Origin: Novosphingobium sp.
GTDB taxonomy: Bacteria; Pseudomonadota; Alphaproteobacteria; Sphingomonadales; Sphingomonadaceae
DNA: 64,000 nucleotides
Direction: 5' to 3'
Assembly (NCBI RefSeq): GCF_027486195.1
Contig: NZ_JAIXPP010000060.1
Span: 1 to 64,000, forward strand
A program made the translations under genes and the position numbers. The notes under the pieces were generated by a model. The model was not told where the DNA came from. It saw only the letters and a list, made by a program, of their open reading frames with translations, and did not search any database. Shown piece after piece: positions 1 through 64,000 of this stretch; the first letter of the stretch is position 1, and each line of letters begins with the position of its first letter.

Positions 1-339
1 AAGTCCTCGCGCATCATCAGCGATCCGATCAACCTGACGACGAACCCGAAAATGATCCCGGGTGCGACGATCCAGTACTGCATCGCGATCAGCAACGCCT
101 CGGGCAGCGCCACGGCGACTTCGATCACCGTGAACGACCCTATTCCGGCGAACCTGACGTTCGATTCGGCATTCGGCGTGAAGACCAACGGCACCGCGAC
201 GATCGTCAGCGGCGTGGCAACCTGCGCTGCCGATACGACCGGCACGGGCACGATGTCGTCCAACACGGTTGCCGGAACGCTGGCTTCGGTTGCCGGCGGC
301 GAAACCAAGACGGTGGTGTTCCAAGCCACGATCAATTGA
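1..339 (+). CDS. C-terminal part of a DUF11/conserved-repeat surface protein (5' truncated by window)
   Basis: Frame open from base 1; residues PGATIQYCIAISNASGSATATSITVNDPIPANLTF typical of DUF11 repeats; stop at 337-339. Confidence 0.75.
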   Translation, partial: KSSRIISDPINLTTNPKMIPGATIQYCIAISNASGSATATSITVNDPIPANLTFDSAFGVKTNGTATIVSGVATCAADTTGTGTMSSNTVAGTLASVAGGETKTVVFQATIN

Positions 340-390
340 GCGGGCCCTAGGAAGGCACCCCTCAAGAAATCGCACAAACCAGGACAGGCA

Positions 391-425
391 GGCGGCGGCA
401 ATCCCCGGGGGGGGTTGCCGCCGCC
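391..425. terminator. Intercistronic hairpin with 11-bp GGCGGCGGCAA/TTGCCGCCGCC stem
   Basis: Inverted repeat read directly; lies between two co-directional surface-protein genes; no immediate T-run. Confidence 0.5.
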
Positions 426-463
426 CCACCCTCCTTTTGTCTTGAAAATAAAGAACAAACGCC

Positions 464-3400
464 ATGTCGGCATTGCGGAACAGGATCTGGGCGACGGCCG
501 CGCTGCTTTTTGCAGCGCTGCTTATCGCGACCAGCGTTCCCGCCGCGGCGAAGACCATCACCAACACCGCCCATGCGCGCTGGAATCAGGGCGACGCCGA
601 ACTGACCGCGGACTCCAACGTGGTTTCATTCGATGTGGTGAAGGACAATCCCAAGATTTCGGTCCTGCCCCTGCCCGGCGGTGGCGACACTTTCACCATC
701 AACAGCGGACATTGCGGCACGGACACGCTGCCCGACGTCAAGGTTGACGTTGCCGGGGCCAATCCGGGCGATCCGGTCACAATCTCGAGCATCATCGTGG
801 GCCAGCCGGTGGTGTTCCGCCTCGTACTGGATCGCGCGTCGCTCAATCCCGCGCAGCTCGACACGGTCAAGGTGACCATCACTTCGGCGAGCGGCGACCG
901 CGAGCAGGTTACCATCAGCGAAACCGCCGCCGACAGCGGCGTGTTTTATGGCGCCATTCCGACCAGCGCGATCCCGCCGCAACCGAGGGATGGCGATTGC
1001 CGCCTCAGCATCTCGGGCGGTGACAAGGTCACCGTATCTTACAACGGCGCGAGCGGCGATGGTTCGGTCATCAAGACCGACGTCGACGTGCTTGCCGACC
1101 CCTATGGCCTTGTTTTCGATAGCGAAGATGCCGCCCCGATCGACGGCGCGCGGGTCACGCTGGTCGATGTCGCCACCGGCCAGCCGGCGCGGGTCTTTGC
1201 CGATGACGGTGTGACGAGCTGGCCTTCGACCATCGTCACCGGATCGGTGATCACCGATGGTGCCGGACGCACATGGCAGATGCCGGAGGGCGAATACCGC
1301 TTCCCGCTCGCCCCGCTTGGGACCTATCGGCTGGTCGTCGTCCCGCCCGAACCCTATACCGCGCCATCGTCGCTCACGCCGAAGAATTTTGCCGGCCTAA
1401 GGCGCCCCGATGGGGGCGATTTGGTTATTTTGCCAGCATCGTATGGTGAAAGTTTGGCACTTTCGAGCCCGGCGCCAGTCCGTGTCGACATACCGGTGGA
1501 CAGACCACCGGTTGCGGTCAGCCTCAGCAAAGTCGCCTCGCGCCAGATCGCCCAACCGGGCGATGCGGTGTTTTACACGATCACCGTGCGCAATACAGAC
1601 AAAGGGCGGGCAAAGCGGGGTGTCGTGCTGAGCGATACACCTTCCGCGAACCTGCGTCTGCGCGTCGCCACGATCCGGATTGATGGCGCGAAGGCCGCAA
1701 CGGACGCCGTGACGGTCGCGCCGGACGGCCGCACGATGACAATCGCGATCGGCACGATTGCGCCGGGCGCGACCCGCACCGTGACGTATGCCATGACCGT
1801 GCGCTCCGAGGCATCCGCAGGCAATGCACTTAACCGTATCGATGTGGTTGACGCTCGTGGATTAACCGCAACGGCGAGCGCGGCTGTCCGTATCGAACGC
1901 GACAACCTTGCTGCGACGATGACGCTGATCGGCCGTATCTCGCTGGGCAGCTGCGACGTGCCGAACACGCGCAGCGCGCCGCGCCCCGGCATCGGCGGGG
2001 TCCGCCTCGTGCTCGAAGATGGCAGCTTCGCGGTCACCGATGCGGAAGGGCGCTATCACTTCGAAGCGCTGATGCCCGGCACGCATGTCGTTGAAGCACA
2101 AGCGGTTACGCTGCCCAAGGGCGGCAAGTTCGTGGACTGCACGCGCTCCACCCGCAGCGCCGGCAGCGCATCCAGCCGCTTTGTGATCGGCCAGGGCGGC
2201 AGCCTCGTCGTGGCCAATTTCGCCGCCACCGTGCCTGCCGAGACGCTGGCAGCGGCAGCGGCAGCAGCGGCTGCCAAGCCCATCGCGGAAAGCGACCGCA
2301 CAGCAGCGGGCGGCGATACCGATTGGATTGCCAAGGGCGATGGCCCCAACGAGTTCGTCTTCCCGACAGCCGACTACAACCCGCGCGCGCCGACGACCCG
2401 CGTTGTGATCCGCCACCGCAAGGGGCAGACGGTGGCGCTCAAGATAGACGGCAAGCCGGTCGACAAGCTGGCGTTCGACGGCGCGCAGAGCTCGCCCGAA
2501 GGCTTTGCCATGAGCGTGTGGCGCGGCTTGCCCCTTCCCGGCGAGGACACCCGCTTCGATGCCGAAGTGCGCGATGCAAGCGGCAAGGTGGTGGAGACGC
2601 TGACACGTATCGTTCACTTCGGTGCGACGCCGGCGAAAGTCGAACTGGTGCTCGAACGCACCCACCTTGTGGCGGACGGCGCAACGCGGCCCGTGGTTGC
2701 GGTGCGCGTGCTCGATCGCACCGGCCGCCCGGTTCATGCGGGCATTTCCGGCCCGATCGCGCTCTCCGCGCCCTACGAAAGCGCGGCGGCGCTCGATGCC
2801 ATGCAGAGCCGCGTGCTGTCCGGCCTGGACCGCGCGCCGCCGACGTGGATCGTCAAGGGCGATGACGGCGTCGCGCTGATCGAGCTTGCGCCGACCATGG
2901 TCAGCGGCAGCCTCGACCTCACTTTCCAGTTCACCGACCGCGAAGTGAAGCGCAAGCAGGTGCTCGAAACCTGGGTCGTGCCGGGCGAAGCGAAATGGAC
3001 GCTCGTCGGCCTTGCCGAAGGCGCAGTGGGCGCGAAGACGATTGCCGATCACATGCAGCGGAGCGGCAAGTTCGACAGCGATCTGGGCAATCACGCCCGC
3101 GTGGCGTTCTATGCCAAGGGCCGGATCAAGGGCAAATGGCTGGCAACCGTGGCCTATGACAGCGCCAAGCAGCGCGCAGAGCAGCGCCTGCTCGGCGGGC
3201 TCGACCCCCGGGCCTACTACACCGTCTTCGCCGATGGATCGGATCGCCGCTTCGATGCCGCCAGCGTGAACAAGCTCTACGTCCGCATCGAGAGCGCCAA
3301 GGTGCGCGCGATGTTCGGCGATTTCGACACCGGCTTCGATCACACCCAGCTCGGCCGCTATCAACGCACGATGACCGGCGTGAAGGCCGAGGCGCGCTTC

Positions 3401-5581
3401 GGCAAGATGCGCACCGAAGCCTATGCCGCCAAGGTCGCCACCACGCACCGCCGCGACCAGATCCCCGGCGGCGGCATCAGCGGGCCCTATCGCCTCTCCA
3501 GCCGCGCGATCGTGCCCAACAGCGAAACAGTGACGATCGAAGTGCGCGACCGCTTCCGGTCTGAAGTCGTGGTTTCGAGCCAGGTGATGACGCGCTTCCT
3601 CGATTACGACATCGATCTGCTGGCAGGCACGATCACTTTCAAGCAGCCAGTGCTGAGCCGCGATGCCAACCTCAATCCGCAGCAGATCGTGGTCGACTAT
3701 GAAATCGACACGCTGAATGGCGGGGCATGGAATGCGGGTGCGCGCACGGAATGGCGCAACAAATCGGAGAAGGTGCGCCTCGGCGCGACCGCGATCAGCG
3801 ATGCATCGGCCAACACGGGCGCGGCGGTGATGCGCACCAATCTCGGCGCGGTGGATGCCAAGGTCTTTATCGGCACCAAGACCGAAGTGCGCGCCGAAGC
3901 GGCGATGAGCCATGCGACCGGCGGCAGCACCAAGGCTGCATGGCTGATCGAGGCCGAGCGCCATGACGCGCGGCTCGACGTGCTGGCCTATATCCGCTCG
4001 CTCGATGCCAATTTCGGCGTGGGGCAAGTGAGCATCGGTGAACTCGGCCGCCGCAAGATCGGCGTCGATACCCGCTACCGCCTGACCCAGAAGTGGCTGG
4101 TGAGTATGGCGGCGTGGCGCGACCAGTCGCTGATCGACGGTTCGCACCGCAGCGCGATCCAGCTGGGCACGACATGGAACTCGGCCGGCACCGAAATGCG
4201 GCTCGGCGTGGCGCGCTACAGCGAGACGCTTGCAGAGGGCGCCGCGGCGGGCCCCACCGGCGCGAAGGGCGGCAGCACTACGCTGATCGAGGCAGGCAGC
4301 ACCAAGCGCCTGTTCGACAACAAGCTGGAACTGAACGCAGCCGGTTCGATCTCGATCGGCAGCCGCGACGCGACCTCGTATCAGGCGCCGCGCTACCGGA
4401 TCGGTGTGCGCTATGCGATCACGCCCGATGTGCGCCTGATCAGCGATTACGAAATCGGAGCCGGCAGCCAGGGCGAGACGCGCACGCTGCGCGGCGGGCT
4501 GGAAGTTCAGCCGTGGACGGGCGCCAAGATCGCCACGGTGATCGGCCAGCAGGCGACCAAGGGCCTGGCCGCGACCGGCGAGCAGCAGGCGATCACCGAG
4601 CAAGGACGGCGCGCCTTCGCTGCCTACGGCCTCGCGCAGTCGCTGCCGATCAGCAAAGCCCTGACGCTCGATGCGACGATCGATGGCAACAAGGTGATCG
4701 GCGGCAAGAGCGCGCTCGCCACCAATGGCGGCACGGCGGTGGTCGGCGCGAGCAACCAGACCACGATTGCCGAGGACTTCACCGCCTACACGCTTGGCGC
4801 AACCTGGCGCTCGGGCCGCTGGAGCGCGACCGCGCGGGCCGAGCTGCGCGATGGCGAGCTTTCGAAGCGCAAGGGGCTCACCTTCGGCATGATCCGCCAG
4901 ATGGGCGAAGGCAGCGTGGTGGGCGGCGCGGTGACCTTCTCCACGATGCGCGATGCGAGCGGCGCGACGAGCGAAGTGGGCAGCGCGGCAATCTCGATCG
5001 CGCACCGCCCGGCGACCTCTGCCTTCGCATTCCTCAGCAAGTTCGAATTCCGCAGCGACCGCATTTCGGGCGTGACCGCCGCAAACGGCAATGGCACCGG
5101 CGCGGCGACGGACGGCACCGCGCTCACCGTCGATGGCAATGCCCGCTCGCGCCGGATCGTTGCCAGCTTCTCGGGCGATTGGGCACCCAATGGCCGGGTC
5201 GATGGGCAAATGGTCCAGCGCACGGAGCTCAGCGTGTTCGTCGCCGCGCGGCATAATCTCGATCGCTACCAGGGCTTTGACCTTGCCGGCACGACCGTGC
5301 TCGGCGGTGTCGATGCGCGGATCGGCATCGGCAAGCGCATCGAGGTTGGCGGCAGCGCCACGGTGCGCCGCAGCCTTTCCGATGGCACGACATCCTATGC
5401 GATCGGCCCGCAGATCGGCATCGTTCCGGCGGACAACGTGATGGTTGTGATCGGCTACAACCTGACCGGCTTCCGCGACCGCGATTTCGCCGCCGCGCGG
5501 AACACCTCCAAGGGCCTGTTCGCGACGATGCGGGTGAAGTTCGATTCGAACAGCCTCGCCGCGTTGGGCATCGGCCGGTAA
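464..5581 (+). CDS. Large (1705 aa) outer-membrane/surface protein with DUF11-like and Cna-B/SdrD-like segments and a likely C-terminal beta-barrel
   Basis: Long ORF with signal peptide (LLFAALLIATSVPAAA), DUF11-like segment VSLSKVASRQIAQPGDAVFYTITVRNTD, carboxypeptidase-regulatory-like segment, aromatic/Gly-rich beta-type C-terminus. Confidence 0.8.
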   Translation: MSALRNRIWATAALLFAALLIATSVPAAAKTITNTAHARWNQGDAELTADSNVVSFDVVKDNPKISVLPLPGGGDTFTINSGHCGTDTLPDVKVDVAGANPGDPVTISSIIVGQPVVFRLVLDRASLNPAQLDTVKVTITSASGDREQVTISETAADSGVFYGAIPTSAIPPQPRDGDCRLSISGGDKVTVSYNGASGDGSVIKTDVDVLADPYGLVFDSEDAAPIDGARVTLVDVATGQPARVFADDGVTSWPSTIVTGSVITDGAGRTWQMPEGEYRFPLAPLGTYRLVVVPPEPYTAPSSLTPKNFAGLRRPDGGDLVILPASYGESLALSSPAPVRVDIPVDRPPVAVSLSKVASRQIAQPGDAVFYTITVRNTDKGRAKRGVVLSDTPSANLRLRVATIRIDGAKAATDAVTVAPDGRTMTIAIGTIAPGATRTVTYAMTVRSEASAGNALNRIDVVDARGLTATASAAVRIERDNLAATMTLIGRISLGSCDVPNTRSAPRPGIGGVRLVLEDGSFAVTDAEGRYHFEALMPGTHVVEAQAVTLPKGGKFVDCTRSTRSAGSASSRFVIGQGGSLVVANFAATVPAETLAAAAAAAAAKPIAESDRTAAGGDTDWIAKGDGPNEFVFPTADYNPRAPTTRVVIRHRKGQTVALKIDGKPVDKLAFDGAQSSPEGFAMSVWRGLPLPGEDTRFDAEVRDASGKVVETLTRIVHFGATPAKVELVLERTHLVADGATRPVVAVRVLDRTGRPVHAGISGPIALSAPYESAAALDAMQSRVLSGLDRAPPTWIVKGDDGVALIELAPTMVSGSLDLTFQFTDREVKRKQVLETWVVPGEAKWTLVGLAEGAVGAKTIADHMQRSGKFDSDLGNHARVAFYAKGRIKGKWLATVAYDSAKQRAEQRLLGGLDPRAYYTVFADGSDRRFDAASVNKLYVRIESAKVRAMFGDFDTGFDHTQLGRYQRTMTGVKAEARFGKMRTEAYAAKVATTHRRDQIPGGGISGPYRLSSRAIVPNSETVTIEVRDRFRSEVVVSSQVMTRFLDYDIDLLAGTITFKQPVLSRDANLNPQQIVVDYEIDTLNGGAWNAGARTEWRNKSEKVRLGATAISDASANTGAAVMRTNLGAVDAKVFIGTKTEVRAEAAMSHATGGSTKAAWLIEAERHDARLDVLAYIRSLDANFGVGQVSIGELGRRKIGVDTRYRLTQKWLVSMAAWRDQSLIDGSHRSAIQLGTTWNSAGTEMRLGVARYSETLAEGAAAGPTGAKGGSTTLIEAGSTKRLFDNKLELNAAGSISIGSRDATSYQAPRYRIGVRYAITPDVRLISDYEIGAGSQGETRTLRGGLEVQPWTGAKIATVIGQQATKGLAATGEQQAITEQGRRAFAAYGLAQSLPISKALTLDATIDGNKVIGGKSALATNGGTAVVGASNQTTIAEDFTAYTLGATWRSGRWSATARAELRDGELSKRKGLTFGMIRQMGEGSVVGGAVTFSTMRDASGATSEVGSAAISIAHRPATSAFAFLSKFEFRSDRISGVTAANGNGTGAATDGTALTVDGNARSRRIVASFSGDWAPNGRVDGQMVQRTELSVFVAARHNLDRYQGFDLAGTTVLGGVDARIGIGKRIEVGGSATVRRSLSDGTTSYAIGPQIGIVPADNVMVVIGYNLTGFRDRDFAAARNTSKGLFATMRVKFDSNSLAALGIGR

Positions 5582-5649
5582 GTATCTCCGTTAACGAACT
5601 AACTTAGCATGTTCCAACCGGGGACTGCGCCTTCCCGCGTATTGCCGCC

Positions 5650-6279
5650 GTGCCGGTACAAGTTTATCAACCATATCCTCGCTCCTCGTTTTGCGCAGGA
5701 TTGGCTCGCTTGCACCGCGTTCGCATCGCCCCCCTGAACCGAACGATCCGCTGGATGGCGGCGGCCGTTCTGGGCGCGGGCCTTGCCGGTTTCTCGCCCC
5801 CTGCCCTCGCCGCTGCGCCTTCGGTCACGGTCAGCGCAGACCAGGCCTTGCGCTTTGGCAGCTTTTTTACCGATACGACCGGCACACGCACCGTTTCTGC
5901 AACCGGGTCGGTTACAGGTTCGGCCATCATTCCGCTTACAGGAACCTCACCCGGCCCGGCGCAGTTTACCGTCACCTACGATCGCGGTAACAATGCCAAC
6001 ACCAGCTATTCGCTGCTGATCGCGGTGCTGGTTCCCGGCACGGCGAGCCAGGTAAGCGGCGGGGTAACCGGCACCATCGCCAGCTTCGATACCGACCTGC
6101 CGGGCGTGAATGCCCTGCTCCCCGGCCAGACGGCGCAAGTGACACTGACGGGCTGCCAGCGCCGGATCTGCAGCCGCACGTTCCGCGTTGGCGGCACGCT
6201 GCAGGTCGCGCGCACCTCGGGCGGCGCGCAGCTTGCGATTCCAGTACCGATTGTCGTGACCCTGCTGGCCGAGTTGTGA
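5650..6279 (+). CDS. DUF4402-type secreted protein (start may be downstream)
   Basis: Signal peptide AAAVLGAGLAGFSPPALAA, LRFGSFF..GTRTVS motif, beta-rich. Confidence 0.65.
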   Translation: MPVQVYQPYPRSSFCAGLARLHRVRIAPLNRTIRWMAAAVLGAGLAGFSPPALAAAPSVTVSADQALRFGSFFTDTTGTRTVSATGSVTGSAIIPLTGTSPGPAQFTVTYDRGNNANTSYSLLIAVLVPGTASQVSGGVTGTIASFDTDLPGVNALLPGQTAQVTLTGCQRRICSRTFRVGGTLQVARTSGGAQLAIPVPIVVTLLAEL

Positions 6280-6839
6280 TGCGCGGCCGGCTCCTTCTCG
6301 CGGCTTTCGCCGCCGTGATCGGAACCCCGGCGCTGGCGGCAAGCGGGCAAAGCGCCACGGCGCTGGGGCAAGCGCAGGCGGTGATCGTCATGCCCATCAT
6401 CGCCGTTTCGCTGAATGACCTCGATTTCGGCTCGCTCACGTCCTCGCGCACGGCCAGTGGGTCGGTCACCGTGGGGGCCGAAGGAGGCGCCACATACGCC
6501 GGGGGCACATCGCCGGCTTGCGCAGGCGGCGGTGCCTGCGCCGGAATCGCACCCGCCCGCTTTCTTGTGAGCGGCGAGGCCGGCCGCAGCTACACCGTGA
6601 GCGCGCCTGCCGCGATCACGGCGACCGGGACGCTCCTGGGCGGCGGAAGCGCCCCTGCCCTCGCCATCGATTCGCTGAGCGTGCATCTGGATAGCCATGC
6701 CGGCAGCGTGACCAGCATGGGCCAGCTTGATGACAAGGGCGAGGATCGCATCGGCGTCGGCGGCCGGCTCAACGTGCCCGCCGGCACCGCAGCGGCGCAC
6801 TACCGCGCCACGCTGACGATCATGGTCACCTACGGTTGA
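6276..6839 (+). CDS. DUF4402-type secreted protein
   Basis: Signal peptide; ISLNDLDFGSL..SGSVTV and GEAGRSYTVS motifs; 4-nt overlap with the preceding gene. Confidence 0.7.
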   Translation: MMRGRLLLAAFAAVIGTPALAASGQSATALGQAQAVIVMPIIAVSLNDLDFGSLTSSRTASGSVTVGAEGGATYAGGTSPACAGGGACAGIAPARFLVSGEAGRSYTVSAPAAITATGTLLGGGSAPALAIDSLSVHLDSHAGSVTSMGQLDDKGEDRIGVGGRLNVPAGTAAAHYRATLTIMVTYG

Positions 6840-6998
6840 CCGCGCGCCGTTGAGGCCGCTTGCGCCCCTTTTCGTGGCACTTACCTTTCATTAACCATAC
6901 ATACTTAGGAATTGTACGTATGAGGCCGCCGGGAAACCCCGGCCCCTCACGCCTCGCCGTATCTCCGGTGCGGGGCAAAGGGACCAGGAGTTTAACCG

Positions 6999-7496
6999 GT
7001 GAAGAGAGTTTTTCCCGCAGCGCTGATCACGCTTGCCACGGCGAGTCCGGCCTTTGCCGGATCGGGCAACACGTCGACAGCAACCGGCACGGCGACCGCG
7101 ACAATCGTCGCGCCGATCGTGCTGAACCATCCGGCTTCGGCCAGCCTCAATTTCGGCCGCTTCACGCGCGGCACCGGCGGCACTGTGACGGTGACGGCCA
7201 CCGGCACCGGCTCCGTCGGCAGTGACGTGACGTTCGTTCCCGGCTCGACCACCGCGGCCGACAACTTCACCGTTGCGGGGGATGCGAACCGTTCGTATTC
7301 GATCGGCACGACCGGCGGCACTGTGAGCTCGGCCGGAACCAACCTTGCCTTTACCACCACGCCCTCGGCCGTGACCGGCACGCTCAGCGGCACCGGTACC
7401 GGCAGCTTCACGGTTGGCGGTACGCTCACCGTCACGGGTACGGCCCCGACCGGCGCCTATACCGGCACCTATTCGGCAACCGTCGCCTACAACTGA
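6999..7496 (+). CDS. DUF4402-type secreted protein
   Basis: ATATIVAPIVLNHPASASLNFGRFTRGTGG and GDANRSYSI motifs; close paralogue of the 7859 and 9417 ORFs. Confidence 0.8.
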   Translation: MKRVFPAALITLATASPAFAGSGNTSTATGTATATIVAPIVLNHPASASLNFGRFTRGTGGTVTVTATGTGSVGSDVTFVPGSTTAADNFTVAGDANRSYSIGTTGGTVSSAGTNLAFTTTPSAVTGTLSGTGTGSFTVGGTLTVTGTAPTGAYTGTYSATVAYN

Positions 7497-7858
7497 TCCC
7501 CGCGCGGCAGTCCGCCTCGAAAGAGGCTGCGCGGGGCGCAAAGGGTTAACGCGAAATCGGCATTTCTTACCTGGCGGCACGCGGTGGCGGAGCCGCCTGA
7601 TTTGCATCGCGGGTCGGCACTCGTTCAGCCAAATCATATTTGTTTTCAATTTAATAGCCAGCGACACGCGGCACCGGAAATCGAGTCGGCAGCGCAGAAT
7701 CTTTGCAAAAAGTTTCGCAGGCAAACGGTTTGTTAACCATCTTTCCTTAGGACATTTACCTATCAGGTCACGGGAAACCGAGAGCCCTGATGAAACCGCG
7801 TTTACCAGCTCCAAGACCGGGACGTTGCGGGGCGAAACTGAAATCAGGAGCATACGAC

Positions 7859-8356
7859 GTGAAGAAGATCATTCTCGCCACCATCGGCATCCTCGCCACG
7901 GCGACCCCCGCCTTCGCCGGTTCGGGCAACCAGTCGACCGCCACCGGTACCGCGACTGCGACCATCGTTTCGCCGATCGTGCTGACCCACCCGGCTTCGG
8001 CCAGCCTGAACTTCGGCCGCTTCACCACCGGCACCGGCGGCAGCGTGACCGTGACCGCCGCGGGCGTCGGCTCGGTCGGCAGCGACGTGACCTTCGTGCC
8101 CGGCTCGACCAATTCGGCTGACCAGTTCACCGTTGCGGGCGATGCCAGCCGCTCGTTCTCGATCACGACCACCGGCGGCAACGTGACCTCGGGCGCCACC
8201 AACCTCGCCTTCACCACCACGGCTTCGGCTGCGACGGCTTCGCTCAGCACCACCGGCACCGCCAGCTTCACCGTCGGCGGCACGCTGACCGTGACCGGCA
8301 CCGCGCCTGCAGGGGCCTACACCGGCACCTACTCCGCGACCGTCACCTACAACTGA
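7859..8356 (+). CDS. DUF4402-type secreted protein
   Basis: GTG start at 7859 (VKKIILATIGILATATPAFA signal peptide); close paralogue of the 6999 ORF. Confidence 0.8.
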   Translation: MKKIILATIGILATATPAFAGSGNQSTATGTATATIVSPIVLTHPASASLNFGRFTTGTGGSVTVTAAGVGSVGSDVTFVPGSTNSADQFTVAGDASRSFSITTTGGNVTSGATNLAFTTTASAATASLSTTGTASFTVGGTLTVTGTAPAGAYTGTYSATVTYN

Positions 8357-8433
8357 GCCCGGGATTGCGCCGGCTGTCGTCTTAAGGGCGGCAGCCGGGC
8401 TCTCGTCGCACAATATCCAGTCCAGGCCAGTTC

Positions 8434-8964
8434 ATGACCCTTCGCATCCGCCCCTTTCTGACCGCATTGACCGTGCTCGCCGCGCCGCTCCCGGCTGCGA
8501 ACCCGGCATTGGCGGCGCCTGGCGGAACAGCGACGATGACCGGAACGGCCAGCGCCACGGTGATCACCCCGATCAGCATCGTCGCCACAGCGCCCCTGCG
8601 CTTTGGCGTGATGGCCCGCCCCACTGCGGCGGGCACGGTAACCGTGAGCACGGCTGGAGTGGTCTCGACCAGCGGCGGCATGGTGGGCAACACCGCCATC
8701 GCCCAAGGCAGTTCGGGGCCCCAGGCCGGCAAATTCCGCGTGACCGGCGAACCTGGCCGCCAGTTCTTCGTGACCCTGCCGGCTGCAGCGACAGTGACAC
8801 GCAGCGGCGGATCGATGACGATCACCTTGTTCACCGTTGGCGCGCTGACCGGATCGCCGGTCGGCACACTCGACATCGCGGTAGGCGGCACGCTTGCCGT
8901 CGGCGCAGCGCAGACTGTCGGCACCTACAACGGCACCTATCAGATCACCGCTTCCTACAACTGA
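8434..8964 (+). CDS. DUF4402-type secreted protein
   Basis: Signal peptide; ATVITPISIVATAPLRFGVMARPTAAGTVTVS, GEPGRQFFVTLP. Confidence 0.8.
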   Translation: MTLRIRPFLTALTVLAAPLPAANPALAAPGGTATMTGTASATVITPISIVATAPLRFGVMARPTAAGTVTVSTAGVVSTSGGMVGNTAIAQGSSGPQAGKFRVTGEPGRQFFVTLPAAATVTRSGGSMTITLFTVGALTGSPVGTLDIAVGGTLAVGAAQTVGTYNGTYQITASYN

Positions 8965-8993
8965 CGCCGCGCGAAACGCGCTGCCTTCCCACC

Positions 8994-9023
8994 GCCCGCG
9001 CCGCATCGGCCGCGGGCTTTTTT
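8994..9023 (+). terminator. Intrinsic terminator GCCCGCG...CGCGGGC-TTTTTT
   Basis: 7-bp GC stem plus T6 directly downstream of the 8434-8964 CDS. Confidence 0.85.
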
Positions 9024-9416
9024 GCGTGCCCGGCGCCGCCAGAAGGTCGCGCCGGGCGGTCAGGTTACGCAAAAATCGCTGGCGGCAAAAAAATTTTCTC
9101 AATTTTTCCGTCACCTGGACGCCCCAGCGAGGTGCCTCGGCATGGCCAGCGCATGCATGACTAAATGCAGATATTCAACTTGCAGCCGCTACTTGCTTGG
9201 TTAATTGCGAATAAAGAGAAATTACCGAGTGGTGTATATTCTCATTTTGGGACATATTCTAAGTAAAAATGCGAATAACTACCCATTAACTCGCCCCGAA
9301 TACGTACGACTACGTACCGAATAACGGCGATCCAGCCCGAATTCGCAGTACCGCAGTTTGCGGTCGTGTCGCAGCCCAGGGGGGAGGCGCCACGACCACT
9401 ATTCGGGAGCATACAC

Positions 9417-9914
9417 GTGAAGAAGATCATTCTCGCCTCGGCCATCGCCCTGATCTCGGCCACCCCGGCTTTCGCGGCTTCGGGCAACACCTCGAGCGCC
9501 ACAGGCAGCGCCACCGCCACTGTCGTTGAACCCATCGTGCTCACCCACACCTCGGGCGCGGCCCTTGGCTTCGGCCGCTTCACCACCGGCACCGGCGGTT
9601 CGATCACCGTTTCGTCGGCGGGCGTGGGCTCGGTCGGCGGCGATGTCGCCTTCGTTCCGGGTTCGACCAACTCGGCCGACGCCTTCACCGTCACGGGTGA
9701 TGCCAGCCGTTCGTTCTCGATCAGCACCGGTTCGGGCACCGTCACCGATGGCACCAACTCCATCGGCTTCACCACTGCGGCTTCGGCTGCGTCCGGCACG
9801 CTGAGCGCCGGCGGCACCGCCAGCTTCTCGGTCGGTGGTCAGCTGACCCTGGCCGGCACCGAACCGGCCGGCGCCTATGCCGGTTCGTACTCAGCGACCG
9901 TCACTTACAACTGA
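9417..9914 (+). CDS. DUF4402-type secreted protein
   Basis: GTG start after gggagc; VKKIILASAIALISATPAFA signal peptide; paralogue of the 6999 and 7859 ORFs. Confidence 0.8.
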   Translation: MKKIILASAIALISATPAFAASGNTSSATGSATATVVEPIVLTHTSGAALGFGRFTTGTGGSITVSSAGVGSVGGDVAFVPGSTNSADAFTVTGDASRSFSISTGSGTVTDGTNSIGFTTAASAASGTLSAGGTASFSVGGQLTLAGTEPAGAYAGSYSATVTYN

Positions 9915-9986
9915 TCGCACAGATCCGCGGGGGGCTGCCGATAGCGGCGGCCCCCGGCTTGTGCACTCCCTTTTCGGAACCCCTAG

Positions 9987-10520
9987 ATGTCTTCGCCCGC
10001 GCGATTCCTGTCCGGAATGGCGGCCATGGCCTGCGCCCTGGCAGCCCTTTCCGGCACTGCGTTCGCAGCCCCGAGCAGCTCCACCGTGAGCGGCGCGGCG
10101 CAGGCGGTCATCCTCACGCCGCTTCAGATCGCAGCGGTTGATGCCCTTTCCTTCGGGCAGTTAACGCGTCCGACAGCAGCGGGAACCGTAGTCCTTTCGC
10201 CTTCGGGCACGATCACCACCACGGGCGGCGTCATCACCAGCACGGCGATCGCGCAGACCGTGCGCCGGGGGCCCGGAACCTTTGCCGTTGTCGGTGAAGC
10301 GGGCCGCGCCTTCAGTGTCGATCTGCCCACGGTCGCCATCCTGCGCCAGGGCACGCGCAACATGCGCCTCAGCGCCTTTCGCAGTAACTGGACCTCGGGC
10401 GACGTGTTCAGCCCCACGCGGACTTATGCGCTTTCGGTGGGCGCCACGCTCAATGTCGGGGCGAACCAGACCACCGGCACCTATACGGGCACTTACGTCG
10501 TAACTGTGACTTATCAGTAG
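9987..10520 (+). CDS. DUF4402-type secreted protein
   Basis: Signal peptide; AVILTPLQIAAVDALSFGQLTRPTAAGTVVLS; paralogue of the 8434 ORF. Confidence 0.8.
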   Translation: MSSPARFLSGMAAMACALAALSGTAFAAPSSSTVSGAAQAVILTPLQIAAVDALSFGQLTRPTAAGTVVLSPSGTITTTGGVITSTAIAQTVRRGPGTFAVVGEAGRAFSVDLPTVAILRQGTRNMRLSAFRSNWTSGDVFSPTRTYALSVGATLNVGANQTTGTYTGTYVVTVTYQ

Positions 10521-10592
10521 TCTGCGATTGCCAGCGAATCAGGGATTCCCCATAAGGGCATTAACCTATTTCGCTGACCCGGGACGTACCAC

Positions 10593-11552
10593 TTGCCATA
10601 CATCGGACACCGCGGCCTTGCGGCAAAGCTGACGACCGCCGCGCTGGGCCTCAGTCTCGTTTTTGCGTTGCCTTCCAGTGCCTTTGCACAGGCGGCGAGC
10701 CAGGGCGACGAACCAGCAGACGCGCCGCCCGCCCCCGCTGCGCTGCCTGCCGGCGCGGTCGGCGGTATGGGCGACATTAACCTGTTCCCCAAACGCGTCG
10801 TCATCGACGACCGCACGCGCATCGCCAGCGTCGGGCTCTACAACCGCGCGGCCGCTGCCGGTGAGTACGAGATCACCGTGAGCGACATGGCGATGCAGCG
10901 CGACGGGCGGCTTGTCGATCTGGCGGCGGTGCAGGACGCGGCGGCACGTGATGCGGTCCACACCGCCAGCGGCTTCCTGCGCTGGTCCCCGCGCCATGTC
11001 GCGCTGCCGGCGAGCGAGGCACAGATGGTGCGGATCATGGCGCGCGTACCGCCCGATCTGCCGCCGGGCGAATACCGCTCGCACTTTACCGTTGTCTCGG
11101 TCCCGCCCGAAACCGGGGGCACCAGCATCGATGAGGCGGCGGGCGCGGAGACCAACAACGGCATCGGCGTGCGCATCGTGCCGCGCTTCGGCATCTCGAT
11201 CCCGGTGATCGTGCGCGTGGGGGAAACGACGCTGACGGCGGGTTTGAAGGATATCAGGCTTTCGGCACCGCCGGGCGGCCCTGCCGCGCTTTCGCTCACC
11301 ATCACCCGCGATGGCACGCGTTCGGCCTTTGGCGATATCACGATCACCGCTCCGGGCGCGAAAAAGCCGGTGGCCGAGATCAAGGGCATCGGCGTCTACA
11401 CCGAAATCGCCGAGCGCGCGGTGCAGGTGCTGATCGATCCCGCCACCGAGCCGCGCTTCATGGCGAAGGGAACGCGCTGGACGGTGAGCTATGTCGATGA
11501 CGACATGTCACCCGGCAAAGTGCTCGCGCGTCAGGAATTCATCGTGCCGTGA
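10593..11552 (+). CDS. PapD-like periplasmic fimbrial chaperone (TTG start)
   Basis: Signal peptide; LFPKRVVIDDRTRIASVGLYNRAAAAGEYEI and GEYRSHFTV; position before usher. Confidence 0.75.
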   Translation: MPYIGHRGLAAKLTTAALGLSLVFALPSSAFAQAASQGDEPADAPPAPAALPAGAVGGMGDINLFPKRVVIDDRTRIASVGLYNRAAAAGEYEITVSDMAMQRDGRLVDLAAVQDAAARDAVHTASGFLRWSPRHVALPASEAQMVRIMARVPPDLPPGEYRSHFTVVSVPPETGGTSIDEAAGAETNNGIGVRIVPRFGISIPVIVRVGETTLTAGLKDIRLSAPPGGPAALSLTITRDGTRSAFGDITITAPGAKKPVAEIKGIGVYTEIAERAVQVLIDPATEPRFMAKGTRWTVSYVDDDMSPGKVLARQEFIVP

Positions 11553-14500
11553 AACCACGCGGGGGGGGCCAGCAACGCGGATCCTCCAGTTCGCTGCGGG
11601 TCGTGCTGGGCGCAACGCTCGCGCTCGCGGGAGATGCGGCGCGCCGTGAGCTGACGCCGCCGGAAGGCCCCGCCGCCGATCCCCCGCGCGAGGCGAAGAA
11701 GACGCGGCGCGTGGAAAAGCTGCCCGAACCGCGCTTTGCGGAAGCGACAACGCAGGCACCCAAGGCCAGGCCGGGGAGGAAGGCCAGCCCGAAGCATGCG
11801 GGTAGGAAGCCGGTAGAGTTGGCACAGGCAGAGGCCGCTCCGCTTGCGTCCAGCCTCGCCGAACCTGCACCGCAGCCCGAAAGCGCAGGCGTGCTTTCGG
11901 CCGAGTTTCGCCGCGCGATTGCACCGGAGCCGGTGCTTGCGCCAAAGCCGCCCGCTGCCGCGCCCGCGCCGGTTGCCGAGCCGGTGCTGCCTGCAGCCGC
12001 ACCTGCCGCTGCCTCACCACCGGAACCGCCGCCAGCTGCCGCGCTTGTTGCTGCCGATCCGCTTCCTGCGCCGACCTTCGGTCCTCCGGCTGCTGCTGCG
12101 CCCGCGCCGCCGGTTGCCGAACCTGTTGCAGCTGATCCCGTAGCCGAACCTGCGGCGCTGGTTGCGTCTCCTGCACCAGTGCTGGCGAAGGCACCGGAAG
12201 CGCAGCCTGTCAGCAAAGCCCTGCCCCCTCAGCCGGAACCTGAACTTGCGCCTGCGCCTGAGCCGATCAAACCTGTGGCGGAGACGCGCACGGCCCAAAC
12301 TGTGCCAATCCCGGCGCCGGAGGTCGCAACGACCGCCGCGCCGCAGCCCGCAAAGCTGGCTGCGCCAGAGCAGGCCGTGCTCCCGGCCCCGCCCGCCCCG
12401 CCTCCGCCGCCCATCAAGCTCGCCGAAGCGTTGCCGCGCCCTGCCTTTGGTGGAGCGGAGCCTTCTTCTGCGGTAGTTGTCCCCTCACCGCCTCCCAAGG
12501 CGGCACCCGCGCCAACACGCCTCGCCTATGCACCAACCTCGCTGCCGCTGACGACCGTGGCGGCCAGCACGGCGCCCGCTGCCACGGCTCCCACCAAGCC
12601 CGCCTCGCGCAGCTTTGCCGAAAGCCGCCGTGCCCTGCCCGAACCTGCATTCGGCGCGCCGGCGGCAGCACCGAAGCCCGCCCTCACCGCGTCCCCGCTG
12701 CGCGCCAATGTCACCAATCAGGCGGGGCTTGGCGCTGCTGCCACGGTGCCGGTGATCAGCGACGACGACGAACTGATCCTCCAGATCGAGACCGCGCAAG
12801 GCGAGATGAGCGACACGATTGTCGCCTACGGCCTGCGCCAGGGCGTCTATCTGCCGCTTGGTGCGCTGACCCGTTTTCTCGACCTGCCGATCGCCGTCAG
12901 CGATGATGGCCACTACGCAAGCGGCTGGTTCCTGAATGAGAAGCGCACGGTCATGCTCAACCTGCGCGATGGCACGCTGGTGGTTGCGGGCCAGCCGGTG
13001 CCGCTCGGCAAGGGCGATGCGGTTGCCTATGAAGGCGAGCTCTACCTGAAGGCCGAGCGCTTTTCCGATCTCTTCCCGCTCGATCTCAAGGTCGATCTGC
13101 GTGCCCAGACGATCGCGGTCAAGACGCGCGAGCCCTTCCCCTTCGAGGAGCGTCTGGCGCGCGAGGCCGACCGCGAGCGCCTTGCCTCGCGGTCCAATCG
13201 CGAAGGCCCGGCGCGCTTCCCGCGTGAGGAAACACCGTGGCGGGCGCTCTCGCTGCCCGTGGCAGAGACCGAGTTGCGCGCGCTGACCGACGATGATCTC
13301 GGCACGCGGCTGGAAGCCGACTTGCGCCTTGCCGGGGACTTCGCCTTCATGACCGCGCGCGCCTATGCCAGCGCATCGACGCGCGACGGGCTGACGGCAG
13401 CGCGCCTCGAACTGGGGCGGCGCGATCCCGATGGCGATCTGCTGGGGCCGCTGAAGGCCACCGAGTTCCAGCTCGGCGATGTCGCCACCGGGGCGCTGCC
13501 CATCGGCCTGCGCGGGGTGAGCGGGCGCGGCGCCTTCGTGACCAACGCGCCACTCGAGCAGGCCTCGATCTTCGATTCCGTCGATCTGCGCGGCGATCTG
13601 CTCGATGGCTATGAAGTGGAGCTCTATCGCAACAACGCGCTGATCGGATCGACGCGCACGCCGGTGAACGGGCAGTACGCCTTCCTGCAAGTGCCGGTCG
13701 ATTTCGGGCTCAACGTGTTCCGCCTCGTGTTCTACGGGCCGCAGGGCCAACGCCGCGAAGTGGTGCGCAAGATCAGCGTGGGCGATGGCCGCCTCGCGCC
13801 GGGGCAGTTCATCTACAGCGTGGGCGCAGCGCAGAAGGACGTGAACCTGTTCGGTGTGCGCGGCCCCCGCTTCAGCCCGGCCCCCGATTTCGGCGCGTGG
13901 CGCGCAACGGCGGAACTGGGGTACGGCATTTCGCGCGCGATCACCGCCACGATGGGCGCGGCGACATGGGACAGCGGCAGCAAGCAGCGCTGGCTGGCAG
14001 CAGCCGGGCTCAGAAGCGGGATCGGCGCAACGGCCTTGCGGCTCGACCTCGGCGTGCAGGACGGCGGGGGCACGACGATCGAAGTGGGCCTTGGCGGCAA
14101 GCTTTTCGGTCTGGCCTATAGCGCAACCCACGCCGAATACGGCGGCGGCGCGATCGACGAGGTGCGCGCCTTCACGGCTGATCCGCTGCGCCGCGCCAGC
14201 GAGCTCAATCTCAACACGTCGCTCCATTTCGGATCGGGCACCAATGCGCATGTCATGCCGATCACCAGCCAGGTGCGGCGGATCGAATATGCTGATGGCC
14301 GCCGCCAGACCGACGCAGCGCTGCGCACCACGTTGCCGCTGGGCGGCGTACTGCTGTCCAACACCTTCGACTTCAACCGGGTCAGCGCGCCGACAACGCC
14401 GAGCAGCAGCCGCCTGATCGGCAACTTCGATCTCGCCACGCTATCGGGCTCGAAGATGCGCTACCGCGCCAGCCTCGGCTATGGCCTTGTGCCCACGCTC

Positions 14501-15340
14501 AACCTGCAATCGGTAACGCTGGAGGCCGACCGGCGCTTTGGCGAAAACACGCTGGTGCGCGGCGGGGTGACGCATACGCTGGCAGACCGCCAAACCACGC
14601 TGGGGCTTTCGGCGATCCGCCGTGTAGGCCCGGTGAACGTCGCGCTCGATGGCTCGTACGGCTTTCCCAAGCGCAACTTCTCGCTCGCCCTGCGCGTGGG
14701 CCTGAGCTTCGGGCGCAATCCGCTTTCGGGCCGCGGCTTCATCGCCCGCCCGGGCCTGACCAGCGGCGGCGCGGCGGCGCTGACTGCCTTTGCCGACGCC
14801 AATGCCAACGGCGTGCGCGATCCCGACGAAGGACCGGTCGAGGGCGTCACCTTCCTGTCCGGCACGAACGAGAGCCGCACCGATGCGCAAGGCCGCGCCT
14901 TCATCCCCGGACTGGGCGACGGCGCGCGCGCCTCGATCCGGGTGGACAGCGATTCCATGCCCGATATCGCGCTCGCCCCCTCGCGCGCAGGGATCGAACT
15001 TGTGCCGCGACCGGGGCGCATCCACACCAGCGATTTCGCGATCGTGACCTTGAGCGACATCGAGGGCACGGCTTATTTCCGCGCCGAATCCGGCACGCGC
15101 GCCGTCTCGCGGCTTCAGCTGCGGCTGCTCCGGCCGGATGGCAGCCTTGCCGCAAGGGCGCGCAGCGAATCCGATGGCTTCTTCCTGTTCGAGCGCCTGC
15201 CTGCGGGCGAATACCGCCTCGAACTCGATCCGCAGCAGGCGGCCTCGCTCAAGATCAGGCTGGAAGGCCCGGTCATGCTCACGCTTGGCGGCAAATCGAG
15301 CGTGCTGCGCCAATCGATCTATGTGAAATCGGCGAACTAG
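11549..15340 (+). CDS. Fimbrial outer-membrane usher-like protein with long Pro/Ala-rich N-terminal region
   Basis: GTG start overlaps chaperone stop by 4 nt; usher-like SIFDSVDLRGDLLDGYEVELYRNNALIGSTRTPVNGQYAFLQVPVDFGLNVFRLVFYGPQGQ; beta-barrel C-terminus; ADANANGVRDPDEGPVEGV segment. Confidence 0.75.
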   Translation: MKPRGGGQQRGSSSSLRVVLGATLALAGDAARRELTPPEGPAADPPREAKKTRRVEKLPEPRFAEATTQAPKARPGRKASPKHAGRKPVELAQAEAAPLASSLAEPAPQPESAGVLSAEFRRAIAPEPVLAPKPPAAAPAPVAEPVLPAAAPAAASPPEPPPAAALVAADPLPAPTFGPPAAAAPAPPVAEPVAADPVAEPAALVASPAPVLAKAPEAQPVSKALPPQPEPELAPAPEPIKPVAETRTAQTVPIPAPEVATTAAPQPAKLAAPEQAVLPAPPAPPPPPIKLAEALPRPAFGGAEPSSAVVVPSPPPKAAPAPTRLAYAPTSLPLTTVAASTAPAATAPTKPASRSFAESRRALPEPAFGAPAAAPKPALTASPLRANVTNQAGLGAAATVPVISDDDELILQIETAQGEMSDTIVAYGLRQGVYLPLGALTRFLDLPIAVSDDGHYASGWFLNEKRTVMLNLRDGTLVVAGQPVPLGKGDAVAYEGELYLKAERFSDLFPLDLKVDLRAQTIAVKTREPFPFEERLAREADRERLASRSNREGPARFPREETPWRALSLPVAETELRALTDDDLGTRLEADLRLAGDFAFMTARAYASASTRDGLTAARLELGRRDPDGDLLGPLKATEFQLGDVATGALPIGLRGVSGRGAFVTNAPLEQASIFDSVDLRGDLLDGYEVELYRNNALIGSTRTPVNGQYAFLQVPVDFGLNVFRLVFYGPQGQRREVVRKISVGDGRLAPGQFIYSVGAAQKDVNLFGVRGPRFSPAPDFGAWRATAELGYGISRAITATMGAATWDSGSKQRWLAAAGLRSGIGATALRLDLGVQDGGGTTIEVGLGGKLFGLAYSATHAEYGGGAIDEVRAFTADPLRRASELNLNTSLHFGSGTNAHVMPITSQVRRIEYADGRRQTDAALRTTLPLGGVLLSNTFDFNRVSAPTTPSSSRLIGNFDLATLSGSKMRYRASLGYGLVPTLNLQSVTLEADRRFGENTLVRGGVTHTLADRQTTLGLSAIRRVGPVNVALDGSYGFPKRNFSLALRVGLSFGRNPLSGRGFIARPGLTSGGAAALTAFADANANGVRDPDEGPVEGVTFLSGTNESRTDAQGRAFIPGLGDGARASIRVDSDSMPDIALAPSRAGIELVPRPGRIHTSDFAIVTLSDIEGTAYFRAESGTRAVSRLQLRLLRPDGSLAARARSESDGFFLFERLPAGEYRLELDPQQAASLKIRLEGPVMLTLGGKSSVLRQSIYVKSAN

Positions 15341-15375
15341 CCTTCCCCAGTCGGTAAATTTCTCTACCGTTCCGC

Positions 15376-16731
15376 TTGATGCACACCGTTACTGAATTCC
15401 CGCCTCACCACCAGCCCAAGCGCGTGCTGAGCACCACGGCCGCCGCTGCGGTGGTCATGGGCATGGTCATCGGGGCGGGGATCTTCCGCACGCCGCAACT
15501 GGTGGCGCAAAGCCTTGGCGGCGAAGGCGCGCTGATGCTGGCCTGGGCGCTGGGCGGGATCTTCGCGCTGATCGGCGCGCTTTGCTATGCCGAGCTTTCC
15601 GCTGCCTACCCGGATACCGGCGGCGATTACCGCTTCCTGCGCGAGGCGTTCGGCGGCGATGCCGCGTGGCTCTTTGCCTGGTCGCGCTTTGCGGTGATCT
15701 TTTCCGCCTCGGGCGCGCTGCTTGCTTTCGTCGGGATCGACTACCTCGCCGAACTGGTGCCGATGGGCACCTTCACGCGCGCGCTCGTGGCGGGCAGCAT
15801 GGTGATCCTGCTGACCGCGCTCAACCTGCGCGGGGTGCAGACGGGTACGCGCGCGCAGATCGCGATGGTGGCGATGGACGTCGCGGCGCTGCTGGCACTG
15901 GGCGGCGCGGCGCTGTGGCTGGCCTATTGGGGCGTGGCGCCGCAGCAGGTTGCAGCGGCCGCGCCCGCCCCGGTCACGCTCGCGGCTTTCGGCCAATCGA
16001 TGGTGTTCATCATGCTGGCCTACGGCGGCTTCAACGATGCCTCGACCCTCTCTGCCGAAGTCCGCACGCCCGCTGACATGACCCGCGCCCTTTTCGGCGG
16101 CATGGTGCTGATCACCGCGCTCTACATGATCGCCAACTGGGCCTATGTGCGCGGGCTGGGCATGGCTGGCCTTGCCAGCAGCGAAGCCCCCGCCGCCGCG
16201 CTGATGGCGCGTGCCTTCGGATCGGCGGGCGAAGCGGTGATCGTGGTCTGCGTCGCCATAGCGGCCTTCTCGGTGCTCAATGCGCTGATCATCGTCGGCG
16301 GCCGCACGCTCTACACCGCCGCCGAGGACGAACCCGCGCTCGCGGCCCTCGCGCAGTGGGACCAGAGCAAGGGCGTGCCGCGCGCGGCGATCCTGGTGCA
16401 GACTGCGGTCGAACTGGCGCTGATCGCCTGGGGCGCGGCGTCAGGCCGGGGCTTTGCGACGATGGTCGACTACCTCTCGCCGATCTACTGGCTGTTCCTC
16501 ACCATGAGCGGGCTTGCCGTGGTGATCCTGCGCCGCCGCCAGCCGCAGGTGGAGCGCCCCTACAAAGTGCCGCTCTACCCGGTCCTGCCCCTGATTTTTG
16601 CCGCAGCCTGCGCGGGCGTGCTCTACAGCAGCGTGGTCTATGTCGGCTGGTCGGGCTGCCTGATCAGCTTCGGCATGCTCGCGCTCGGCTTCCTTGTGCG
16701 CACCGGGCTGCGGATGACTGTGAAGGGCTGA
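15376..16731 (+). CDS. APC-family amino acid permease
   Basis: VVMGMVIGAGIFRTPQLVAQSLGG and ~12 hydrophobic segments. Confidence 0.85.
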   Translation: MMHTVTEFPPHHQPKRVLSTTAAAAVVMGMVIGAGIFRTPQLVAQSLGGEGALMLAWALGGIFALIGALCYAELSAAYPDTGGDYRFLREAFGGDAAWLFAWSRFAVIFSASGALLAFVGIDYLAELVPMGTFTRALVAGSMVILLTALNLRGVQTGTRAQIAMVAMDVAALLALGGAALWLAYWGVAPQQVAAAAPAPVTLAAFGQSMVFIMLAYGGFNDASTLSAEVRTPADMTRALFGGMVLITALYMIANWAYVRGLGMAGLASSEAPAAALMARAFGSAGEAVIVVCVAIAAFSVLNALIIVGGRTLYTAAEDEPALAALAQWDQSKGVPRAAILVQTAVELALIAWGAASGRGFATMVDYLSPIYWLFLTMSGLAVVILRRRQPQVERPYKVPLYPVLPLIFAAACAGVLYSSVVYVGWSGCLISFGMLALGFLVRTGLRMTVKG

Positions 16732-16815
16732 GCCGCAGTGCGGTGAACCGAGATTGCCCGGCGGCGCGAGTGCCTTGCAGGACAAGTGCCAAGTGTCAGG
16801 GCCGATGACGGGGGC

Positions 16816-17811
16816 TCAATCGAGGCCCCATTCCGGAATGAAGCGCGATTGCGGAAAGACTGCGCACGCGGCATCGCGCATCGCGCGCCACTGGGCCGGC
16901 GAATAGCGCCGCGAAAGGTGCAGCAGGGTGTAACAACCCACGCCTGCCATGCGGGCAAGCTCGGCAATCTCCGTCACGGTTGAATGATCGTACCTGCGGG
17001 CAAGTTCGATATCCTCGGGCGTGTACTGCGCTTCGGCATAGAGCGTGCCGACCCCGGCAAGCAGCGGGGCGAGCCGCGCGCGCTCGCCCGCATCGGCGCG
17101 AAAATCGGTCATGTAGGCGGCGCAATCGCCGGGCATGGCGGTGATGACCTGCTCCCGCAAGGCAGCGGCATCGCGTTCGGTCCCGCCGATCATGACAGCG
17201 CGCACCCCCGGATCCTTGAGCGCGGCGAGCCACGGCCCCGGCGCCAGCCCCAGCGCCTTCACCGCCGCCATATCGACAGCGGTGCGATCCGGCTCGCGCA
17301 CCACATAGCCCAGGCTCGTGCCGTGATGGCGCAGCGAAAGCGCGGTGACCGAGGCCTCGGGGGTCGTCAGCACCGGTCCTTCCAGCTTGCGGCACGGTCC
17401 CTCATGCATAACAGCGAACGCTTCGTGCGCCTCAAACCGGAAGGTGCGGACTTCCGCTTCCCCGATATCGTGGACATGCCACGTCGCGGAAAGCTCGCTC
17501 GCATGGTTCCACCAGAACCCCTGAAAGCGGTGGTGCAGAATGCGCGCGGTCCCCGGCGGGCCCCAGATGTGGTTCTCCACCTCGCCGCGCTGGAAGTTCA
17601 TGCGAAAGAACGCATCGAACCCGCTGATGTGGTCCATGTGGAGGTGGCTGAGGAAGAGGTGATCGATCGCGCGGATCTCGCCCGGTGATAGCGCCGCCAA
17701 GGTATCCGCACCGCAATCGAACAACAGGCGGCTGCGGCTCTGCCCGCCATCGGCGGTGACGAGCAGCGCGTTGTCATTCGGCGGAGTGCCGAGGATGCGC
17801 ACATCAAGCAT
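16816..17811 (-). CDS. Metallo-beta-lactamase-fold hydrolase, RNase Z/BN-like
   Basis: LLFDCGADT, SHLHMDHI (HxHxDH), downstream metal-ligand-like residues; start at 17811 overlaps rtcR stop. Confidence 0.8.
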   Translation of the reverse strand: MLDVRILGTPPNDNALLVTADGGQSRSRLLFDCGADTLAALSPGEIRAIDHLFLSHLHMDHISGFDAFFRMNFQRGEVENHIWGPPGTARILHHRFQGFWWNHASELSATWHVHDIGEAEVRTFRFEAHEAFAVMHEGPCRKLEGPVLTTPEASVTALSLRHHGTSLGYVVREPDRTAVDMAAVKALGLAPGPWLAALKDPGVRAVMIGGTERDAAALREQVITAMPGDCAAYMTDFRADAGERARLAPLLAGVGTLYAEAQYTPEDIELARRYDHSTVTEIAELARMAGVGCYTLLHLSRRYSPAQWRAMRDAACAVFPQSRFIPEWGLD

Positions 17812-19396
17812 GGCCGGCGACCTGATCCCAATCGAGCCCGAAGCGGACCAGATACTTGCGCAGCCGGTCGGCATCATTGGTGCTGGCGCGGCGCGTGCGT
17901 GAGGCCGCAAACAGCTTGCGGCCGGCCTCAGACAACGAACGGCTGGCGCGGCATTCCGCCACGACATGCGCGAGTTGCACCCGGTCGAACGGATCGATTG
18001 CGGCAAGGGCTTCGGCATCGAGCAAGGCACAGAGCCCATCGTCCCCACCGGCACCGCTGCCCCACAGGCGTTGCAGTCGCGCGATCTCGGTCGCCACCAC
18101 CTCGCTGTCGATCCGGCCCTTGGGCGAGAAGGTGGCCATGCGCGTCACGCTGGCGGCAAGATCGCGGAAATTGCCCGGCCAGCGCGCCGCCGGGCTCATC
18201 GCGAAGGCGAGGTAGCGCTCGCGGGCCTCCTTGTTGAACATCACCCGCTCGCCTTCGCGTTCAGCGTGGCGATCGAGTTCGTAATCGAGGTTCGGCGCGA
18301 TGTCCTCGCGCCGGTCGGCAAGCCCCGGCAGCGCGAAAGTCCACAAGTTGAGCCGGGCGAACAGGTCTTCGCGGAACGTGCCTTCCGCCACGCAGCGCGC
18401 CAGATCGCGGTTCGTACCGGCGATCAGCTGGAAATCGCTTTGCACCTCGCGGTCGGCTCCGACGGGGAGGAAGCGTTTGTCCTCGATCGCGCGCAGGATC
18501 ATCGCCTGCTCGTCAAGCCCGAGCTCGCCGATCTCGTCGAGGAACAGCATGCCGCCATCGGCGGTGCGCAGCAGGCCCGGCCGATCCGCCGCCGCGCCGG
18601 TGAAGGCGCCCTTGCGGTGGCCGAACAGCGCCGACATCGCACTGTCGCCGCGCAGGGTCGCGCAGTTCACCTCGACGAACTGGCCGCTGACCTGCCGCTT
18701 CAGCTTCTTCAGCTCGAAGATGCGGCGGGCGAGCTGGCTCTTGCCGGCGCCGGTCGGACCCATCAGCAGCATCGGCGCGCGGGTGCGGCCGGCGACCTGC
18801 TCGATCTCGTCTATCATCGTGTTGAACGCGGCATTGCGCGTCTCTATGCCGGACTTGAGGAACGAAGTGCTGGCCTGCGCTTCGCTGGCAAAGCGCGTGG
18901 CGATGCTGTCATAGCGCGAGAGATCGAGGTCGATCACGCTCCACTTGCCCACCGCATCGGGGCCGCCGCGCTGCGGCTGGGTCTGCAGCAGGCGGCCCGG
19001 CAGATAGTGCGCCTCGGTCAGCAGGAACAGGCAGATCTGCGCGACGTGGGTACCGGTGGTGATGTGGACAAGCACGTCCTCGGTATCGGGATCGAACGGC
19101 TGCGCGCGCGCGAAATCGAGCAGCTTGCCGTAAACTTCCTCGAAATCCCAAGCATCGGTGAAGTCGATCACATGCCGCTCGACCTGCGTTTCAGGCGAGA
19201 CCGAGGCGATATCCTCGCTCACCAGTTCAGCGAGGCGGCGGTGGAGCGAGCCGTGGATCATGAGGAAGCGGTCGACCCGCAGGTCCTCGTGCATGCACAG
19301 CCCCACCGAGGGCCGCCACTTCATCCAGCGCGAAGGGCCGAACTTGGCAGCATCGAGAGTCGAGCCGAGGAATCCGATGACGGTGGTGGGCTTCAT
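17804..19396 (-). CDS. rtcR: RtcR: CARF-domain sigma-54-dependent activator of RNA repair
   Basis: N-terminal CARF-like segment (VLVHITTGTHVAQICLFLL), AAA+ domain with GPTGAGKS and GAFTGA motif. Confidence 0.93.
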   Translation of the reverse strand: MKPTTVIGFLGSTLDAAKFGPSRWMKWRPSVGLCMHEDLRVDRFLMIHGSLHRRLAELVSEDIASVSPETQVERHVIDFTDAWDFEEVYGKLLDFARAQPFDPDTEDVLVHITTGTHVAQICLFLLTEAHYLPGRLLQTQPQRGGPDAVGKWSVIDLDLSRYDSIATRFASEAQASTSFLKSGIETRNAAFNTMIDEIEQVAGRTRAPMLLMGPTGAGKSQLARRIFELKKLKRQVSGQFVEVNCATLRGDSAMSALFGHRKGAFTGAAADRPGLLRTADGGMLFLDEIGELGLDEQAMILRAIEDKRFLPVGADREVQSDFQLIAGTNRDLARCVAEGTFREDLFARLNLWTFALPGLADRREDIAPNLDYELDRHAEREGERVMFNKEARERYLAFAMSPAARWPGNFRDLAASVTRMATFSPKGRIDSEVVATEIARLQRLWGSGAGGDDGLCALLDAEALAAIDPFDRVQLAHVVAECRASRSLSEAGRKLFAASRTRRASTNDADRLRKYLVRFGLDWDQVAGHA

Positions 19397-19435
19397 GCGC
19401 TGAATCTATAACTGCTTATACCACGATATACAAAT

Positions 19436-19450
19436 TGGCACACGCCTTGC
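19436..19450 (+). promoter_or_regulatory. Sigma-54 promoter TGGCAC-N5-TTGC
   Basis: Exact -24/-12 match (TGGCACACGCCTTGC) upstream of rsr and divergent from rtcR. Confidence 0.85.
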
Positions 19451-19541
19451 GGAAGCGGCGCGCGCGCTGCCAAGCCGGGTTTCAGAATAACTATAATTTT
19501 AACAGTGCCTTACCACTTTTCTTCGATCTCAACGATCAAAC

Positions 19542-19557
19542 TGGCACGCCCTCTGCA
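19542..19557 (+). promoter_or_regulatory. Second sigma-54-like promoter TGGCACGCCCTCTGCA
   Basis: TGGCACG-N4-CTGCA, one mismatch to TTGCA; 106 bp downstream of the first. Confidence 0.55.
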
Positions 19558-19662
19558 GAAGCATTGGTGTCGGGTCGGTCGAACAGCCCGGCGCACGCGG
19601 AACCGAGGGGCGGCTGGAATGGGCCGGCCGCCCCCAAAGTCCGGACTTTCCGGAGTTGGACG

Positions 19663-21210
19663 ATGGCCAACAAGAACCTTTTTGCTTCGGCGCTCTCGCG
19701 GTTTCTGCCGCGCGCCGACACGATCAACCAGGCGGGCGGATCTGCCTATGCCTATGGCCCTGAAGCGAAGCTCGCGCAGCTGGCCGTGACCGGCACGCTG
19801 GCCGACGGCTTCTATGGCAGCGCGGAAACGCAGCTGGCCGATGTCGTGCTGGCCGCGAAGGACGTCGATCCCGAGTGGGTCGCCAAATGCGCGGTCTATT
19901 CCCGCCAGTCGGGCGCGATGAAGGATATGCCGGCCTTGCTGGCCGCCTATCTCACCGTCGCGGATCCCGATCTTGCGGTGCGCGTGTTCCGGCGCGTGAT
20001 CGATAACGGCCGCATGCTGCGCACCTTTGTGCAGATCATGCGCTCGGGTCAGGTCGGGCGGGCCTCGCTCGGTTCGCGGCCCAAGCGGCTGGTGCGCGAA
20101 TGGCTGGAGACGGCATCGACGGCGCAGCTGATGCAGGCGGCGACGGGGAACGATCCGAGCCTGGCGGACATCGTCAAGATGGTCCACCCGGCCCCGGCCA
20201 CGCCCGAGCGGCGCGCGTTCTATGGCTGGCTGATCGGCAAGCCTTACGACGTGGCTGCGCTGCCGGCGGAGATCGCGGCGTTCGAGGCCTGGAAGCGGGC
20301 GCCGGACGGCGAACTGCCCCCGGTGCCGTTCGAATGGCTGACCGCTTTCCCGCTTGTCGCGGAGCAGTGGGGCGCGCTTTCGGCTCGCATGGGCTGGCAG
20401 GCGCTGCGGATGAACCTCAACACGCTGGCGCGCCACGGTGCGTTCGGCGTGGCCGGGGTTACCAAAGCGGTGGCGGCCCGGCTCTCCGATCCGGCGGCGA
20501 TCGCCCGCGTACGTCCGATGCCTTACCTGTTGATGGTGGCCTTGGACCAGGTGGGAGACGGTGTGCCGCTGGCGGTGCAGGCAGCGCTCGAAAGCGCGCT
20601 GGAGGCATCGCTGGCTGGTGTGCCGAAGCTCGAAGGCCAGGTCGTTGTCTGCCCGGACGTTTCGGGTTCGATGCGCTCGCCGGCAACGGGTGTCCGCAAG
20701 GGTGCCACGTCCAAGGTGCGCTGCATCGACATTGCCGCACTGGTCGCCGCCGCCGTGCTGCGCCGGAACAGCAATGCCCGGGTGATCCCGTTCGAATGCG
20801 ATGTGGTCGATCTGAAGCTCGATCCCCATGCCCGCGTGGCCGTGAATGCGGCGAAGCTGGCGGCGGTGGGTGGCGGCGGGACAAATGTCTCGGCACCGCT
20901 CGCGCTCCTCAACCGGGAGCGGGCGCAGGTCGATACGGTCGTGATCGTCTCGGACAACGAATCCTGGGTCGATGCAAGGCGGCATGGCGCTACGGCGACG
21001 ATGAACGAGTGGAACAAGCTGAAAGCCCGCAATCCGGGCGCGAAGCTGATCTGCATCGACATCCAGCCCTATGGCTCCACGCAGGCAAAAGACCGGGCGG
21101 ATATCATGAATGTCGGTGGCTTCACCGATGCGGTGTTCGATGCAGTGGCGCGCTTTGCAAAAGGCGAGACGCGCGACTGGATCGGGATCGTCCAGAATAC
21201 GGAGGTTTGA
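19663..21210 (+). CDS. rsr: Rsr: TROVE-domain Ro60-like protein
   Basis: MANKNLFASALSRFLPRADTINQAGGSAYAYGPEAKLAQLAVTG; HEAT-like region and C-terminal VWA (VCPDVSGSM); start placed at the conserved methionine rather than 19435. Confidence 0.93.
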   Translation: MANKNLFASALSRFLPRADTINQAGGSAYAYGPEAKLAQLAVTGTLADGFYGSAETQLADVVLAAKDVDPEWVAKCAVYSRQSGAMKDMPALLAAYLTVADPDLAVRVFRRVIDNGRMLRTFVQIMRSGQVGRASLGSRPKRLVREWLETASTAQLMQAATGNDPSLADIVKMVHPAPATPERRAFYGWLIGKPYDVAALPAEIAAFEAWKRAPDGELPPVPFEWLTAFPLVAEQWGALSARMGWQALRMNLNTLARHGAFGVAGVTKAVAARLSDPAAIARVRPMPYLLMVALDQVGDGVPLAVQAALESALEASLAGVPKLEGQVVVCPDVSGSMRSPATGVRKGATSKVRCIDIAALVAAAVLRRNSNARVIPFECDVVDLKLDPHARVAVNAAKLAAVGGGGTNVSAPLALLNRERAQVDTVVIVSDNESWVDARRHGATATMNEWNKLKARNPGAKLICIDIQPYGSTQAKDRADIMNVGGFTDAVFDAVARFAKGETRDWIGIVQNTEV

Positions 21211-21220
21211 AGAAGCGGGT

Positions 21221-21357
21221 CACGGCGAATGCCGGCAGGACTACATGGGATTTGTGGGTCGCGGGTTCGAGTCCCGCCTGCTTTTCGGGGCAGTAGCTCA
21301 GTCGGATAGAGCAACAAACGCCGCGAGGCGGTCGTCTTTCCAATCCTTGTCGCCGTG
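21221..21357 (+). ncRNA. Y RNA-like gene 1 (YrlA-type, permuted tRNA-like module)
   Basis: CACGGCGA/TCGCCGTG terminal stem; GGCGAATGCCGG; T-arm 21261-21277; acceptor-like stem 21278-21283/21288-21293 with UUCG loop; D-arm 21296-21312. Confidence 0.88.
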
Positions 21358-21378
21358 ACCCTTAGCAAGTTTCAGGAA

Positions 21379-21534
21379 TTGCCGTGGCGAATGCCGGTGG
21401 GACTACATCCCATTGCCAGGTCCGACGAGTAAAGCGCCCGCAGCCAGCAATGGCCAAGGGAGATGCGGGTTCGAAGCCCGCCATGGGAATGTAGCTTAAG
21501 GACCGCGTCTCGCCATCCTTCGTCGCCACGGCAA
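21379..21534 (+). ncRNA. Y RNA-like gene 2
   Basis: 12-bp terminal stem TTGCCGTGGCGA/TCGCCACGGCAA; GGCGAATGCCGG; T-arm 21465-21481; 3-bp acceptor-like stem with GGGA loop; degenerate D-arm; extra CCATTGC/GCAATGG hairpin. Confidence 0.82.
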
Positions 21535-21541
21535 ACAGCAA

Positions 21542-21691
21542 TTCACGGCGAATGCCGGGCAAGGACTACATCCTTCAACGATGCAGGCGCAGGTTCGAAT
21601 CCTGCCGGGTCCACTATCTGCGGGCCTGTAGCTTAGCGGAAGAGCGGCGCCCCCTCGGGGGCATGTCTTTCCCACACCTCGTCGCCGTGAA
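21542..21691 (+). ncRNA. Y RNA-like gene 3
   Basis: TTCACGGCGA/TCGCCGTGAA terminal stem; GGCGAATGCCGGG; T-arm 21589-21605; 7-bp acceptor-like stem 21606-21612/21622-21628; D-arm 21631-21645. Confidence 0.87.
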
Positions 21692-21703
21692 CCCTTTTCC
21701 AGC

Positions 21704-21806
21704 GCTGGCGAATGCCGGCGGGACTACATGGTTGGAGGCCGAAAGGCCGAGCGGTTCGAATCCGCCCCGGAGCGATCCGGGATGTCTCGCCAAACCTTGT
21801 CGCCAG
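21704..21806 (+). ncRNA. Y RNA-like gene 4 (minimal: T-arm and acceptor-like hairpin, no D-arm)
   Basis: GCTGGCGA/TCGCCAGC terminal stem; GGCGAATGCCGG; GCGGTTCGAATCCGC; CCCGGA-GCGA-TCCGGG hairpin. Confidence 0.82.
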
Positions 21807-21835
21807 CACCATGATGCAAGCAAAGGAGGTCCACC

Positions 21836-23062
21836 GTGGCCGATACCAGTTTCGAATTCCAGCATGTGCCCGGCGGGGTGCCGATCAAGATGTGGACGCG
21901 CGGCGTGCCGGTTGATGACAAGGCGCGCGAGCAGCTGGCGCGGGCGGCGCAGATGCCATTCGTTTTCAAGCATGTAGCCGCGATGCCGGACGTCCATGTC
22001 GGGATCGGCGCGACGGTGGGATCGGTGATCCCGACCAAGGGCGCGGTGATTCCGGCGGCGGTGGGCGTGGACATTGGCTGCGGCATGATGGCCGCGCGCA
22101 CTTCGCTGATGGCGCACGACTTGCCTGATAGCCTGGAAGGCATCCGCTCTGCCATCGAGCAGGCAGTGCCGCATGGGCGTTCGGTCGGTCGTGGCCAGCG
22201 CGATCACGGTTCGTGGGGTTCGCCCCCGCCCGCGATTGTCGAGGGCTGGGCGGTGCTGGTGCAGCGGTTCGAGGCGATCTGCGCCAAGTTTCCGCGGCTG
22301 AAGAACACCAACAACCTCACGCACCTCGGCACGCTCGGCACAGGCAACCACTTCATCGAGCTGTGCCTTGATACCGAAGGGCGCGTCTGGGTGATGCTCC
22401 ATTCCGGCTCGCGCGGGGTGGGCAATGCCATCGGCACGTTCTTCATCGAGCTGGCCAAGCAGGACATGCGCAAGTGGCATATCAACCTGCCAGACGAGGA
22501 CCTCGCCTACTTCCCGGAAGGGACCGACCACTTCGACGACTATGTCGAGGCGGTGGGCTGGGCTCAGGACTTCGCCGCGCTCAACCGGCGCATGATGATG
22601 GCAAACGTCATCGCGGCGCTGCGGGCGAAGATTGCCAAGCCCTTCGATGCGGAGATGGAAGCGGTGAACTGCCATCACAACTACGTGACGCGCGAAAACC
22701 ACTTCGGCGAGAACGTGCTCGTGACCCGCAAAGGCGCGGTGCGTGCGGCCAAGGGCGTGTTGGGGATCATCCCGGGCTCGATGGGGGCGAAAAGCTTCAT
22801 CGTGCGCGGGCTGGGCAACCCGGAAAGCTTCGACAGCTGCAGCCACGGCGCGGGGCGGGTGATGAGCCGGACCCAGGCCAAGAAGCTGGTGAGCCTCGAT
22901 GAGCATATCGCCGATACCGAGGGCGTGGAGTGCCGCAAGGACGCGGGCGTAATCGATGAAACGCCCCGCGCCTACAAGCCGATCGAAAAGGTGATGGCCG
23001 CGCAGGCCGATCTGGTGGAGATCGTGCATACACTGAAGCAGGTGGTCTGCGTGAAGGGGTGA
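21836..23062 (+). CDS. rtcB: RtcB RNA 3'-phosphate/5'-OH ligase
   Basis: VGVDIGCGMMAARTS, NNLTHLGTLGTGNHFIEL, HSGSRGVGN, NCHHNYV, SCSHGAGRVMSR; AAGGAGGT ribosome-binding site before GTG start. Confidence 0.97.
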   Translation: MADTSFEFQHVPGGVPIKMWTRGVPVDDKAREQLARAAQMPFVFKHVAAMPDVHVGIGATVGSVIPTKGAVIPAAVGVDIGCGMMAARTSLMAHDLPDSLEGIRSAIEQAVPHGRSVGRGQRDHGSWGSPPPAIVEGWAVLVQRFEAICAKFPRLKNTNNLTHLGTLGTGNHFIELCLDTEGRVWVMLHSGSRGVGNAIGTFFIELAKQDMRKWHINLPDEDLAYFPEGTDHFDDYVEAVGWAQDFAALNRRMMMANVIAALRAKIAKPFDAEMEAVNCHHNYVTRENHFGENVLVTRKGAVRAAKGVLGIIPGSMGAKSFIVRGLGNPESFDSCSHGAGRVMSRTQAKKLVSLDEHIADTEGVECRKDAGVIDETPRAYKPIEKVMAAQADLVEIVHTLKQVVCVKG

Positions 23063-23661
23063 TAATGGATTATCGCAGGCTCGATTGCGGCAATCGCCCA
23101 ACCCTTGACCAATTCATGGACGACTGGGGCCGGACTGCTTTCCACGCGGTCCGGCCCCTTGACCCTCGATTGACAGCGATGGCGCGAGCCTTGAGCAAGA
23201 CTCACGTCAATGGGGGCGCTCAGGTTGCTCAGTTTGAGGTCGTCGCAACAGAAGCCGTTGCGTGGGTTCTGACCCGGAATCGGTTGGATAAGTTTGCCTT
23301 CATGGAACGCTTCTTCGAAGCTCCGTCTGTCGCGGCCGAGTTTCCACGTTTGGGTCAAACCAATGAACGCATAGGTGAGTTCGCTGCTAGTTCCGCAGAG
23401 AACTCAGCCACCAATCTTGCCGCCTTGCTACGCAAGGGCGGGGCATATCGGGGATTCAAGGGCACTCAGGACGACGTCGTGAAATTGGCAAACCAGTTCA
23501 TGTCAGCCGTCTGTGAAGCTCGATTTCCCGAGACAACGGCGTGGACCAACGACAGTGCATGGGCGCAGTGGTTTCGCAATGTTGCGTGGGATGCATCATA
23601 TTTCTGGTTCGATACCCGCAGAGGCATCGCAACCATTTTGTTGATTACGGACACTGACTGA
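23059..23661 (+). CDS. Hypothetical protein between rtcB and rtcA (start GTG 23059 or ATG 23065)
   Basis: ORF starts in rtcB stop and ends 1 nt before rtcA start; no family recognised. Confidence 0.8.
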   Translation: MIMDYRRLDCGNRPTLDQFMDDWGRTAFHAVRPLDPRLTAMARALSKTHVNGGAQVAQFEVVATEAVAWVLTRNRLDKFAFMERFFEAPSVAAEFPRLGQTNERIGEFAASSAENSATNLAALLRKGGAYRGFKGTQDDVVKLANQFMSAVCEARFPETTAWTNDSAWAQWFRNVAWDASYFWFDTRRGIATILLITDTD

Positions 23662-23662
23662 C

Positions 23663-24679
23663 ATGATCATCATCGATGGATCGGAAGGCGAAGGCGGGGG
23701 GCAGATGGTGCGCAATTCCTGCGCGCTTTCGCTCGTTACCGGCGAACCTTTCCGGATCGAAAACATCCGCGCCAAGCGCTCCAAGCCCGGCCTCATGCGC
23801 CAGCACGTGACGGCGGTGGAGGCAGCCGCCGTCATCTCGGGTTCGGAATGCACCGGCCTCGCGGTCGGCGGGAGCGAGCTCACGTTCCGTCCGGGGCAAG
23901 TCGTGCCCGGCGAGTATCACTTCGCTGTCGGCACAGCGGGGTCGACCGGGCTGGTCCTGCAGACGGTGTTGATGCCGCTGGTGCTGGCGAACGCGCCCTC
24001 GCGCCTTGTGCTCGAGGGCGGCACGCACAACATGCTCGCGCCGCCGTTCGATTTCATCGAGCGCGCGTTCCTGCCGATCATCAACCGGATGGGGCCGCAA
24101 GTCTCGGCACGCCTCGTGCGCCATGGGTTCTACCCGCGCGGCGGTGGGCGGATCGAGGTGGACATCACCCCTGCCCCGCTCTTGCCGCTGACCTGCACCA
24201 CGCGCGGGCTGCGCACCAGCGAGGCCGCGCAAGTCGTGGTCTCCGGCCTGCCGTTCGGGATTGCCGAGCGGATGCTGGCACGCGTCCGGCGCGATCTTCC
24301 GGACTGGCCGGAAAGCGCCTTCACGCTGCGCCAGCTGCCCGCCGATCAGGGGCCGGGCGTGATCCTGATGCTGGAAGCGCAGCACAGCGAGGTGACCGAA
24401 CTGGTCAGCGGCTTCGGCCAGCTCGGCGTGCCTGGCGAACGCCTCGCCCGCACTTCAGCCGCGCGGATGAACGGCTATCTCGAAGCCTCTGCGTTCGCGG
24501 GGCCGTATCTTGCCGATCAGTTGATCCTGCCCTTCGTGCTGGCAGGCGGCGGCGCGTTCTCGACCGTGAAGCCGAGCCAGCACCTGCTGACCGCGATCGA
24601 CATAGCGCAGCGCTTCACCGGGCGCCGGATCACCATCGAGCAGGCACCGGGCGGGGAGCATCAGGTCACCTTCGGCTAG
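23663..24679 (+). CDS. rtcA: RtcA RNA 3'-terminal phosphate cyclase
   Basis: DGSEGEGGGQMVRNSCALSLVTGEPFRIENIRAKRSKPGL. Confidence 0.96.
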   Translation: MIIIDGSEGEGGGQMVRNSCALSLVTGEPFRIENIRAKRSKPGLMRQHVTAVEAAAVISGSECTGLAVGGSELTFRPGQVVPGEYHFAVGTAGSTGLVLQTVLMPLVLANAPSRLVLEGGTHNMLAPPFDFIERAFLPIINRMGPQVSARLVRHGFYPRGGGRIEVDITPAPLLPLTCTTRGLRTSEAAQVVVSGLPFGIAERMLARVRRDLPDWPESAFTLRQLPADQGPGVILMLEAQHSEVTELVSGFGQLGVPGERLARTSAARMNGYLEASAFAGPYLADQLILPFVLAGGGAFSTVKPSQHLLTAIDIAQRFTGRRITIEQAPGGEHQVTFG

Positions 24680-24713
24680 GCGACCTGATGCCGCGTCCCG
24701 CCACACCGCCCCG

Positions 24714-26093
24714 CTAAACGGCCCGCGCGCGCACCTCGTCAAAGCTGTGCCGCACAAGCATGGCCCCATCGCGCCAGACGGGGCGGAGCAGGTTGTCCGC
24801 CTCCGCCACCTCGTCCATCCGGCGTGCGGCGGGCCGGCCCTGCTCCATCACCACCGCCTGCCGCCCCGCCTTGCTTGCCTTCGCAAGGTCGGTGGCGGGC
24901 GCTTTGGCCACATCGTTCCACACGCCGTCCGCATCGCGCATGGCATTGGCTTTCATGGCAAACCGCAGCGTGTCGCGGTTGACCTGCTGGAGCAGACCGC
25001 CGCCCATGCCGAAGGCAATATTGTCGATGGCAAAGCCTTCCGCGATCAGCCGGTCGATCAACCGGGCGATGCTGGCGGGGGTCATCCCGTCGCCCTGGAT
25101 CACGCGGACATGCGGATCGAGCACGCGATAGCCCTTGGCATTCACGGTGCCGCCGAAGGCCTCCCATAGCGTCCTGATCGCGCGCACCGGGGTCTCCACC
25201 GGATCGCCGCTATCGGGGCGCACCACCAGCGTGCCCTTGCGGGTGAGCACCTTGCCGCGCAGCGTGCCGCCCCAGATGCCGGTGAGCGCGGCATCGAGAT
25301 CGTAGCTGTCCGAGACGACGGCGACCAATTTGCCCTCGCCGTCGAAGGCGTCCAGCATATTGGCATAGGCGGCTTCCTCGCGCGCCCGGCCCCAGCTGGT
25401 CATCGTGCTGTGCTCGGCAGCGGGAATGGAGAAGCCAGCCATGTCCGCGCCATAGTAGCGCCGCGCCGCAAGCAGGCCCTCCATCGTATCGGTGCCCATG
25501 AAGTTCACGAGGTGCGCCATCCCGCCGAGGCCCGCGCTCTCGCCGCTGCTGGTGCCGCGCGCGCCGAAATCGTGGAGCTTGAAGGGCAATTGGCCCTCCA
25601 CATCCTCGCTCGTGCGCTCCAGCCCCGCGCGGATGATCAGGCGGCACTGGCGGCTGAGCGTGGCGACCGTGGTTGGATACCAGATTGCGCGCAGCAGCGC
25701 CGTTTCGATGAAGGTGGCGAGCCATGGCAGCCGCGCGTCGGTCGTCTCCACCTGCACCAGCGGCACGCTGGTCGGCACGATCATGCCTTCGGGCAGCGCG
25801 CGGATCGCGATGGGCAGATAGCCGCCATGCTCCGCCAGCACGATCTCCCAGCCCGCACGGTTGAACGGCACGCCATGCGCCGCGCAGACCGCCTCGGCCT
25901 CGTCAATATCCGCAGCCGTGATCGGGCGCGCCAGATAATCCATAAGGAACGGCTGCAGGCCGAAGAACACCACGTCATCAGCAAAGTCGTTGGGCCGCGC
26001 CTCGATATAGGCGCTGATCGCGCGCGTTTCGGGCGGGTATTGCAGGTAATGGCTGTGCTTGTAGCTGTCGGTGGCCAGGATCAAGTTGGTCAT
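24714..26093 (-). CDS. nadV: Nicotinamide phosphoribosyltransferase (NAMPT/NadV family)
   Basis: LATDSYKHSHYLQYPP, KLHDFGARGTSS, SIPAAEHSTMTSWG, VRPDSGDP. Confidence 0.93.
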   Translation of the reverse strand: MTNLILATDSYKHSHYLQYPPETRAISAYIEARPNDFADDVVFFGLQPFLMDYLARPITAADIDEAEAVCAAHGVPFNRAGWEIVLAEHGGYLPIAIRALPEGMIVPTSVPLVQVETTDARLPWLATFIETALLRAIWYPTTVATLSRQCRLIIRAGLERTSEDVEGQLPFKLHDFGARGTSSGESAGLGGMAHLVNFMGTDTMEGLLAARRYYGADMAGFSIPAAEHSTMTSWGRAREEAAYANMLDAFDGEGKLVAVVSDSYDLDAALTGIWGGTLRGKVLTRKGTLVVRPDSGDPVETPVRAIRTLWEAFGGTVNAKGYRVLDPHVRVIQGDGMTPASIARLIDRLIAEGFAIDNIAFGMGGGLLQQVNRDTLRFAMKANAMRDADGVWNDVAKAPATDLAKASKAGRQAVVMEQGRPAARRMDEVAEADNLLRPVWRDGAMLVRHSFDEVRARAV

Positions 26094-26169
26094 GATGTGA
26101 ACTCCTCACATGGTCACGCCGGATGCAGGGCTCCCCTGCGCGGCGGGCACGTATTCTGTCGTCAGACAC

Positions 26170-27234
26170 TCAAAGGTCGGCCATCTGCTCGATGATGGCC
26201 CAGTGGTCCTCGAACAGCATGTCCGGGCTGAGATCGCCGAGGCGGTACCATTGGGCGTGCGCGGCATCGTCGCCGCCCTTCACGCTAAACAGCTTGCGCC
26301 GTTCGGGCAGGCGGAACAGGAACGCATGGGTAATGATGCGCCCGCGCAAGCTGCGGCCCGGCGCATCGAACACCCGCGTGCGCGCGTCCTCGATGAAGCT
26401 GGCGAGCATGGCCGGCGGGATCTGGCCCTTGCCGTCGCTGATCGCGGTTTCCTCGCGCAGTTCGCGGATCGCGGCATCACGGATGCGCTCGGCCGGATTG
26501 ACGAAGCCGCCCGGCAGCGCAAGCAGCCCCTTGCCCGGCGCGCGGCCGCGCTCGACCAGCAGGATATGGCCCGACTGAACCACGACCGCATCGGCGGTGA
26601 CGAAAGGCCCTCTGCCCCACTGCGCGGGATAGGCGGCGAGGTATTCGGCTTCCTCCAGCAAGGCCTTGAACGGCTCGCCCAGCATGAACGCCCGCAGGAA
26701 CTCCGCCACGCCTGCCGAAAGGATCGTCTGCGGCACTTCGGGAAGGCGCTGGAAATAGCGCTGCCGCACGTCGCTGGACGAGAAGGTGCCGTACTGGCTC
26801 TCGACCTGCAGGTTCTCCCATTCGGGGAAGAGCTTGAGGTAGTAGGACGAGGCATCCTTGCCATAGCCCGCCAGCGCCACGCGGAAATCCTTGAGCCCGT
26901 TGTTCTGGAAACCCTGGCGGTTGCCGTGTTCCAGCACCAATTCGCGCACCATGCGCTGCACCTGCGTGACCCACGCGGTATCCGAATAGAGATGGTCGGC
27001 GATCGGCGCGATGATCAGACGGCCCAGCGCCACTTCATGCCGGAAGGCGGAGCGCAGCATCGCCTCGCGCTCTGCATAAGTGAAAGGGTTGCGCGGATCG
27101 CGCGCCTGTGCAGCCGATCCGACCAGCACGATCAGCCGCTCGACTTGATCGAGCGCGCGGGCAATCACATGTTCGTGGCCGATGTGCAGGGGCTGAAAGC
27201 GCCCGATGAAGACGCCGAAATCGAAGCTGTGCAT
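26170..27234 (-). CDS. nadM: Bifunctional NMN adenylyltransferase/Nudix hydrolase
   Basis: N-terminal FGVFIGRFQPLHIGHEHVI; C-terminal Nudix box GGFVNPAERIRDAAIRELREETA. Confidence 0.93.
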   Translation of the reverse strand: MHSFDFGVFIGRFQPLHIGHEHVIARALDQVERLIVLVGSAAQARDPRNPFTYAEREAMLRSAFRHEVALGRLIIAPIADHLYSDTAWVTQVQRMVRELVLEHGNRQGFQNNGLKDFRVALAGYGKDASSYYLKLFPEWENLQVESQYGTFSSSDVRQRYFQRLPEVPQTILSAGVAEFLRAFMLGEPFKALLEEAEYLAAYPAQWGRGPFVTADAVVVQSGHILLVERGRAPGKGLLALPGGFVNPAERIRDAAIRELREETAISDGKGQIPPAMLASFIEDARTRVFDAPGRSLRGRIITHAFLFRLPERRKLFSVKGGDDAAHAQWYRLGDLSPDMLFEDHWAIIEQMADL

Positions 27235-27302
27235 GTTCGAGGCTCCCTCGAAATAAAGAGCAAGCCGGACTCCCCGACTCGCTAAGTTAGCTTATTTGCA
27301 GT

Positions 27303-27327
27303 TTACATATATCCTGTCAATGTGTAA
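27303..27327. promoter_or_regulatory. Candidate NrtR operator TTACATAT-N9-ATGTGTAA
   Basis: 7/8 inverted half-sites in the divergent nadM/nrtR intergenic region. Confidence 0.6.
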
Positions 27328-27336
27328 CCTTGATTC

Positions 27337-28020
27337 ATGACCCAACCCCCCGTGGCCGTAACTGTCGATCTCGTGCTGATGACCGTGGCAAACGAGCGGC
27401 TCGCCGTCCTGCTCCAGCGGCGCAGCAGCGAACCGTTCGCCGGCTGCGCCGCCCTGCCCGGTGGCTTCGTCCAGCCGCACGAAACGCTGGATGATGCCGC
27501 GCGGCGGGTCCTGATCGAAAAGGCGGGCTTTGCGGCGGGCGATGGTGCGTGGCTGGAGCAGCTTTACACCTTCGGCGATCCGCAGCGCGATCCGCGCATG
27601 CGCACGGTGAGCGTCGCCTATTTCGCATTGCTCCCCCACGCACGGCTGGCCGAGGCCGTGGCGGCGCGCACGGACCTTTCGCTCGCGCCGGTCGGCGAGG
27701 CGGACGCACCGCTTGCGTTCGATCATGCGCTGATCGTGCAAACCGCGCATGAGCGGCTGCGCGGCAAGCTGGGCTATTCGCCGGTCGCCCTCGCACTCCT
27801 GCCCGAACGGTTCGCCCTGCGCGATCTGCAGACCGTGCATGAAGCTATCATTGGCACCCGCTTCAAGAAGCCCGCCTTCCGCAGGCGCATGCTCGATACG
27901 GGCTGGATCGAGCCGACCGGGCAACGCGAAACGGCATCGGCGTTCCGCCCGGCGGAGCTCTATCGGAAGCGGCATCACGCCCCCGGCGAAGCGGACGGAG
28001 TCACGCCAGCAACGGAATAG
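27337..28020 (+). CDS. nrtR: NrtR-like regulator (degenerate Nudix plus winged helix)
   Basis: Degenerate Nudix box GGFVQPHETLDDAARRVLIEKAG, C-terminal wHTH, divergent from NAD genes. Confidence 0.85.
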   Translation: MTQPPVAVTVDLVLMTVANERLAVLLQRRSSEPFAGCAALPGGFVQPHETLDDAARRVLIEKAGFAAGDGAWLEQLYTFGDPQRDPRMRTVSVAYFALLPHARLAEAVAARTDLSLAPVGEADAPLAFDHALIVQTAHERLRGKLGYSPVALALLPERFALRDLQTVHEAIIGTRFKKPAFRRRMLDTGWIEPTGQRETASAFRPAELYRKRHHAPGEADGVTPATE

Positions 28021-30010
28021 CCGAACGCTGCTGGCGGGCGATCAAGAGGGCATAGGCGGCAGCCAGCAGCGCCTCGGCGCTGCCGTCCTTGCCCAGCAAT
28101 TCCGCCAGAACCGGCATTCCGAAGGAATCGAGCCGACCTGCATGCGCGGCGCGGGCACCCTCCAGCATGGCCTGCAGGCCGGGGCCCGCTTCGAGCCGGT
28201 CGATCAGGTGCTGCCACGCCGCATCAAGCGCGGTCTGCGTGCCGTCTCGCGGCAGGCGCGTGAAGGTTCGGCTCCCCGACCGGCGCTGGCGCAACCGCGC
28301 GAGCCAACTTTGCTCTGCGATCCTGCCTGTCCAACCCGGCTTCCGCCACAGCGTGAGATCGACCGGATGACCCTCACCGATCAACGTGATCGGGGTGAGC
28401 GCCAGCCCCTGCCGCTCGCGGCTGATCTTCACCAGCACCAGCCCCTGCCAGCCGCGACTGACCGTGGCCTCCAGCGCTTCAATCGCGGTGTCAGCCTGCT
28501 CATCGTGATCCAGCGTCAGGGCCAGCCATGCGCCGGTCTCGTCCATCACCGGCCAGACCAGTTGCTGCGCGAAATCATCGAAAAAGGGCGCGGCTGTCCG
28601 CGCTGGCGCCAGCAGGCAGGCGGCGGGACCGCGCCCGGCATCAAGCCCCAGCCCGGATTGCGCCTGATGCACCCCGCGCAAATCGGCCCATGTGCGCACC
28701 GTGCCTGGCAGATCGGCGGTCGGCGCGGCGCGCGCCTCGACAATCGCGGCGCGCGCCGCAGCGGGTGCGGAAAGGCGGCCATCGGGCGAGATGTTCGCGC
28801 CTTCCAGCGCCAGCCGGGCATGGGCCAGCGTGGCGAGCGGCCCCGCCTGCCACATCGCCTGATGGTGCCATGCATCACCGGGCATGAATTGCGGATCCTG
28901 CCCGGGCCCGCGCGCAAGGCTCGTGCTCAGCCAGCGGCCGCTGCCCGCTTCAACGAACCACGCGGTCACCCCGCGCGCGCCAGTGGGGGTGCGCCAGCGC
29001 TCGCCGCCGCAGCCGATCAGATCGAGCGGGGCCGTGGGCGCAAAGCTGCGCCGCACCTGCCCGACCAGCGCCGCCTGCCGGTTCGCGTCCCCGGCAGTCA
29101 GTGCGCGCGTGAGGGCGAAGGCAGTAGAGGTCTGTTCGAGCAGGGTATCGGGATCGAACGACAGGGCCCGCTGACGGCGCAACCGGATCTGCGCGGCGAT
29201 GGCGCGCAGCATGGCAGCAAGGCGCGGCAGGGCGTCTGCGCGCGAGGAGACGGAAAGCTCGAACAGGGATTCCTCGAGCGGGACCGGCGCCAGATTGAAA
29301 CCCAGCGCCGCCACCTCGCCCAGCGCGCGGGCAATGCCGGCAAGGAACGCAGGCTCGGGCACGAACGCGGACGGCGCGGCAGCAAGCGCATCGGCCTCTG
29401 GCTCCGTATCCGGCACGGCAAGGCCGAACTGGCGGCGCGCGGCGAGAACGGCGGCGGCATGGAGCGCCTTGCGCTGGGCTTTGGGCGCTTTCGAGATGAT
29501 ACCGTCAAAACCCTGGCCGCGCAGGATCAGGATGGCCCCTTCAAGTCCGCCTAGTTCGACCGCGATTGCATTGGCCTGCACATCGACCTTGGCCGGTTCG
29601 CCCGCCATTTCCAGCGCCGCACGCCAGCTCGCCTTGCCGGCCCAGCGCTCAAGCGCTGCAGGATCGAAGGCTGCCAGCAGTTCGTGCGGATCGGCGGCTT
29701 GTGGCGGCGTTTCCTCGCCGGCGGGATCCTCTGTGGTCGGCGCCAGCACAAAGAGCACCGCCGCGATCCGGTGGCGGCACATCGCGGCCGACTTGCACGC
29801 ACACGGCGCCGCGCCGGGCCCCCGCGTATCGAGCACCACCAGATGGCCATCGGCTTCGACTTCAGCCTTGCCGGGCGATCCCGCGATCAGGCGCACCTTG
29901 CCCTCGTCCAGATCGCGATGCGCGCGGCGCACCAGCCCCGGATTGGCGAGCGCCGCCAGCGCGGTGTCATCGTAGGCCGCAAGGCTTTGGCGCAAGGCCG
30001 GGTCTATCAT
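28001..30010 (-). CDS. SWIM zinc-finger protein (YehQ-like)
   Basis: CACKSAAMCRHRIA (CxCx..CxH) motif; operon position; start ATG overlapping upstream stop. Confidence 0.8.
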   Translation of the reverse strand: MIDPALRQSLAAYDDTALAALANPGLVRRAHRDLDEGKVRLIAGSPGKAEVEADGHLVVLDTRGPGAAPCACKSAAMCRHRIAAVLFVLAPTTEDPAGEETPPQAADPHELLAAFDPAALERWAGKASWRAALEMAGEPAKVDVQANAIAVELGGLEGAILILRGQGFDGIISKAPKAQRKALHAAAVLAARRQFGLAVPDTEPEADALAAAPSAFVPEPAFLAGIARALGEVAALGFNLAPVPLEESLFELSVSSRADALPRLAAMLRAIAAQIRLRRQRALSFDPDTLLEQTSTAFALTRALTAGDANRQAALVGQVRRSFAPTAPLDLIGCGGERWRTPTGARGVTAWFVEAGSGRWLSTSLARGPGQDPQFMPGDAWHHQAMWQAGPLATLAHARLALEGANISPDGRLSAPAAARAAIVEARAAPTADLPGTVRTWADLRGVHQAQSGLGLDAGRGPAACLLAPARTAAPFFDDFAQQLVWPVMDETGAWLALTLDHDEQADTAIEALEATVSRGWQGLVLVKISRERQGLALTPITLIGEGHPVDLTLWRKPGWTGRIAEQSWLARLRQRRSGSRTFTRLPRDGTQTALDAAWQHLIDRLEAGPGLQAMLEGARAAHAGRLDSFGMPVLAELLGKDGSAEALLAAAYALLIARQQRSAIPLLA

Positions 30011-31143
30011 GCGATCCGCGCTCCGATCCATTCGGCGAACCGGTCCGGGGTGAGCGCGGCGATCTCCATGCCGCAGCCCGCCAGCCGTTCCGCCATGCGC
30101 CGATCATAGACCGGCGCGGCATCGTCGCTCAGCGCGCCGAGACCGAGCATGGTGATCCGCGCCGATGCCATCCGGCGCACCGCCGAAAGCAGCCGGCCAA
30201 CCGGCGCGCCTTCCTCGAAATCGCTGATGAGGACGAAGATCGTGCGTGTCGGCTGGGTGACGAGACCCTCGCAGTACTCCGTCGCCGCGCCGATATTGGT
30301 CCCCCCGCCCAGCTGAACCGACATCAGCACTTCGACCGGATCATGCGCCTCGCTGGAAAGATCGACGATGGCGGTATCGAACACCACCAACTTGACCTCC
30401 ACCGATGGCAGCGCCGTGAGGATCGAGGCCATGACCGCGGCATAGATCGTCGAGGACAGCATCGAGCCCGACTGATCGACGCAGAGGATGATCGTCCAGG
30501 GCAGGCGCCGCCGGCTGCGACCATGAAAGCGCAGCCGATCCGCCACGATCCGGCCGCGCTCGCTGTCCCAGTTCTTCAGGTTATCGCGGATCGTCTCGCG
30601 CCAGGCGAAGTTCTTCATCGACTTGAGCTGGCTGCGGCGGAAGCGGTTCGGCTTGCCGGCCAGCGCGGCCTCGACCCGGGGGCGGAGCTGCCGGAGTATC
30701 TCCTCCACCACCTTGCGGGTCACCTCGCGGATCTTCTCGCGCGCCGCCGGATTGGCCGCACCCTTGAAGGCGATCAGGGCTTTGAGCAGGTCGCGGTTCG
30801 GCTCAAGCGCATCGAGCACTGCCGGATCGGACAGCAGTTCGCTCATCCCGAGATTGTCGATCGCGTGGGCCTGCACGGTTTCATAGACCGACTGCGGAAA
30901 CAGATCGCGCAGCTCGCCAAGCCAGCCGAGCGGCGTCAGGCGAGTCGGATCGAGCGAACCACCCGCGCCGCCGCCCTGCTTGCTGCGCCGGAGCCCGCGC
31001 TTCTCCATCTCGCGCGCGTAGAGATAATCGAGCGCGCGGTCCGCCCGCAGGTCCGCGCCGGAAAGCTCGGAGGATGGCAGGGCGCGCTCGGCATAGCGGC
31101 CCAGCGCAAGGCGCCAGCGACGCAGAAGCTGCGGGTCGGTCAT
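30007..31143 (-). CDS. VWA-domain protein (YehP-like)
   Basis: LCVDQSGSMLSSTIYAAVMA MIDAS motif; GGGTNIGAA. Confidence 0.88.
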   Translation of the reverse strand: MTDPQLLRRWRLALGRYAERALPSSELSGADLRADRALDYLYAREMEKRGLRRSKQGGGAGGSLDPTRLTPLGWLGELRDLFPQSVYETVQAHAIDNLGMSELLSDPAVLDALEPNRDLLKALIAFKGAANPAAREKIREVTRKVVEEILRQLRPRVEAALAGKPNRFRRSQLKSMKNFAWRETIRDNLKNWDSERGRIVADRLRFHGRSRRRLPWTIILCVDQSGSMLSSTIYAAVMASILTALPSVEVKLVVFDTAIVDLSSEAHDPVEVLMSVQLGGGTNIGAATEYCEGLVTQPTRTIFVLISDFEEGAPVGRLLSAVRRMASARITMLGLGALSDDAAPVYDRRMAERLAGCGMEIAALTPDRFAEWIGARIA

Positions 31144-33506
31144 GCGAGGCCGTCGCGTACGAGAATGGCGTGCAATTCGCGGTCAAGCGCGAGGTTGGCG
31201 GCGAAATCGTCTTCGGGAAGCGCAACCAACACGGCAAGACGGTTCGGATCGGCACCAATGAGATCGGCAACTTCGCTCGCCAACCGGTCCGTCTCGCGCG
31301 GGTCAAGCGGCATGAGCGCGAGGCGCAAGTGGGGGAGCAGCGCAACGAAGGCCTCCTCGCTCGCTCCCGCCACCACATCGTTGAGCGCGGTGATGATCAC
31401 CGGCGTCGTCCACAGCAACTCGCGCGCGATCGCGACCACACCGCCAAGGAACGCCAGCCGGTCGGCAGGCTCGACATAGCCGCTGGCCAGTTCGCCGCGC
31501 AGCCGCTGCTCCAGCGCGGCAGGGGCGATCTGGCCGCCGGTCAGGGCAAAGGCGGTCACCGCACCGGCGAGCATCGGATCAAGTTCGGCCTCGCCGAGCC
31601 GGGCCAGCGCCTCGTCGAACAGGGCTAGATCGAGCGGTGCGCCAGACGAACGGGCAAGCTCGATCAGCCCGCGCAGATCGGCCAGCGCGGCAATAGCAGG
31701 GCGCAGTTGATCCTCCCCGCAATAGGCCAGTTCGGGGAGCAGGACGAGGATGCGGCGCCAGGCGGCAGCCATGATCCGGTCGAGCGTGGCCGTATCGGCA
31801 ATCGCCAGCACCTCGCGGCTCCGGCGCAGGAGCACGAGATCGGTCAGCGCGGCGATGAGCGAGGCCAGTTCGGGATCATCAAGCACATGGCGCTCGACCG
31901 CATCGAGCACCGCGTCTGCCGCCTCGCCAAGCCCGGCCCGGCACGCCGCCGCATAGAGATCGATTGCCGCAATCGCGCTGCGCCCGCGGCCCTGCTGCGA
32001 AAGCTTGGCCAGCTTTTCGGCCAGCACCGCCGCCAGCGCTTCGGTCAGTGTGTCCGCCACTTCGGAGAGCTCGATCAGCCGGGTCTCCACATTCGGCGAC
32101 CAGCACACCGACCAGATCTCGTGCAGTCGGTCGAGCCCGGCATCGTTGCGGAAATCGGGCCCTGCCGTGCGCTGTGCGAAGTCGGAACCGATCAGCGCCA
32201 TCGCATGGCAAAGACGGCTCGCTTCGCGGTGGCGCGGCTTGCGGTAGATATCGAGTTCGCGCGTGCGCCGCTCGCCGTCGGCAATCGTGAAGCCCAGCGC
32301 CCGCGCGCTGTCGCGCACTGCCTCGACCAGCGGGGGCGATCCGGCCGATGGTGGCACATCGCCGATCGCGCTGCCGGTCAGCCAGGCCCTGAGCTCCGCG
32401 AGGAGCGGCACCTCGCCCACCGGTATTTCGTCCTTGATGAAGCTGGAGCGCACCGCATCGATGATATCGTCGCGCGCGGGAAACGGCCGCCCTCGCAGCG
32501 CGGCAAGGCGCTCGGCCTGTTCGACCGCGTTCAGCACGACCGGCAAGCTGGGCGCCGCAAGGTCCGTGCCGCGCAGATGCGCCGCAAAGCCGGTGATAAG
32601 ATCGAGCGCCAGCGCCTTGCCGCCCGTCTCGCGCGCCTGCCACAGCCGTTCGTAAAAGCCCGGCAGCGCAAGGCCGGCGCTGTATCCCGCCAGCGCATCG
32701 AGCTGCCGCATGCCATAGCGGACAAGGTAGGAACGCCCCGCACCCGGCTTCGGCTCAACCACCTTGTCGCGGCCGGGATCGATCAGCGCGGCGGCATGGA
32801 AGCCGCCCACAAGGACCACGATAGGCCCCTCGGTTGCGGCCCGGTGCCGCGCGATCAGCGCCCGCATCTGCGCCTCACGCGCCAGAGTGCCATCGCGCGT
32901 CATCGCATCGGACGAAACGGCGCCGCGGATGCAGGCGCAGTATTGCCCGACATCGGCGAAAAAGCGCGCCCAGTCAGGTTCGGCTATGCGGCTTTCGAAC
33001 AGTTGGTCCCACACCTCGTTGCCATCGCGGCAGCCGAGTTCGCGGGCGAGCGCAGTGACATAGTCGCCTACGTCGAACGGTGTCTCGTCGCCGATCAGCG
33101 AGCGGGCACCGGTGTCCTCGTCGCCGCCCGGCATCATCGCCGGGTCGGTCGACGGGAGATCGATCAGGCGCGCGGGAATGCCGCTGGCCGCAGCGGTCTG
33201 CAGCGCGATCAGTTCGGGGCTGTGGCTGCAGAACGGGAAATAGCTGACCACGCGGCGGTTGCCGCTATCCTTCGCCGCATCGCGCAGCGCGACTATGGCC
33301 ACCGGCGCGCGGGTGCGGGGGTCGCAGACCTGCTCGATCAGCGGCTCGAAATCGAGGGGACCCTCGATCAGCACGGCCTTGGGTCCGACCGCCGCCAGCA
33401 GCCGCTCGAGATGCGCGGCGCAGGCCGGGCTATGGTGCCGGATCGGCACGATCCACAGATCGCGTGCGGGATCATGGAGTGGGGGCGCTTCCACCGGCGG
33501 CCTCAC
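31140..33506 (-). CDS. DUF5682 protein (YehM-like)
   Basis: PIRHHSPACAAHLERLLAAVGPKAVLIEGP and PFCSHSPELIAL; GTG start overlaps moxR stop. Confidence 0.8.
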   Translation of the reverse strand: MRPPVEAPPLHDPARDLWIVPIRHHSPACAAHLERLLAAVGPKAVLIEGPLDFEPLIEQVCDPRTRAPVAIVALRDAAKDSGNRRVVSYFPFCSHSPELIALQTAAASGIPARLIDLPSTDPAMMPGGDEDTGARSLIGDETPFDVGDYVTALARELGCRDGNEVWDQLFESRIAEPDWARFFADVGQYCACIRGAVSSDAMTRDGTLAREAQMRALIARHRAATEGPIVVLVGGFHAAALIDPGRDKVVEPKPGAGRSYLVRYGMRQLDALAGYSAGLALPGFYERLWQARETGGKALALDLITGFAAHLRGTDLAAPSLPVVLNAVEQAERLAALRGRPFPARDDIIDAVRSSFIKDEIPVGEVPLLAELRAWLTGSAIGDVPPSAGSPPLVEAVRDSARALGFTIADGERRTRELDIYRKPRHREASRLCHAMALIGSDFAQRTAGPDFRNDAGLDRLHEIWSVCWSPNVETRLIELSEVADTLTEALAAVLAEKLAKLSQQGRGRSAIAAIDLYAAACRAGLGEAADAVLDAVERHVLDDPELASLIAALTDLVLLRRSREVLAIADTATLDRIMAAAWRRILVLLPELAYCGEDQLRPAIAALADLRGLIELARSSGAPLDLALFDEALARLGEAELDPMLAGAVTAFALTGGQIAPAALEQRLRGELASGYVEPADRLAFLGGVVAIARELLWTTPVIITALNDVVAGASEEAFVALLPHLRLALMPLDPRETDRLASEVADLIGADPNRLAVLVALPEDDFAANLALDRELHAILVRDGLA

Positions 33507-34603
33507 CCCAGCTTGAGCGACCGCGCCGCCTGATAGAATTCCTTCCACACGCCCGAACGCCCGGCGCGCTCCTTCACGATATGATCGACATAGGCGCGCA
33601 GGCGCTTCCCATCCTCCGGCGAATCCTTGAGCACCACGCCCTGGATCTGCCGCGCGACATGCATGCCCGAAAGCCGCCCATCATCGAGGTAAACCGCCTC
33701 CAGCGCGGCGGCATGGAGCACGTTGACCGCCTCGGCGGTGGACATGACCGCATCGGGCCGGTTGAGGTTCACGCCTTCAGCCGTGCGCCCGGTGCGCAAG
33801 TCCTGGAAGGTGCGCACCAGCAGATCGGCCACTTCCCGCTCGCCGCGCACGACGATGCCCGCCGGTTCCAGCCGCTCGGCCAGCTGCTTCAGCACAAGTT
33901 CGCGCTCGAAATCGGGATCACTGATCGGGTGCACCGTCTCGAAATTGAAGCGGCGCTTGAGCGCGCTGGAGATTTCGTGGACGCCGCGATCGCGCAAGTT
34001 GGCCGTGGCGATCACGTTGAAGCCGGGCGCGGCCATGCTCACCGCATCGGGGCCGAGTTCGGGCAGGGCCAGTGCCTTTTCCGAAAGGATCGAAATCAGC
34101 GCGTCCTGCACTTCGGGCGGGCAGCGGGTGATTTCCTCGAAGCGCACGATCCGGCCGGTGCGCATGGCGTTGAGCACGGGCGATGGCACCAGCGCGCGCG
34201 CGCTTGGCCCCTCGGCCAGCAGCAGCGCATAGTTCCAGCCGTAGCGGATATGATCCTCGGTCGTCCCCGCCGATCCTTGCACCACCAGCGCCGATGTGCC
34301 GGAAACGGCGGCGGCGAGCAGTTCGGAGAGCAGCGATTTGGCGGTACCCGGTTCTCCCACCAGCATCAGCCCCTGCTGGCTCATCAGGCTGACGATTGCG
34401 CGGTCGGCCAGCGGATCATCGCCATAGAACTTGCGCGCGATGCCCAGTTTTGCGTCCCCCAGCAGGAACTTGCGTACCGCGCGCGGCGAAAGCCGCCAAC
34501 CAGCCGGGCGCGGATTCTTCGTATCGTCCGCCGCAAGCTGGGCCAATTCGGCGGCATAGCGCTGCTCGGCCGGTCTGCGGATTGCCTCGGTCTGCTCGGT
34601 CAT
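33503..34603 (-). CDS. MoxR-family AAA+ ATPase (YehL subfamily)
   Basis: LMLVGEPGTAKSLLSELLAAAV Walker A; VRFEEITRCPPEVQDALISILSEK. Confidence 0.9.
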   Translation of the reverse strand: MTEQTEAIRRPAEQRYAAELAQLAADDTKNPRPAGWRLSPRAVRKFLLGDAKLGIARKFYGDDPLADRAIVSLMSQQGLMLVGEPGTAKSLLSELLAAAVSGTSALVVQGSAGTTEDHIRYGWNYALLLAEGPSARALVPSPVLNAMRTGRIVRFEEITRCPPEVQDALISILSEKALALPELGPDAVSMAAPGFNVIATANLRDRGVHEISSALKRRFNFETVHPISDPDFERELVLKQLAERLEPAGIVVRGEREVADLLVRTFQDLRTGRTAEGVNLNRPDAVMSTAEAVNVLHAAALEAVYLDDGRLSGMHVARQIQGVVLKDSPEDGKRLRAYVDHIVKERAGRSGVWKEFYQAARSLKLG

Positions 34604-37600
34604 GCGTAGGCCTTCTTCTTCCACAGCACATCGAAGCCGGTGCCTTTGGCGGCAATATCATGATAGTCGCGCCAGCATTCGGCGAGCAGGACCGGCGGCA
34701 CATCGCCCAGCGCCACGGCATTGCCGCCCGCGCCTGACCCGCGCAGCTTGCGAAAAGCCAGCGAATGCAGCGCGGCGGGGCGGTTCTCTTCGGGCAAGGG
34801 GCTGCCGGTGAACTCGATTTCCACCTGCAGGCCGGCTTCGCGGTAGGTCTTCTCGTAAGTCAGGAACCAGCCGCCATCCTGCGCCGGGCCGCGCTGCCAG
34901 CCCAGCTTGCTCGCCGCGCCGCGCAGCTTGAACGTTTCGATCATCCAGCCCTCGCGGTCGGCGATTTCGCGGGCACTCGCCTGCCCGGGGTCGAGCTGCG
35001 GCAGATCGCGGCCCAGCTGGTCGAACGGCGATTGCACCGCATAATCCGCCAGGTGCCCGCGCCACGCGGCGATGGTTGCGGCATCGAGCAGCGAGGAATG
35101 CGCAAGCCGGATCTCGGCAAAGGCGGCAAGATCGACATCGCCGTCTTCCTGATCGGTATAGCTGCCATCCCCAAGCGGGCGGAACAGCGCCGCCGGTTGC
35201 GCTTGGTGATCTAGGCCCTGCCAGATAAGCCGCGCGGCGATCCGCCCGACGATGGGATGACCGGCGATGAAGCTCTCCCAATCCTCGCGCGGCCAGCTGC
35301 GCTGCAGGCACATGGCTTCCTTCATCCGCTCGGTCTGTGCGGCGATGACCTGCTTGGTTTCCTTGCGCGCGTTGGAAAGAAGCTTCTTGGCCGCTTCCAC
35401 CGCCGGGCGTTCCTCGTCGATGCGGGGGCCGGGCAGCGCCTTCACCTCGCGCCCATCGGCGTTGAACAGCACCAGCGCATCCTGCTCGTCGAGCCGCGCG
35501 GTGTAAGTCCGCCCCTCGCCGCAATCGAGCTCCAGCACGCCGTCCGCATCGAAGCCGGCGGTGGGCACGGTGCGATCGGCCAGCTGCGCTGCAGACCAGC
35601 CGTTCCGATCGGCAATCGCATCGATCAGCGCGGCGGCATGGGCCTGCACGCTCTTCTGCTTCGACCGGTTGGACGCCGCGAGCACGACTTGCAGCGCCGC
35701 GCTGCTGCCATTGGCAGCAAGCGCTTCGAGCAGCGCCTTGGACTGCGAGACGCGCGCGCCATGGTCCTTGAGGAAAGCGCGCACGCGCTGCGCCGCATCG
35801 GCACCGTTCACCCGCGCGCAAAGCGCGAGGATGCCCTTGCTGTCTGCCGCGCTGCCCAGATAGGTCGAAGCCATCCCCGCCTTGAGCCGTGCGAAGACCA
35901 CGGCGCGATCGGTGGGGAAGTAGTCGGCGCTCTGCGGCCAGCGCTTGGCATTGGCGATGTTCTGCTTGAGCACTGCATCGACATGCGCGGCGGCATGGGC
36001 ATTCGCCTCCTCGTCGCTCGGCGTGCGGGTGTCCTCGTCGATCCACGTGGTCAGCACCATCCAGCCCAGCTTGTGCGCATCGCCGGGGGCAAGCCGGTCG
36101 AGCCACAGCGACATCAGCGCATTGCCGCCGGGCTGCTTGAGCTTGCCTGCAAGGAGCACCCACCAGCGCGGCAGCAGGGGATCGACCAGCTCCCCGCTGT
36201 CCCATCGTAACTGCGGCAACCGGTCGAACGGGAACCAATCGAGCGCCTTGATCTTGAGCTTGGCGATGCCAGCCCGCGCCTCCTTGAGCATCGCGTCCTG
36301 CGCGAGGAACTCGGAAACGTCCTCACCCAACCGCTCCAGCGCGGAAATCATCGCGGCGCGGGCGAGATCGCTCTTGTCCTTGGCAAGGGCGCGGCGGATC
36401 GCCTGCACTTCCCCGCGCTCGCCGCGCCGGGCGAGCCAGTCCGCCGCCTGCGCGCGCACGTCCTGCCGCCCGTCCTCCAGCTGCCGCGCGATGGCCTCGC
36501 CCAGCCCCGGCGTCCCGGCCAGCAGCGCCCGCGCCGGGGTGCGCACATGGCTGGAGGTATCGCTGGCAAGGATCAGCAGACGTGATCGGTAGCGCGCGGG
36601 CAGCTTGGGGAAATGGCCGAGCAGTTCGAGCCCGACGGTGAGCCGCATCGGGCTGCCGCCAGATTGCGGGACCATGCCCAGCGCCTCGTCAAGCATCGCC
36701 AGCCGTTCGGCCAGCAAGGGCCAGAGTGACACCTCGATGTCCGGCTGCGGCCAGTACCAGCGCTGCGTGAGATGGTCGGCAATGAAGTCCTGCCCCCCGT
36801 TCGCCAGCCAAACATCATAGAACGTGCGGATATCGAGCCCGGCCGCCAGGCGCCGCTGGATCGCAGCACCCGCCTGGCCGGCCCAGCCATTGAACAGGCT
36901 GTAGAAATGCCGATTGGACGAACCGAGCACGAGGCGCACCAGATGGTGCAGCGACACGCGCGGATCATCTAGGAACAGATCGATGGCAGGATGGCGGAGC
37001 TGCTGAAAGTTCAGCCAGCCCAATTGGCTCTGGTTGGTGCTGATGGGATGCGTGCTTTCCGCCAGCTTCGCGATCCGTTCCAGCGCGCTGCGATCGACTG
37101 GGGAATACTGCTTCGACCAGTGCCACTTGTTGTTTTCGGATTCTTCCTTGCCCTTGGCCAGCAAGCGATTGAACTCCTCCGCTGCGGGTGCCAGCACGGC
37201 CAGCGCGCTGCGATCGAACGGCGTCGCCCCCGGGCCAGGCTCGGCGGGCGGCAGCGCAACCCAGGTGCCATCGACGGCGGTATAGCCCTGCGCGCCGTCC
37301 GGCTCGAGCGGGGCCGCCTCGTCTGTGGCGCCCGGCGCGGGCGGCGCCCCGGCAGTCCGTTCGAACGCTGCGATCACCTTGGCCGATGTCTCACCCTCCC
37401 GCAGGCGGGCCAGTGTCGGTGCGGCGTGATCGCCCAGCGTCAGGGCGGCGACTTCGACCAGTTCGGCCCGCGCACCCGGCGCTGCAGCGGCAAAGCGTTC
37501 GGTGATGCAGGCGGCGAGTGCTCCACCGTGGCTTCCGGTCAGCGCCTGCCGTGCCGCGGTGCGCACCTTCTTCGATGTGCCGATTGCCGCGTCCACCAGC

Positions 37601-38310
37601 ACGGGCAGATAGATCCCTTGCAGACCCAGGCGGCCGATGGTGGCGATCACTTCGGCCCGCACATCCGCACCCGCGTCCGTCAATGCAGCACCGACAGCGG
37701 CAGTCCTGTCCCTCAGCATCTGCTCGATCCCGGCGAACCGGTCCACCGAACTGTTGGAGCCATACTGCGCCGCATCGCGGCAGAACACGATATCGAGCAC
37801 GGCCCCGAACCCGAGCTCCCCGGCCTTGACGAGTTCCTCGAGCGTTTCGACCGGCTGGTTCTTACGCCCTTGCCCGAGCCACTGGGTCACGACATGCCGC
37901 AGCCAGTCCGGCGATTTCTTCGTGCCGAAGTAGCCCCATTCGTAAGTGATGGGATCAAGCGCAGCCAGAACCTCGCCAAGCCGCATCATCTGGTCCACGC
38001 GCCAGTCCGCCAGCTTGGTGAACAGGCCGCCCTCATCCCGGATCGGATAGATCCTGTGGCGCGACCGCCAGGCCTGTTGCAGCACGCTGCCTTGCAGTTT
38101 CAGCACGATCGAGGTTTGCTCCCCGACGCAGACATAAGCCGCGATTTGATGCGGAATGCTTCGCTCCCGCTTGGCAAGATCCGCGAAAAACTTCTCGAGC
38201 TTGAAAATGGGAGCCTGCCCGACGCCCTCTCCCGTCGCCTTGTAGACAAGACCAAGCGAAGTCTTGAACCGGTCCCAGATCCCCAACGCCACGGCTTCCT
38301 CCCGCCCCAT
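34600..38310 (-). CDS. DUF4132 protein (YehI-like)
   Basis: Long ORF; HEAT-like central region and conserved DUF4132-like C-terminus (TYEKTYREAGLQVEIEFTGSPLPEENR); start set at MGREEAVALGIWDRF, upstream extension judged artefactual. Confidence 0.8.
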   Translation of the reverse strand: MGREEAVALGIWDRFKTSLGLVYKATGEGVGQAPIFKLEKFFADLAKRERSIPHQIAAYVCVGEQTSIVLKLQGSVLQQAWRSRHRIYPIRDEGGLFTKLADWRVDQMMRLGEVLAALDPITYEWGYFGTKKSPDWLRHVVTQWLGQGRKNQPVETLEELVKAGELGFGAVLDIVFCRDAAQYGSNSSVDRFAGIEQMLRDRTAAVGAALTDAGADVRAEVIATIGRLGLQGIYLPVLVDAAIGTSKKVRTAARQALTGSHGGALAACITERFAAAAPGARAELVEVAALTLGDHAAPTLARLREGETSAKVIAAFERTAGAPPAPGATDEAAPLEPDGAQGYTAVDGTWVALPPAEPGPGATPFDRSALAVLAPAAEEFNRLLAKGKEESENNKWHWSKQYSPVDRSALERIAKLAESTHPISTNQSQLGWLNFQQLRHPAIDLFLDDPRVSLHHLVRLVLGSSNRHFYSLFNGWAGQAGAAIQRRLAAGLDIRTFYDVWLANGGQDFIADHLTQRWYWPQPDIEVSLWPLLAERLAMLDEALGMVPQSGGSPMRLTVGLELLGHFPKLPARYRSRLLILASDTSSHVRTPARALLAGTPGLGEAIARQLEDGRQDVRAQAADWLARRGERGEVQAIRRALAKDKSDLARAAMISALERLGEDVSEFLAQDAMLKEARAGIAKLKIKALDWFPFDRLPQLRWDSGELVDPLLPRWWVLLAGKLKQPGGNALMSLWLDRLAPGDAHKLGWMVLTTWIDEDTRTPSDEEANAHAAAHVDAVLKQNIANAKRWPQSADYFPTDRAVVFARLKAGMASTYLGSAADSKGILALCARVNGADAAQRVRAFLKDHGARVSQSKALLEALAANGSSAALQVVLAASNRSKQKSVQAHAAALIDAIADRNGWSAAQLADRTVPTAGFDADGVLELDCGEGRTYTARLDEQDALVLFNADGREVKALPGPRIDEERPAVEAAKKLLSNARKETKQVIAAQTERMKEAMCLQRSWPREDWESFIAGHPIVGRIAARLIWQGLDHQAQPAALFRPLGDGSYTDQEDGDVDLAAFAEIRLAHSSLLDAATIAAWRGHLADYAVQSPFDQLGRDLPQLDPGQASAREIADREGWMIETFKLRGAASKLGWQRGPAQDGGWFLTYEKTYREAGLQVEIEFTGSPLPEENRPAALHSLAFRKLRGSGAGGNAVALGDVPPVLLAECWRDYHDIAAKGTGFDVLWKKKAYA

Positions 38311-38572
38311 GTGCACGGCGCCTGAAACGGGCGGGCACCGTGCAATAATCCAACCAATCCGGAAGTTTGGCAGCGTCCGACGGGTCGGCGATATTCTTCG
38401 CACTGAGCAGCCTGCCGTCAAGCGATCTTGCTTGGCCGCCCGCCGCAATTCGCCGCCTGCGCTTCGCGCGGCAGGTCGTCTGCATATTTTCTGCAAGCGA
38501 ACCTGATCGGGATTGCACGCCGCGCGCAGGCAGCCCTCCGCGCCCCCGGCCCATTCCCCGGATATCGATGGA

Positions 38573-40168
38573 ATGGAGCACAGCATGGTTGGCTTGCAAC
38601 GCAGGGGAAGTTTCCTGTTCAAACTCGGCGGAGCGTGCGGCGTTGCCGCTGTCGTGGATGCCGCGATGTTCAGCTGGGAGGTAGGCTGGCCGGCATTCGG
38701 AGGGCTGCAACTCCTGCTGCTCGGGCTCACGGCTGCGGCGCGCCCTGCCATTCTGCACCGCGCGGCAGCCCGGACCAGCTTCGCCCTTGCCGGGATCGCC
38801 GCGCTGGCCATGATCATCGATCCGGGTCTGCTCGCCTGGTGCCTGTTCTGGCTCTTCGCCGGCATGGGCACGCTGATGCCGGCTGCGGCGCGCTTCGGCG
38901 ATGCCTGGGGCTGGAGCCAGCGGCTGATCCTGCACGCGCTCCGCGCCGGGATCGCCCCCTTGCTCGATCTGCGCCGCCTGATCCGCGTCAGCCCCCGACG
39001 CGGGCGGGGACAGATTCGCCGCGCGCTGCCCCAGCTTGTGCTCCCGGTTCTCGGCAGCGGCGTGATCCTCGGCCTGTTCGCCTCGGCCAATCCAGTGATC
39101 GAGAACTGGTTCGATCAGGCCTTGTCGCTGACCCCGCCGGACGACTGGTTCGTCCGCTTCCTGCTCGGCGCGGCGTGGTTCACCATGGCCTGGAGCCTGC
39201 TGCGCCCGCGCATGAGCCGGCGCGTGCTCGGCACCTTCGATGGCCGGGGCGATCTGGCCCTGCCCGGAGTCACGCCCGCCTCGGTCCAGCTCTCGCTGAT
39301 CGCGTTCAACGCCCTGTTTGCCCTGCAAAACGCGATGGACCTGCTGTGGCTGTGGGGCCTTGCCCCCCTGCCCAAGGGCATGACGCTGGCAGAATACGCC
39401 CACCGCGGTGCCTATCCGCTGGTCGTCACCGCGCTGCTTGCGGCGGGCTTCGTGCTCGTGGCGCTGCGCCCCGGCTCCACCACTGCTGCCATGCCGCTGG
39501 TGCGCCGTCTCGTTATCGTGTGGATCGCGCAGAACGTGCTGCTCGTGGGCAATGCCGCCCTGCGCACGATGGACTATATCGCCGCCTACTCGCTTACGGA
39601 GCTGCGCATCGCCGCGCTGCTCTGGATGGCGCTCGTGGCGCTGGGCCTGGTGCTCGTGATATGGCGCCTGTTGCGGGGCAAGAGCGCCGGCTGGCTGATC
39701 AACACCAACGCAGCGGCTGCGCTTGCCTTGCTGATGGGCTGCAGCTTCGTCGATCTCAACTCGGCGGCGGCGCGCTACAACATCGCCCACGCCCGCGAAC
39801 TCGGCGGCGGCGGGGCCGCGCTCGATATCTGCCATCTGCAAGGCATGGGCGTGTCGGCCCTCATCGCGCTGGCGCAGCTGGAGCAGCGCCCAGCGCCAGA
39901 GCCCATCCACCTGTGGGCACGGCTGCTGCGCGAAAATGCCCAGGCCCAGCTGACCCGCGATCTCGCCGAGTACCGCTGGAGCGTGCTGGGCGCCCTGCGC
40001 CTCGCCGAAGTGCGCGCGACTTTGCGCAAGGATGCGCTCAACCCCGCAGATCACGGCTGGATCGATTGCACGCACCGCGATGTCACCGAACTGCGCGGTG
40101 CCCTCGGGCTCGAACCTGCCATCCCCGCACCCGCCGCACCCGCATTGACCCGGCCCGCGAAGCCATGA
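38573..40168 (+). CDS. DUF4173 multi-pass membrane protein
   Basis: Multiple TM segments; NPVIENWFDQAL..., NTNAAAALALL...DICHLQGMG. Confidence 0.7.
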   Translation: MEHSMVGLQRRGSFLFKLGGACGVAAVVDAAMFSWEVGWPAFGGLQLLLLGLTAAARPAILHRAAARTSFALAGIAALAMIIDPGLLAWCLFWLFAGMGTLMPAAARFGDAWGWSQRLILHALRAGIAPLLDLRRLIRVSPRRGRGQIRRALPQLVLPVLGSGVILGLFASANPVIENWFDQALSLTPPDDWFVRFLLGAAWFTMAWSLLRPRMSRRVLGTFDGRGDLALPGVTPASVQLSLIAFNALFALQNAMDLLWLWGLAPLPKGMTLAEYAHRGAYPLVVTALLAAGFVLVALRPGSTTAAMPLVRRLVIVWIAQNVLLVGNAALRTMDYIAAYSLTELRIAALLWMALVALGLVLVIWRLLRGKSAGWLINTNAAAALALLMGCSFVDLNSAAARYNIAHARELGGGGAALDICHLQGMGVSALIALAQLEQRPAPEPIHLWARLLRENAQAQLTRDLAEYRWSVLGALRLAEVRATLRKDALNPADHGWIDCTHRDVTELRGALGLEPAIPAPAAPALTRPAKP

Positions 40169-40890
40169 AAGATCAGCCGATGACCAGTACCGCCCCCCGC
40201 AAGGTTCTCCTTGTCGATGATGATCCGCATATCCGCCAGGTGCTGGCCTTCGCCTTCGCCAAGGCGGGTATGGGCACCGTGGAAGCGACCGATGGCGAAG
40301 CCGCGCTCGCCAGCGTGGCCGCCGCCCTGCCCGATCTGGTCGTGCTCGATATCAACATGCCGCGCATGGACGGGCTAGAAGTCTGCCGCCGGCTGCGCGC
40401 GATGGACTGCGCCGTGCCGATCCTGTTCCTCTCCTCGCGCGATGAGGAGATCGACCGCGTGCTGGGGATCGAACTGGGCGCCGATGATTATGTCGTCAAA
40501 CCGTTCTCGCCCCGCGAAGTGGTCGCGCGGGCAGGCGCTATCCTCCGCCGCGCCGCGCCTGCGCCCCCGAAGGCAGCGGGCACGGATATGGCGCACGGCC
40601 TGCTGCGGATCGATACCGCCGGATGGCAGGCCTTCTGGCAGGATCAGGAAGTCGCGCTCACCGTCACCGAGTTCTCGCTGCTGGCGGCGCTGGCGGCGGC
40701 CGGCAACCGCATCCTGTCGCGCGATGCGCTGATCGACCGGCTCCACGGCCCGGGCTTTGCAGTCACCGATCGCACGATCGACAGCCACATCCGCAACCTG
40801 CGGCGCAAGTTCGCCCAATGCGGCGCGCCGGACGTGATCGAAACCCGCGCCGGCATCGGATATCGGCTCGGGCCATGCCAGGGGAAATGA
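40165..40890 (+). CDS. OmpR-family response regulator
   Basis: KVLLVDDDPHIRQVL receiver, VVLDINMPRMDG, C-terminal wHTH; ATGA overlap with both neighbours. Confidence 0.93.
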   Translation: MKDQPMTSTAPRKVLLVDDDPHIRQVLAFAFAKAGMGTVEATDGEAALASVAAALPDLVVLDINMPRMDGLEVCRRLRAMDCAVPILFLSSRDEEIDRVLGIELGADDYVVKPFSPREVVARAGAILRRAAPAPPKAAGTDMAHGLLRIDTAGWQAFWQDQEVALTVTEFSLLAALAAAGNRILSRDALIDRLHGPGFAVTDRTIDSHIRNLRRKFAQCGAPDVIETRAGIGYRLGPCQGK

Positions 40891-42470
40891 AGCGGCTGAT
40901 CGCGCGCTTCTGGCCGGTGCTGCGGCTGCGCTCGATCATGTTCATTCTCCTGCTTGTCGTGGCTGCACTGCCGGGCGTCGCGGCCATCGGGCTGAGAGTC
41001 TACGAGAACGCGCTGGTCCGCCGCACCGAAGCGGAACTGATCGCGCAGGGCAGCGCGCTGGCGGCGAGCACCGCGCTCGGTTTTGCCGGGGACGCCGCCT
41101 CTGCGGCGATCAGCCGCGCCGCAGACCCGCGCGACTACGATGACCGCACCATCTCGACCAGCATCGACCTGCGCACGAGTTCTGTCCTCGGCGAACGACC
41201 CGATCCGGTGCCGACCGCGCTGAAGCCTGATCCCGCTGCCGCAGACATGGCAAAAGTCTGGTCACCCGTGATCGATCAGACCCGGCAGATCACGCTCGCC
41301 TCGATCATGCTGCTCGATCGGCACGGCGTGGTGCTCAACGGCCGCGATGCCGGAAAGTCGCTGGCCGCGCTCCCCGAAGTGCGCACGGCGCTGGCCGGCA
41401 GCCCCGTGACCACGCTTCGCCATAACGGGTCGTATACCCGGTCCTCCGCGCTCGAATGGATCAGCCGCGCGACCGACATCCGGCTGCATCATGCCCGCCC
41501 GATCATCGCGAACGGCCACGTCGTCGGGGTCGTCCTGCTGTCCCGATCGCCGCGCGCGCTGTTTCGCGGCATGTACGAAGACCGGGGCAAGATCGCGGCG
41601 GGCACGGCAGCGATCTTCCTGTTCCTCGTGGCGATCACCGCAGCCCTGGGCCGCACGATCGTGCGGCCGCTCGAAGCGCTCAGCCGCGCGACGCGCGCGC
41701 TCGCCGAAGGCCGCCGCGCCGCCCCGCCCCAGCCCACGCTGCGCGTGCAGGAGATCGACAGCCTGATCCGGGATTTCGCCACGATGGCCGCTGCAATCGA
41801 AGTGCGCTCGCACTACCTGCGCGATTTCGCCACCGCGCTGGCGCACGAATTCAAGACCCCGCTCACCGGCCTTTCCGGCGGAATCGAGCTGCTGCAGGAC
41901 CACGGCTCGGCGATGTCGGATGAGGAATACGCGGGCTTCCTCGCCAACATGGCCGCCGATACCCAGCGCCTCAACCGGCTGATTTCGCGCCTGCTCGATC
42001 TCGCCAAGGCCGACATGCAGCGCCCTCACGAAGGCGCCTCGTGCGATCTGGCCGACGTGCTCGCCCGCATCGCGGACGGGCTCGGCACAACGGACTTCAC
42101 CATCGACACCGCCGCTGCGCGCATTCCGGCCCGGCTGCGGATCGATGGATCGGCACTCGAAACCGCCCTCACCACCCTGATCGACAATGCCCGCGCGGCC
42201 GGCGCCGGCCAGGTCACCCTCGCCGCCGCCCTGATCGACGACCACTTGCAGCTCACGGTCAGCGACAACGGCAGCGGCATTGCGCCGAACGACCGGCCCC
42301 GCATTTTCGAACCCTTCTTCACCAGCAAGCGCGCCCAGGGCGGCACCGGCCTCGGCCTGCCCATCGCCCGCGCACTGATCGAAGGGAACGGCGGCTCGCT
42401 TACTCTGCGGGACAAAAGCGACGGCACATGCTTCCTGCTGATTCTGCCCTGCTGGCCCCCGGGCACATGA
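40887..42470 (+). CDS. Sensor histidine kinase
   Basis: HAMP, FATALAHEFKTPLTGLSGGIELL H-box, DNGSGIAPNDRPRIFEPFFTSK, GTGLGLPIARALIEGNGG. Confidence 0.93.
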   Translation: MKRLIARFWPVLRLRSIMFILLLVVAALPGVAAIGLRVYENALVRRTEAELIAQGSALAASTALGFAGDAASAAISRAADPRDYDDRTISTSIDLRTSSVLGERPDPVPTALKPDPAAADMAKVWSPVIDQTRQITLASIMLLDRHGVVLNGRDAGKSLAALPEVRTALAGSPVTTLRHNGSYTRSSALEWISRATDIRLHHARPIIANGHVVGVVLLSRSPRALFRGMYEDRGKIAAGTAAIFLFLVAITAALGRTIVRPLEALSRATRALAEGRRAAPPQPTLRVQEIDSLIRDFATMAAAIEVRSHYLRDFATALAHEFKTPLTGLSGGIELLQDHGSAMSDEEYAGFLANMAADTQRLNRLISRLLDLAKADMQRPHEGASCDLADVLARIADGLGTTDFTIDTAAARIPARLRIDGSALETALTTLIDNARAAGAGQVTLAAALIDDHLQLTVSDNGSGIAPNDRPRIFEPFFTSKRAQGGTGLGLPIARALIEGNGGSLTLRDKSDGTCFLLILPCWPPGT

Positions 42471-42614
42471 GCCAGCACCCCACGCCGCCCGGCTCTCGCT
42501 TGCGACCGATATGCGCAATTTGGCCGCGATCGCACGAACTCGGCGCCAATCCCACGAAATGCCATTGCCTAGAGCCCAGCCTCTGGCTAAAGCGCCCGCC
42601 TGCCCAAGAGGCAC

Positions 42615-42690
42615 GCCGCTTTAGCTCAGTCGGTAGAGCACATCATTCGTAATGATGGGGTCAGGTGTTCGAATCACCTAAGCGGCACCA
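42615..42690 (+). tRNA. tRNA-Thr(CGT), CCA encoded
   Basis: GCCGCTT/AAGCGGC acceptor, D-arm, CATCA-TTCGTAA-TGATG anticodon arm, GGTGTTCGAATCACC T-arm. Confidence 0.97.
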
Positions 42691-42693
42691 TTT
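42645..42693 (+). repeat. attL (3' half of tRNA-Thr plus ATTT)
   Basis: attcgtaatgatggggtcaggtgttcgaatcacctaagcggcaccattt identical to attR. Confidence 0.95.
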
Positions 42694-42787
42694 TTCAGAT
42701 ACTTAGCCGATATTCTCCGGCTGGAGCCATCCGAGAACCGCTGTCAGGCATCACATAGGCATCACGAAAGCGCTGCCAGCGTGATCT

Positions 42788-43052
42788 CACTTCCTCCAAT
42801 GGAGGAAGTGCTCCTCCAACGGAGGACTATCCAAATTTGGATGCAGCTACAGGGGTGTCCTCAAATTTGAGGGCAGCCCCTCCGCAAGTCGATCGCGCGC
42901 ATTCTGCGGGTGACTTCCACCAATGGTGGATGTGACCTTTCCCTCATCTTTGAGGAAAAGGGGTGTTCCACCGCTGGTGGTCCAGATTTGGCCCATCCTC
43001 AATTTGAGGCTCCACGAGGAAGCCGCAAAACTCGGACCGCCCAAAATCTGGG
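42788..43052. repeat. Array of about ten short palindromes of two alternating types
   Basis: e.g. CACTTCCTCCAATGGAGGAAGTG, ATCCAAATTTGGAT, CCTCAAATTTGAGG, CCACCAATGGTGG, CCTCATCTTTGAGG, CCACCGCTGGTGG, CCTCAATTTGAGG. Confidence 0.9.
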
Positions 43053-43059
43053 GGCGACG

Positions 43060-43110
43060 AAAAATGGCCGGCGAGGCTCCCACCGGGGTGGTGAAGTCCT
43101 CGCCGGCCAT
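43060..43110 (-). terminator. Intrinsic terminator downstream of capsid gene
   Basis: 13-bp perfect stem ATGGCCGGCGAGG/CCTCGCCGGCCAT followed by T5 on the minus strand. Confidence 0.85.
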
Positions 43111-43167
43111 CGGGTCGGGAGCGGCAGACTGGCCCGGGGGTGCGGGCCAGGGCGGCACCCGTGGGGG

Positions 43168-44706
43168 TCACGTGATGCGGATATCGTCCACCTTGGCGAA
43201 GAAACTCGGCTGCAGGATTGCCACGTCGAGCATCATCATCGCGCGAATCAGCACCATGCCATTGCCAAAGGCAGAGGTGGTGCCGCTCGTGTCGGTGTAG
43301 GTGCCTTCGCGCGATACTTCGAGCATGAGGCTTTGCTGCATCCCGAACAGCACCTGCGAGAAGTCCCCGACCAGCGAATAGGTCGCTGCAGGGCTGCCAC
43401 TGGTGGCGATGCCGTTGGCGACATACTCGCGCCCTGCATCGCGGATCTTGGCATAGCTCGGAGGCGGCTGCACCGGCTGGCCCGTGGTATCCACGAACGA
43501 ATCCATCGCTGTGACGACGTCCGAATTGTGGAGAATTGCCAGCTTCTCGGCATCGGCATTTGCTGCGAGCACCTTGCCGATTGCCTTGGACCAATTCGTG
43601 TAGGCTCCGGTGGTAGCCGGCGCGCCAAGTGTCACGACGTTCTTGGTCGGGATGTTCACATTGATCCCGCGCGGGGTGTCCTGCGTGCCATCGCCAGCGA
43701 TCGCGGCGGCATCGAGCTTCAAAGCCATTTGCGCGGTCAACTGGCTCATCACCAATTCGTTGACGTTGCTCGCGCTCATCACGAGCTCGAGCGTGAGCGG
43801 CACGATCACACCCAGCACCTTGGTCGTGAGCATCACGCTGCCATAGCTACCCTGCGACACGGGGAAGGCCTTCCCCTCGCCGCGCCAGCCGGGAGCGGGG
43901 TCCCCGGTCACCGTCGCCACCTGCAGGTTGCCCGCCGTCATCGGCACGGTGATTGCGCCGGCTTCCATGACACGTGCCTTGGCGCGGGCCAGGTCGACCA
44001 CGAAACCGGCCATCTCACTCGGGATCAGGAAGCCGCCGGCACTGCCGACGCCAGCCGAACCGGCGCGCATGTGCGAGGGGAGGCGATTCCAATCGCCCGT
44101 GACGGCCGCGCGCACCATGTCGCCCACGCCCCAATCAGGCTCGCCGCCGTCGCTGGCGATCGGCTCGCGTGCGGAGTAGGTCCGGATAGCGCGGCCGGTG
44201 TGGACGTCGCGGAGCATCGGCGCGCCGCCCCAGCCTCCGCCCTGCCAGCTGCTGCGCTCCTGCCCACCAACGGGACGCGCGGAGCGGGCGGCCTCGCCCA
44301 TTGCTGCGCTCTTGGCTTCGATCATGCGGTCCAGTTCGGCAATGGCGCCCTCGGCGAGCGCCTTGCGTGCGTCCCAGCCGTCCGGATCGGTCGGGTCGAG
44401 TCCATCGACGATGGCGGCCTTGGCCTGCCGAAGGCTGGTGACGGTGTAGTTCATGTTCGCGGTGCCGGGAATTTCGGCGATGTAGCGATACTGCGGCGCG
44501 AACTTGTCGAACGCGCGGCGGAGGGTGGTGGAAGCCATATCGGCTGTGTTCCTTTTCGTGCGAGGGTGTGAGGCAGCGAGCGAGGCCTGCAAGGCCATGC
44601 GCGCCGCCGCTTCGCGCTTCGCTGCTGCGGCAGACATGCCGGCGCGGCGGAGCGCAGTTTCGATTGTTCGGATGCGGGGTTCAGTCATTGGCATCTGCCA
44701 CGGCAC
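43168..44706 (-). CDS. HK97-family phage major capsid protein (start possibly internal)
   Basis: GSAGGFLIPSEMAGFVVDLARAKARVMEAGA...ALKLDAAAIAGDGTQDTPRGI typical HK97-fold capsid segments. Confidence 0.9.
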   Translation of the reverse strand: MPWQMPMTEPRIRTIETALRRAGMSAAAAKREAAARMALQASLAASHPRTKRNTADMASTTLRRAFDKFAPQYRYIAEIPGTANMNYTVTSLRQAKAAIVDGLDPTDPDGWDARKALAEGAIAELDRMIEAKSAAMGEAARSARPVGGQERSSWQGGGWGGAPMLRDVHTGRAIRTYSAREPIASDGGEPDWGVGDMVRAAVTGDWNRLPSHMRAGSAGVGSAGGFLIPSEMAGFVVDLARAKARVMEAGAITVPMTAGNLQVATVTGDPAPGWRGEGKAFPVSQGSYGSVMLTTKVLGVIVPLTLELVMSASNVNELVMSQLTAQMALKLDAAAIAGDGTQDTPRGINVNIPTKNVVTLGAPATTGAYTNWSKAIGKVLAANADAEKLAILHNSDVVTAMDSFVDTTGQPVQPPPSYAKIRDAGREYVANGIATSGSPAATYSLVGDFSQVLFGMQQSLMLEVSREGTYTDTSGTTSAFGNGMVLIRAMMMLDVAILQPSFFAKVDDIRIT

Positions 44707-45199
44707 GGGAGACTACAGCCTCCAGCCGGCTCTTGATCTCCGGGGCCATGGCCTCGATCGTGCCGCGGGCGAAGGCGTGCTCCATAATGGAGCTGGCCCG
44801 CCTGTAGGCTTTGCGGATGGTCACCATTGGCGCGGCCAGGTGCTCTTCAAACACATGGTCAAGGCTCAAAGGGCCGCCCGATACCTTGAACTTCTTGCCG
44901 GTCGAGCCGTATTCGAGAGCGCCAGCCTTGGCGAAGTCGGAGGCACCGCCGCTGCCCTTGCCGTCGATGTAGACCGCGCCGCGAACCTTGTCGGGGTCGG
45001 AGTGCACGGCCTCGCGAACTTGCCCCAGCAGCTTGCCGGTTCGCACCGGGACGCGGGAGCGGTATCGCCCGAAAGCCTCGCGCGTGAGCGCGGAGATTTC
45101 GTTGCGGAGAGCGTCGCGGAGCTCGTCGGGGAACTCTTCAAACCTGAGACCGGCCTGCAGGTCGCTCTCGTGCTCGATGTGGATTTTAACGTTGGACAT
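44681..45199 (-). CDS. HK97 gp10-like head-tail/tail-completion protein
   Basis: RYRSRVPVRTGKLLGQVREAV and ALEYGSTGKK motifs. Confidence 0.75.
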   Translation of the reverse strand: MSNVKIHIEHESDLQAGLRFEEFPDELRDALRNEISALTREAFGRYRSRVPVRTGKLLGQVREAVHSDPDKVRGAVYIDGKGSGGASDFAKAGALEYGSTGKKFKVSGGPLSLDHVFEEHLAAPMVTIRKAYRRASSIMEHAFARGTIEAMAPEIKSRLEAVVSRAVADAND

Positions 45200-45349
45200 A
45201 GCTGTCCCCGTGGTTGTGGCTGGTGATGACATGGGGGACCGTCGCAAGCACCGCGCGAAGCACGGTTCTATGGGGCGGCGGGATCGATCGGCGTCGCGCG
45301 CGATCTGGATCATGGCATCCCCGGCATCTCGCGCGGGGATGCCTTTGGC

Positions 45350-45643
45350 TTAACACTCTCGGCCAGCCGGTGCAATCGTCGGGCCGATCGCCTCGCTCCC
45401 ATCGGGCAGTGCATCCACGACGGCCAGCACGAGGCCGGTCGCGGTGGCAATACGCACGAGGAATTCGCGCTGCACGACTTTGTAGGCGCCGATGAATTCC
45501 ATTGTCTCGGCGCGGGTCTTGAACCGGGGGTAGGGCGTGATTTCGTACGAGAGCAGGTCAGGCCGGCGGAATTCGAAGTCGATACGATGACCGCCGGGCA
45601 GGTCGAAGCTCTGTCGGATCGGTGCGGGTGGTGTGGGGCGCAT
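45350..45643 (-). CDS. Hypothetical protein of the element
   Basis: ORF in operon order; no family recognised. Confidence 0.55.
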   Translation of the reverse strand: MRPTPPAPIRQSFDLPGGHRIDFEFRRPDLLSYEITPYPRFKTRAETMEFIGAYKVVQREFLVRIATATGLVLAVVDALPDGSEAIGPTIAPAGREC

Positions 45644-45923
45644 TATTTTTCCTCCGTGTGAGAATTATTTGCCGGGCAAGAAAACAATTATCGGCCCGGT
45701 GCTCCCCCATCGGGGGAAAACGAAAATGCCCATTTTCCGGGGATCTGCTGCCCAGCGGCAGCGAGGGCCCGGGGGGAATAACTTTCCGGAGGGGTGAAAA
45801 TTTACGCCTCGCGAAAATTTCCCCGCCCGAAAAAAAATCTCTGAATTAGGGTCAAAGCGGTTGACGGCCGTTTTGTATCCCGTTGCGAAACACCCATGGG
45901 TTACGTGAGCCGTAAGTCCGGCA

Positions 45924-46445
45924 TCATGCCGCGCCGCCCCTCCGCTGCAGCCGCTCCCGCCGCTCCTGCTCGGCCATGGCAGCCGCGGCCTCTTTGATCC
46001 TGTCACATTCCTCACGGGACAAGTGCAGCTTTGGCGGTAGAGGCTCTGCGCCCCAGCCTTCCGCAAGCTGCACTGGTGCGGCGAGGCGCCGCTGCCGATC
46101 GCGCGCGGCGATGATCTCGGCCGCTTGCTCGTGAATGGTCGGGACGATCTGCGCCGGATGTCGGCACACCTTGCCCGCCTCGCGGGCTGCGATCTCGAGC
46201 ACGTCGACAGGAAGGTCCGCGACAAACTCGAAAGCCGCCTCGAGCCATGCCTTGCACGCTGCGTCGCCATAGGACGCTGGCCGGGCGACAGTGAGCGCAA
46301 GCGACAGGGCTCGATAGATGCGCGCGATCGTGGTCGCACGTTCACGGCGATACTCGCTCGCGTCGAAGTCGCTCGATTGTGAGGTCAGGTCCGAATTCGA
46401 TGGGCGCAGTACTACTGGATTGCATGGATCCTCTGACATGGTCAT
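45924..46445 (-). CDS. Hypothetical protein of the element
   Basis: ORF from MTMSEDPCN; overlaps the upstream wHTH gene 3' end; no family recognised. Confidence 0.5.
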   Translation of the reverse strand: MTMSEDPCNPVVLRPSNSDLTSQSSDFDASEYRRERATTIARIYRALSLALTVARPASYGDAACKAWLEAAFEFVADLPVDVLEIAAREAGKVCRHPAQIVPTIHEQAAEIIAARDRQRRLAAPVQLAEGWGAEPLPPKLHLSREECDRIKEAAAAMAEQERRERLQRRGGAA

Positions 46446-47133
46446 TGGCCTCCCTAGGTTCATAGATGCCTGCCCAGCCGCGCGCCGTGGCGTGTGCCAG
46501 CAGCCGCTCCGGTGGCCATTGGGGTGATGCCAGCCGCTCGATATCGCGGAGGAATGCAGCGTAGGCGGTGGCGGTGTTGGGGCAGCGCTTGGCCTTCCGG
46601 TTGGCAAGGAAGTCGGCCCACACCTGCGCATCGGCCCATGCGGGTCGGGGGAAGTGATCACCACGCTCTGCCCGCCGCATGATCGGAACGACTATTCCTT
46701 TCCGGCTCTCTTCCGGTTCTATTACGGTTAGGGTGACAGGGTGACACGGGTCGGTGACATGGTGGCACTGGTCTTGGACACCATGGCACGGGTCCGCGCC
46801 GTCACTGGTGACACCATGGCACGGGTCGGTGCCGTGTCCGGTGACACCATGTCCCCGGTCTAGCTGGCCGTCCGGTGGCAAGCGCAGCACGTATCGGGAG
46901 CCGCGCCCTTGCCTGCGGTTGATCTGCACGAGGCCAGCGCCCTCCAGCGCCTCCAGCGCGCGGATCACGGTTCGGCGGTTCAATCCGGTGCGGCGCGCAA
47001 GTGTTGGCAGCGATGGCCAAGCCATGTCGTCGCGGCGATCGTCGCGCACCCGGTCGGCCAGTTCGAGAAGCACCAGCTTCTGCGCAGAAGCGATATCGAG
47101 CTCCCACACGATCGATGTGAGGGCGTGACTCAT
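46342..47133 (-). CDS. Winged-helix replication/regulatory protein
   Basis: WPSLPTLARRTGLNRRTVIRALEALEGAGLVQINRRQGRGSRYVL typical wHTH. Confidence 0.75.
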   Translation of the reverse strand: MSHALTSIVWELDIASAQKLVLLELADRVRDDRRDDMAWPSLPTLARRTGLNRRTVIRALEALEGAGLVQINRRQGRGSRYVLRLPPDGQLDRGHGVTGHGTDPCHGVTSDGADPCHGVQDQCHHVTDPCHPVTLTVIEPEESRKGIVVPIMRRAERGDHFPRPAWADAQVWADFLANRKAKRCPNTATAYAAFLRDIERLASPQWPPERLLAHATARGWAGIYEPREANDHVRGSMQSSSTAPIEFGPDLTIERLRRERVSP

Positions 47134-47352
47134 GGCGCGCCGCTCCCCGGCCTCTGACTGGTGCCGCTATCCATGCGGGCCCCCGCCGAAGGCCAGCGCC
47201 GCGACGATCGCCGCCGTCTCGATAGGCAGGCCATAGCGGGCCGCCACGTGTTGCGCCCGGATCAGTGCGAGAGTAGGAGGTGCGCAGGAAGGGCCGACCA
47301 AGCTATCCGCGCCCCTGCCGCTCCGCGCGGCGGGGGTTTTTCGTTCCATGGG

Positions 47353-47559
47353 TCAGGCGGCTTCGCTCGTGCTCTTGACCAGCCGGGTTGCCACCCAGGC
47401 ATCAAGGTCTGCGCGGCGGTAGCGCACCGGGCCGCGCGGGCCGGGGCTCATCTTGGCGAATTGCGGTCCATTCCCATGCAGCCGCATCCGCTCCAGCGTC
47501 GGGGTCGAAAGCCCCAGATACTCCGCCGCTCCGGCGGTATCGAGAATTTCGGGGGTCAT
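47353..47559 (-). CDS. AlpA/MerR-like helix-turn-helix (excisionase-like)
   Basis: DTAGAAEYLGLSTPTLERMRLHGNGPQFAKMSPGPRGPVRYRRADLDAWV. Confidence 0.88.
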   Translation of the reverse strand: MTPEILDTAGAAEYLGLSTPTLERMRLHGNGPQFAKMSPGPRGPVRYRRADLDAWVATRLVKSTSEAA

Positions 47560-47659
47560 TTGTGGTGGCTCCTGATTTGTCGGAGCCATCACTAGTATGC
47601 ATGTTTCGCCGCGCGTCGCGGGGGGAAAATAGGAGAAAGGGGGGAGATATTCCCTGCCC

Positions 47660-48601
47660 CTATTTGTCCTCCCACACTTCGGCGATGATCTTTTCCATTC
47701 CGCGCGGGTCGCAGCCCATATCGTTGGCGAGGGCCAGCGCAGCCTTTGACTTCGATATCGTGGGATTGCTCTCCCGCGCGGCACGAGCTCGCCGCCGGGC
47801 TGCCTCGCGGTCGATCGTGCGCGGCCGGCCACGTTTCTGCCCGGCTGGTGGCCAGTGTCGGCGCACCGCTTCCCCGTCGAATCGAAGGTCAAGGCCCGTG
47901 GCTAGGTCGAACACGGCAGCGCGCGGATTGAAGCGCGCGCCGGCGAAAAGGTCTGCATCGGCCCGCTGCCACCTGCCATCGATGTGCACGCTGGCCAGCA
48001 CCTTGCCCCGCCGCAGCCCGGCGCGAAGCTCCGCGAACGCCTCCCGCGCTTTCTCGGTGCCGCCATGGGGCAGGGCCTGCCAAGTGCCCGCGCGCCGCGC
48101 CAGTGTCCACAGCAGGCGCCGAAACGGTGCAGGCCAGCCGGTGGCGGCCGGAACGGCGTTGTCAGGCCGCAGCGCCTCGCAAAGCTCCGCCTCGTGCGTT
48201 GCCACCCAAGAGAGCACCTGCAGCGCGGTCCAGTCTTCCCGTGCGGTGTCATCGTCGCTGGCGTAGCGGCTGGCCAAGAGGGCATCGATGCCCGCCGCGA
48301 AGGGCTCCGCCTCGATCGTGACATGATCGTCCAGCCACGCGCGCCAAGCCTGCGGAGGATAATCGCGCGCCTCGTCCAGATACCGCGCCCACCAGCCGGG
48401 CGATATGAACGGCGTATCCGGCCCGATTGTCTGCCCCATGGCATCAAGCACTACGTCCCCGGTCTTGGGCGCAGCATGTGCCCCTGATGCCCACACCTTT
48501 GCATCGCGCAGCGCTCGCAGCACGAGCAAGCGAGCGCCGTCAGGCGGGATCAGCCAATCGGCAATGGCGCTGGCACGTCCGAAGGTTATCACGTCCGCCA
48601 T
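47660..48601 (-). CDS. Hypothetical protein with basic C-terminal region
   Basis: 313-aa ORF in element; KRGRPRTIDREAARRRARAARESNPTISKSKAALALAND; no family recognised. Confidence 0.6.
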   Translation of the reverse strand: MADVITFGRASAIADWLIPPDGARLLVLRALRDAKVWASGAHAAPKTGDVVLDAMGQTIGPDTPFISPGWWARYLDEARDYPPQAWRAWLDDHVTIEAEPFAAGIDALLASRYASDDDTAREDWTALQVLSWVATHEAELCEALRPDNAVPAATGWPAPFRRLLWTLARRAGTWQALPHGGTEKAREAFAELRAGLRRGKVLASVHIDGRWQRADADLFAGARFNPRAAVFDLATGLDLRFDGEAVRRHWPPAGQKRGRPRTIDREAARRRARAARESNPTISKSKAALALANDMGCDPRGMEKIIAEVWEDK

Positions 48602-48743
48602 GGTGGCCTAGTCCTTTTCCACGATACCGTGCGGCGGTGAAGGTGACGTGGCGATGCGGCGAAGGTATACCGCCCTCGCCCGCCGTGTCTCCGTGCGGCG
48701 ACGCGGCCCGGTCTTCGAGCAGGTTGACCGGGCCGCTGGCACC

Positions 48744-49304
48744 TCACCCAGCTTCCACCAGCCGCGCGCCGTCGGCGATCAGGGAGTCGACCCAGGGCCG
48801 CTCTGGCAGCGCGTCGTCGCCAAACATGGCCAGCACCTTGCGAGTGAAGCCGTCCGTACTGGTAGGCTTCCATTCCGCCATGGCGCGCCATGCTGCGACA
48901 TACTCCGCCTCGCCGATCAGCCCGGCGTTGAAGGCCTCGCGCGCAGCGAGGTAGTGCGCCGCCGGATCGATCGCTCCTTCACGTTCCCTCGGCCGTCGCA
49001 CTGATGCCGCGCGCAGCGTTCCGGCCGCCCGCTGCACGAGCTCGGAGAGCTCGCAAATTTGCTCGTCCAGCATAGTCGATAATTCGAGCGCGTCTTTCAC
49101 CGTCGCGCTGTCTGCAAGCGTCGGGCTCTCTGCCGCTTCCATAAGGGCATCGCCGATCTTGCGGCTCCCAAGGTCCAAGCGCCGCGCCAGCGTTTCCATG
49201 CGGGAAAGGCAGTCCATTGTGCTGGCGGAGCGCCGCGACTGTTCAGCCGCTGCGGCCCCGCGGCCCTTGATGGTGGTCGGTAGGTCCATGTTACCCATGA
49301 TCAA
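48744..49304 (-). CDS. Hypothetical protein of the element
   Basis: ORF in operon order, overlapping the neighbour by 4 nt. Confidence 0.5.
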   Translation of the reverse strand: MIMGNMDLPTTIKGRGAAAAEQSRRSASTMDCLSRMETLARRLDLGSRKIGDALMEAAESPTLADSATVKDALELSTMLDEQICELSELVQRAAGTLRAASVRRPREREGAIDPAAHYLAAREAFNAGLIGEAEYVAAWRAMAEWKPTSTDGFTRKVLAMFGDDALPERPWVDSLIADGARLVEAG

Positions 49305-49666
49305 GCTCCTTTCTGGGCGCGATGGTACTGGGCGAGCGCGATCAGCGTTGCCGTCCCCTCCAGAGCGTCAGCGACGATGGAGGGATTGAGGCAATTGATC
49401 GTGTCAACCTCCGGCAAGTGATCAGCATCGCTGGCAGTCCGGAAAGCAGATTCGAGCACAATGATCATCGCCCGCGCCTGCTTAAGCGCGTCATCAAGGC
49501 CATCGCCATGAGTGAGAAACGGGATCGTTCCATTCATGCGCAGCGCAAGCAAATCTGCAGCGCTAGGCGTGCAATTGCTGGCTGAGGCTTCCGTATGTAG
49601 GGTGGTAGCAGCCATACTCGTCTCCTCTGTAGACGGTTGTGGTAGGGTCGGCTGGTGTTCGCCCAC
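49301..49666 (-). CDS. Hypothetical protein of the element
   Basis: ORF in operon order. Confidence 0.5.
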   Translation of the reverse strand: MGEHQPTLPQPSTEETSMAATTLHTEASASNCTPSAADLLALRMNGTIPFLTHGDGLDDALKQARAMIIVLESAFRTASDADHLPEVDTINCLNPSIVADALEGTATLIALAQYHRAQKGA

Positions 49667-49688
49667 CAGTCGGCCCGCATTGCCGGGG

Positions 49689-51095
49689 TCATCCCGTCAA
49701 TTTCGTTGTAGCGGTACCGATCGGCACCACGTTGCCCGTATCGTCGGCCGGGGCGAGCACTGCGGCGATATGCCGCCCCCATGCCTCCAGCGCTGCGCGC
49801 TTCTCGTCGGCCCAGTCGTGCCGCTGGTAGATACCTGCCACGCCGCCGCGCGCCCCCGACACGTGGTTCAGCACGGCCTCGGTCACTTCGAACCGCACGC
49901 CCAGCCGCTGCAGCCCGGTGGCAAGGGTCCGCCGCAAGTCATGGACGCGCCAAGGCGCCAGCGCACGGCCATCGCGCGCCGCCGTCACGGCCGCGTCGAG
50001 CAGCGCCTTCGCTTGGCTGAAACCGCCGATCGCAACGCCGCGCCGGATTGTCAGCACGGGCCCGGCTTCCGGCCATTCTTCCGGGTCCGGCTCTTCGGCC
50101 CGAGCCTTCACCTGATGGGCCAGGGCGAGGCGGTCGAGTTCCTCGATCACGAGCGGAGCGAGCGGTACGAGGTGCGCTTTCCCGTTCTTCGCTCGGCTGG
50201 CCGGGATCGTCCAAAGCGAGGCCGCGCGGTCGAGCTCGCCCCAGCCCATGCCCGCCACTTCCTCCCGGCGCTGGCCAGTCAGGATCAGCAGGCGGTAGAA
50301 CGCCCCCAGCGGTGCGCGGATCTTCTCCGCTCCCTTCCACACGTCCACGAGCTCGGCATCTGTCAGCACCCGGTCACGTGGCGCGGAGCCGGGGGGATTC
50401 GAGAGCCCTTGAACCGGGTTTTCGGCAATGTCGCCGCGCTCCAGCGCCCAGCCGAAGAAAATGGACAGGTACGCCCGCACTTGCTGGCGGAGCGCCTTCT
50501 GGCGCGCCGGGATGGCATCAAGTACGCCCTGCAGGTCGCGCCGCGTGATCGCCGGCAGGGCCTTGCCCTCCAGCTTTGCGCGCATGTACTTCACGGCATT
50601 GCGCGCCTGCGCGACACTCGAAGGCCGGTGAGTGAGTTCGTAGGCCTCCAGCCATACCTCCGCCCGCTTCTCTAAGCGCAGTTCGCCCTCTAGCCGCGCG
50701 CGTTCCTCGGCTTGCTGCTTGGCCTCCGCCTTTGCTGCCAGCGCCGCGCCCTTGGCTTCGAGCGGGTCGATACCCTGCGCGACAAGCGCCGCCAGTTCAC
50801 GCGCCCGGATGCGGGCTTGTTCCGGGGTAAAGGCACCATGGCGCCCGATCGTCACCTTTTTGGGGGCGATGTGCCGTGCGGCGGCACCGGGCACCGGCAC
50901 GCGATAACGGTAGATGTAGACCTTGGCCCCAGCCGTCGAGACCTTGAGCCCGAAGCCCTTGACGGTGCCCTGCCCGCCGTCGTCCCAAATGACATAATCC
51001 GCCGCACCGGCCTTCGCCGCGTCAACGGTCCGCTTCGTGATCGGCGCGCGCTTCGGCGCCGCCCGGTCGGTGTTGCTGGTCTTCGCCTTCGCCAT
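49689..51095 (-). CDS. Tyrosine-type site-specific integrase (P4-like)
   Basis: VRAYLSIFFGWALERGDIAENP, LLILTGQRREEVAGMGWGELD, VHDLRRTLATGLQRLGV, VLNHVSG. Confidence 0.95.
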   Translation of the reverse strand: MAKAKTSNTDRAAPKRAPITKRTVDAAKAGAADYVIWDDGGQGTVKGFGLKVSTAGAKVYIYRYRVPVPGAAARHIAPKKVTIGRHGAFTPEQARIRARELAALVAQGIDPLEAKGAALAAKAEAKQQAEERARLEGELRLEKRAEVWLEAYELTHRPSSVAQARNAVKYMRAKLEGKALPAITRRDLQGVLDAIPARQKALRQQVRAYLSIFFGWALERGDIAENPVQGLSNPPGSAPRDRVLTDAELVDVWKGAEKIRAPLGAFYRLLILTGQRREEVAGMGWGELDRAASLWTIPASRAKNGKAHLVPLAPLVIEELDRLALAHQVKARAEEPDPEEWPEAGPVLTIRRGVAIGGFSQAKALLDAAVTAARDGRALAPWRVHDLRRTLATGLQRLGVRFEVTEAVLNHVSGARGGVAGIYQRHDWADEKRAALEAWGRHIAAVLAPADDTGNVVPIGTATTKLTG

Positions 51096-51242
51096 GCGTG
51101 ATGCCTCAACCGTCTCTAGGCATCACATAGGCATCACGATAATTCAGGTCAAGGATGGTTTCAGATTGCTAGCGATGGAAAAACCCTAGATTTTCGTGGC
51201 TCCTTGGTGCATCGATCACGGCGCGCTGCCGTAATTCTCATA

Positions 51243-51291
51243 ATTCGTAATGATGGGGTCAGGTGTTCGAATCACCTAAGCGGCACCATTT
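51243..51291 (+). repeat. attR (duplicate tRNA-Thr 3' end)
   Basis: Identical 49 bp; no tRNA 5' half present here. Confidence 0.95.
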
Positions 51292-51797
51292 CCACCTCCG
51301 CCAATGTCCGCTTGAGGCTGAAAAAAGCCCCGGAAATCTGCGATAAAGTCGACTGGCTCCGCCAGTAGCTTTCATATGAATCCGTCTGCATCCAGACGCA
51401 TTTGGGGGCCTTTTGCGGGGGCCTATTGAGAAGCCGATTTCAGGAGGCCCCGAACGCCCCTTTCCAAGACTTCGATCCATTCGCTGAAGCCCCGCGATCA
51501 GTCCTGCAGAGTGGCAGATGAGAACGGGCCCTATCTGCTTGTCACCCATTCGCGCGGGCGACTCTGGAAGTTCAAATTTCGCATATCGACGGGCCCGAGA
51601 AGAAACAGTCGCTCGGCAGCGAGCCAGCGCCGTTGGTTTCGCGTGATGACCTTAGCCATGTGAATCGGAAAATGGAGATGTGCATGGCATGCCGCGCTTG
51701 CTCAGCCGATCAGGCCTGCATTGGTTCCGGAATGATTGTGGTGGAACCGCCGGGTGACTTGGCACGTTTGGCCAGAGAACAACACTGGAGCACCCCA

Positions 51798-52283
51798 ATG
51801 GCGACACCCGATGACCTCAAAGCCAAATTCTGGAGCGCACTCGCGAGCGATCGCACGATGATGGTCGGACTTGATGGCGCCGAAGGAGGCCATGCTCGCC
51901 CGATGACTGCGCAGTTCGAAGGCGATCGCAGCCCGATATGGTTCTTCGGGGCAAAGGACAGTGATCTGGTGCAGCTTCTCGACAGCAGCCGCAAAGCTGT
52001 GGTCGCAACGTTTACCGCCAAAGGCCACGATCTCTTCGCAGCCGTTCGCGGCACCTTGTTTCTCGACAGCGACCCTGCGGTGATCGACCGGCTGTGGAAT
52101 GCACACGTTGCCGCCTGGTACGAAGGCAAGGACGACCCCAAGCTTGCATTGCTGCGGCTGGATGCTGACGAGGCCGAGATCTGGCTGGACGGGTCGAGCC
52201 TGATCGCGAGCATCAAGGTCTTGCTCGGGCATGATCCGAAGCAGGACTATGCCGACAATGTCGCCACTGTCGCGCTCGATTGA
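51798..52283 (+). CDS. Pyridoxamine 5'-phosphate oxidase-like/general stress protein
   Basis: DDLKAKFWSALASDRTMMVGLDGAEGGHARPMTAQFEGDRSPIWFFGAKDSDLVQLL. Confidence 0.88.
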   Translation: MATPDDLKAKFWSALASDRTMMVGLDGAEGGHARPMTAQFEGDRSPIWFFGAKDSDLVQLLDSSRKAVVATFTAKGHDLFAAVRGTLFLDSDPAVIDRLWNAHVAAWYEGKDDPKLALLRLDADEAEIWLDGSSLIASIKVLLGHDPKQDYADNVATVALD

Positions 52284-52389
52284 AGTACGGGGGCCAGCAC
52301 GATCGGTACGACTTGCTGGGCACCCCAATTCCGCATCGGCGGCCCGCACAGCGCTGCAATGCCGGCCGCCGATGTAAGCACGAAAGCTG

Positions 52390-52938
52390 TCAGTTGATCG
52401 CGCCGCTCATATAACGATCATACTGCTGATGATATTGCTCGCTGATCTTGTCCTGCTCGTCGTCAGGGGCGCTCTGCGCGAGATCGATGAACCACGTGCC
52501 TTCCTCGGAATAGACGTGGTGCGCCACAGCCCCTTCGATGTGCTCGAGCTTGTCCCGGTAGTCCTCGCTCATCGGATCGAGCCGTTGGAGGAGGCCCAAC
52601 TCCATCTTGGCAGCGGATTGTTCCTGATAGGCAAGTTCGGCATGTCCGACTTGCGCATGGGCCGCCATGGCAGGATAAACTGCGGCTTCCTCCGCGATCG
52701 AATGGGCGGTTAGCAGCTCAGCCAGCTTTTCCTGCCCAGCTCGCCGAGCATCGGCTGACGTTGCTGCCTTGAGCGCGGCGAACTGGGCTTCGATCTCGCG
52801 GTGATGATCGAGGATCTGGAAAAGCCAGTCCCCCGGTTCGGCCATGTTTTCGGCTTTGGCGCGGGCGGCGAGCCGATCTTCCTCGCTCTCGGGCGGTGTG
52901 ATCGCTGCTATTGCCTTATCAAGAATAGACATGAACAT
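52390..52938 (-). CDS. Hemerythrin-domain protein
   Basis: WLFQILDHHREIEAQFAAL, HSIAEEAAVYPAM, HIEGAVAHHVYSEEGTWF. Confidence 0.88.
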   Translation of the reverse strand: MFMSILDKAIAAITPPESEEDRLAARAKAENMAEPGDWLFQILDHHREIEAQFAALKAATSADARRAGQEKLAELLTAHSIAEEAAVYPAMAAHAQVGHAELAYQEQSAAKMELGLLQRLDPMSEDYRDKLEHIEGAVAHHVYSEEGTWFIDLAQSAPDDEQDKISEQYHQQYDRYMSGAIN

Positions 52939-53172
52939 TCTCCTTGTGCGCGGCGCAAGGGGAAGCGCCACTTCAGCAACGCAGACATGTTGTCGGGGTT
53001 CCCGCCGATTGTGGCGATGCGCGAAAGTCTGACTGTCGGAAGCTTCGCACTGCCCAGTCCGATGGCCTGCTGCTTGCAGATCTGTGCGGTGCCATGTGGA
53101 ATGCGGAGCCGAGAAGAATGCCCGGAATGCCAGAATGCCGGGAGGGTCCGCGTCTCGACATGAAACGGCTGG

Positions 53173-53258
53173 TGGTGGACAGGGCTAGATTCGAACTAGC
53201 GTACGCTTGCGCGGGCAGATTTACAGTCTGCTGCCTTTAACCACTCGGCCACCTGTCC
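53173..53258 (-). tRNA. tRNA-Tyr(GTA), CCA encoded
   Basis: GGACAGGTGGCCGAGTGG...CAGACTGTAAATCTG...GTTCGAATCTAG...CTGTCCACCA on minus strand. Confidence 0.95.
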
Positions 53259-53457
53259 ACACCAGTGTTGCCGGTCCGGAAGCGAGCTTCCGATTGTGCG
53301 CTGCCCCTTCGTGAAAAAGGGCGGCTCCGGCCGAGTGAGGCGCCCCTTTGGCGAAGCGCCGCGCGCCTGTCAATGGCCCAACTGTCAATAGCCTTGCCTG
53401 TCAATCGGGCGGCTGGCATGGGCCGTGCGATTACTTGCAAGCATGGAAAGCCGAGCA

Positions 53458-54282
53458 ATGGCCAAGCGCGATGAAAACACGAACCGCAGCAAGCCGATGC
53501 GTGGGCGCGCCGGGCGGATGCAGGGTGGGCGCGGCTCCGGCCGGGCCTCGACAGGCGCGGTGCGGTTGTGGGGCCGCCATGCGGTCGAGGCGGCGCTGAC
53601 GAACCCGCTGCGAAGCGCCAAGAAGCTGTGGGGCACGCGTGAGGCGATCCAGTCGCTGCTCGACGACAACGATGCCGAACTACCCCCCTCGCTCCCGGTC
53701 GAATACGCGCAGGCCGCCGATCTTGCCCGCCTTGTCGCGCGCGATGCGCCGCACCAGGGCCTGGTGCTCGATTGCCTCGCGCTCGACGATGTCGCGCTGG
53801 TCGATGTGCTCGACGAGGCGGAGGGCCGCACACTCGTCCTGCTCGATTCGGTCACCGATCCGCACAACGTCGGCGCGATCCTCAGGAGCTGCGCGGCCTT
53901 CGGTGCTGCCGCGCTGATCACGCAGGATCGTCATGCGCCGCCCGAATCCGGCACGATCGCCAAGTCCGCCTCTGGCGCGCTGGAAATCGTGCCTTGGGTG
54001 CGCGTCGTCAATCTCGCCCGCGCGCTCGAGCAGATTGCCGAAGCGGGCTACTGGCGCATCGGGCTTGATGGCGATGGCAGCGCGGTGTTTCCCTCTGCAG
54101 TCCCTGCCGGCCCGGTCGCGCTGGTCCTCGGCGCGGAAGGCGAAGGGCTGCGCCAGAATGTCGCGCAGCATTGCGATGCCATCGCGCGGTTGCCGATTGT
54201 TAGCGCGATAGAAAGCCTGAATGTATCGAATGCGGCAGCGATTGCGCTCTATGCTGTCGCGACTCGGGGCGAGACCGACTGA
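53458..54282 (+). CDS. rlmB: SpoU/TrmH-family 23S rRNA 2'-O-methyltransferase (RlmB-like)
   Basis: LWGRHAVEAALTNP, DSVTDPHNVGAILRSCAAFG, LVLGAEGEGLR, IESLNVSNAAAIALY. Confidence 0.92.
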   Translation: MAKRDENTNRSKPMRGRAGRMQGGRGSGRASTGAVRLWGRHAVEAALTNPLRSAKKLWGTREAIQSLLDDNDAELPPSLPVEYAQAADLARLVARDAPHQGLVLDCLALDDVALVDVLDEAEGRTLVLLDSVTDPHNVGAILRSCAAFGAAALITQDRHAPPESGTIAKSASGALEIVPWVRVVNLARALEQIAEAGYWRIGLDGDGSAVFPSAVPAGPVALVLGAEGEGLRQNVAQHCDAIARLPIVSAIESLNVSNAAAIALYAVATRGETD

Positions 54283-54322
54283 CCCAGCCGGCCCTCACCC
54301 CTCGGGCAAAGGGGGATGAGCC

Positions 54323-55237
54323 ATGAAATCCAATCGCAGGATCGCCGCTGTGTTCGGCGCCGCCACCGCACTTCTGCTCCTTGCCGGGTGCATGGTCCTG
54401 CCCGGCAAGTTCGCCAGCGATCTTTTGCTGCGCCGCGACGGGACCTTCACGTTCCACTACAAGGGCGAGATCATTCTGGCGGCGCTGGCGCAGGGCAGCA
54501 AAAGTGCCAGAGCGGAAGCAATTCCAGCCGAACCCTTCGAGCAGCAGCCCTGCACCGATCCGAGAACCGACGAGACGCATGACTGCACTGCGGCCGAGAT
54601 CGAGCAGCAACGCGCGAAGTGGAACGACGAGCAAAAGGAACGCAAGGCGGCCAAGGCGAATGAGGACGCGCAGAACCGCAAGATGATGCAGGCGTTCATG
54701 GGCGGCATCGATCCTGATGACCCCAAGGCCGCCGCAGCCTTTGCACAGCGCCTCGCGCGGCAGGAGGGCTATGCTTCGGTGGTCAGCAAGGGCGGCGGCA
54801 AGTTCGAGGTAGACTATACCGCGAGCGGGCGGCTCGACCACGATTTCACCTTCCCCACGATCGAGCGTCTGCCGATGGTTATGCCATTCGTCTCGCTCAT
54901 CCGCCGCGCCGATGGCAGCGTGCGGGTCGATGCGCCGGCCTTCAGCACTGCGGCGGCCAATCCGGTAATGCCGGGGCTTGGCGCAATGGCAGGGGCAATG
55001 GGGGCCGGGGAAACGGGCGAAATGAAGGTGGGCGCAAAGCCCGGAGCGAAGGCGGGTGCCGCAGGCCCTCCGATCGCCGATGGCACGTTCACCGTGCGCA
55101 CCGATGGCCAGATTCTCGCCAACAACACCGATGAGGGGCCGCAGGCCGAAAGCGCGGGCGGCCTCTCGCGGCTCGACTGGAAGGTCGATGCGCGCACCGC
55201 AACCGCGCCCACCGCGCTGATCAAGCTCGCGAAGTAG
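54323..55237 (+). CDS. Putative lipoprotein of unknown function
   Basis: Lipobox ALLLLAGCMVLPGKF; no family recognised. Confidence 0.75.
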   Translation: MKSNRRIAAVFGAATALLLLAGCMVLPGKFASDLLLRRDGTFTFHYKGEIILAALAQGSKSARAEAIPAEPFEQQPCTDPRTDETHDCTAAEIEQQRAKWNDEQKERKAAKANEDAQNRKMMQAFMGGIDPDDPKAAAAFAQRLARQEGYASVVSKGGGKFEVDYTASGRLDHDFTFPTIERLPMVMPFVSLIRRADGSVRVDAPAFSTAAANPVMPGLGAMAGAMGAGETGEMKVGAKPGAKAGAAGPPIADGTFTVRTDGQILANNTDEGPQAESAGGLSRLDWKVDARTATAPTALIKLAK

Positions 55238-55244
55238 ACGCAAA

Positions 55245-55286
55245 ACCAAAAACGCCGCTCCGGCATCCCGGCGCGGCGTTTTTGGT
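55245..55286. terminator. Bidirectional terminator between lipoprotein gene and hup
   Basis: 14-bp ACCAAAAACGCCGC/GCGGCGTTTTTGGT. Confidence 0.9.
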
Positions 55287-55335
55287 GGGTTGTGCGCGCG
55301 GCCTGCGGGGCCCTGCGCAAATGCCGATGTCTGGC

Positions 55336-55608
55336 TTAGTTGACGGCGTCCTTCAGGCCCTTGCCGGCCTTGAACTTCGGCTGGGCCGAAGCCTTGATCG
55401 ACATTGGTTCGCCCGTGCGCGGATTGCGGCCCGTGGAGGCCTTGCGCTTGGCGACCGAGAACGTGCCGAAACCGACGAGACGTACTTCATCACCCTTGGC
55501 CAGCGCAGAGGTCACGCTGTCGAAAACGGCTTCAACCGCCTTCGTTGCGTCACCCTTCGAAAGACCGCTCGCATCGGCCACAGCGCTGATCAGATCGTTC
55601 TTGTTCAT
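55336..55608 (-). CDS. hup: HU-family DNA-binding protein
   Basis: MNKNDLISAVADASGLSKGDATKAVEAVFDSV...GFGTFSVAKRKASTGRNPRTGE. Confidence 0.96.
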   Translation of the reverse strand: MNKNDLISAVADASGLSKGDATKAVEAVFDSVTSALAKGDEVRLVGFGTFSVAKRKASTGRNPRTGEPMSIKASAQPKFKAGKGLKDAVN

Positions 55609-55808
55609 TGCGAAACCCCCATTGGTTTTTATGCAAACACCGAATGCCTGAATCGAAATTCTGGTTGCGAGAAGAGAGCCGAGAAAGAATCGGCTGTCAA
55701 AGCCAAAAGCGCCCGGAATCGCCGAAAAAGCGCCGGAATCTGGCCCATTCAGGATGAGTGAGGCCGCCCCCTCTGATTGGAAGATAGGGGCGGCTTCCTC
55801 AAAGGTTA

Positions 55809-55851
55809 ATGCTGCAACGCGAGGGTGCAGCATGAAAATTCATGCTGCACC
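55809..55851. repeat. Three alternating ATGCTGCA/TGCAGCAT arms forming two mutually exclusive hairpins
   Basis: ATGCTGCA acgcgaggg TGCAGCAT gaaaattc ATGCTGCA; second hairpin has a 13-bp GGTGCAGCATGAA/TTCATGCTGCACC stem. Confidence 0.75.
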
Positions 55852-55866
55852 GCAATAATCGCGTGA

Positions 55867-58272
55867 TCAGTGCGCGGTTGGTACCGCCGCCCCACCGGTA
55901 AGGGCAGGTGCCGGCCCCGCCGCCACTTCGTCGGCTTCGGTCCATTCGATCGCCTCGGTCGGCTCCACCAGCGCACGCGCCAGCACCTCGTCGACATGGC
56001 TCACGGGGATGATCTCCAGCCCTTCGCGGATATTGGCCGGGATCTCGACGAGGTCCTTGCGGTTCTCTTCGGGGATCAGCACCGTGGTGATGCCGCCGCG
56101 CATGGCGGCCAGCAGCTTTTCCTTGAGTCCGCCGATTGCCAATACCCGGCCGCGCAGGGTGACCTCGCCGGTCATCGCCACATCGGCGCGGACCGGGATG
56201 CCGGTGAGGGTGGAAACCATCGCCGTCACCATGCCAACGCCCGCACTCGGCCCATCCTTGGGCACCGCGCCCTCGGGCAAGTGGATGTGCAGGTCCTTGC
56301 GATTGAAGATCGAAGGCTTGATCCCATACTGCGGCCCACGCGCCTTGACGAAGCTAAACGCCATCTGGACGCTCTCGCTCATCACTTCGCCGAGCTTGCC
56401 GGTGGTCTTGACCGCACCCTTGCCGGGCACCGTCACGCTTTCGATCGTCAGCAGTTCGCCGCCCACTTCGGTCCAGGCCAGACCCGTCACCGCGCCGACC
56501 TGGTTCTCATCGTCCGACATGCCGTGGCGGAACTTGCGCACCCCGGCGAAGTCGGCAAGGTTTTCAGGCGTGACGGTGACCGCCGTGTCCTTCTTCTCAA
56601 GGATCCGCCGCAGCGCCTTCCGCGCCAGCCGCGCGATCTCACGCTCCAGCGTGCGCACGCCCGCCTCGCGGGTGTAGTAGCGGATAAGGTCGCGCAGCGC
56701 TGCCGGCTCCAACGTGAACTCGCCCTTCTTGAGCCCATGCGCCTCGATCTGCTTGGCGATCAGGTGCCGCTCCGCGATCTCGACCTTCTCGTCCTCGGTA
56801 TAGCCCTCAAGCCGGATGATCTCCATCCGGTCGAGCAGCGCCTGCGGCAGGTTGAGGCTGTTTGCAGTGCACACAAACATCACGTCCGAGAGGTCGATAT
56901 CGAGCTCAAGGTAATGATCCTGGAACTTTGCGTTCTGCTCCGGGTCGAGCACCTCGAGCAGCGCCGAGGCGGGATCGCCGCGGAAATCCTGGCCCAGCTT
57001 GTCGATTTCGTCGAGCAGGAACAGTGGGTTCGACGTGCCGGTCTTCTTGAGATTGGTCACGATCTTGCCCGGCAGCGAGCCGATGTAGGTGCGCCGGTGG
57101 CCGCGAATCTCCGCCTCGTCGCGCACGCCGCCCAGCGACTGGCGCACGAACTGGCGCCCGGTCGCCTTGGCGATGGACTTGCCCAGCGAGGTCTTGCCCA
57201 CGCCCGGCGGGCCGACGAGGCACAGGATCGGCCCCTTCAGCTTGTTGGTGCGCGCCTGCACCGCAAGATACTCGATGATGCGGTCCTTGACCTTGTCGAG
57301 CGCATAGTGATCGGCGTCGAGCACCGCCTGCGCAGCCGCGATGTCCTTCTTGAGCTTCGACTTCTTGCCCCAGGGCAGGCCCAGCAGCACGTCAAGATAG
57401 TTGCGGATGACGGTCGCCTCGGCGCTCATCGGCTGCATGGTCTTGAGCTTCTTGAGCTCCGCCGTGGCCTTGGCCCGCGCTTCCTTCGCGAGCTTCATCG
57501 TCTCGATCTTCTCGGCCAGCTCGGCAATCTCGTTGCCTTCGCCGTCATCGCCGCCGCCCAGCTCCGACTGGATCGCCTTGAGCTGTTCGTTGAGGTAATA
57601 CTCGCGCTGCGTCTTTTCCATCTGGCGCTTCACGCGGCCACGGATCTTGCGCTCCACCTGCAGCACGCCCAGTTCGCCCTCCATGAAGGAGAGCACCATC
57701 TCGAGCCGCTTCAAGGGATCGCCCTCGGCCAGCACGGCCTGCTTTTCCGCCACGCGCGCGGCAAGGTTCGCCGCGACCGCATCGGCCAGCTTCCCGGCGT
57801 CCTCGATATCGCCGAGCTGCGAACCGGCATCCTGCGGCAGCTTCTTGGAAAGCTTGGCATATTCGCCAAACTGCTCAACCACCGAGCGCATCGTGCCGGC
57901 AATTTCGGGGCCGGAGACTTCGGCAGGCTCAACCAGTTCGACTTCGGCCAGTACCAGTTCGCCTTCGTTGGCGGTCTGGACGGTCAGCGCTTTCAGTTCG
58001 GCGCGCTGCTGCCCTTCGACGAGCACGCGCACCGTGCCATCGGGCAGCTTAAGCAGCTGGAGCACCGTGGCGATCACGCCGGTGTCATACAAGTCATCGC
58101 GGTCCGGATCGTCGCAGCCCGGATCGAGCTGGGCGAGCAGGAAGATTTCCTTCGAGCCCGCCATGGCCACCTCGAGCGCGGAGACCGACTTCTCGCGGCC
58201 GACGAACAGCGGCACGACCATGCCGGGAAACACGACAATGTCGCGCAGGGGAAGCAAGGGATACTGTGTCAT
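55867..58272 (-). CDS. lon: ATP-dependent protease Lon
   Basis: [49 protein letters not shown]. Confidence 0.98.
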
Positions 58273-58467
58273 AGCTTCAATTCCATTCGCCCTGCCGCTG
58301 GGAGAGAGAACGGCAGGTTCTCTTGAAAGTGAATATGGGAGCCCGCCCCCCTGCCCGCAATGGCCCGTTGTGCCGGGGTTGTGGATGAGGGGGCATGAGG
58401 CCGCCTCGTCTCCATTCCCGAAACGCTGTGATCACGTCCGCACAAAGCAGATGTACCACCGGCTCCC

Positions 58468-59502
58468 TCAGGGAAGTGGCTGCACCACCGGCTGCGAGAT
58501 GAACACGGGCGGCGGAGGCGGCGCCGGCGCGGCGGGCGGCGGAGACGGTGCTGGCTCGGCAGCTGGCGCCGCAGGTTGCGCTTCTGTCACGGCCGCGTCC
58601 GCCGCCGCGTCATCCTGCTCGATCACCCGCTGCTCTGCCGCCGATACCGGGGCAGCCGCCGCGCCCACTGGCCGCGCGAACGGGCCATAGCGGGTCTGGC
58701 CCTTCGCGAGCGGACCGCGCCCGTGCAAGGCTTCGATCTGATCAAAGCGCGATTGCAGGTAGACCCGTCGATAAGTCGAATAGGGATCGGCCGCCTTGCG
58801 CAGCCGCGTGAAATCCGCGTCCGCCTCGTTGCGATAATCGAGCGAGTCCACGATGTTGATCGGGATCGCATACCAGGCCTTGTTGAACGGCGCGCCCACC
58901 GCCAGCGGCAGCGCGAGCCTGTCCACGACAAGGCCGAACAGGTCGCGCACGGTCGTCGGCCCGACCAGCGGGAGGAAGAGATAGGGCCCCGGCCCCACGC
59001 CGTAATAGCCCAGCACATTGGCAAGGCCGTTCTGGCGATAGGGCAGGTTGAACGGCTTGCTGCGCGCCACGTCGATCGTGCCGCCAAGGCCTATCGTCGA
59101 ATTGATGCCGAACCGCCCCACCGTCTCGAACGCCTTGCCGGGTTTGAATTCAAGCAGGTAAGCGACCGCCACGACCGGCTCGCGCAAATTGCGGATGAAA
59201 TTGCGCAGCGCCATGCGCGCCGGGCGCGGCACGGCCTTCTGATAGCCCGACGCAACAGGCCCGACGAACGCATCGTCCACCGATTGCAGCACATCGTAGC
59301 TCTTCTCGTTGACCTTCGCGAGCGGGTCTTCCGATGGCGCCTTGATCGAACCGGACACGACGATCTCGCCCGGCAGCGGGGGAAGCTCGTCCGGCGTGGT
59401 GGTGGCTGGCCTGGTAGCCGGCGGCGCAGCGGGCTGGCTTGGCGCCGCAGCCACAGCAGCAGCGGCCGGTTGGACATCGGCAGGCGGGGCGTTCGCCATC
59501 AC
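58468..59502 (-). CDS. MlaA (VacJ)-family lipoprotein-like protein
   Basis: DPLAKVNEKSYDVLQSVDD...NFIRNLREPVVAVAYLLEFKPGKAFETVGRFGINSTIGLGG...YGVGPGPYLFLPLVGPTTVRD. Confidence 0.9.
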   Translation of the reverse strand: MMANAPPADVQPAAAAVAAAPSQPAAPPATRPATTTPDELPPLPGEIVVSGSIKAPSEDPLAKVNEKSYDVLQSVDDAFVGPVASGYQKAVPRPARMALRNFIRNLREPVVAVAYLLEFKPGKAFETVGRFGINSTIGLGGTIDVARSKPFNLPYRQNGLANVLGYYGVGPGPYLFLPLVGPTTVRDLFGLVVDRLALPLAVGAPFNKAWYAIPINIVDSLDYRNEADADFTRLRKAADPYSTYRRVYLQSRFDQIEALHGRGPLAKGQTRYGPFARPVGAAAAPVSAAEQRVIEQDDAAADAAVTEAQPAAPAAEPAPSPPPAAPAPPPPPVFISQPVVQPLP

Positions 59503-59663
59503 GGCGGCAGCAAGCAGAACAAATGCGCTCAGGGGAAAACGACCTTTATGGGGAACACCGGCCAGAACCGGCGGCCCGTTCCAATATTATGAACATTCGA
59601 CATAGCGCCTGTGTCCCCCGGGCGCCAGACCACCGCGCGCAGGGCGCGCGGCAGAGCGCCCGC

Positions 59664-60000
59664 TCAGAACGGCAGCTTGAAGCCCGGCGGGATGCCCGCC
59701 GCCATCTGCACCTTCTGCATTTCTTCCGCGGCGGCGGCATCGGCCCGCTGGCGGCAATCATTGAAGGCGGCCGCGATCAGGTCTTCGAGAATGCCTTTCT
59801 CGGCCTTGTCCATCAGGCTGTCGTCGATCGCCACGCCGATCACGCGGCCCTTGGCCGAAGCCTTGATCCTCACGAGCCCGCCGCCGGCCACGCCCTCAAC
59901 CTCGATCTGGTCGAGCTTGCCTTGCGCATCTTCCATCTGCTTCTGGATGGTCTGGGCGGCGGCCTGCGCGGCCTGGATCATCTCTTCCATCGACTTCATG
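59664..60000 (-). CDS. ybaB: YbaB/EbfC nucleoid-associated protein
   Basis: MIQAAQAAAQTIQKQMEDAQGKLDQIEVEGVAGGGLVRIKASAKG. Confidence 0.93.
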
Positions 60001-61846
60001 CGCGTTTGCTCCAAGGTTTCCGTGTTTGCGCCGATATAGCGCTTTCATCGATCATTTCAGCCCCCGGAAATGCAGCGAATGCGGCGCGCACCAGAGGGTC
60101 TTCGCGCAAGGCCGCCTCTTCAAGCGCTGCTGCGGCGGCCCGCGCTTCCTCAAGGCTCGGCATCGCGCCGGCCAGATCAGCACTGCGCTCCACCCGCCAG
60201 GACCCGCCGGTTGCGCCTTCCAGCCCGCGCCGCATATCGGTCGTCGGATCGCCCGGAATCCCCGGTGCCAGCGCATAGACTAGGTGGCCCGGCGCGAGCG
60301 AAACCACCCGCACCGAAAGCCGCATGGCAGAGCCGATCAGCGGCGAGATCTGCTCGACCTGCTCGACCAGATGGGCCCATTGCCCTGAAATCCGGGCGGC
60401 AATCGCCTCTGCACTCAGCGGTGCAGCGGCAACCGGCGCGGACGAACCAGCCGCAGACGCCGCCGTCTGCATGGCCGGCGGATTGGCCACAAAGGCCTCC
60501 AGTTGCTTGATCAACCCGCCCGGATCGGGAAGGTCAGCCGCGTGCATCACACGCAGCAGCGCCATCTGCGCCGCCACCAGCGGATCGGGCGCGCCGCGCA
60601 CTTCCTCATAACCCTTGAGCAGCAATTGCCACAGCCGGTGCAGCGCCCCCGCGCCGAGCCGCTTCGCCCAGCCTTCCAGCGCCTCGCGTTCTTCTGAAGA
60701 GCGCGCATCGGCCGCGCCCGAAATCTGCGTCACCGTCACTTTGTGGACGAGATCGAGCTGCGCGCGCATCATCGCGGTAGGCTCGATCCCCAGCGCAAAC
60801 TGGCTCGCCACTTCCTCGAGCACGCCATCGCCCTTGCCGCCGATCATGGCGCTGAACAGACGGCGCTGCATGGTCTTGTCGGCCAGGCCCAGCATCTCGC
60901 GCACTTGCGCAGCCGTAACCTCACCGCCGCCCGCCATATCGGCATGGCTGATCGCCTGATCGAGGATCGAGAGCCCGTCGCGCACCGAACCTTCCGCCGC
61001 CGCCGCGATCATCGCCAGCGCCTCATCCTCGGCCGAAACGCTTTCCGCCTCGCACACCTTGCCGAAATGCGCCGCAAGCACCGGCGTCTGGATGCGGCGC
61101 AAGTCAAAACGCTGGCAGCGCGAAAGCACCGTCACCGGGAGCGCACCGACTTCGGTCGTCGCGAAAAGGAACTTCACATGCGCAGGCGGCTCCTCCAGCG
61201 TCTTGAGCAGCGCGTTGAAAGCGCTACGGCTGAGCATGTGGACTTCGTCGATGATGTAGATCTTGTAGCGCGCCGAAACCGCCGCATAGCGCACCGCCTC
61301 GATGATCTCGCGAACGCTTTCCACGCCAGTGTTGCTCGCCGCGTCCATCTCGATCACGTCGATATGCCGTCCCTCGGCAATCGCCACACATGGCTCGCAA
61401 ATCCCGCAAGGATCGATCGTCGGCCCGCCCTGCCCGTCCGGCCCGATGCAATTGAGCGCCTTCGCGATGAGGCGCGCAGTCGATGTCTTGCCCACCCCGC
61501 GCACGCCGGTCATCAGAAAGGCATGCGCCAGCCGCCCGCGCCGGATCGCATTGCCCAACGTCTGGACCATCGCGTCCTGCCCGATCAGCTCGGCAAAGGT
61601 CTGCGGGCGATACTTGCGCGCCAGCACGCGGTAGGGCTGGCCGGAAGGCGCGGGTGCTGGCGGCGCAACCGGCGGCGCGGCGCGCTCCTCGCGCACCACA
61701 GGCGCGGCAGGTGCAGGCACCGGATCGCCGAACATCGAGGCCTGCCCCGCCGCCTCAAGCTCCGCCGCCGAGGGACCTTCGTCCTCGGGCTCATCGCGGA
61801 TCGCGTCCTCTGGCGGCGCGCCAAACATGTCGGTGGAATCGACCAT
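59996..61846 (-). CDS. dnaX: DNA polymerase III subunits gamma/tau
   Basis: VLARKYRPQTFAELIGQDAMVQTLGNAI, TGVRGVGKTSTARLIAKALNC, IIDEVHMLSRSAFNALLKTLEEPP. Confidence 0.96.
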   Translation of the reverse strand: MVDSTDMFGAPPEDAIRDEPEDEGPSAAELEAAGQASMFGDPVPAPAAPVVREERAAPPVAPPAPAPSGQPYRVLARKYRPQTFAELIGQDAMVQTLGNAIRRGRLAHAFLMTGVRGVGKTSTARLIAKALNCIGPDGQGGPTIDPCGICEPCVAIAEGRHIDVIEMDAASNTGVESVREIIEAVRYAAVSARYKIYIIDEVHMLSRSAFNALLKTLEEPPAHVKFLFATTEVGALPVTVLSRCQRFDLRRIQTPVLAAHFGKVCEAESVSAEDEALAMIAAAAEGSVRDGLSILDQAISHADMAGGGEVTAAQVREMLGLADKTMQRRLFSAMIGGKGDGVLEEVASQFALGIEPTAMMRAQLDLVHKVTVTQISGAADARSSEEREALEGWAKRLGAGALHRLWQLLLKGYEEVRGAPDPLVAAQMALLRVMHAADLPDPGGLIKQLEAFVANPPAMQTAASAAGSSAPVAAAPLSAEAIAARISGQWAHLVEQVEQISPLIGSAMRLSVRVVSLAPGHLVYALAPGIPGDPTTDMRRGLEGATGGSWRVERSADLAGAMPSLEEARAAAAALEEAALREDPLVRAAFAAFPGAEMIDESAISAQTRKPWSKRA

Positions 61847-61942
61847 GGCCCCTGATTAGGCCCTCTTGCCGCGATTGTCGAAGCCCCCTGCCCCAACTCT
61901 CCGGGGATTGACAGACAGGTTGCAAATGGGAAGCCTGCCCGC

Positions 61943-62434
61943 ATGAGCACCATCACGCCCGGCAGGATGACTGCCGCCCATCACGGCCCCCTCGTGGTCT
62001 TCGTGATCGGCATGCGGATCAATCACTTCCACAAGGTCGGCAAGTGGCTGCCAGTGATCCGTTCGATGGGCCCGATGCTGGAGGAGCTTTACCGCAATCC
62101 TGCCAGCGGCTTTCTCGGCACCGAAACGATGCTGCGCAGCCTGCGCACGATCGTCCTCCTGCAATACTGGCGTGATTTCGACAGCCTCGAAGCCTATGCC
62201 CGCGCGCGGGATCAGAAACACTGGCCGGCCTGGACCGCCTTCAACAAGGCGATCGGCAATGACGGCACCGTCGGCATCTTCCACGAAACCTACGTGGTGC
62301 CCGAACACGGCAGCGAGACGATCTACGCCAACATGGTGCCCTTCGGCCTTGGCCAGGTCAGCGGCACGGTGCCCGCCACAGGATCGCGAAACGCAGCGCG
62401 CTCACGGATGCGGGGGATTTCGGAGGGGGAATAA
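61943..62434 (+). CDS. DUF4188/monooxygenase-like protein
   Basis: VVFVIGMRINHFHKVGKWLPVIRSMGPMLEEL...WRDFDSLEAYARARDQKHWPAW...NDGTVGIFHETY. Confidence 0.8.
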   Translation: MSTITPGRMTAAHHGPLVVFVIGMRINHFHKVGKWLPVIRSMGPMLEELYRNPASGFLGTETMLRSLRTIVLLQYWRDFDSLEAYARARDQKHWPAWTAFNKAIGNDGTVGIFHETYVVPEHGSETIYANMVPFGLGQVSGTVPATGSRNAARSRMRGISEGE

Positions 62435-62455
62435 GCTAGATCCTATCCCCAACCC

Positions 62456-62527
62456 GCTCATGCTGAGCTTGTCGAAGCATCAAGCATAACTGTCGCACCA
62501 ACACCCTTCGACAGGCTCAGGGTGAGC
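62456..62527. repeat. REP-like inverted repeat
   Basis: GCTCATGCTGAGCTTGTCGAAG ... CTTCGACAGGCTCAGGGTGAGC (19/22 complementary). Confidence 0.75.
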
Positions 62528-62562
62528 GAAGTTTTGGCGAGACTGCAGATTGGATTGAAGGA

Positions 62563-62641
62563 GCCGGGCGACCCGCCGCACATCGTTGTGGCTGCTTCCT
62601 TCCGGACCTGACCAAGTTGGCGACAGCAAACGTCCGCCCGA
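62563..62641 (-). ncRNA. ffs: Signal recognition particle RNA (4.5S, small bacterial type)
   Basis: Minus strand GTCAGGTCCGGAAGGAAGCAGCC core with CGGGCGGAC/GGGTCGCCCGG terminal pairing; ends approximate. Confidence 0.92.
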
Positions 62642-62703
62642 CTCCCGCCGCGCATATGGCGGGGCTCGCCGGAAAATGCAATCCCGCGCAGGCAACCAAG
62701 AAC

Positions 62704-62982
62704 CTAGCGGAAGTTGTCCGCGTAGCTCTGCAGCTTGAGCCGCTTCGGCGGCACCGGGCTGACATGCGCGGCAATGCCGTACTTGTCGGCATAGGCCTTG
62801 GCCTCGTCAGCAGAGCCGAACGTCAGCACCACTTGCACCTGCGTATCGCCGGAGCCGGCCCAGCCCATCAGCGGATCGGGCTTGCGCGCCTCGGCCGGCG
62901 CGAATTCGAGAACCCACTGGTCGGTGCGCGACCTGCCCGATTGCATGGCATTCTTCGGGCGCTGATAGATGCGAGCAGTCAT
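62704..62982 (-). CDS. NDUFS4-like ETC complex I subunit
   Basis: MTARIYQRPKNAMQSGRSRTDQWVLEFAPAEARKPDPLMGWAGSGDTQVQVVLTF. Confidence 0.92.
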   Translation of the reverse strand: MTARIYQRPKNAMQSGRSRTDQWVLEFAPAEARKPDPLMGWAGSGDTQVQVVLTFGSADEAKAYADKYGIAAHVSPVPPKRLKLQSYADNFR

Positions 62983-63049
62983 GGCGTTCCCTTGGCCACG
63001 AATCGGCTTTGAAATCAAGTGCGCGATGGCCCTAAACACGGTGTTTGCG

Positions 63050-63139
63050 GCTCTGGGTCCCCGCCTGCGCGGGGATGACGAAGGAAGCAGGGCCAGTCCC
63101 CAACGGATCGTCATCCCCGCGCAGGCGGGGATCCAGAGC
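63050..63139. repeat. Imperfect 32-bp inverted repeat (REP-like)
   Basis: GCTCTGGGTCCCCGCCTGCGCGGGGATGACGA (63050-63081) vs TCGTCATCCCCGCGCAGGCGGGGATCCAGAGC (63108-63139), 31/32 complementary. Confidence 0.85.
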
Positions 63140-63154
63140 GACCAGACACAAACC

Positions 63155-64000
63155 TCACCGCTTCCCCGCCTGAAACGCGTTCTTCGTCCGCAGGCTCGCC
63201 TCCTCCTCCCACGGCGCTTCCGGCCAGCGGTGCTTGGGGTAGCGCCCCTTCATATCCTTCACCACATCGCGCCACGAACCGCGCCAGAAGCCGGGTAGGT
63301 CCGCCGTCGTCTGGATCGGCTTCTGCCCCGGCGAGGTAAGCGAAAGCAGCAGTGGCCGTGGCGGGTCACCGATCATCGGATGCCGGTCGAGCCCGAACAG
63401 CGCCTGCACCCTGAGTTCCACCGCCGGCCCGCCCTCGTGCGCATAATCGATCGCGTGGCTCGTCCCGGCGGGCGAGGTGAACTCCGCCGGTGCCAGCCGG
63501 TCGAGCGTGCTCCGCGCATTCCAGTCGAGCCGGCCCAGCAGCGCTTCGTGGAGCTTGCCCGCACCGATCTGGAAATCCCGCCGCCCTGCCAGCAGCGGCC
63601 CCAGCCAGTCCTCAGCCTCGGCCAGCAGCGCCTCTGCAGCCAATTCCGCCAGCCCCGCGTAGCGCGCCCGCTCGATCAGCGCCAAGGCCTTCTCGCCCAG
63701 CGGCAGTAGCCCAAGCCCTTCGGCCCGCAGCCGCTCCAGCAGCAAGGCAAGCACCGCCTGCGCTGGCGGCGAAGGATCGGGCACCCGCGCCAGCACGACG
63801 GCCCCCAGTCGCCGCTCCAGCCGCGCCTCGATACGGGCCTCGGCGGCATTCCACGCCAGCGCATGCCGCGCCTCGATCCGGTGCGCGAGATGACGGGTCA
63901 CGTCAGACTCCTCCAGCGCGAGCGCCGCCGTGATCCGCGCGCCCTTTGCCTCGCCCTGCGCATCGCCGATCACCAGCCACGCGGCGCGGACCAGCGAACT
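63155..64000 (-). CDS. hrpB: ATP-dependent helicase HrpB, C-terminal part (truncated by window)
   Basis: LDRLAPAEFTSPAGTSHAIDYA...VQALFGLDRHPMIGD..RPLLLSLTSPGQKPIQTTADLPGFWRGSWRDVVKDMKGRYPKHRWPEAP. Confidence 0.92.
   Translation of the reverse strand, partial: SSLVRAAWLVIGDAQGEAKGARITAALALEESDVTRHLAHRIEARHALAWNAAEARIEARLERRLGAVVLARVPDPSPPAQAVLALLLERLRAEGLGLLPLGEKALALIERARYAGLAELAAEALLAEAEDWLGPLLAGRRDFQIGAGKLHEALLGRLDWNARSTLDRLAPAEFTSPAGTSHAIDYAHEGGPAVELRVQALFGLDRHPMIGDPPRPLLLSLTSPGQKPIQTTADLPGFWRGSWRDVVKDMKGRYPKHRWPEAPWEEEASLRTKNAFQAGKR

What the first reader, a model, noticed from the sequence alone, without database searches (positions are those of the whole stretch)
21251..21318. Unit 1 is a tRNA in circular permutation, cut open at the anticodon and closed at the acceptor end
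In 5'-3' order: TTTGT (21251-21255, anticodon-stem 3' strand), 5-nt variable region GGGTC, T-arm GCGGG-TTCGAGT-CCCGC (21261-21277), acceptor 3' strand CTGCTT, UUCG loop, acceptor 5' strand GGGCAG (21288-21293), TA (positions 8-9), D-arm GCTC-AGTCGGATA-GAGC (21296-21312), A (position 26), ACAAA (21314-21318) pairing with TTTGT. Segment lengths fit a normal tRNA L-shape, but no free acceptor end exists, so it should mimic tRNA without being aminoacylated.
Basis: partly seen in the sequence, partly recalled or inferred. Interest (0 to 1): 0.85.

Follow-up and report, generated by a model that had tools for sequence, protein, structure and literature searches.

The report
Bacterial Y RNAs imitating opened tRNAs
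The reported tRNA-in-a-circle is real, but it belongs to a known kind of bacterial RNA (a Y RNA, which binds the Ro60-like protein Rsr and imitates tRNA); the fresher observation is that it is one of four tandem copies in a tRNA-damage operon, and that copies here and in relatives imitate different parts of tRNA, in some cases a complete anticodon loop.

Summary
Unit 1 is the tRNA-like module of a bacterial Y RNA of the YrlA type (Rfam RF02553, E=3.9e-13), inside an rtcR / rsr / Y RNA / rtcB / rtcA RNA-repair operon of a Novosphingobium-like genome. The circular permutation (opened at the anticodon, closed at the acceptor) is the published YrlA architecture, so unit 1 alone is an ordinary new member.

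Beyond the finding: four tandem Y RNAs follow rsr in the window, and arrays of two to five are usual in relatives. Across 178 units I see several layouts: opened at the anticodon arm (unit 1), opened in the D loop (two subtypes, both with covariation; unit 2), and reduced forms (unit 4). In 42 of 69 anticodon-opened units the nick lies inside the anticodon stem, so a complete 7-nt anticodon loop remains (U33 in 39, A37 in 38), with positions 34-36 variable. Unit 3 is such a near-complete tRNA, loop CUUCAAC. I did not find this described in the papers I could read, but the main primary papers were not available.

Most likely function: Rsr-bound closed tRNA mimics that dock tRNA-handling proteins during tRNA damage. 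A bait or decoy role for anticodon nucleases is a testable rival, not shown.

The parts
21217..21361 (+). Y RNA unit 1 (YrlA type, anticodon-opened)
   Evidence: cmscan RF02553 E=3.9e-13; 12-bp perfect closing repeat
21217..21228 (+). unit 1 outer Ro-binding stem, 5' strand (pairs 21350-21361, 12 bp)
   Evidence: inverted repeat I2, 100% complementary
21350..21361 (+). unit 1 outer Ro-binding stem, 3' strand
21234..21240 (+). unit 1 inner stem GGCAGGA, pairs TCTTTCC 21335-21341 (6 of 7 pairs)
   Evidence: RF02553 alignment
21251..21318 (+). unit 1 tRNA-like module: anticodon-stem strands 21251-21255/21314-21318, T-arm 21261-21277, acceptor 21278-21283/21288-21293 closed by UUCG, D-arm 21296-21312
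   Evidence: sequence; stem covariation in 69 related units
21319..21330 (+). extra hairpin CGCC-GCGA-GGCG in unit 1
   Evidence: sequence
21379..21534 (+). Y RNA unit 2, opened in the D loop, acceptor-like strand in a pseudoknot (class DK)
   Evidence: RF02553 only E=0.056; class covariation; matches D-loop-opened model R1 at 53.7 bits
21408..21413 (+). unit 2 TCCCAT, pairs ATGGGA 21483-21488 (pseudoknot, acceptor-like)
   Evidence: 6 bp; mean helix 4.02 vs 3.22 (sd 0.13) in re-paired controls, 0/2000
21419..21423 (+). unit 2 GGTCC pairs GGACC 21500-21504; split D stem AAGC 21432-21435 pairs GCTT 21494-21497
   Evidence: compensatory changes in class DK
21465..21481 (+). unit 2 T-arm GCGGG-TTCGAAG-CCCGC
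21540..21693 (+). Y RNA unit 3: near-complete tRNA, backbone opened inside the anticodon stem, acceptor closed
   Evidence: RF02553 E=2.2e-5; ARAGORN calls it a tRNA once rotated
21570..21584 (+). unit 3 anticodon arm: ATC + 7-nt loop CTTCAAC (21573-21579) + GATGC; remaining stem pairs from GC 21647-21648
   Evidence: hairpin also present in the MFE fold
21589..21605 (+). unit 3 T-arm
21606..21628 (+). unit 3 acceptor: CGGGTCC + ACTA + TCTGC + GGGCCTG; relatives keep ACCA at this place
   Evidence: CCA in 20 of 32 units with room
21631..21645 (+). unit 3 D-arm GCTT-AGCGGAA-GAGC
   Evidence: sequence
21700..21811 (+). Y RNA unit 4, no D-arm: hairpin 21737-21748, T-arm 21751-21765, acceptor-like hairpin 21766-21781
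   Evidence: RF02553 E=9.4e-7; R1 model 73.4 bits
19435..21210 (+). rsr (Ro60 orthologue); likely true start 19663
   Evidence: Pfam vWA_Ro60, NCBIfam RNA-bind_Rsr, PDB 2nvo E=3.6e-17
17804..19396 (-). rtcR, sigma-54 activator of RNA repair
   Evidence: NF038308 above its cut-off
19436..19450 (+). sigma-54-like promoter TGGCAC-N5-TTGC
   Evidence: a pattern match only
21836..23062 (+). rtcB RNA ligase
   Evidence: Pfam PF01139
23663..24679 (+). rtcA RNA 3'-phosphate cyclase
   Evidence: Pfam PF01137, TIGR03399

Best explanation
Unit 1 is a bacterial Y RNA of the YrlA type. Its long stem binds the Ro60 orthologue Rsr encoded just upstream. Its distal end folds into a tRNA core (T-arm, D-arm, acceptor, part of the anticodon stem) whose two free ends are closed, so that it looks like tRNA to proteins that recognise the tRNA body but cannot be charged or trimmed from a 3' end. 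It is made with Rsr, RtcB and RtcA when RtcR senses cleaved tRNA, and I infer that it docks tRNA-handling proteins (modification enzymes, PNPase or a nuclease) onto Rsr in the tRNA-damage response. Shown here: sequence identity, comparative structure, operon context. Taken from the literature: Rsr and PNPase binding, RtcR activation by 5' tRNA halves, DusA and TruB acting on YrlA. Inferred: that this applies in this organism. The confidence given is for the identity; the docking role alone I would put at about 0.5.
For: RF02553 match E=3.9e-13. Neighbours rtcR, rsr, rtcB, rtcA, conserved in 78, 77 and 64 of 80 rsr loci for rtcR, rtcB and rtcA. Covariation of T and acceptor stems in 69 units. 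Native-order ARAGORN finds no tRNA here, but after rotation 67 of 69 such units are called tRNA against 1 in native order. Published: PMC11472068, PMC8394870, PMC7790460.
Against: All four window units score below the Rfam gathering cut-off of 69 bits. Unfavourable single-sequence fold for unit 1. No expression, binding or modification data. In Salmonella, YrlA was not cleaved by the RecA-dependent nuclease and its role is unknown (PMC7790460).
Confidence: 0.85

Rival explanations
1. The array is a set of baits or decoys for anticodon nucleases: different units present different tRNA parts, and units such as unit 3 keep a whole anticodon loop whose triplet varies between species. The Rsr-bound mimic would titrate the nuclease, or be cleaved and feed RtcR and RtcB.
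For: 42 of 69 anticodon-opened units have a full 5-bp anticodon stem with the nick after position 27-29 and a 7-nt loop; U33 39/42, A37 38/42, entropy 1.6-1.7 bits at 34-36 against 0.44 and 0.55 at 33 and 37. 50 of 237 segments carry such a loop against 2.8 (max 8) in shuffles. Near-identical bodies with different triplets: window unit 3 TCA, L084 GTC, L085 TCC, L086 GTG. Some short Y RNAs keep only this hairpin. The operon responds to anticodon-loop cleavage, and competitive inhibition was already suggested for YrlA (PMC7790460).
Against: Unit 1 itself has no anticodon loop. Salmonella YrlA is not cleaved. D-loop-opened units mostly lack a canonical anticodon loop. Variation could be neutral. 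No nuclease shown in this organism. The intended independent Pseudomonadaceae sample was nearly all already seen; a further gammaproteobacterial locus gave one fitting unit of four.
Confidence: 0.22
2. The units are structured spacers in the operon transcript, cut by tRNA-processing nucleases (RNase P, RNase Z) to separate the rsr and rtcB messages.
For: Located between rsr and rtcB on the same strand; acceptor-like hairpins; many relatives keep ACCA directly before the 5' acceptor strand.
Against: Each unit has its own Rsr-type stem with conserved GGCGAATG...ACTAC, needless for a processing site; the separate layouts are conserved between species.
Confidence: 0.08
3. A permuted tRNA gene that is processed into a functional tRNA.
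For: Rotated unit 3 reads as a complete tRNA; relatives keep CCA.
Against: Unit 1 has no anticodon loop; the window's unit 3 has lost CCA (ACTA); the anticodon stem is split by the Rsr stem; the genome has 45 ordinary tRNA matches; anticodons change between close relatives with the same body.
Confidence: 0.03
4. Degenerate tRNA remnants without function.
For: tRNA resemblance without a normal gene order.
Against: Covariation in the stems and conserved operon position across many genomes.
Confidence: 0.01

Closest known systems
YrlA / bacterial Y RNA (Rfam RF02553; Salmonella Y RNA structure PDB 6CU1)
   Same: Rsr-type stem, T-arm, D-arm, acceptor closed by a loop, anticodon replaced by the Rsr stem, next to rsr and rtcBA; circular permutation of tRNA described in PMC11472068
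   Different: Unit 1 differs only in sequence and an extra hairpin. Units 2 and 4 have other layouts, and unit 3 keeps a whole anticodon loop
Circularly permuted tRNA genes (PMC3978253, seen as a search hit, not read; details from general knowledge)
   Same: 3' half of the tRNA precedes the 5' half, joined at the acceptor side
   Different: Those mature into ordinary tRNAs; here the anticodon arm is interrupted by an Rsr stem and, in unit 1, the anticodon loop is lost
TYMV tRNA-like structure
   Same: tRNA mimic with a non-circular permutation in the ARTEMIS table (PMC11472068); unit 2-type RNAs also place an acceptor-like strand in a pseudoknot
   Different: Viral 3' end with a free CCA; no Rsr stem, no common ancestry claimed
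Permuted tmRNA (RF04321)
   Same: T-arm and acceptor order
   Different: Only 21.8 and 11.6 bits against a gathering score of 47; no tag reading frame sought or seen

Membership tests
YrlA / bacterial Y RNA | Encoded beside an rsr (Ro60) gene | tested here: met
   rsr at 19435-21210
YrlA / bacterial Y RNA | Significant match to the family's sequence-structure model | tested here: met
   E=3.9e-13, 60.1 bits; below the curated gathering score of 69, which anticodon-opened relatives in the same bacterial family pass
YrlA / bacterial Y RNA | Long closing stem with the conserved Ro-binding sequence | tested here: met
   12 bp perfect plus inner stem; GGCGAATGC...ACTACA
YrlA / bacterial Y RNA | tRNA-like module with T-arm, D-arm and closed acceptor | tested here: met
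   covariation
YrlA / bacterial Y RNA | Binds Rsr; carries D and pseudouridine | not testable with these tools
   needs biochemistry
Canonical tRNA gene | Acceptor-D-anticodon-T-acceptor order found by ARAGORN or RF00005 | tested here: not met
   no tRNA at 21251-21318
Circularly permuted tRNA gene | Anticodon loop present in the module | tested here: not met
   unit 1 opens at the anticodon, no U33-containing 7-nt loop; unit 3 does have one
Circularly permuted tRNA gene | Processing into a mature tRNA | not testable with these tools
   needs RNA data
Permuted tmRNA (RF04321) | Significant match to the family model | tested here: not met
   11.6 bits on unit 1, 21.8 bits on unit 3, gathering score 47

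The most novel reading that the evidence does not exclude
Proteobacterial rsr-rtcBA operons carry arrays of Y RNAs that each present a different part of tRNA to the cell, through different opening points (inside the anticodon stem, at the anticodon, in the D loop) and with anticodon triplets that change quickly between species. They would act as Rsr-bound baits or sensors for anticodon nucleases, coupled to RtcR sensing and RtcB/RtcA repair.
Probability: 0.22. Interest if true: 0.85.

Novelty: new variant of a known kind. Interest (0 to 1): 0.47.

Why it matters
Unit 1 by itself adds one more YrlA. The array matters more: the function of Rsr and Y RNAs in RNA-repair operons is an open question, and the pattern of what is kept (T-arm and D-arm cores, split anticodon arms with variable triplets, internal CCA) suggests concrete partners to test. 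The curated YrlA model reports only anticodon-opened units above its cut-off in the ten loci tested, so D-loop-opened and reduced Y RNAs are likely under-annotated.

Tried and rejected
Single-sequence folding as proof: rejected, as unit 1's MFE is not the cloverleaf. Permuted tmRNA and tRNA readings: rejected on scores. Chen 2014, Wang 2018, Sim and Wolin 2018 and Sim 2020 could not be read, so priority of the array observations cannot be settled. Independent test of the anticodon loops in Pseudomonadaceae failed as a test: 13 of 15 segments were already in the set, the other two did not fit. One new gammaproteobacterial genome, G1241 (loci L233, L236), gave one fitting unit of four, judged by hand. 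Searching the phylum with the D-loop-opened model gave four further genomes above 85 bits, but many weak partial hits are probably tandem ordinary tRNAs. Isotype assignment of unit 1 by host tRNA similarity is not decisive (best score 36 against up to 35 between unrelated host tRNAs); only the unit 3 class clearly resembles one host CAT tRNA (window unit 3 scores 39, relatives up to 48). A short protein between rtcB and rtcA is absent from all 80 related loci and was dropped. A Myxococcus phage rsr locus was opened but its neighbourhood was not analysed for Y RNAs.

Full report
What was claimed. All segments are where it says. The same stretch lies inside a 145-nt unit (21217-21361) closed by a perfect 12-bp stem, and the Rfam YrlA model covers 21222-21359 with E=3.9e-13, 60.1 bits against a gathering score of 69.

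Context. On the minus strand rtcR (17804-19396); on the plus strand a sigma-54-like promoter match (19436-19450), rsr (19435-21210, true start probably 19663), four Y RNA units, rtcB (21836-23062), a small unassigned ORF, and rtcA (23663-24679). The nearest named relatives are Novosphingobium. The RNA-repair operon is conserved: rtcR, rtcB and rtcA are found in 78, 77 and 64 of 80 rsr loci (some loci are cut by contig ends).

Known literature. The Salmonella Y RNA structure superposes on tRNA by a circular permutation (PMC11472068). YrlA carries a tRNA-like domain modified by DusA and TruB, binds Rsr and in the RYPER complex PNPase (PMC8394870). The operon is activated when RtcR binds 5' tRNA halves ending in a cyclic phosphate, and a competitive-inhibitor role of YrlA against the anticodon nuclease was proposed there, with the note that YrlA itself was not cut (PMC7790460). 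So unit 1 as interpreted is the known architecture. From my own recollection, the 2018 structure paper also noted the missing CCA end and a kinked anticodon-like stem.

The array. Four units lie in the window; 178 units were extracted from the window and the related loci L084-L138 by the motif GGCGAATG...ACTAC plus a closing stem. A rule-based parse gives 70 anticodon-opened, 61 D-loop-opened, 36 with a T-arm only and 11 without a T-arm. These labels come from my own script; some units are misfiled (for example L114.4 and L126.4 fall under T-only although they show D-arm strands).

D-loop-opened units. In one subtype (21 units) the order is D 3' strand, anticodon hairpin, T-arm, acceptor hairpin, D 5' strand: a tRNA opened in the D loop and closed elsewhere. 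On alignment A1, 97.1% of cells pair, and 13 pairs change on both sides against 7.1 in shuffles (0/500 reach it); slid controls fall to 37-54%. The D stem never varies and so says nothing. A model from it finds 32 loci above 100 bits, which include its own training units. In the other subtype (39 units, window unit 2) the strand before the D 5' strand pairs with the bases just after ACTACA, crossing another helix: mean best helix 4.02 against 3.22 (sd 0.13), 0/2000; nested stems covary too. CCA stands directly or one base after this strand in 21 of 31. Relatedness of sequences inflates all such tests.

Anticodon loops. Numbering the anticodon-opened units as tRNAs, 55 of 69 form a full 5-bp anticodon stem from one strand on each side of the nick, against 15.8 (max 23) after swapping strands. 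In 42 the nick lies after position 27, 28 or 29, so a whole 7-nt loop remains: U33 39/42, A37 38/42, while 34-36 vary. Exact host loops are seen (Asn, Asp, Lys, Thr, Glu). Within the unit 3 class the rotated bodies are 59-65 of 70-72 identical to the window's while the triplet differs: TCA, GTC, TCC, GTG, CTC, TGC. CCA stands at the tRNA position in 20 of 32 units with room; the window's copy has ACTA. Unit 1 belongs to the other type, nick after 30 or 31, without an anticodon loop. After rotation ARAGORN of 69 such units tRNAs, in native order 1; the rotation picks the best anticodon stem, so this is a consistency check, not independent proof.

Mechanism. Established elsewhere: Rsr binding, RtcR activation, modification of YrlA. 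Shown here: structure by comparison and operon membership. Inferred: that unit 1 docks tRNA-body-binding proteins onto Rsr. The bait or sensor idea for units with anticodon loops fits the operon's trigger but has no direct evidence.

Limits. No expression data; the key primary papers were not readable; the pattern of anticodon loops was noticed and counted on the same loci; the intended independent sample was not independent, and one new gammaproteobacterial locus gave one fitting unit of four.

Verdict. Observation confirmed; interpretation right and already known in kind, so unit 1 alone is a new member of a known family; the wider array is a new variant of a known kind as far as I could check.

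Noticed in passing
window 21540-21693: Unit 3 reads, once rotated, as a near-complete tRNA with loop CTTCAAC (triplet TCA), resembling a host CAT tRNA in acceptor and T-arm.
   Followed up: yes
window 21379-21534: Unit 2 is opened in the D loop with a probable pseudoknot TCCCAT/ATGGGA.
   Followed up: yes
L112 3907-3984, L114 3906-3983, L138 and others: tRNA-like genes, several called tRNA-Pro(TGG), lie in the short leader between rtcR and rsr in 8 related loci; another sits after the Y RNA array in L105 at 6138-6215.
   Followed up: partly
L126, unit 4; L010, unit 2: Units resembling leucine tRNAs with a long variable arm, in D-loop-opened and anticodon-opened layout; seen by eye.
   Followed up: no
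window 23059-23661: 200-aa ORF between rtcB and rtcA with no Pfam or NCBIfam match and absent from all 80 related loci.
   Followed up: partly
L199 720-1035: A short Salmonella-like contig deposited as phage carries three Y RNA-like units after rsr, whereas the operon is usually written rsr-yrlBA.
   Followed up: partly
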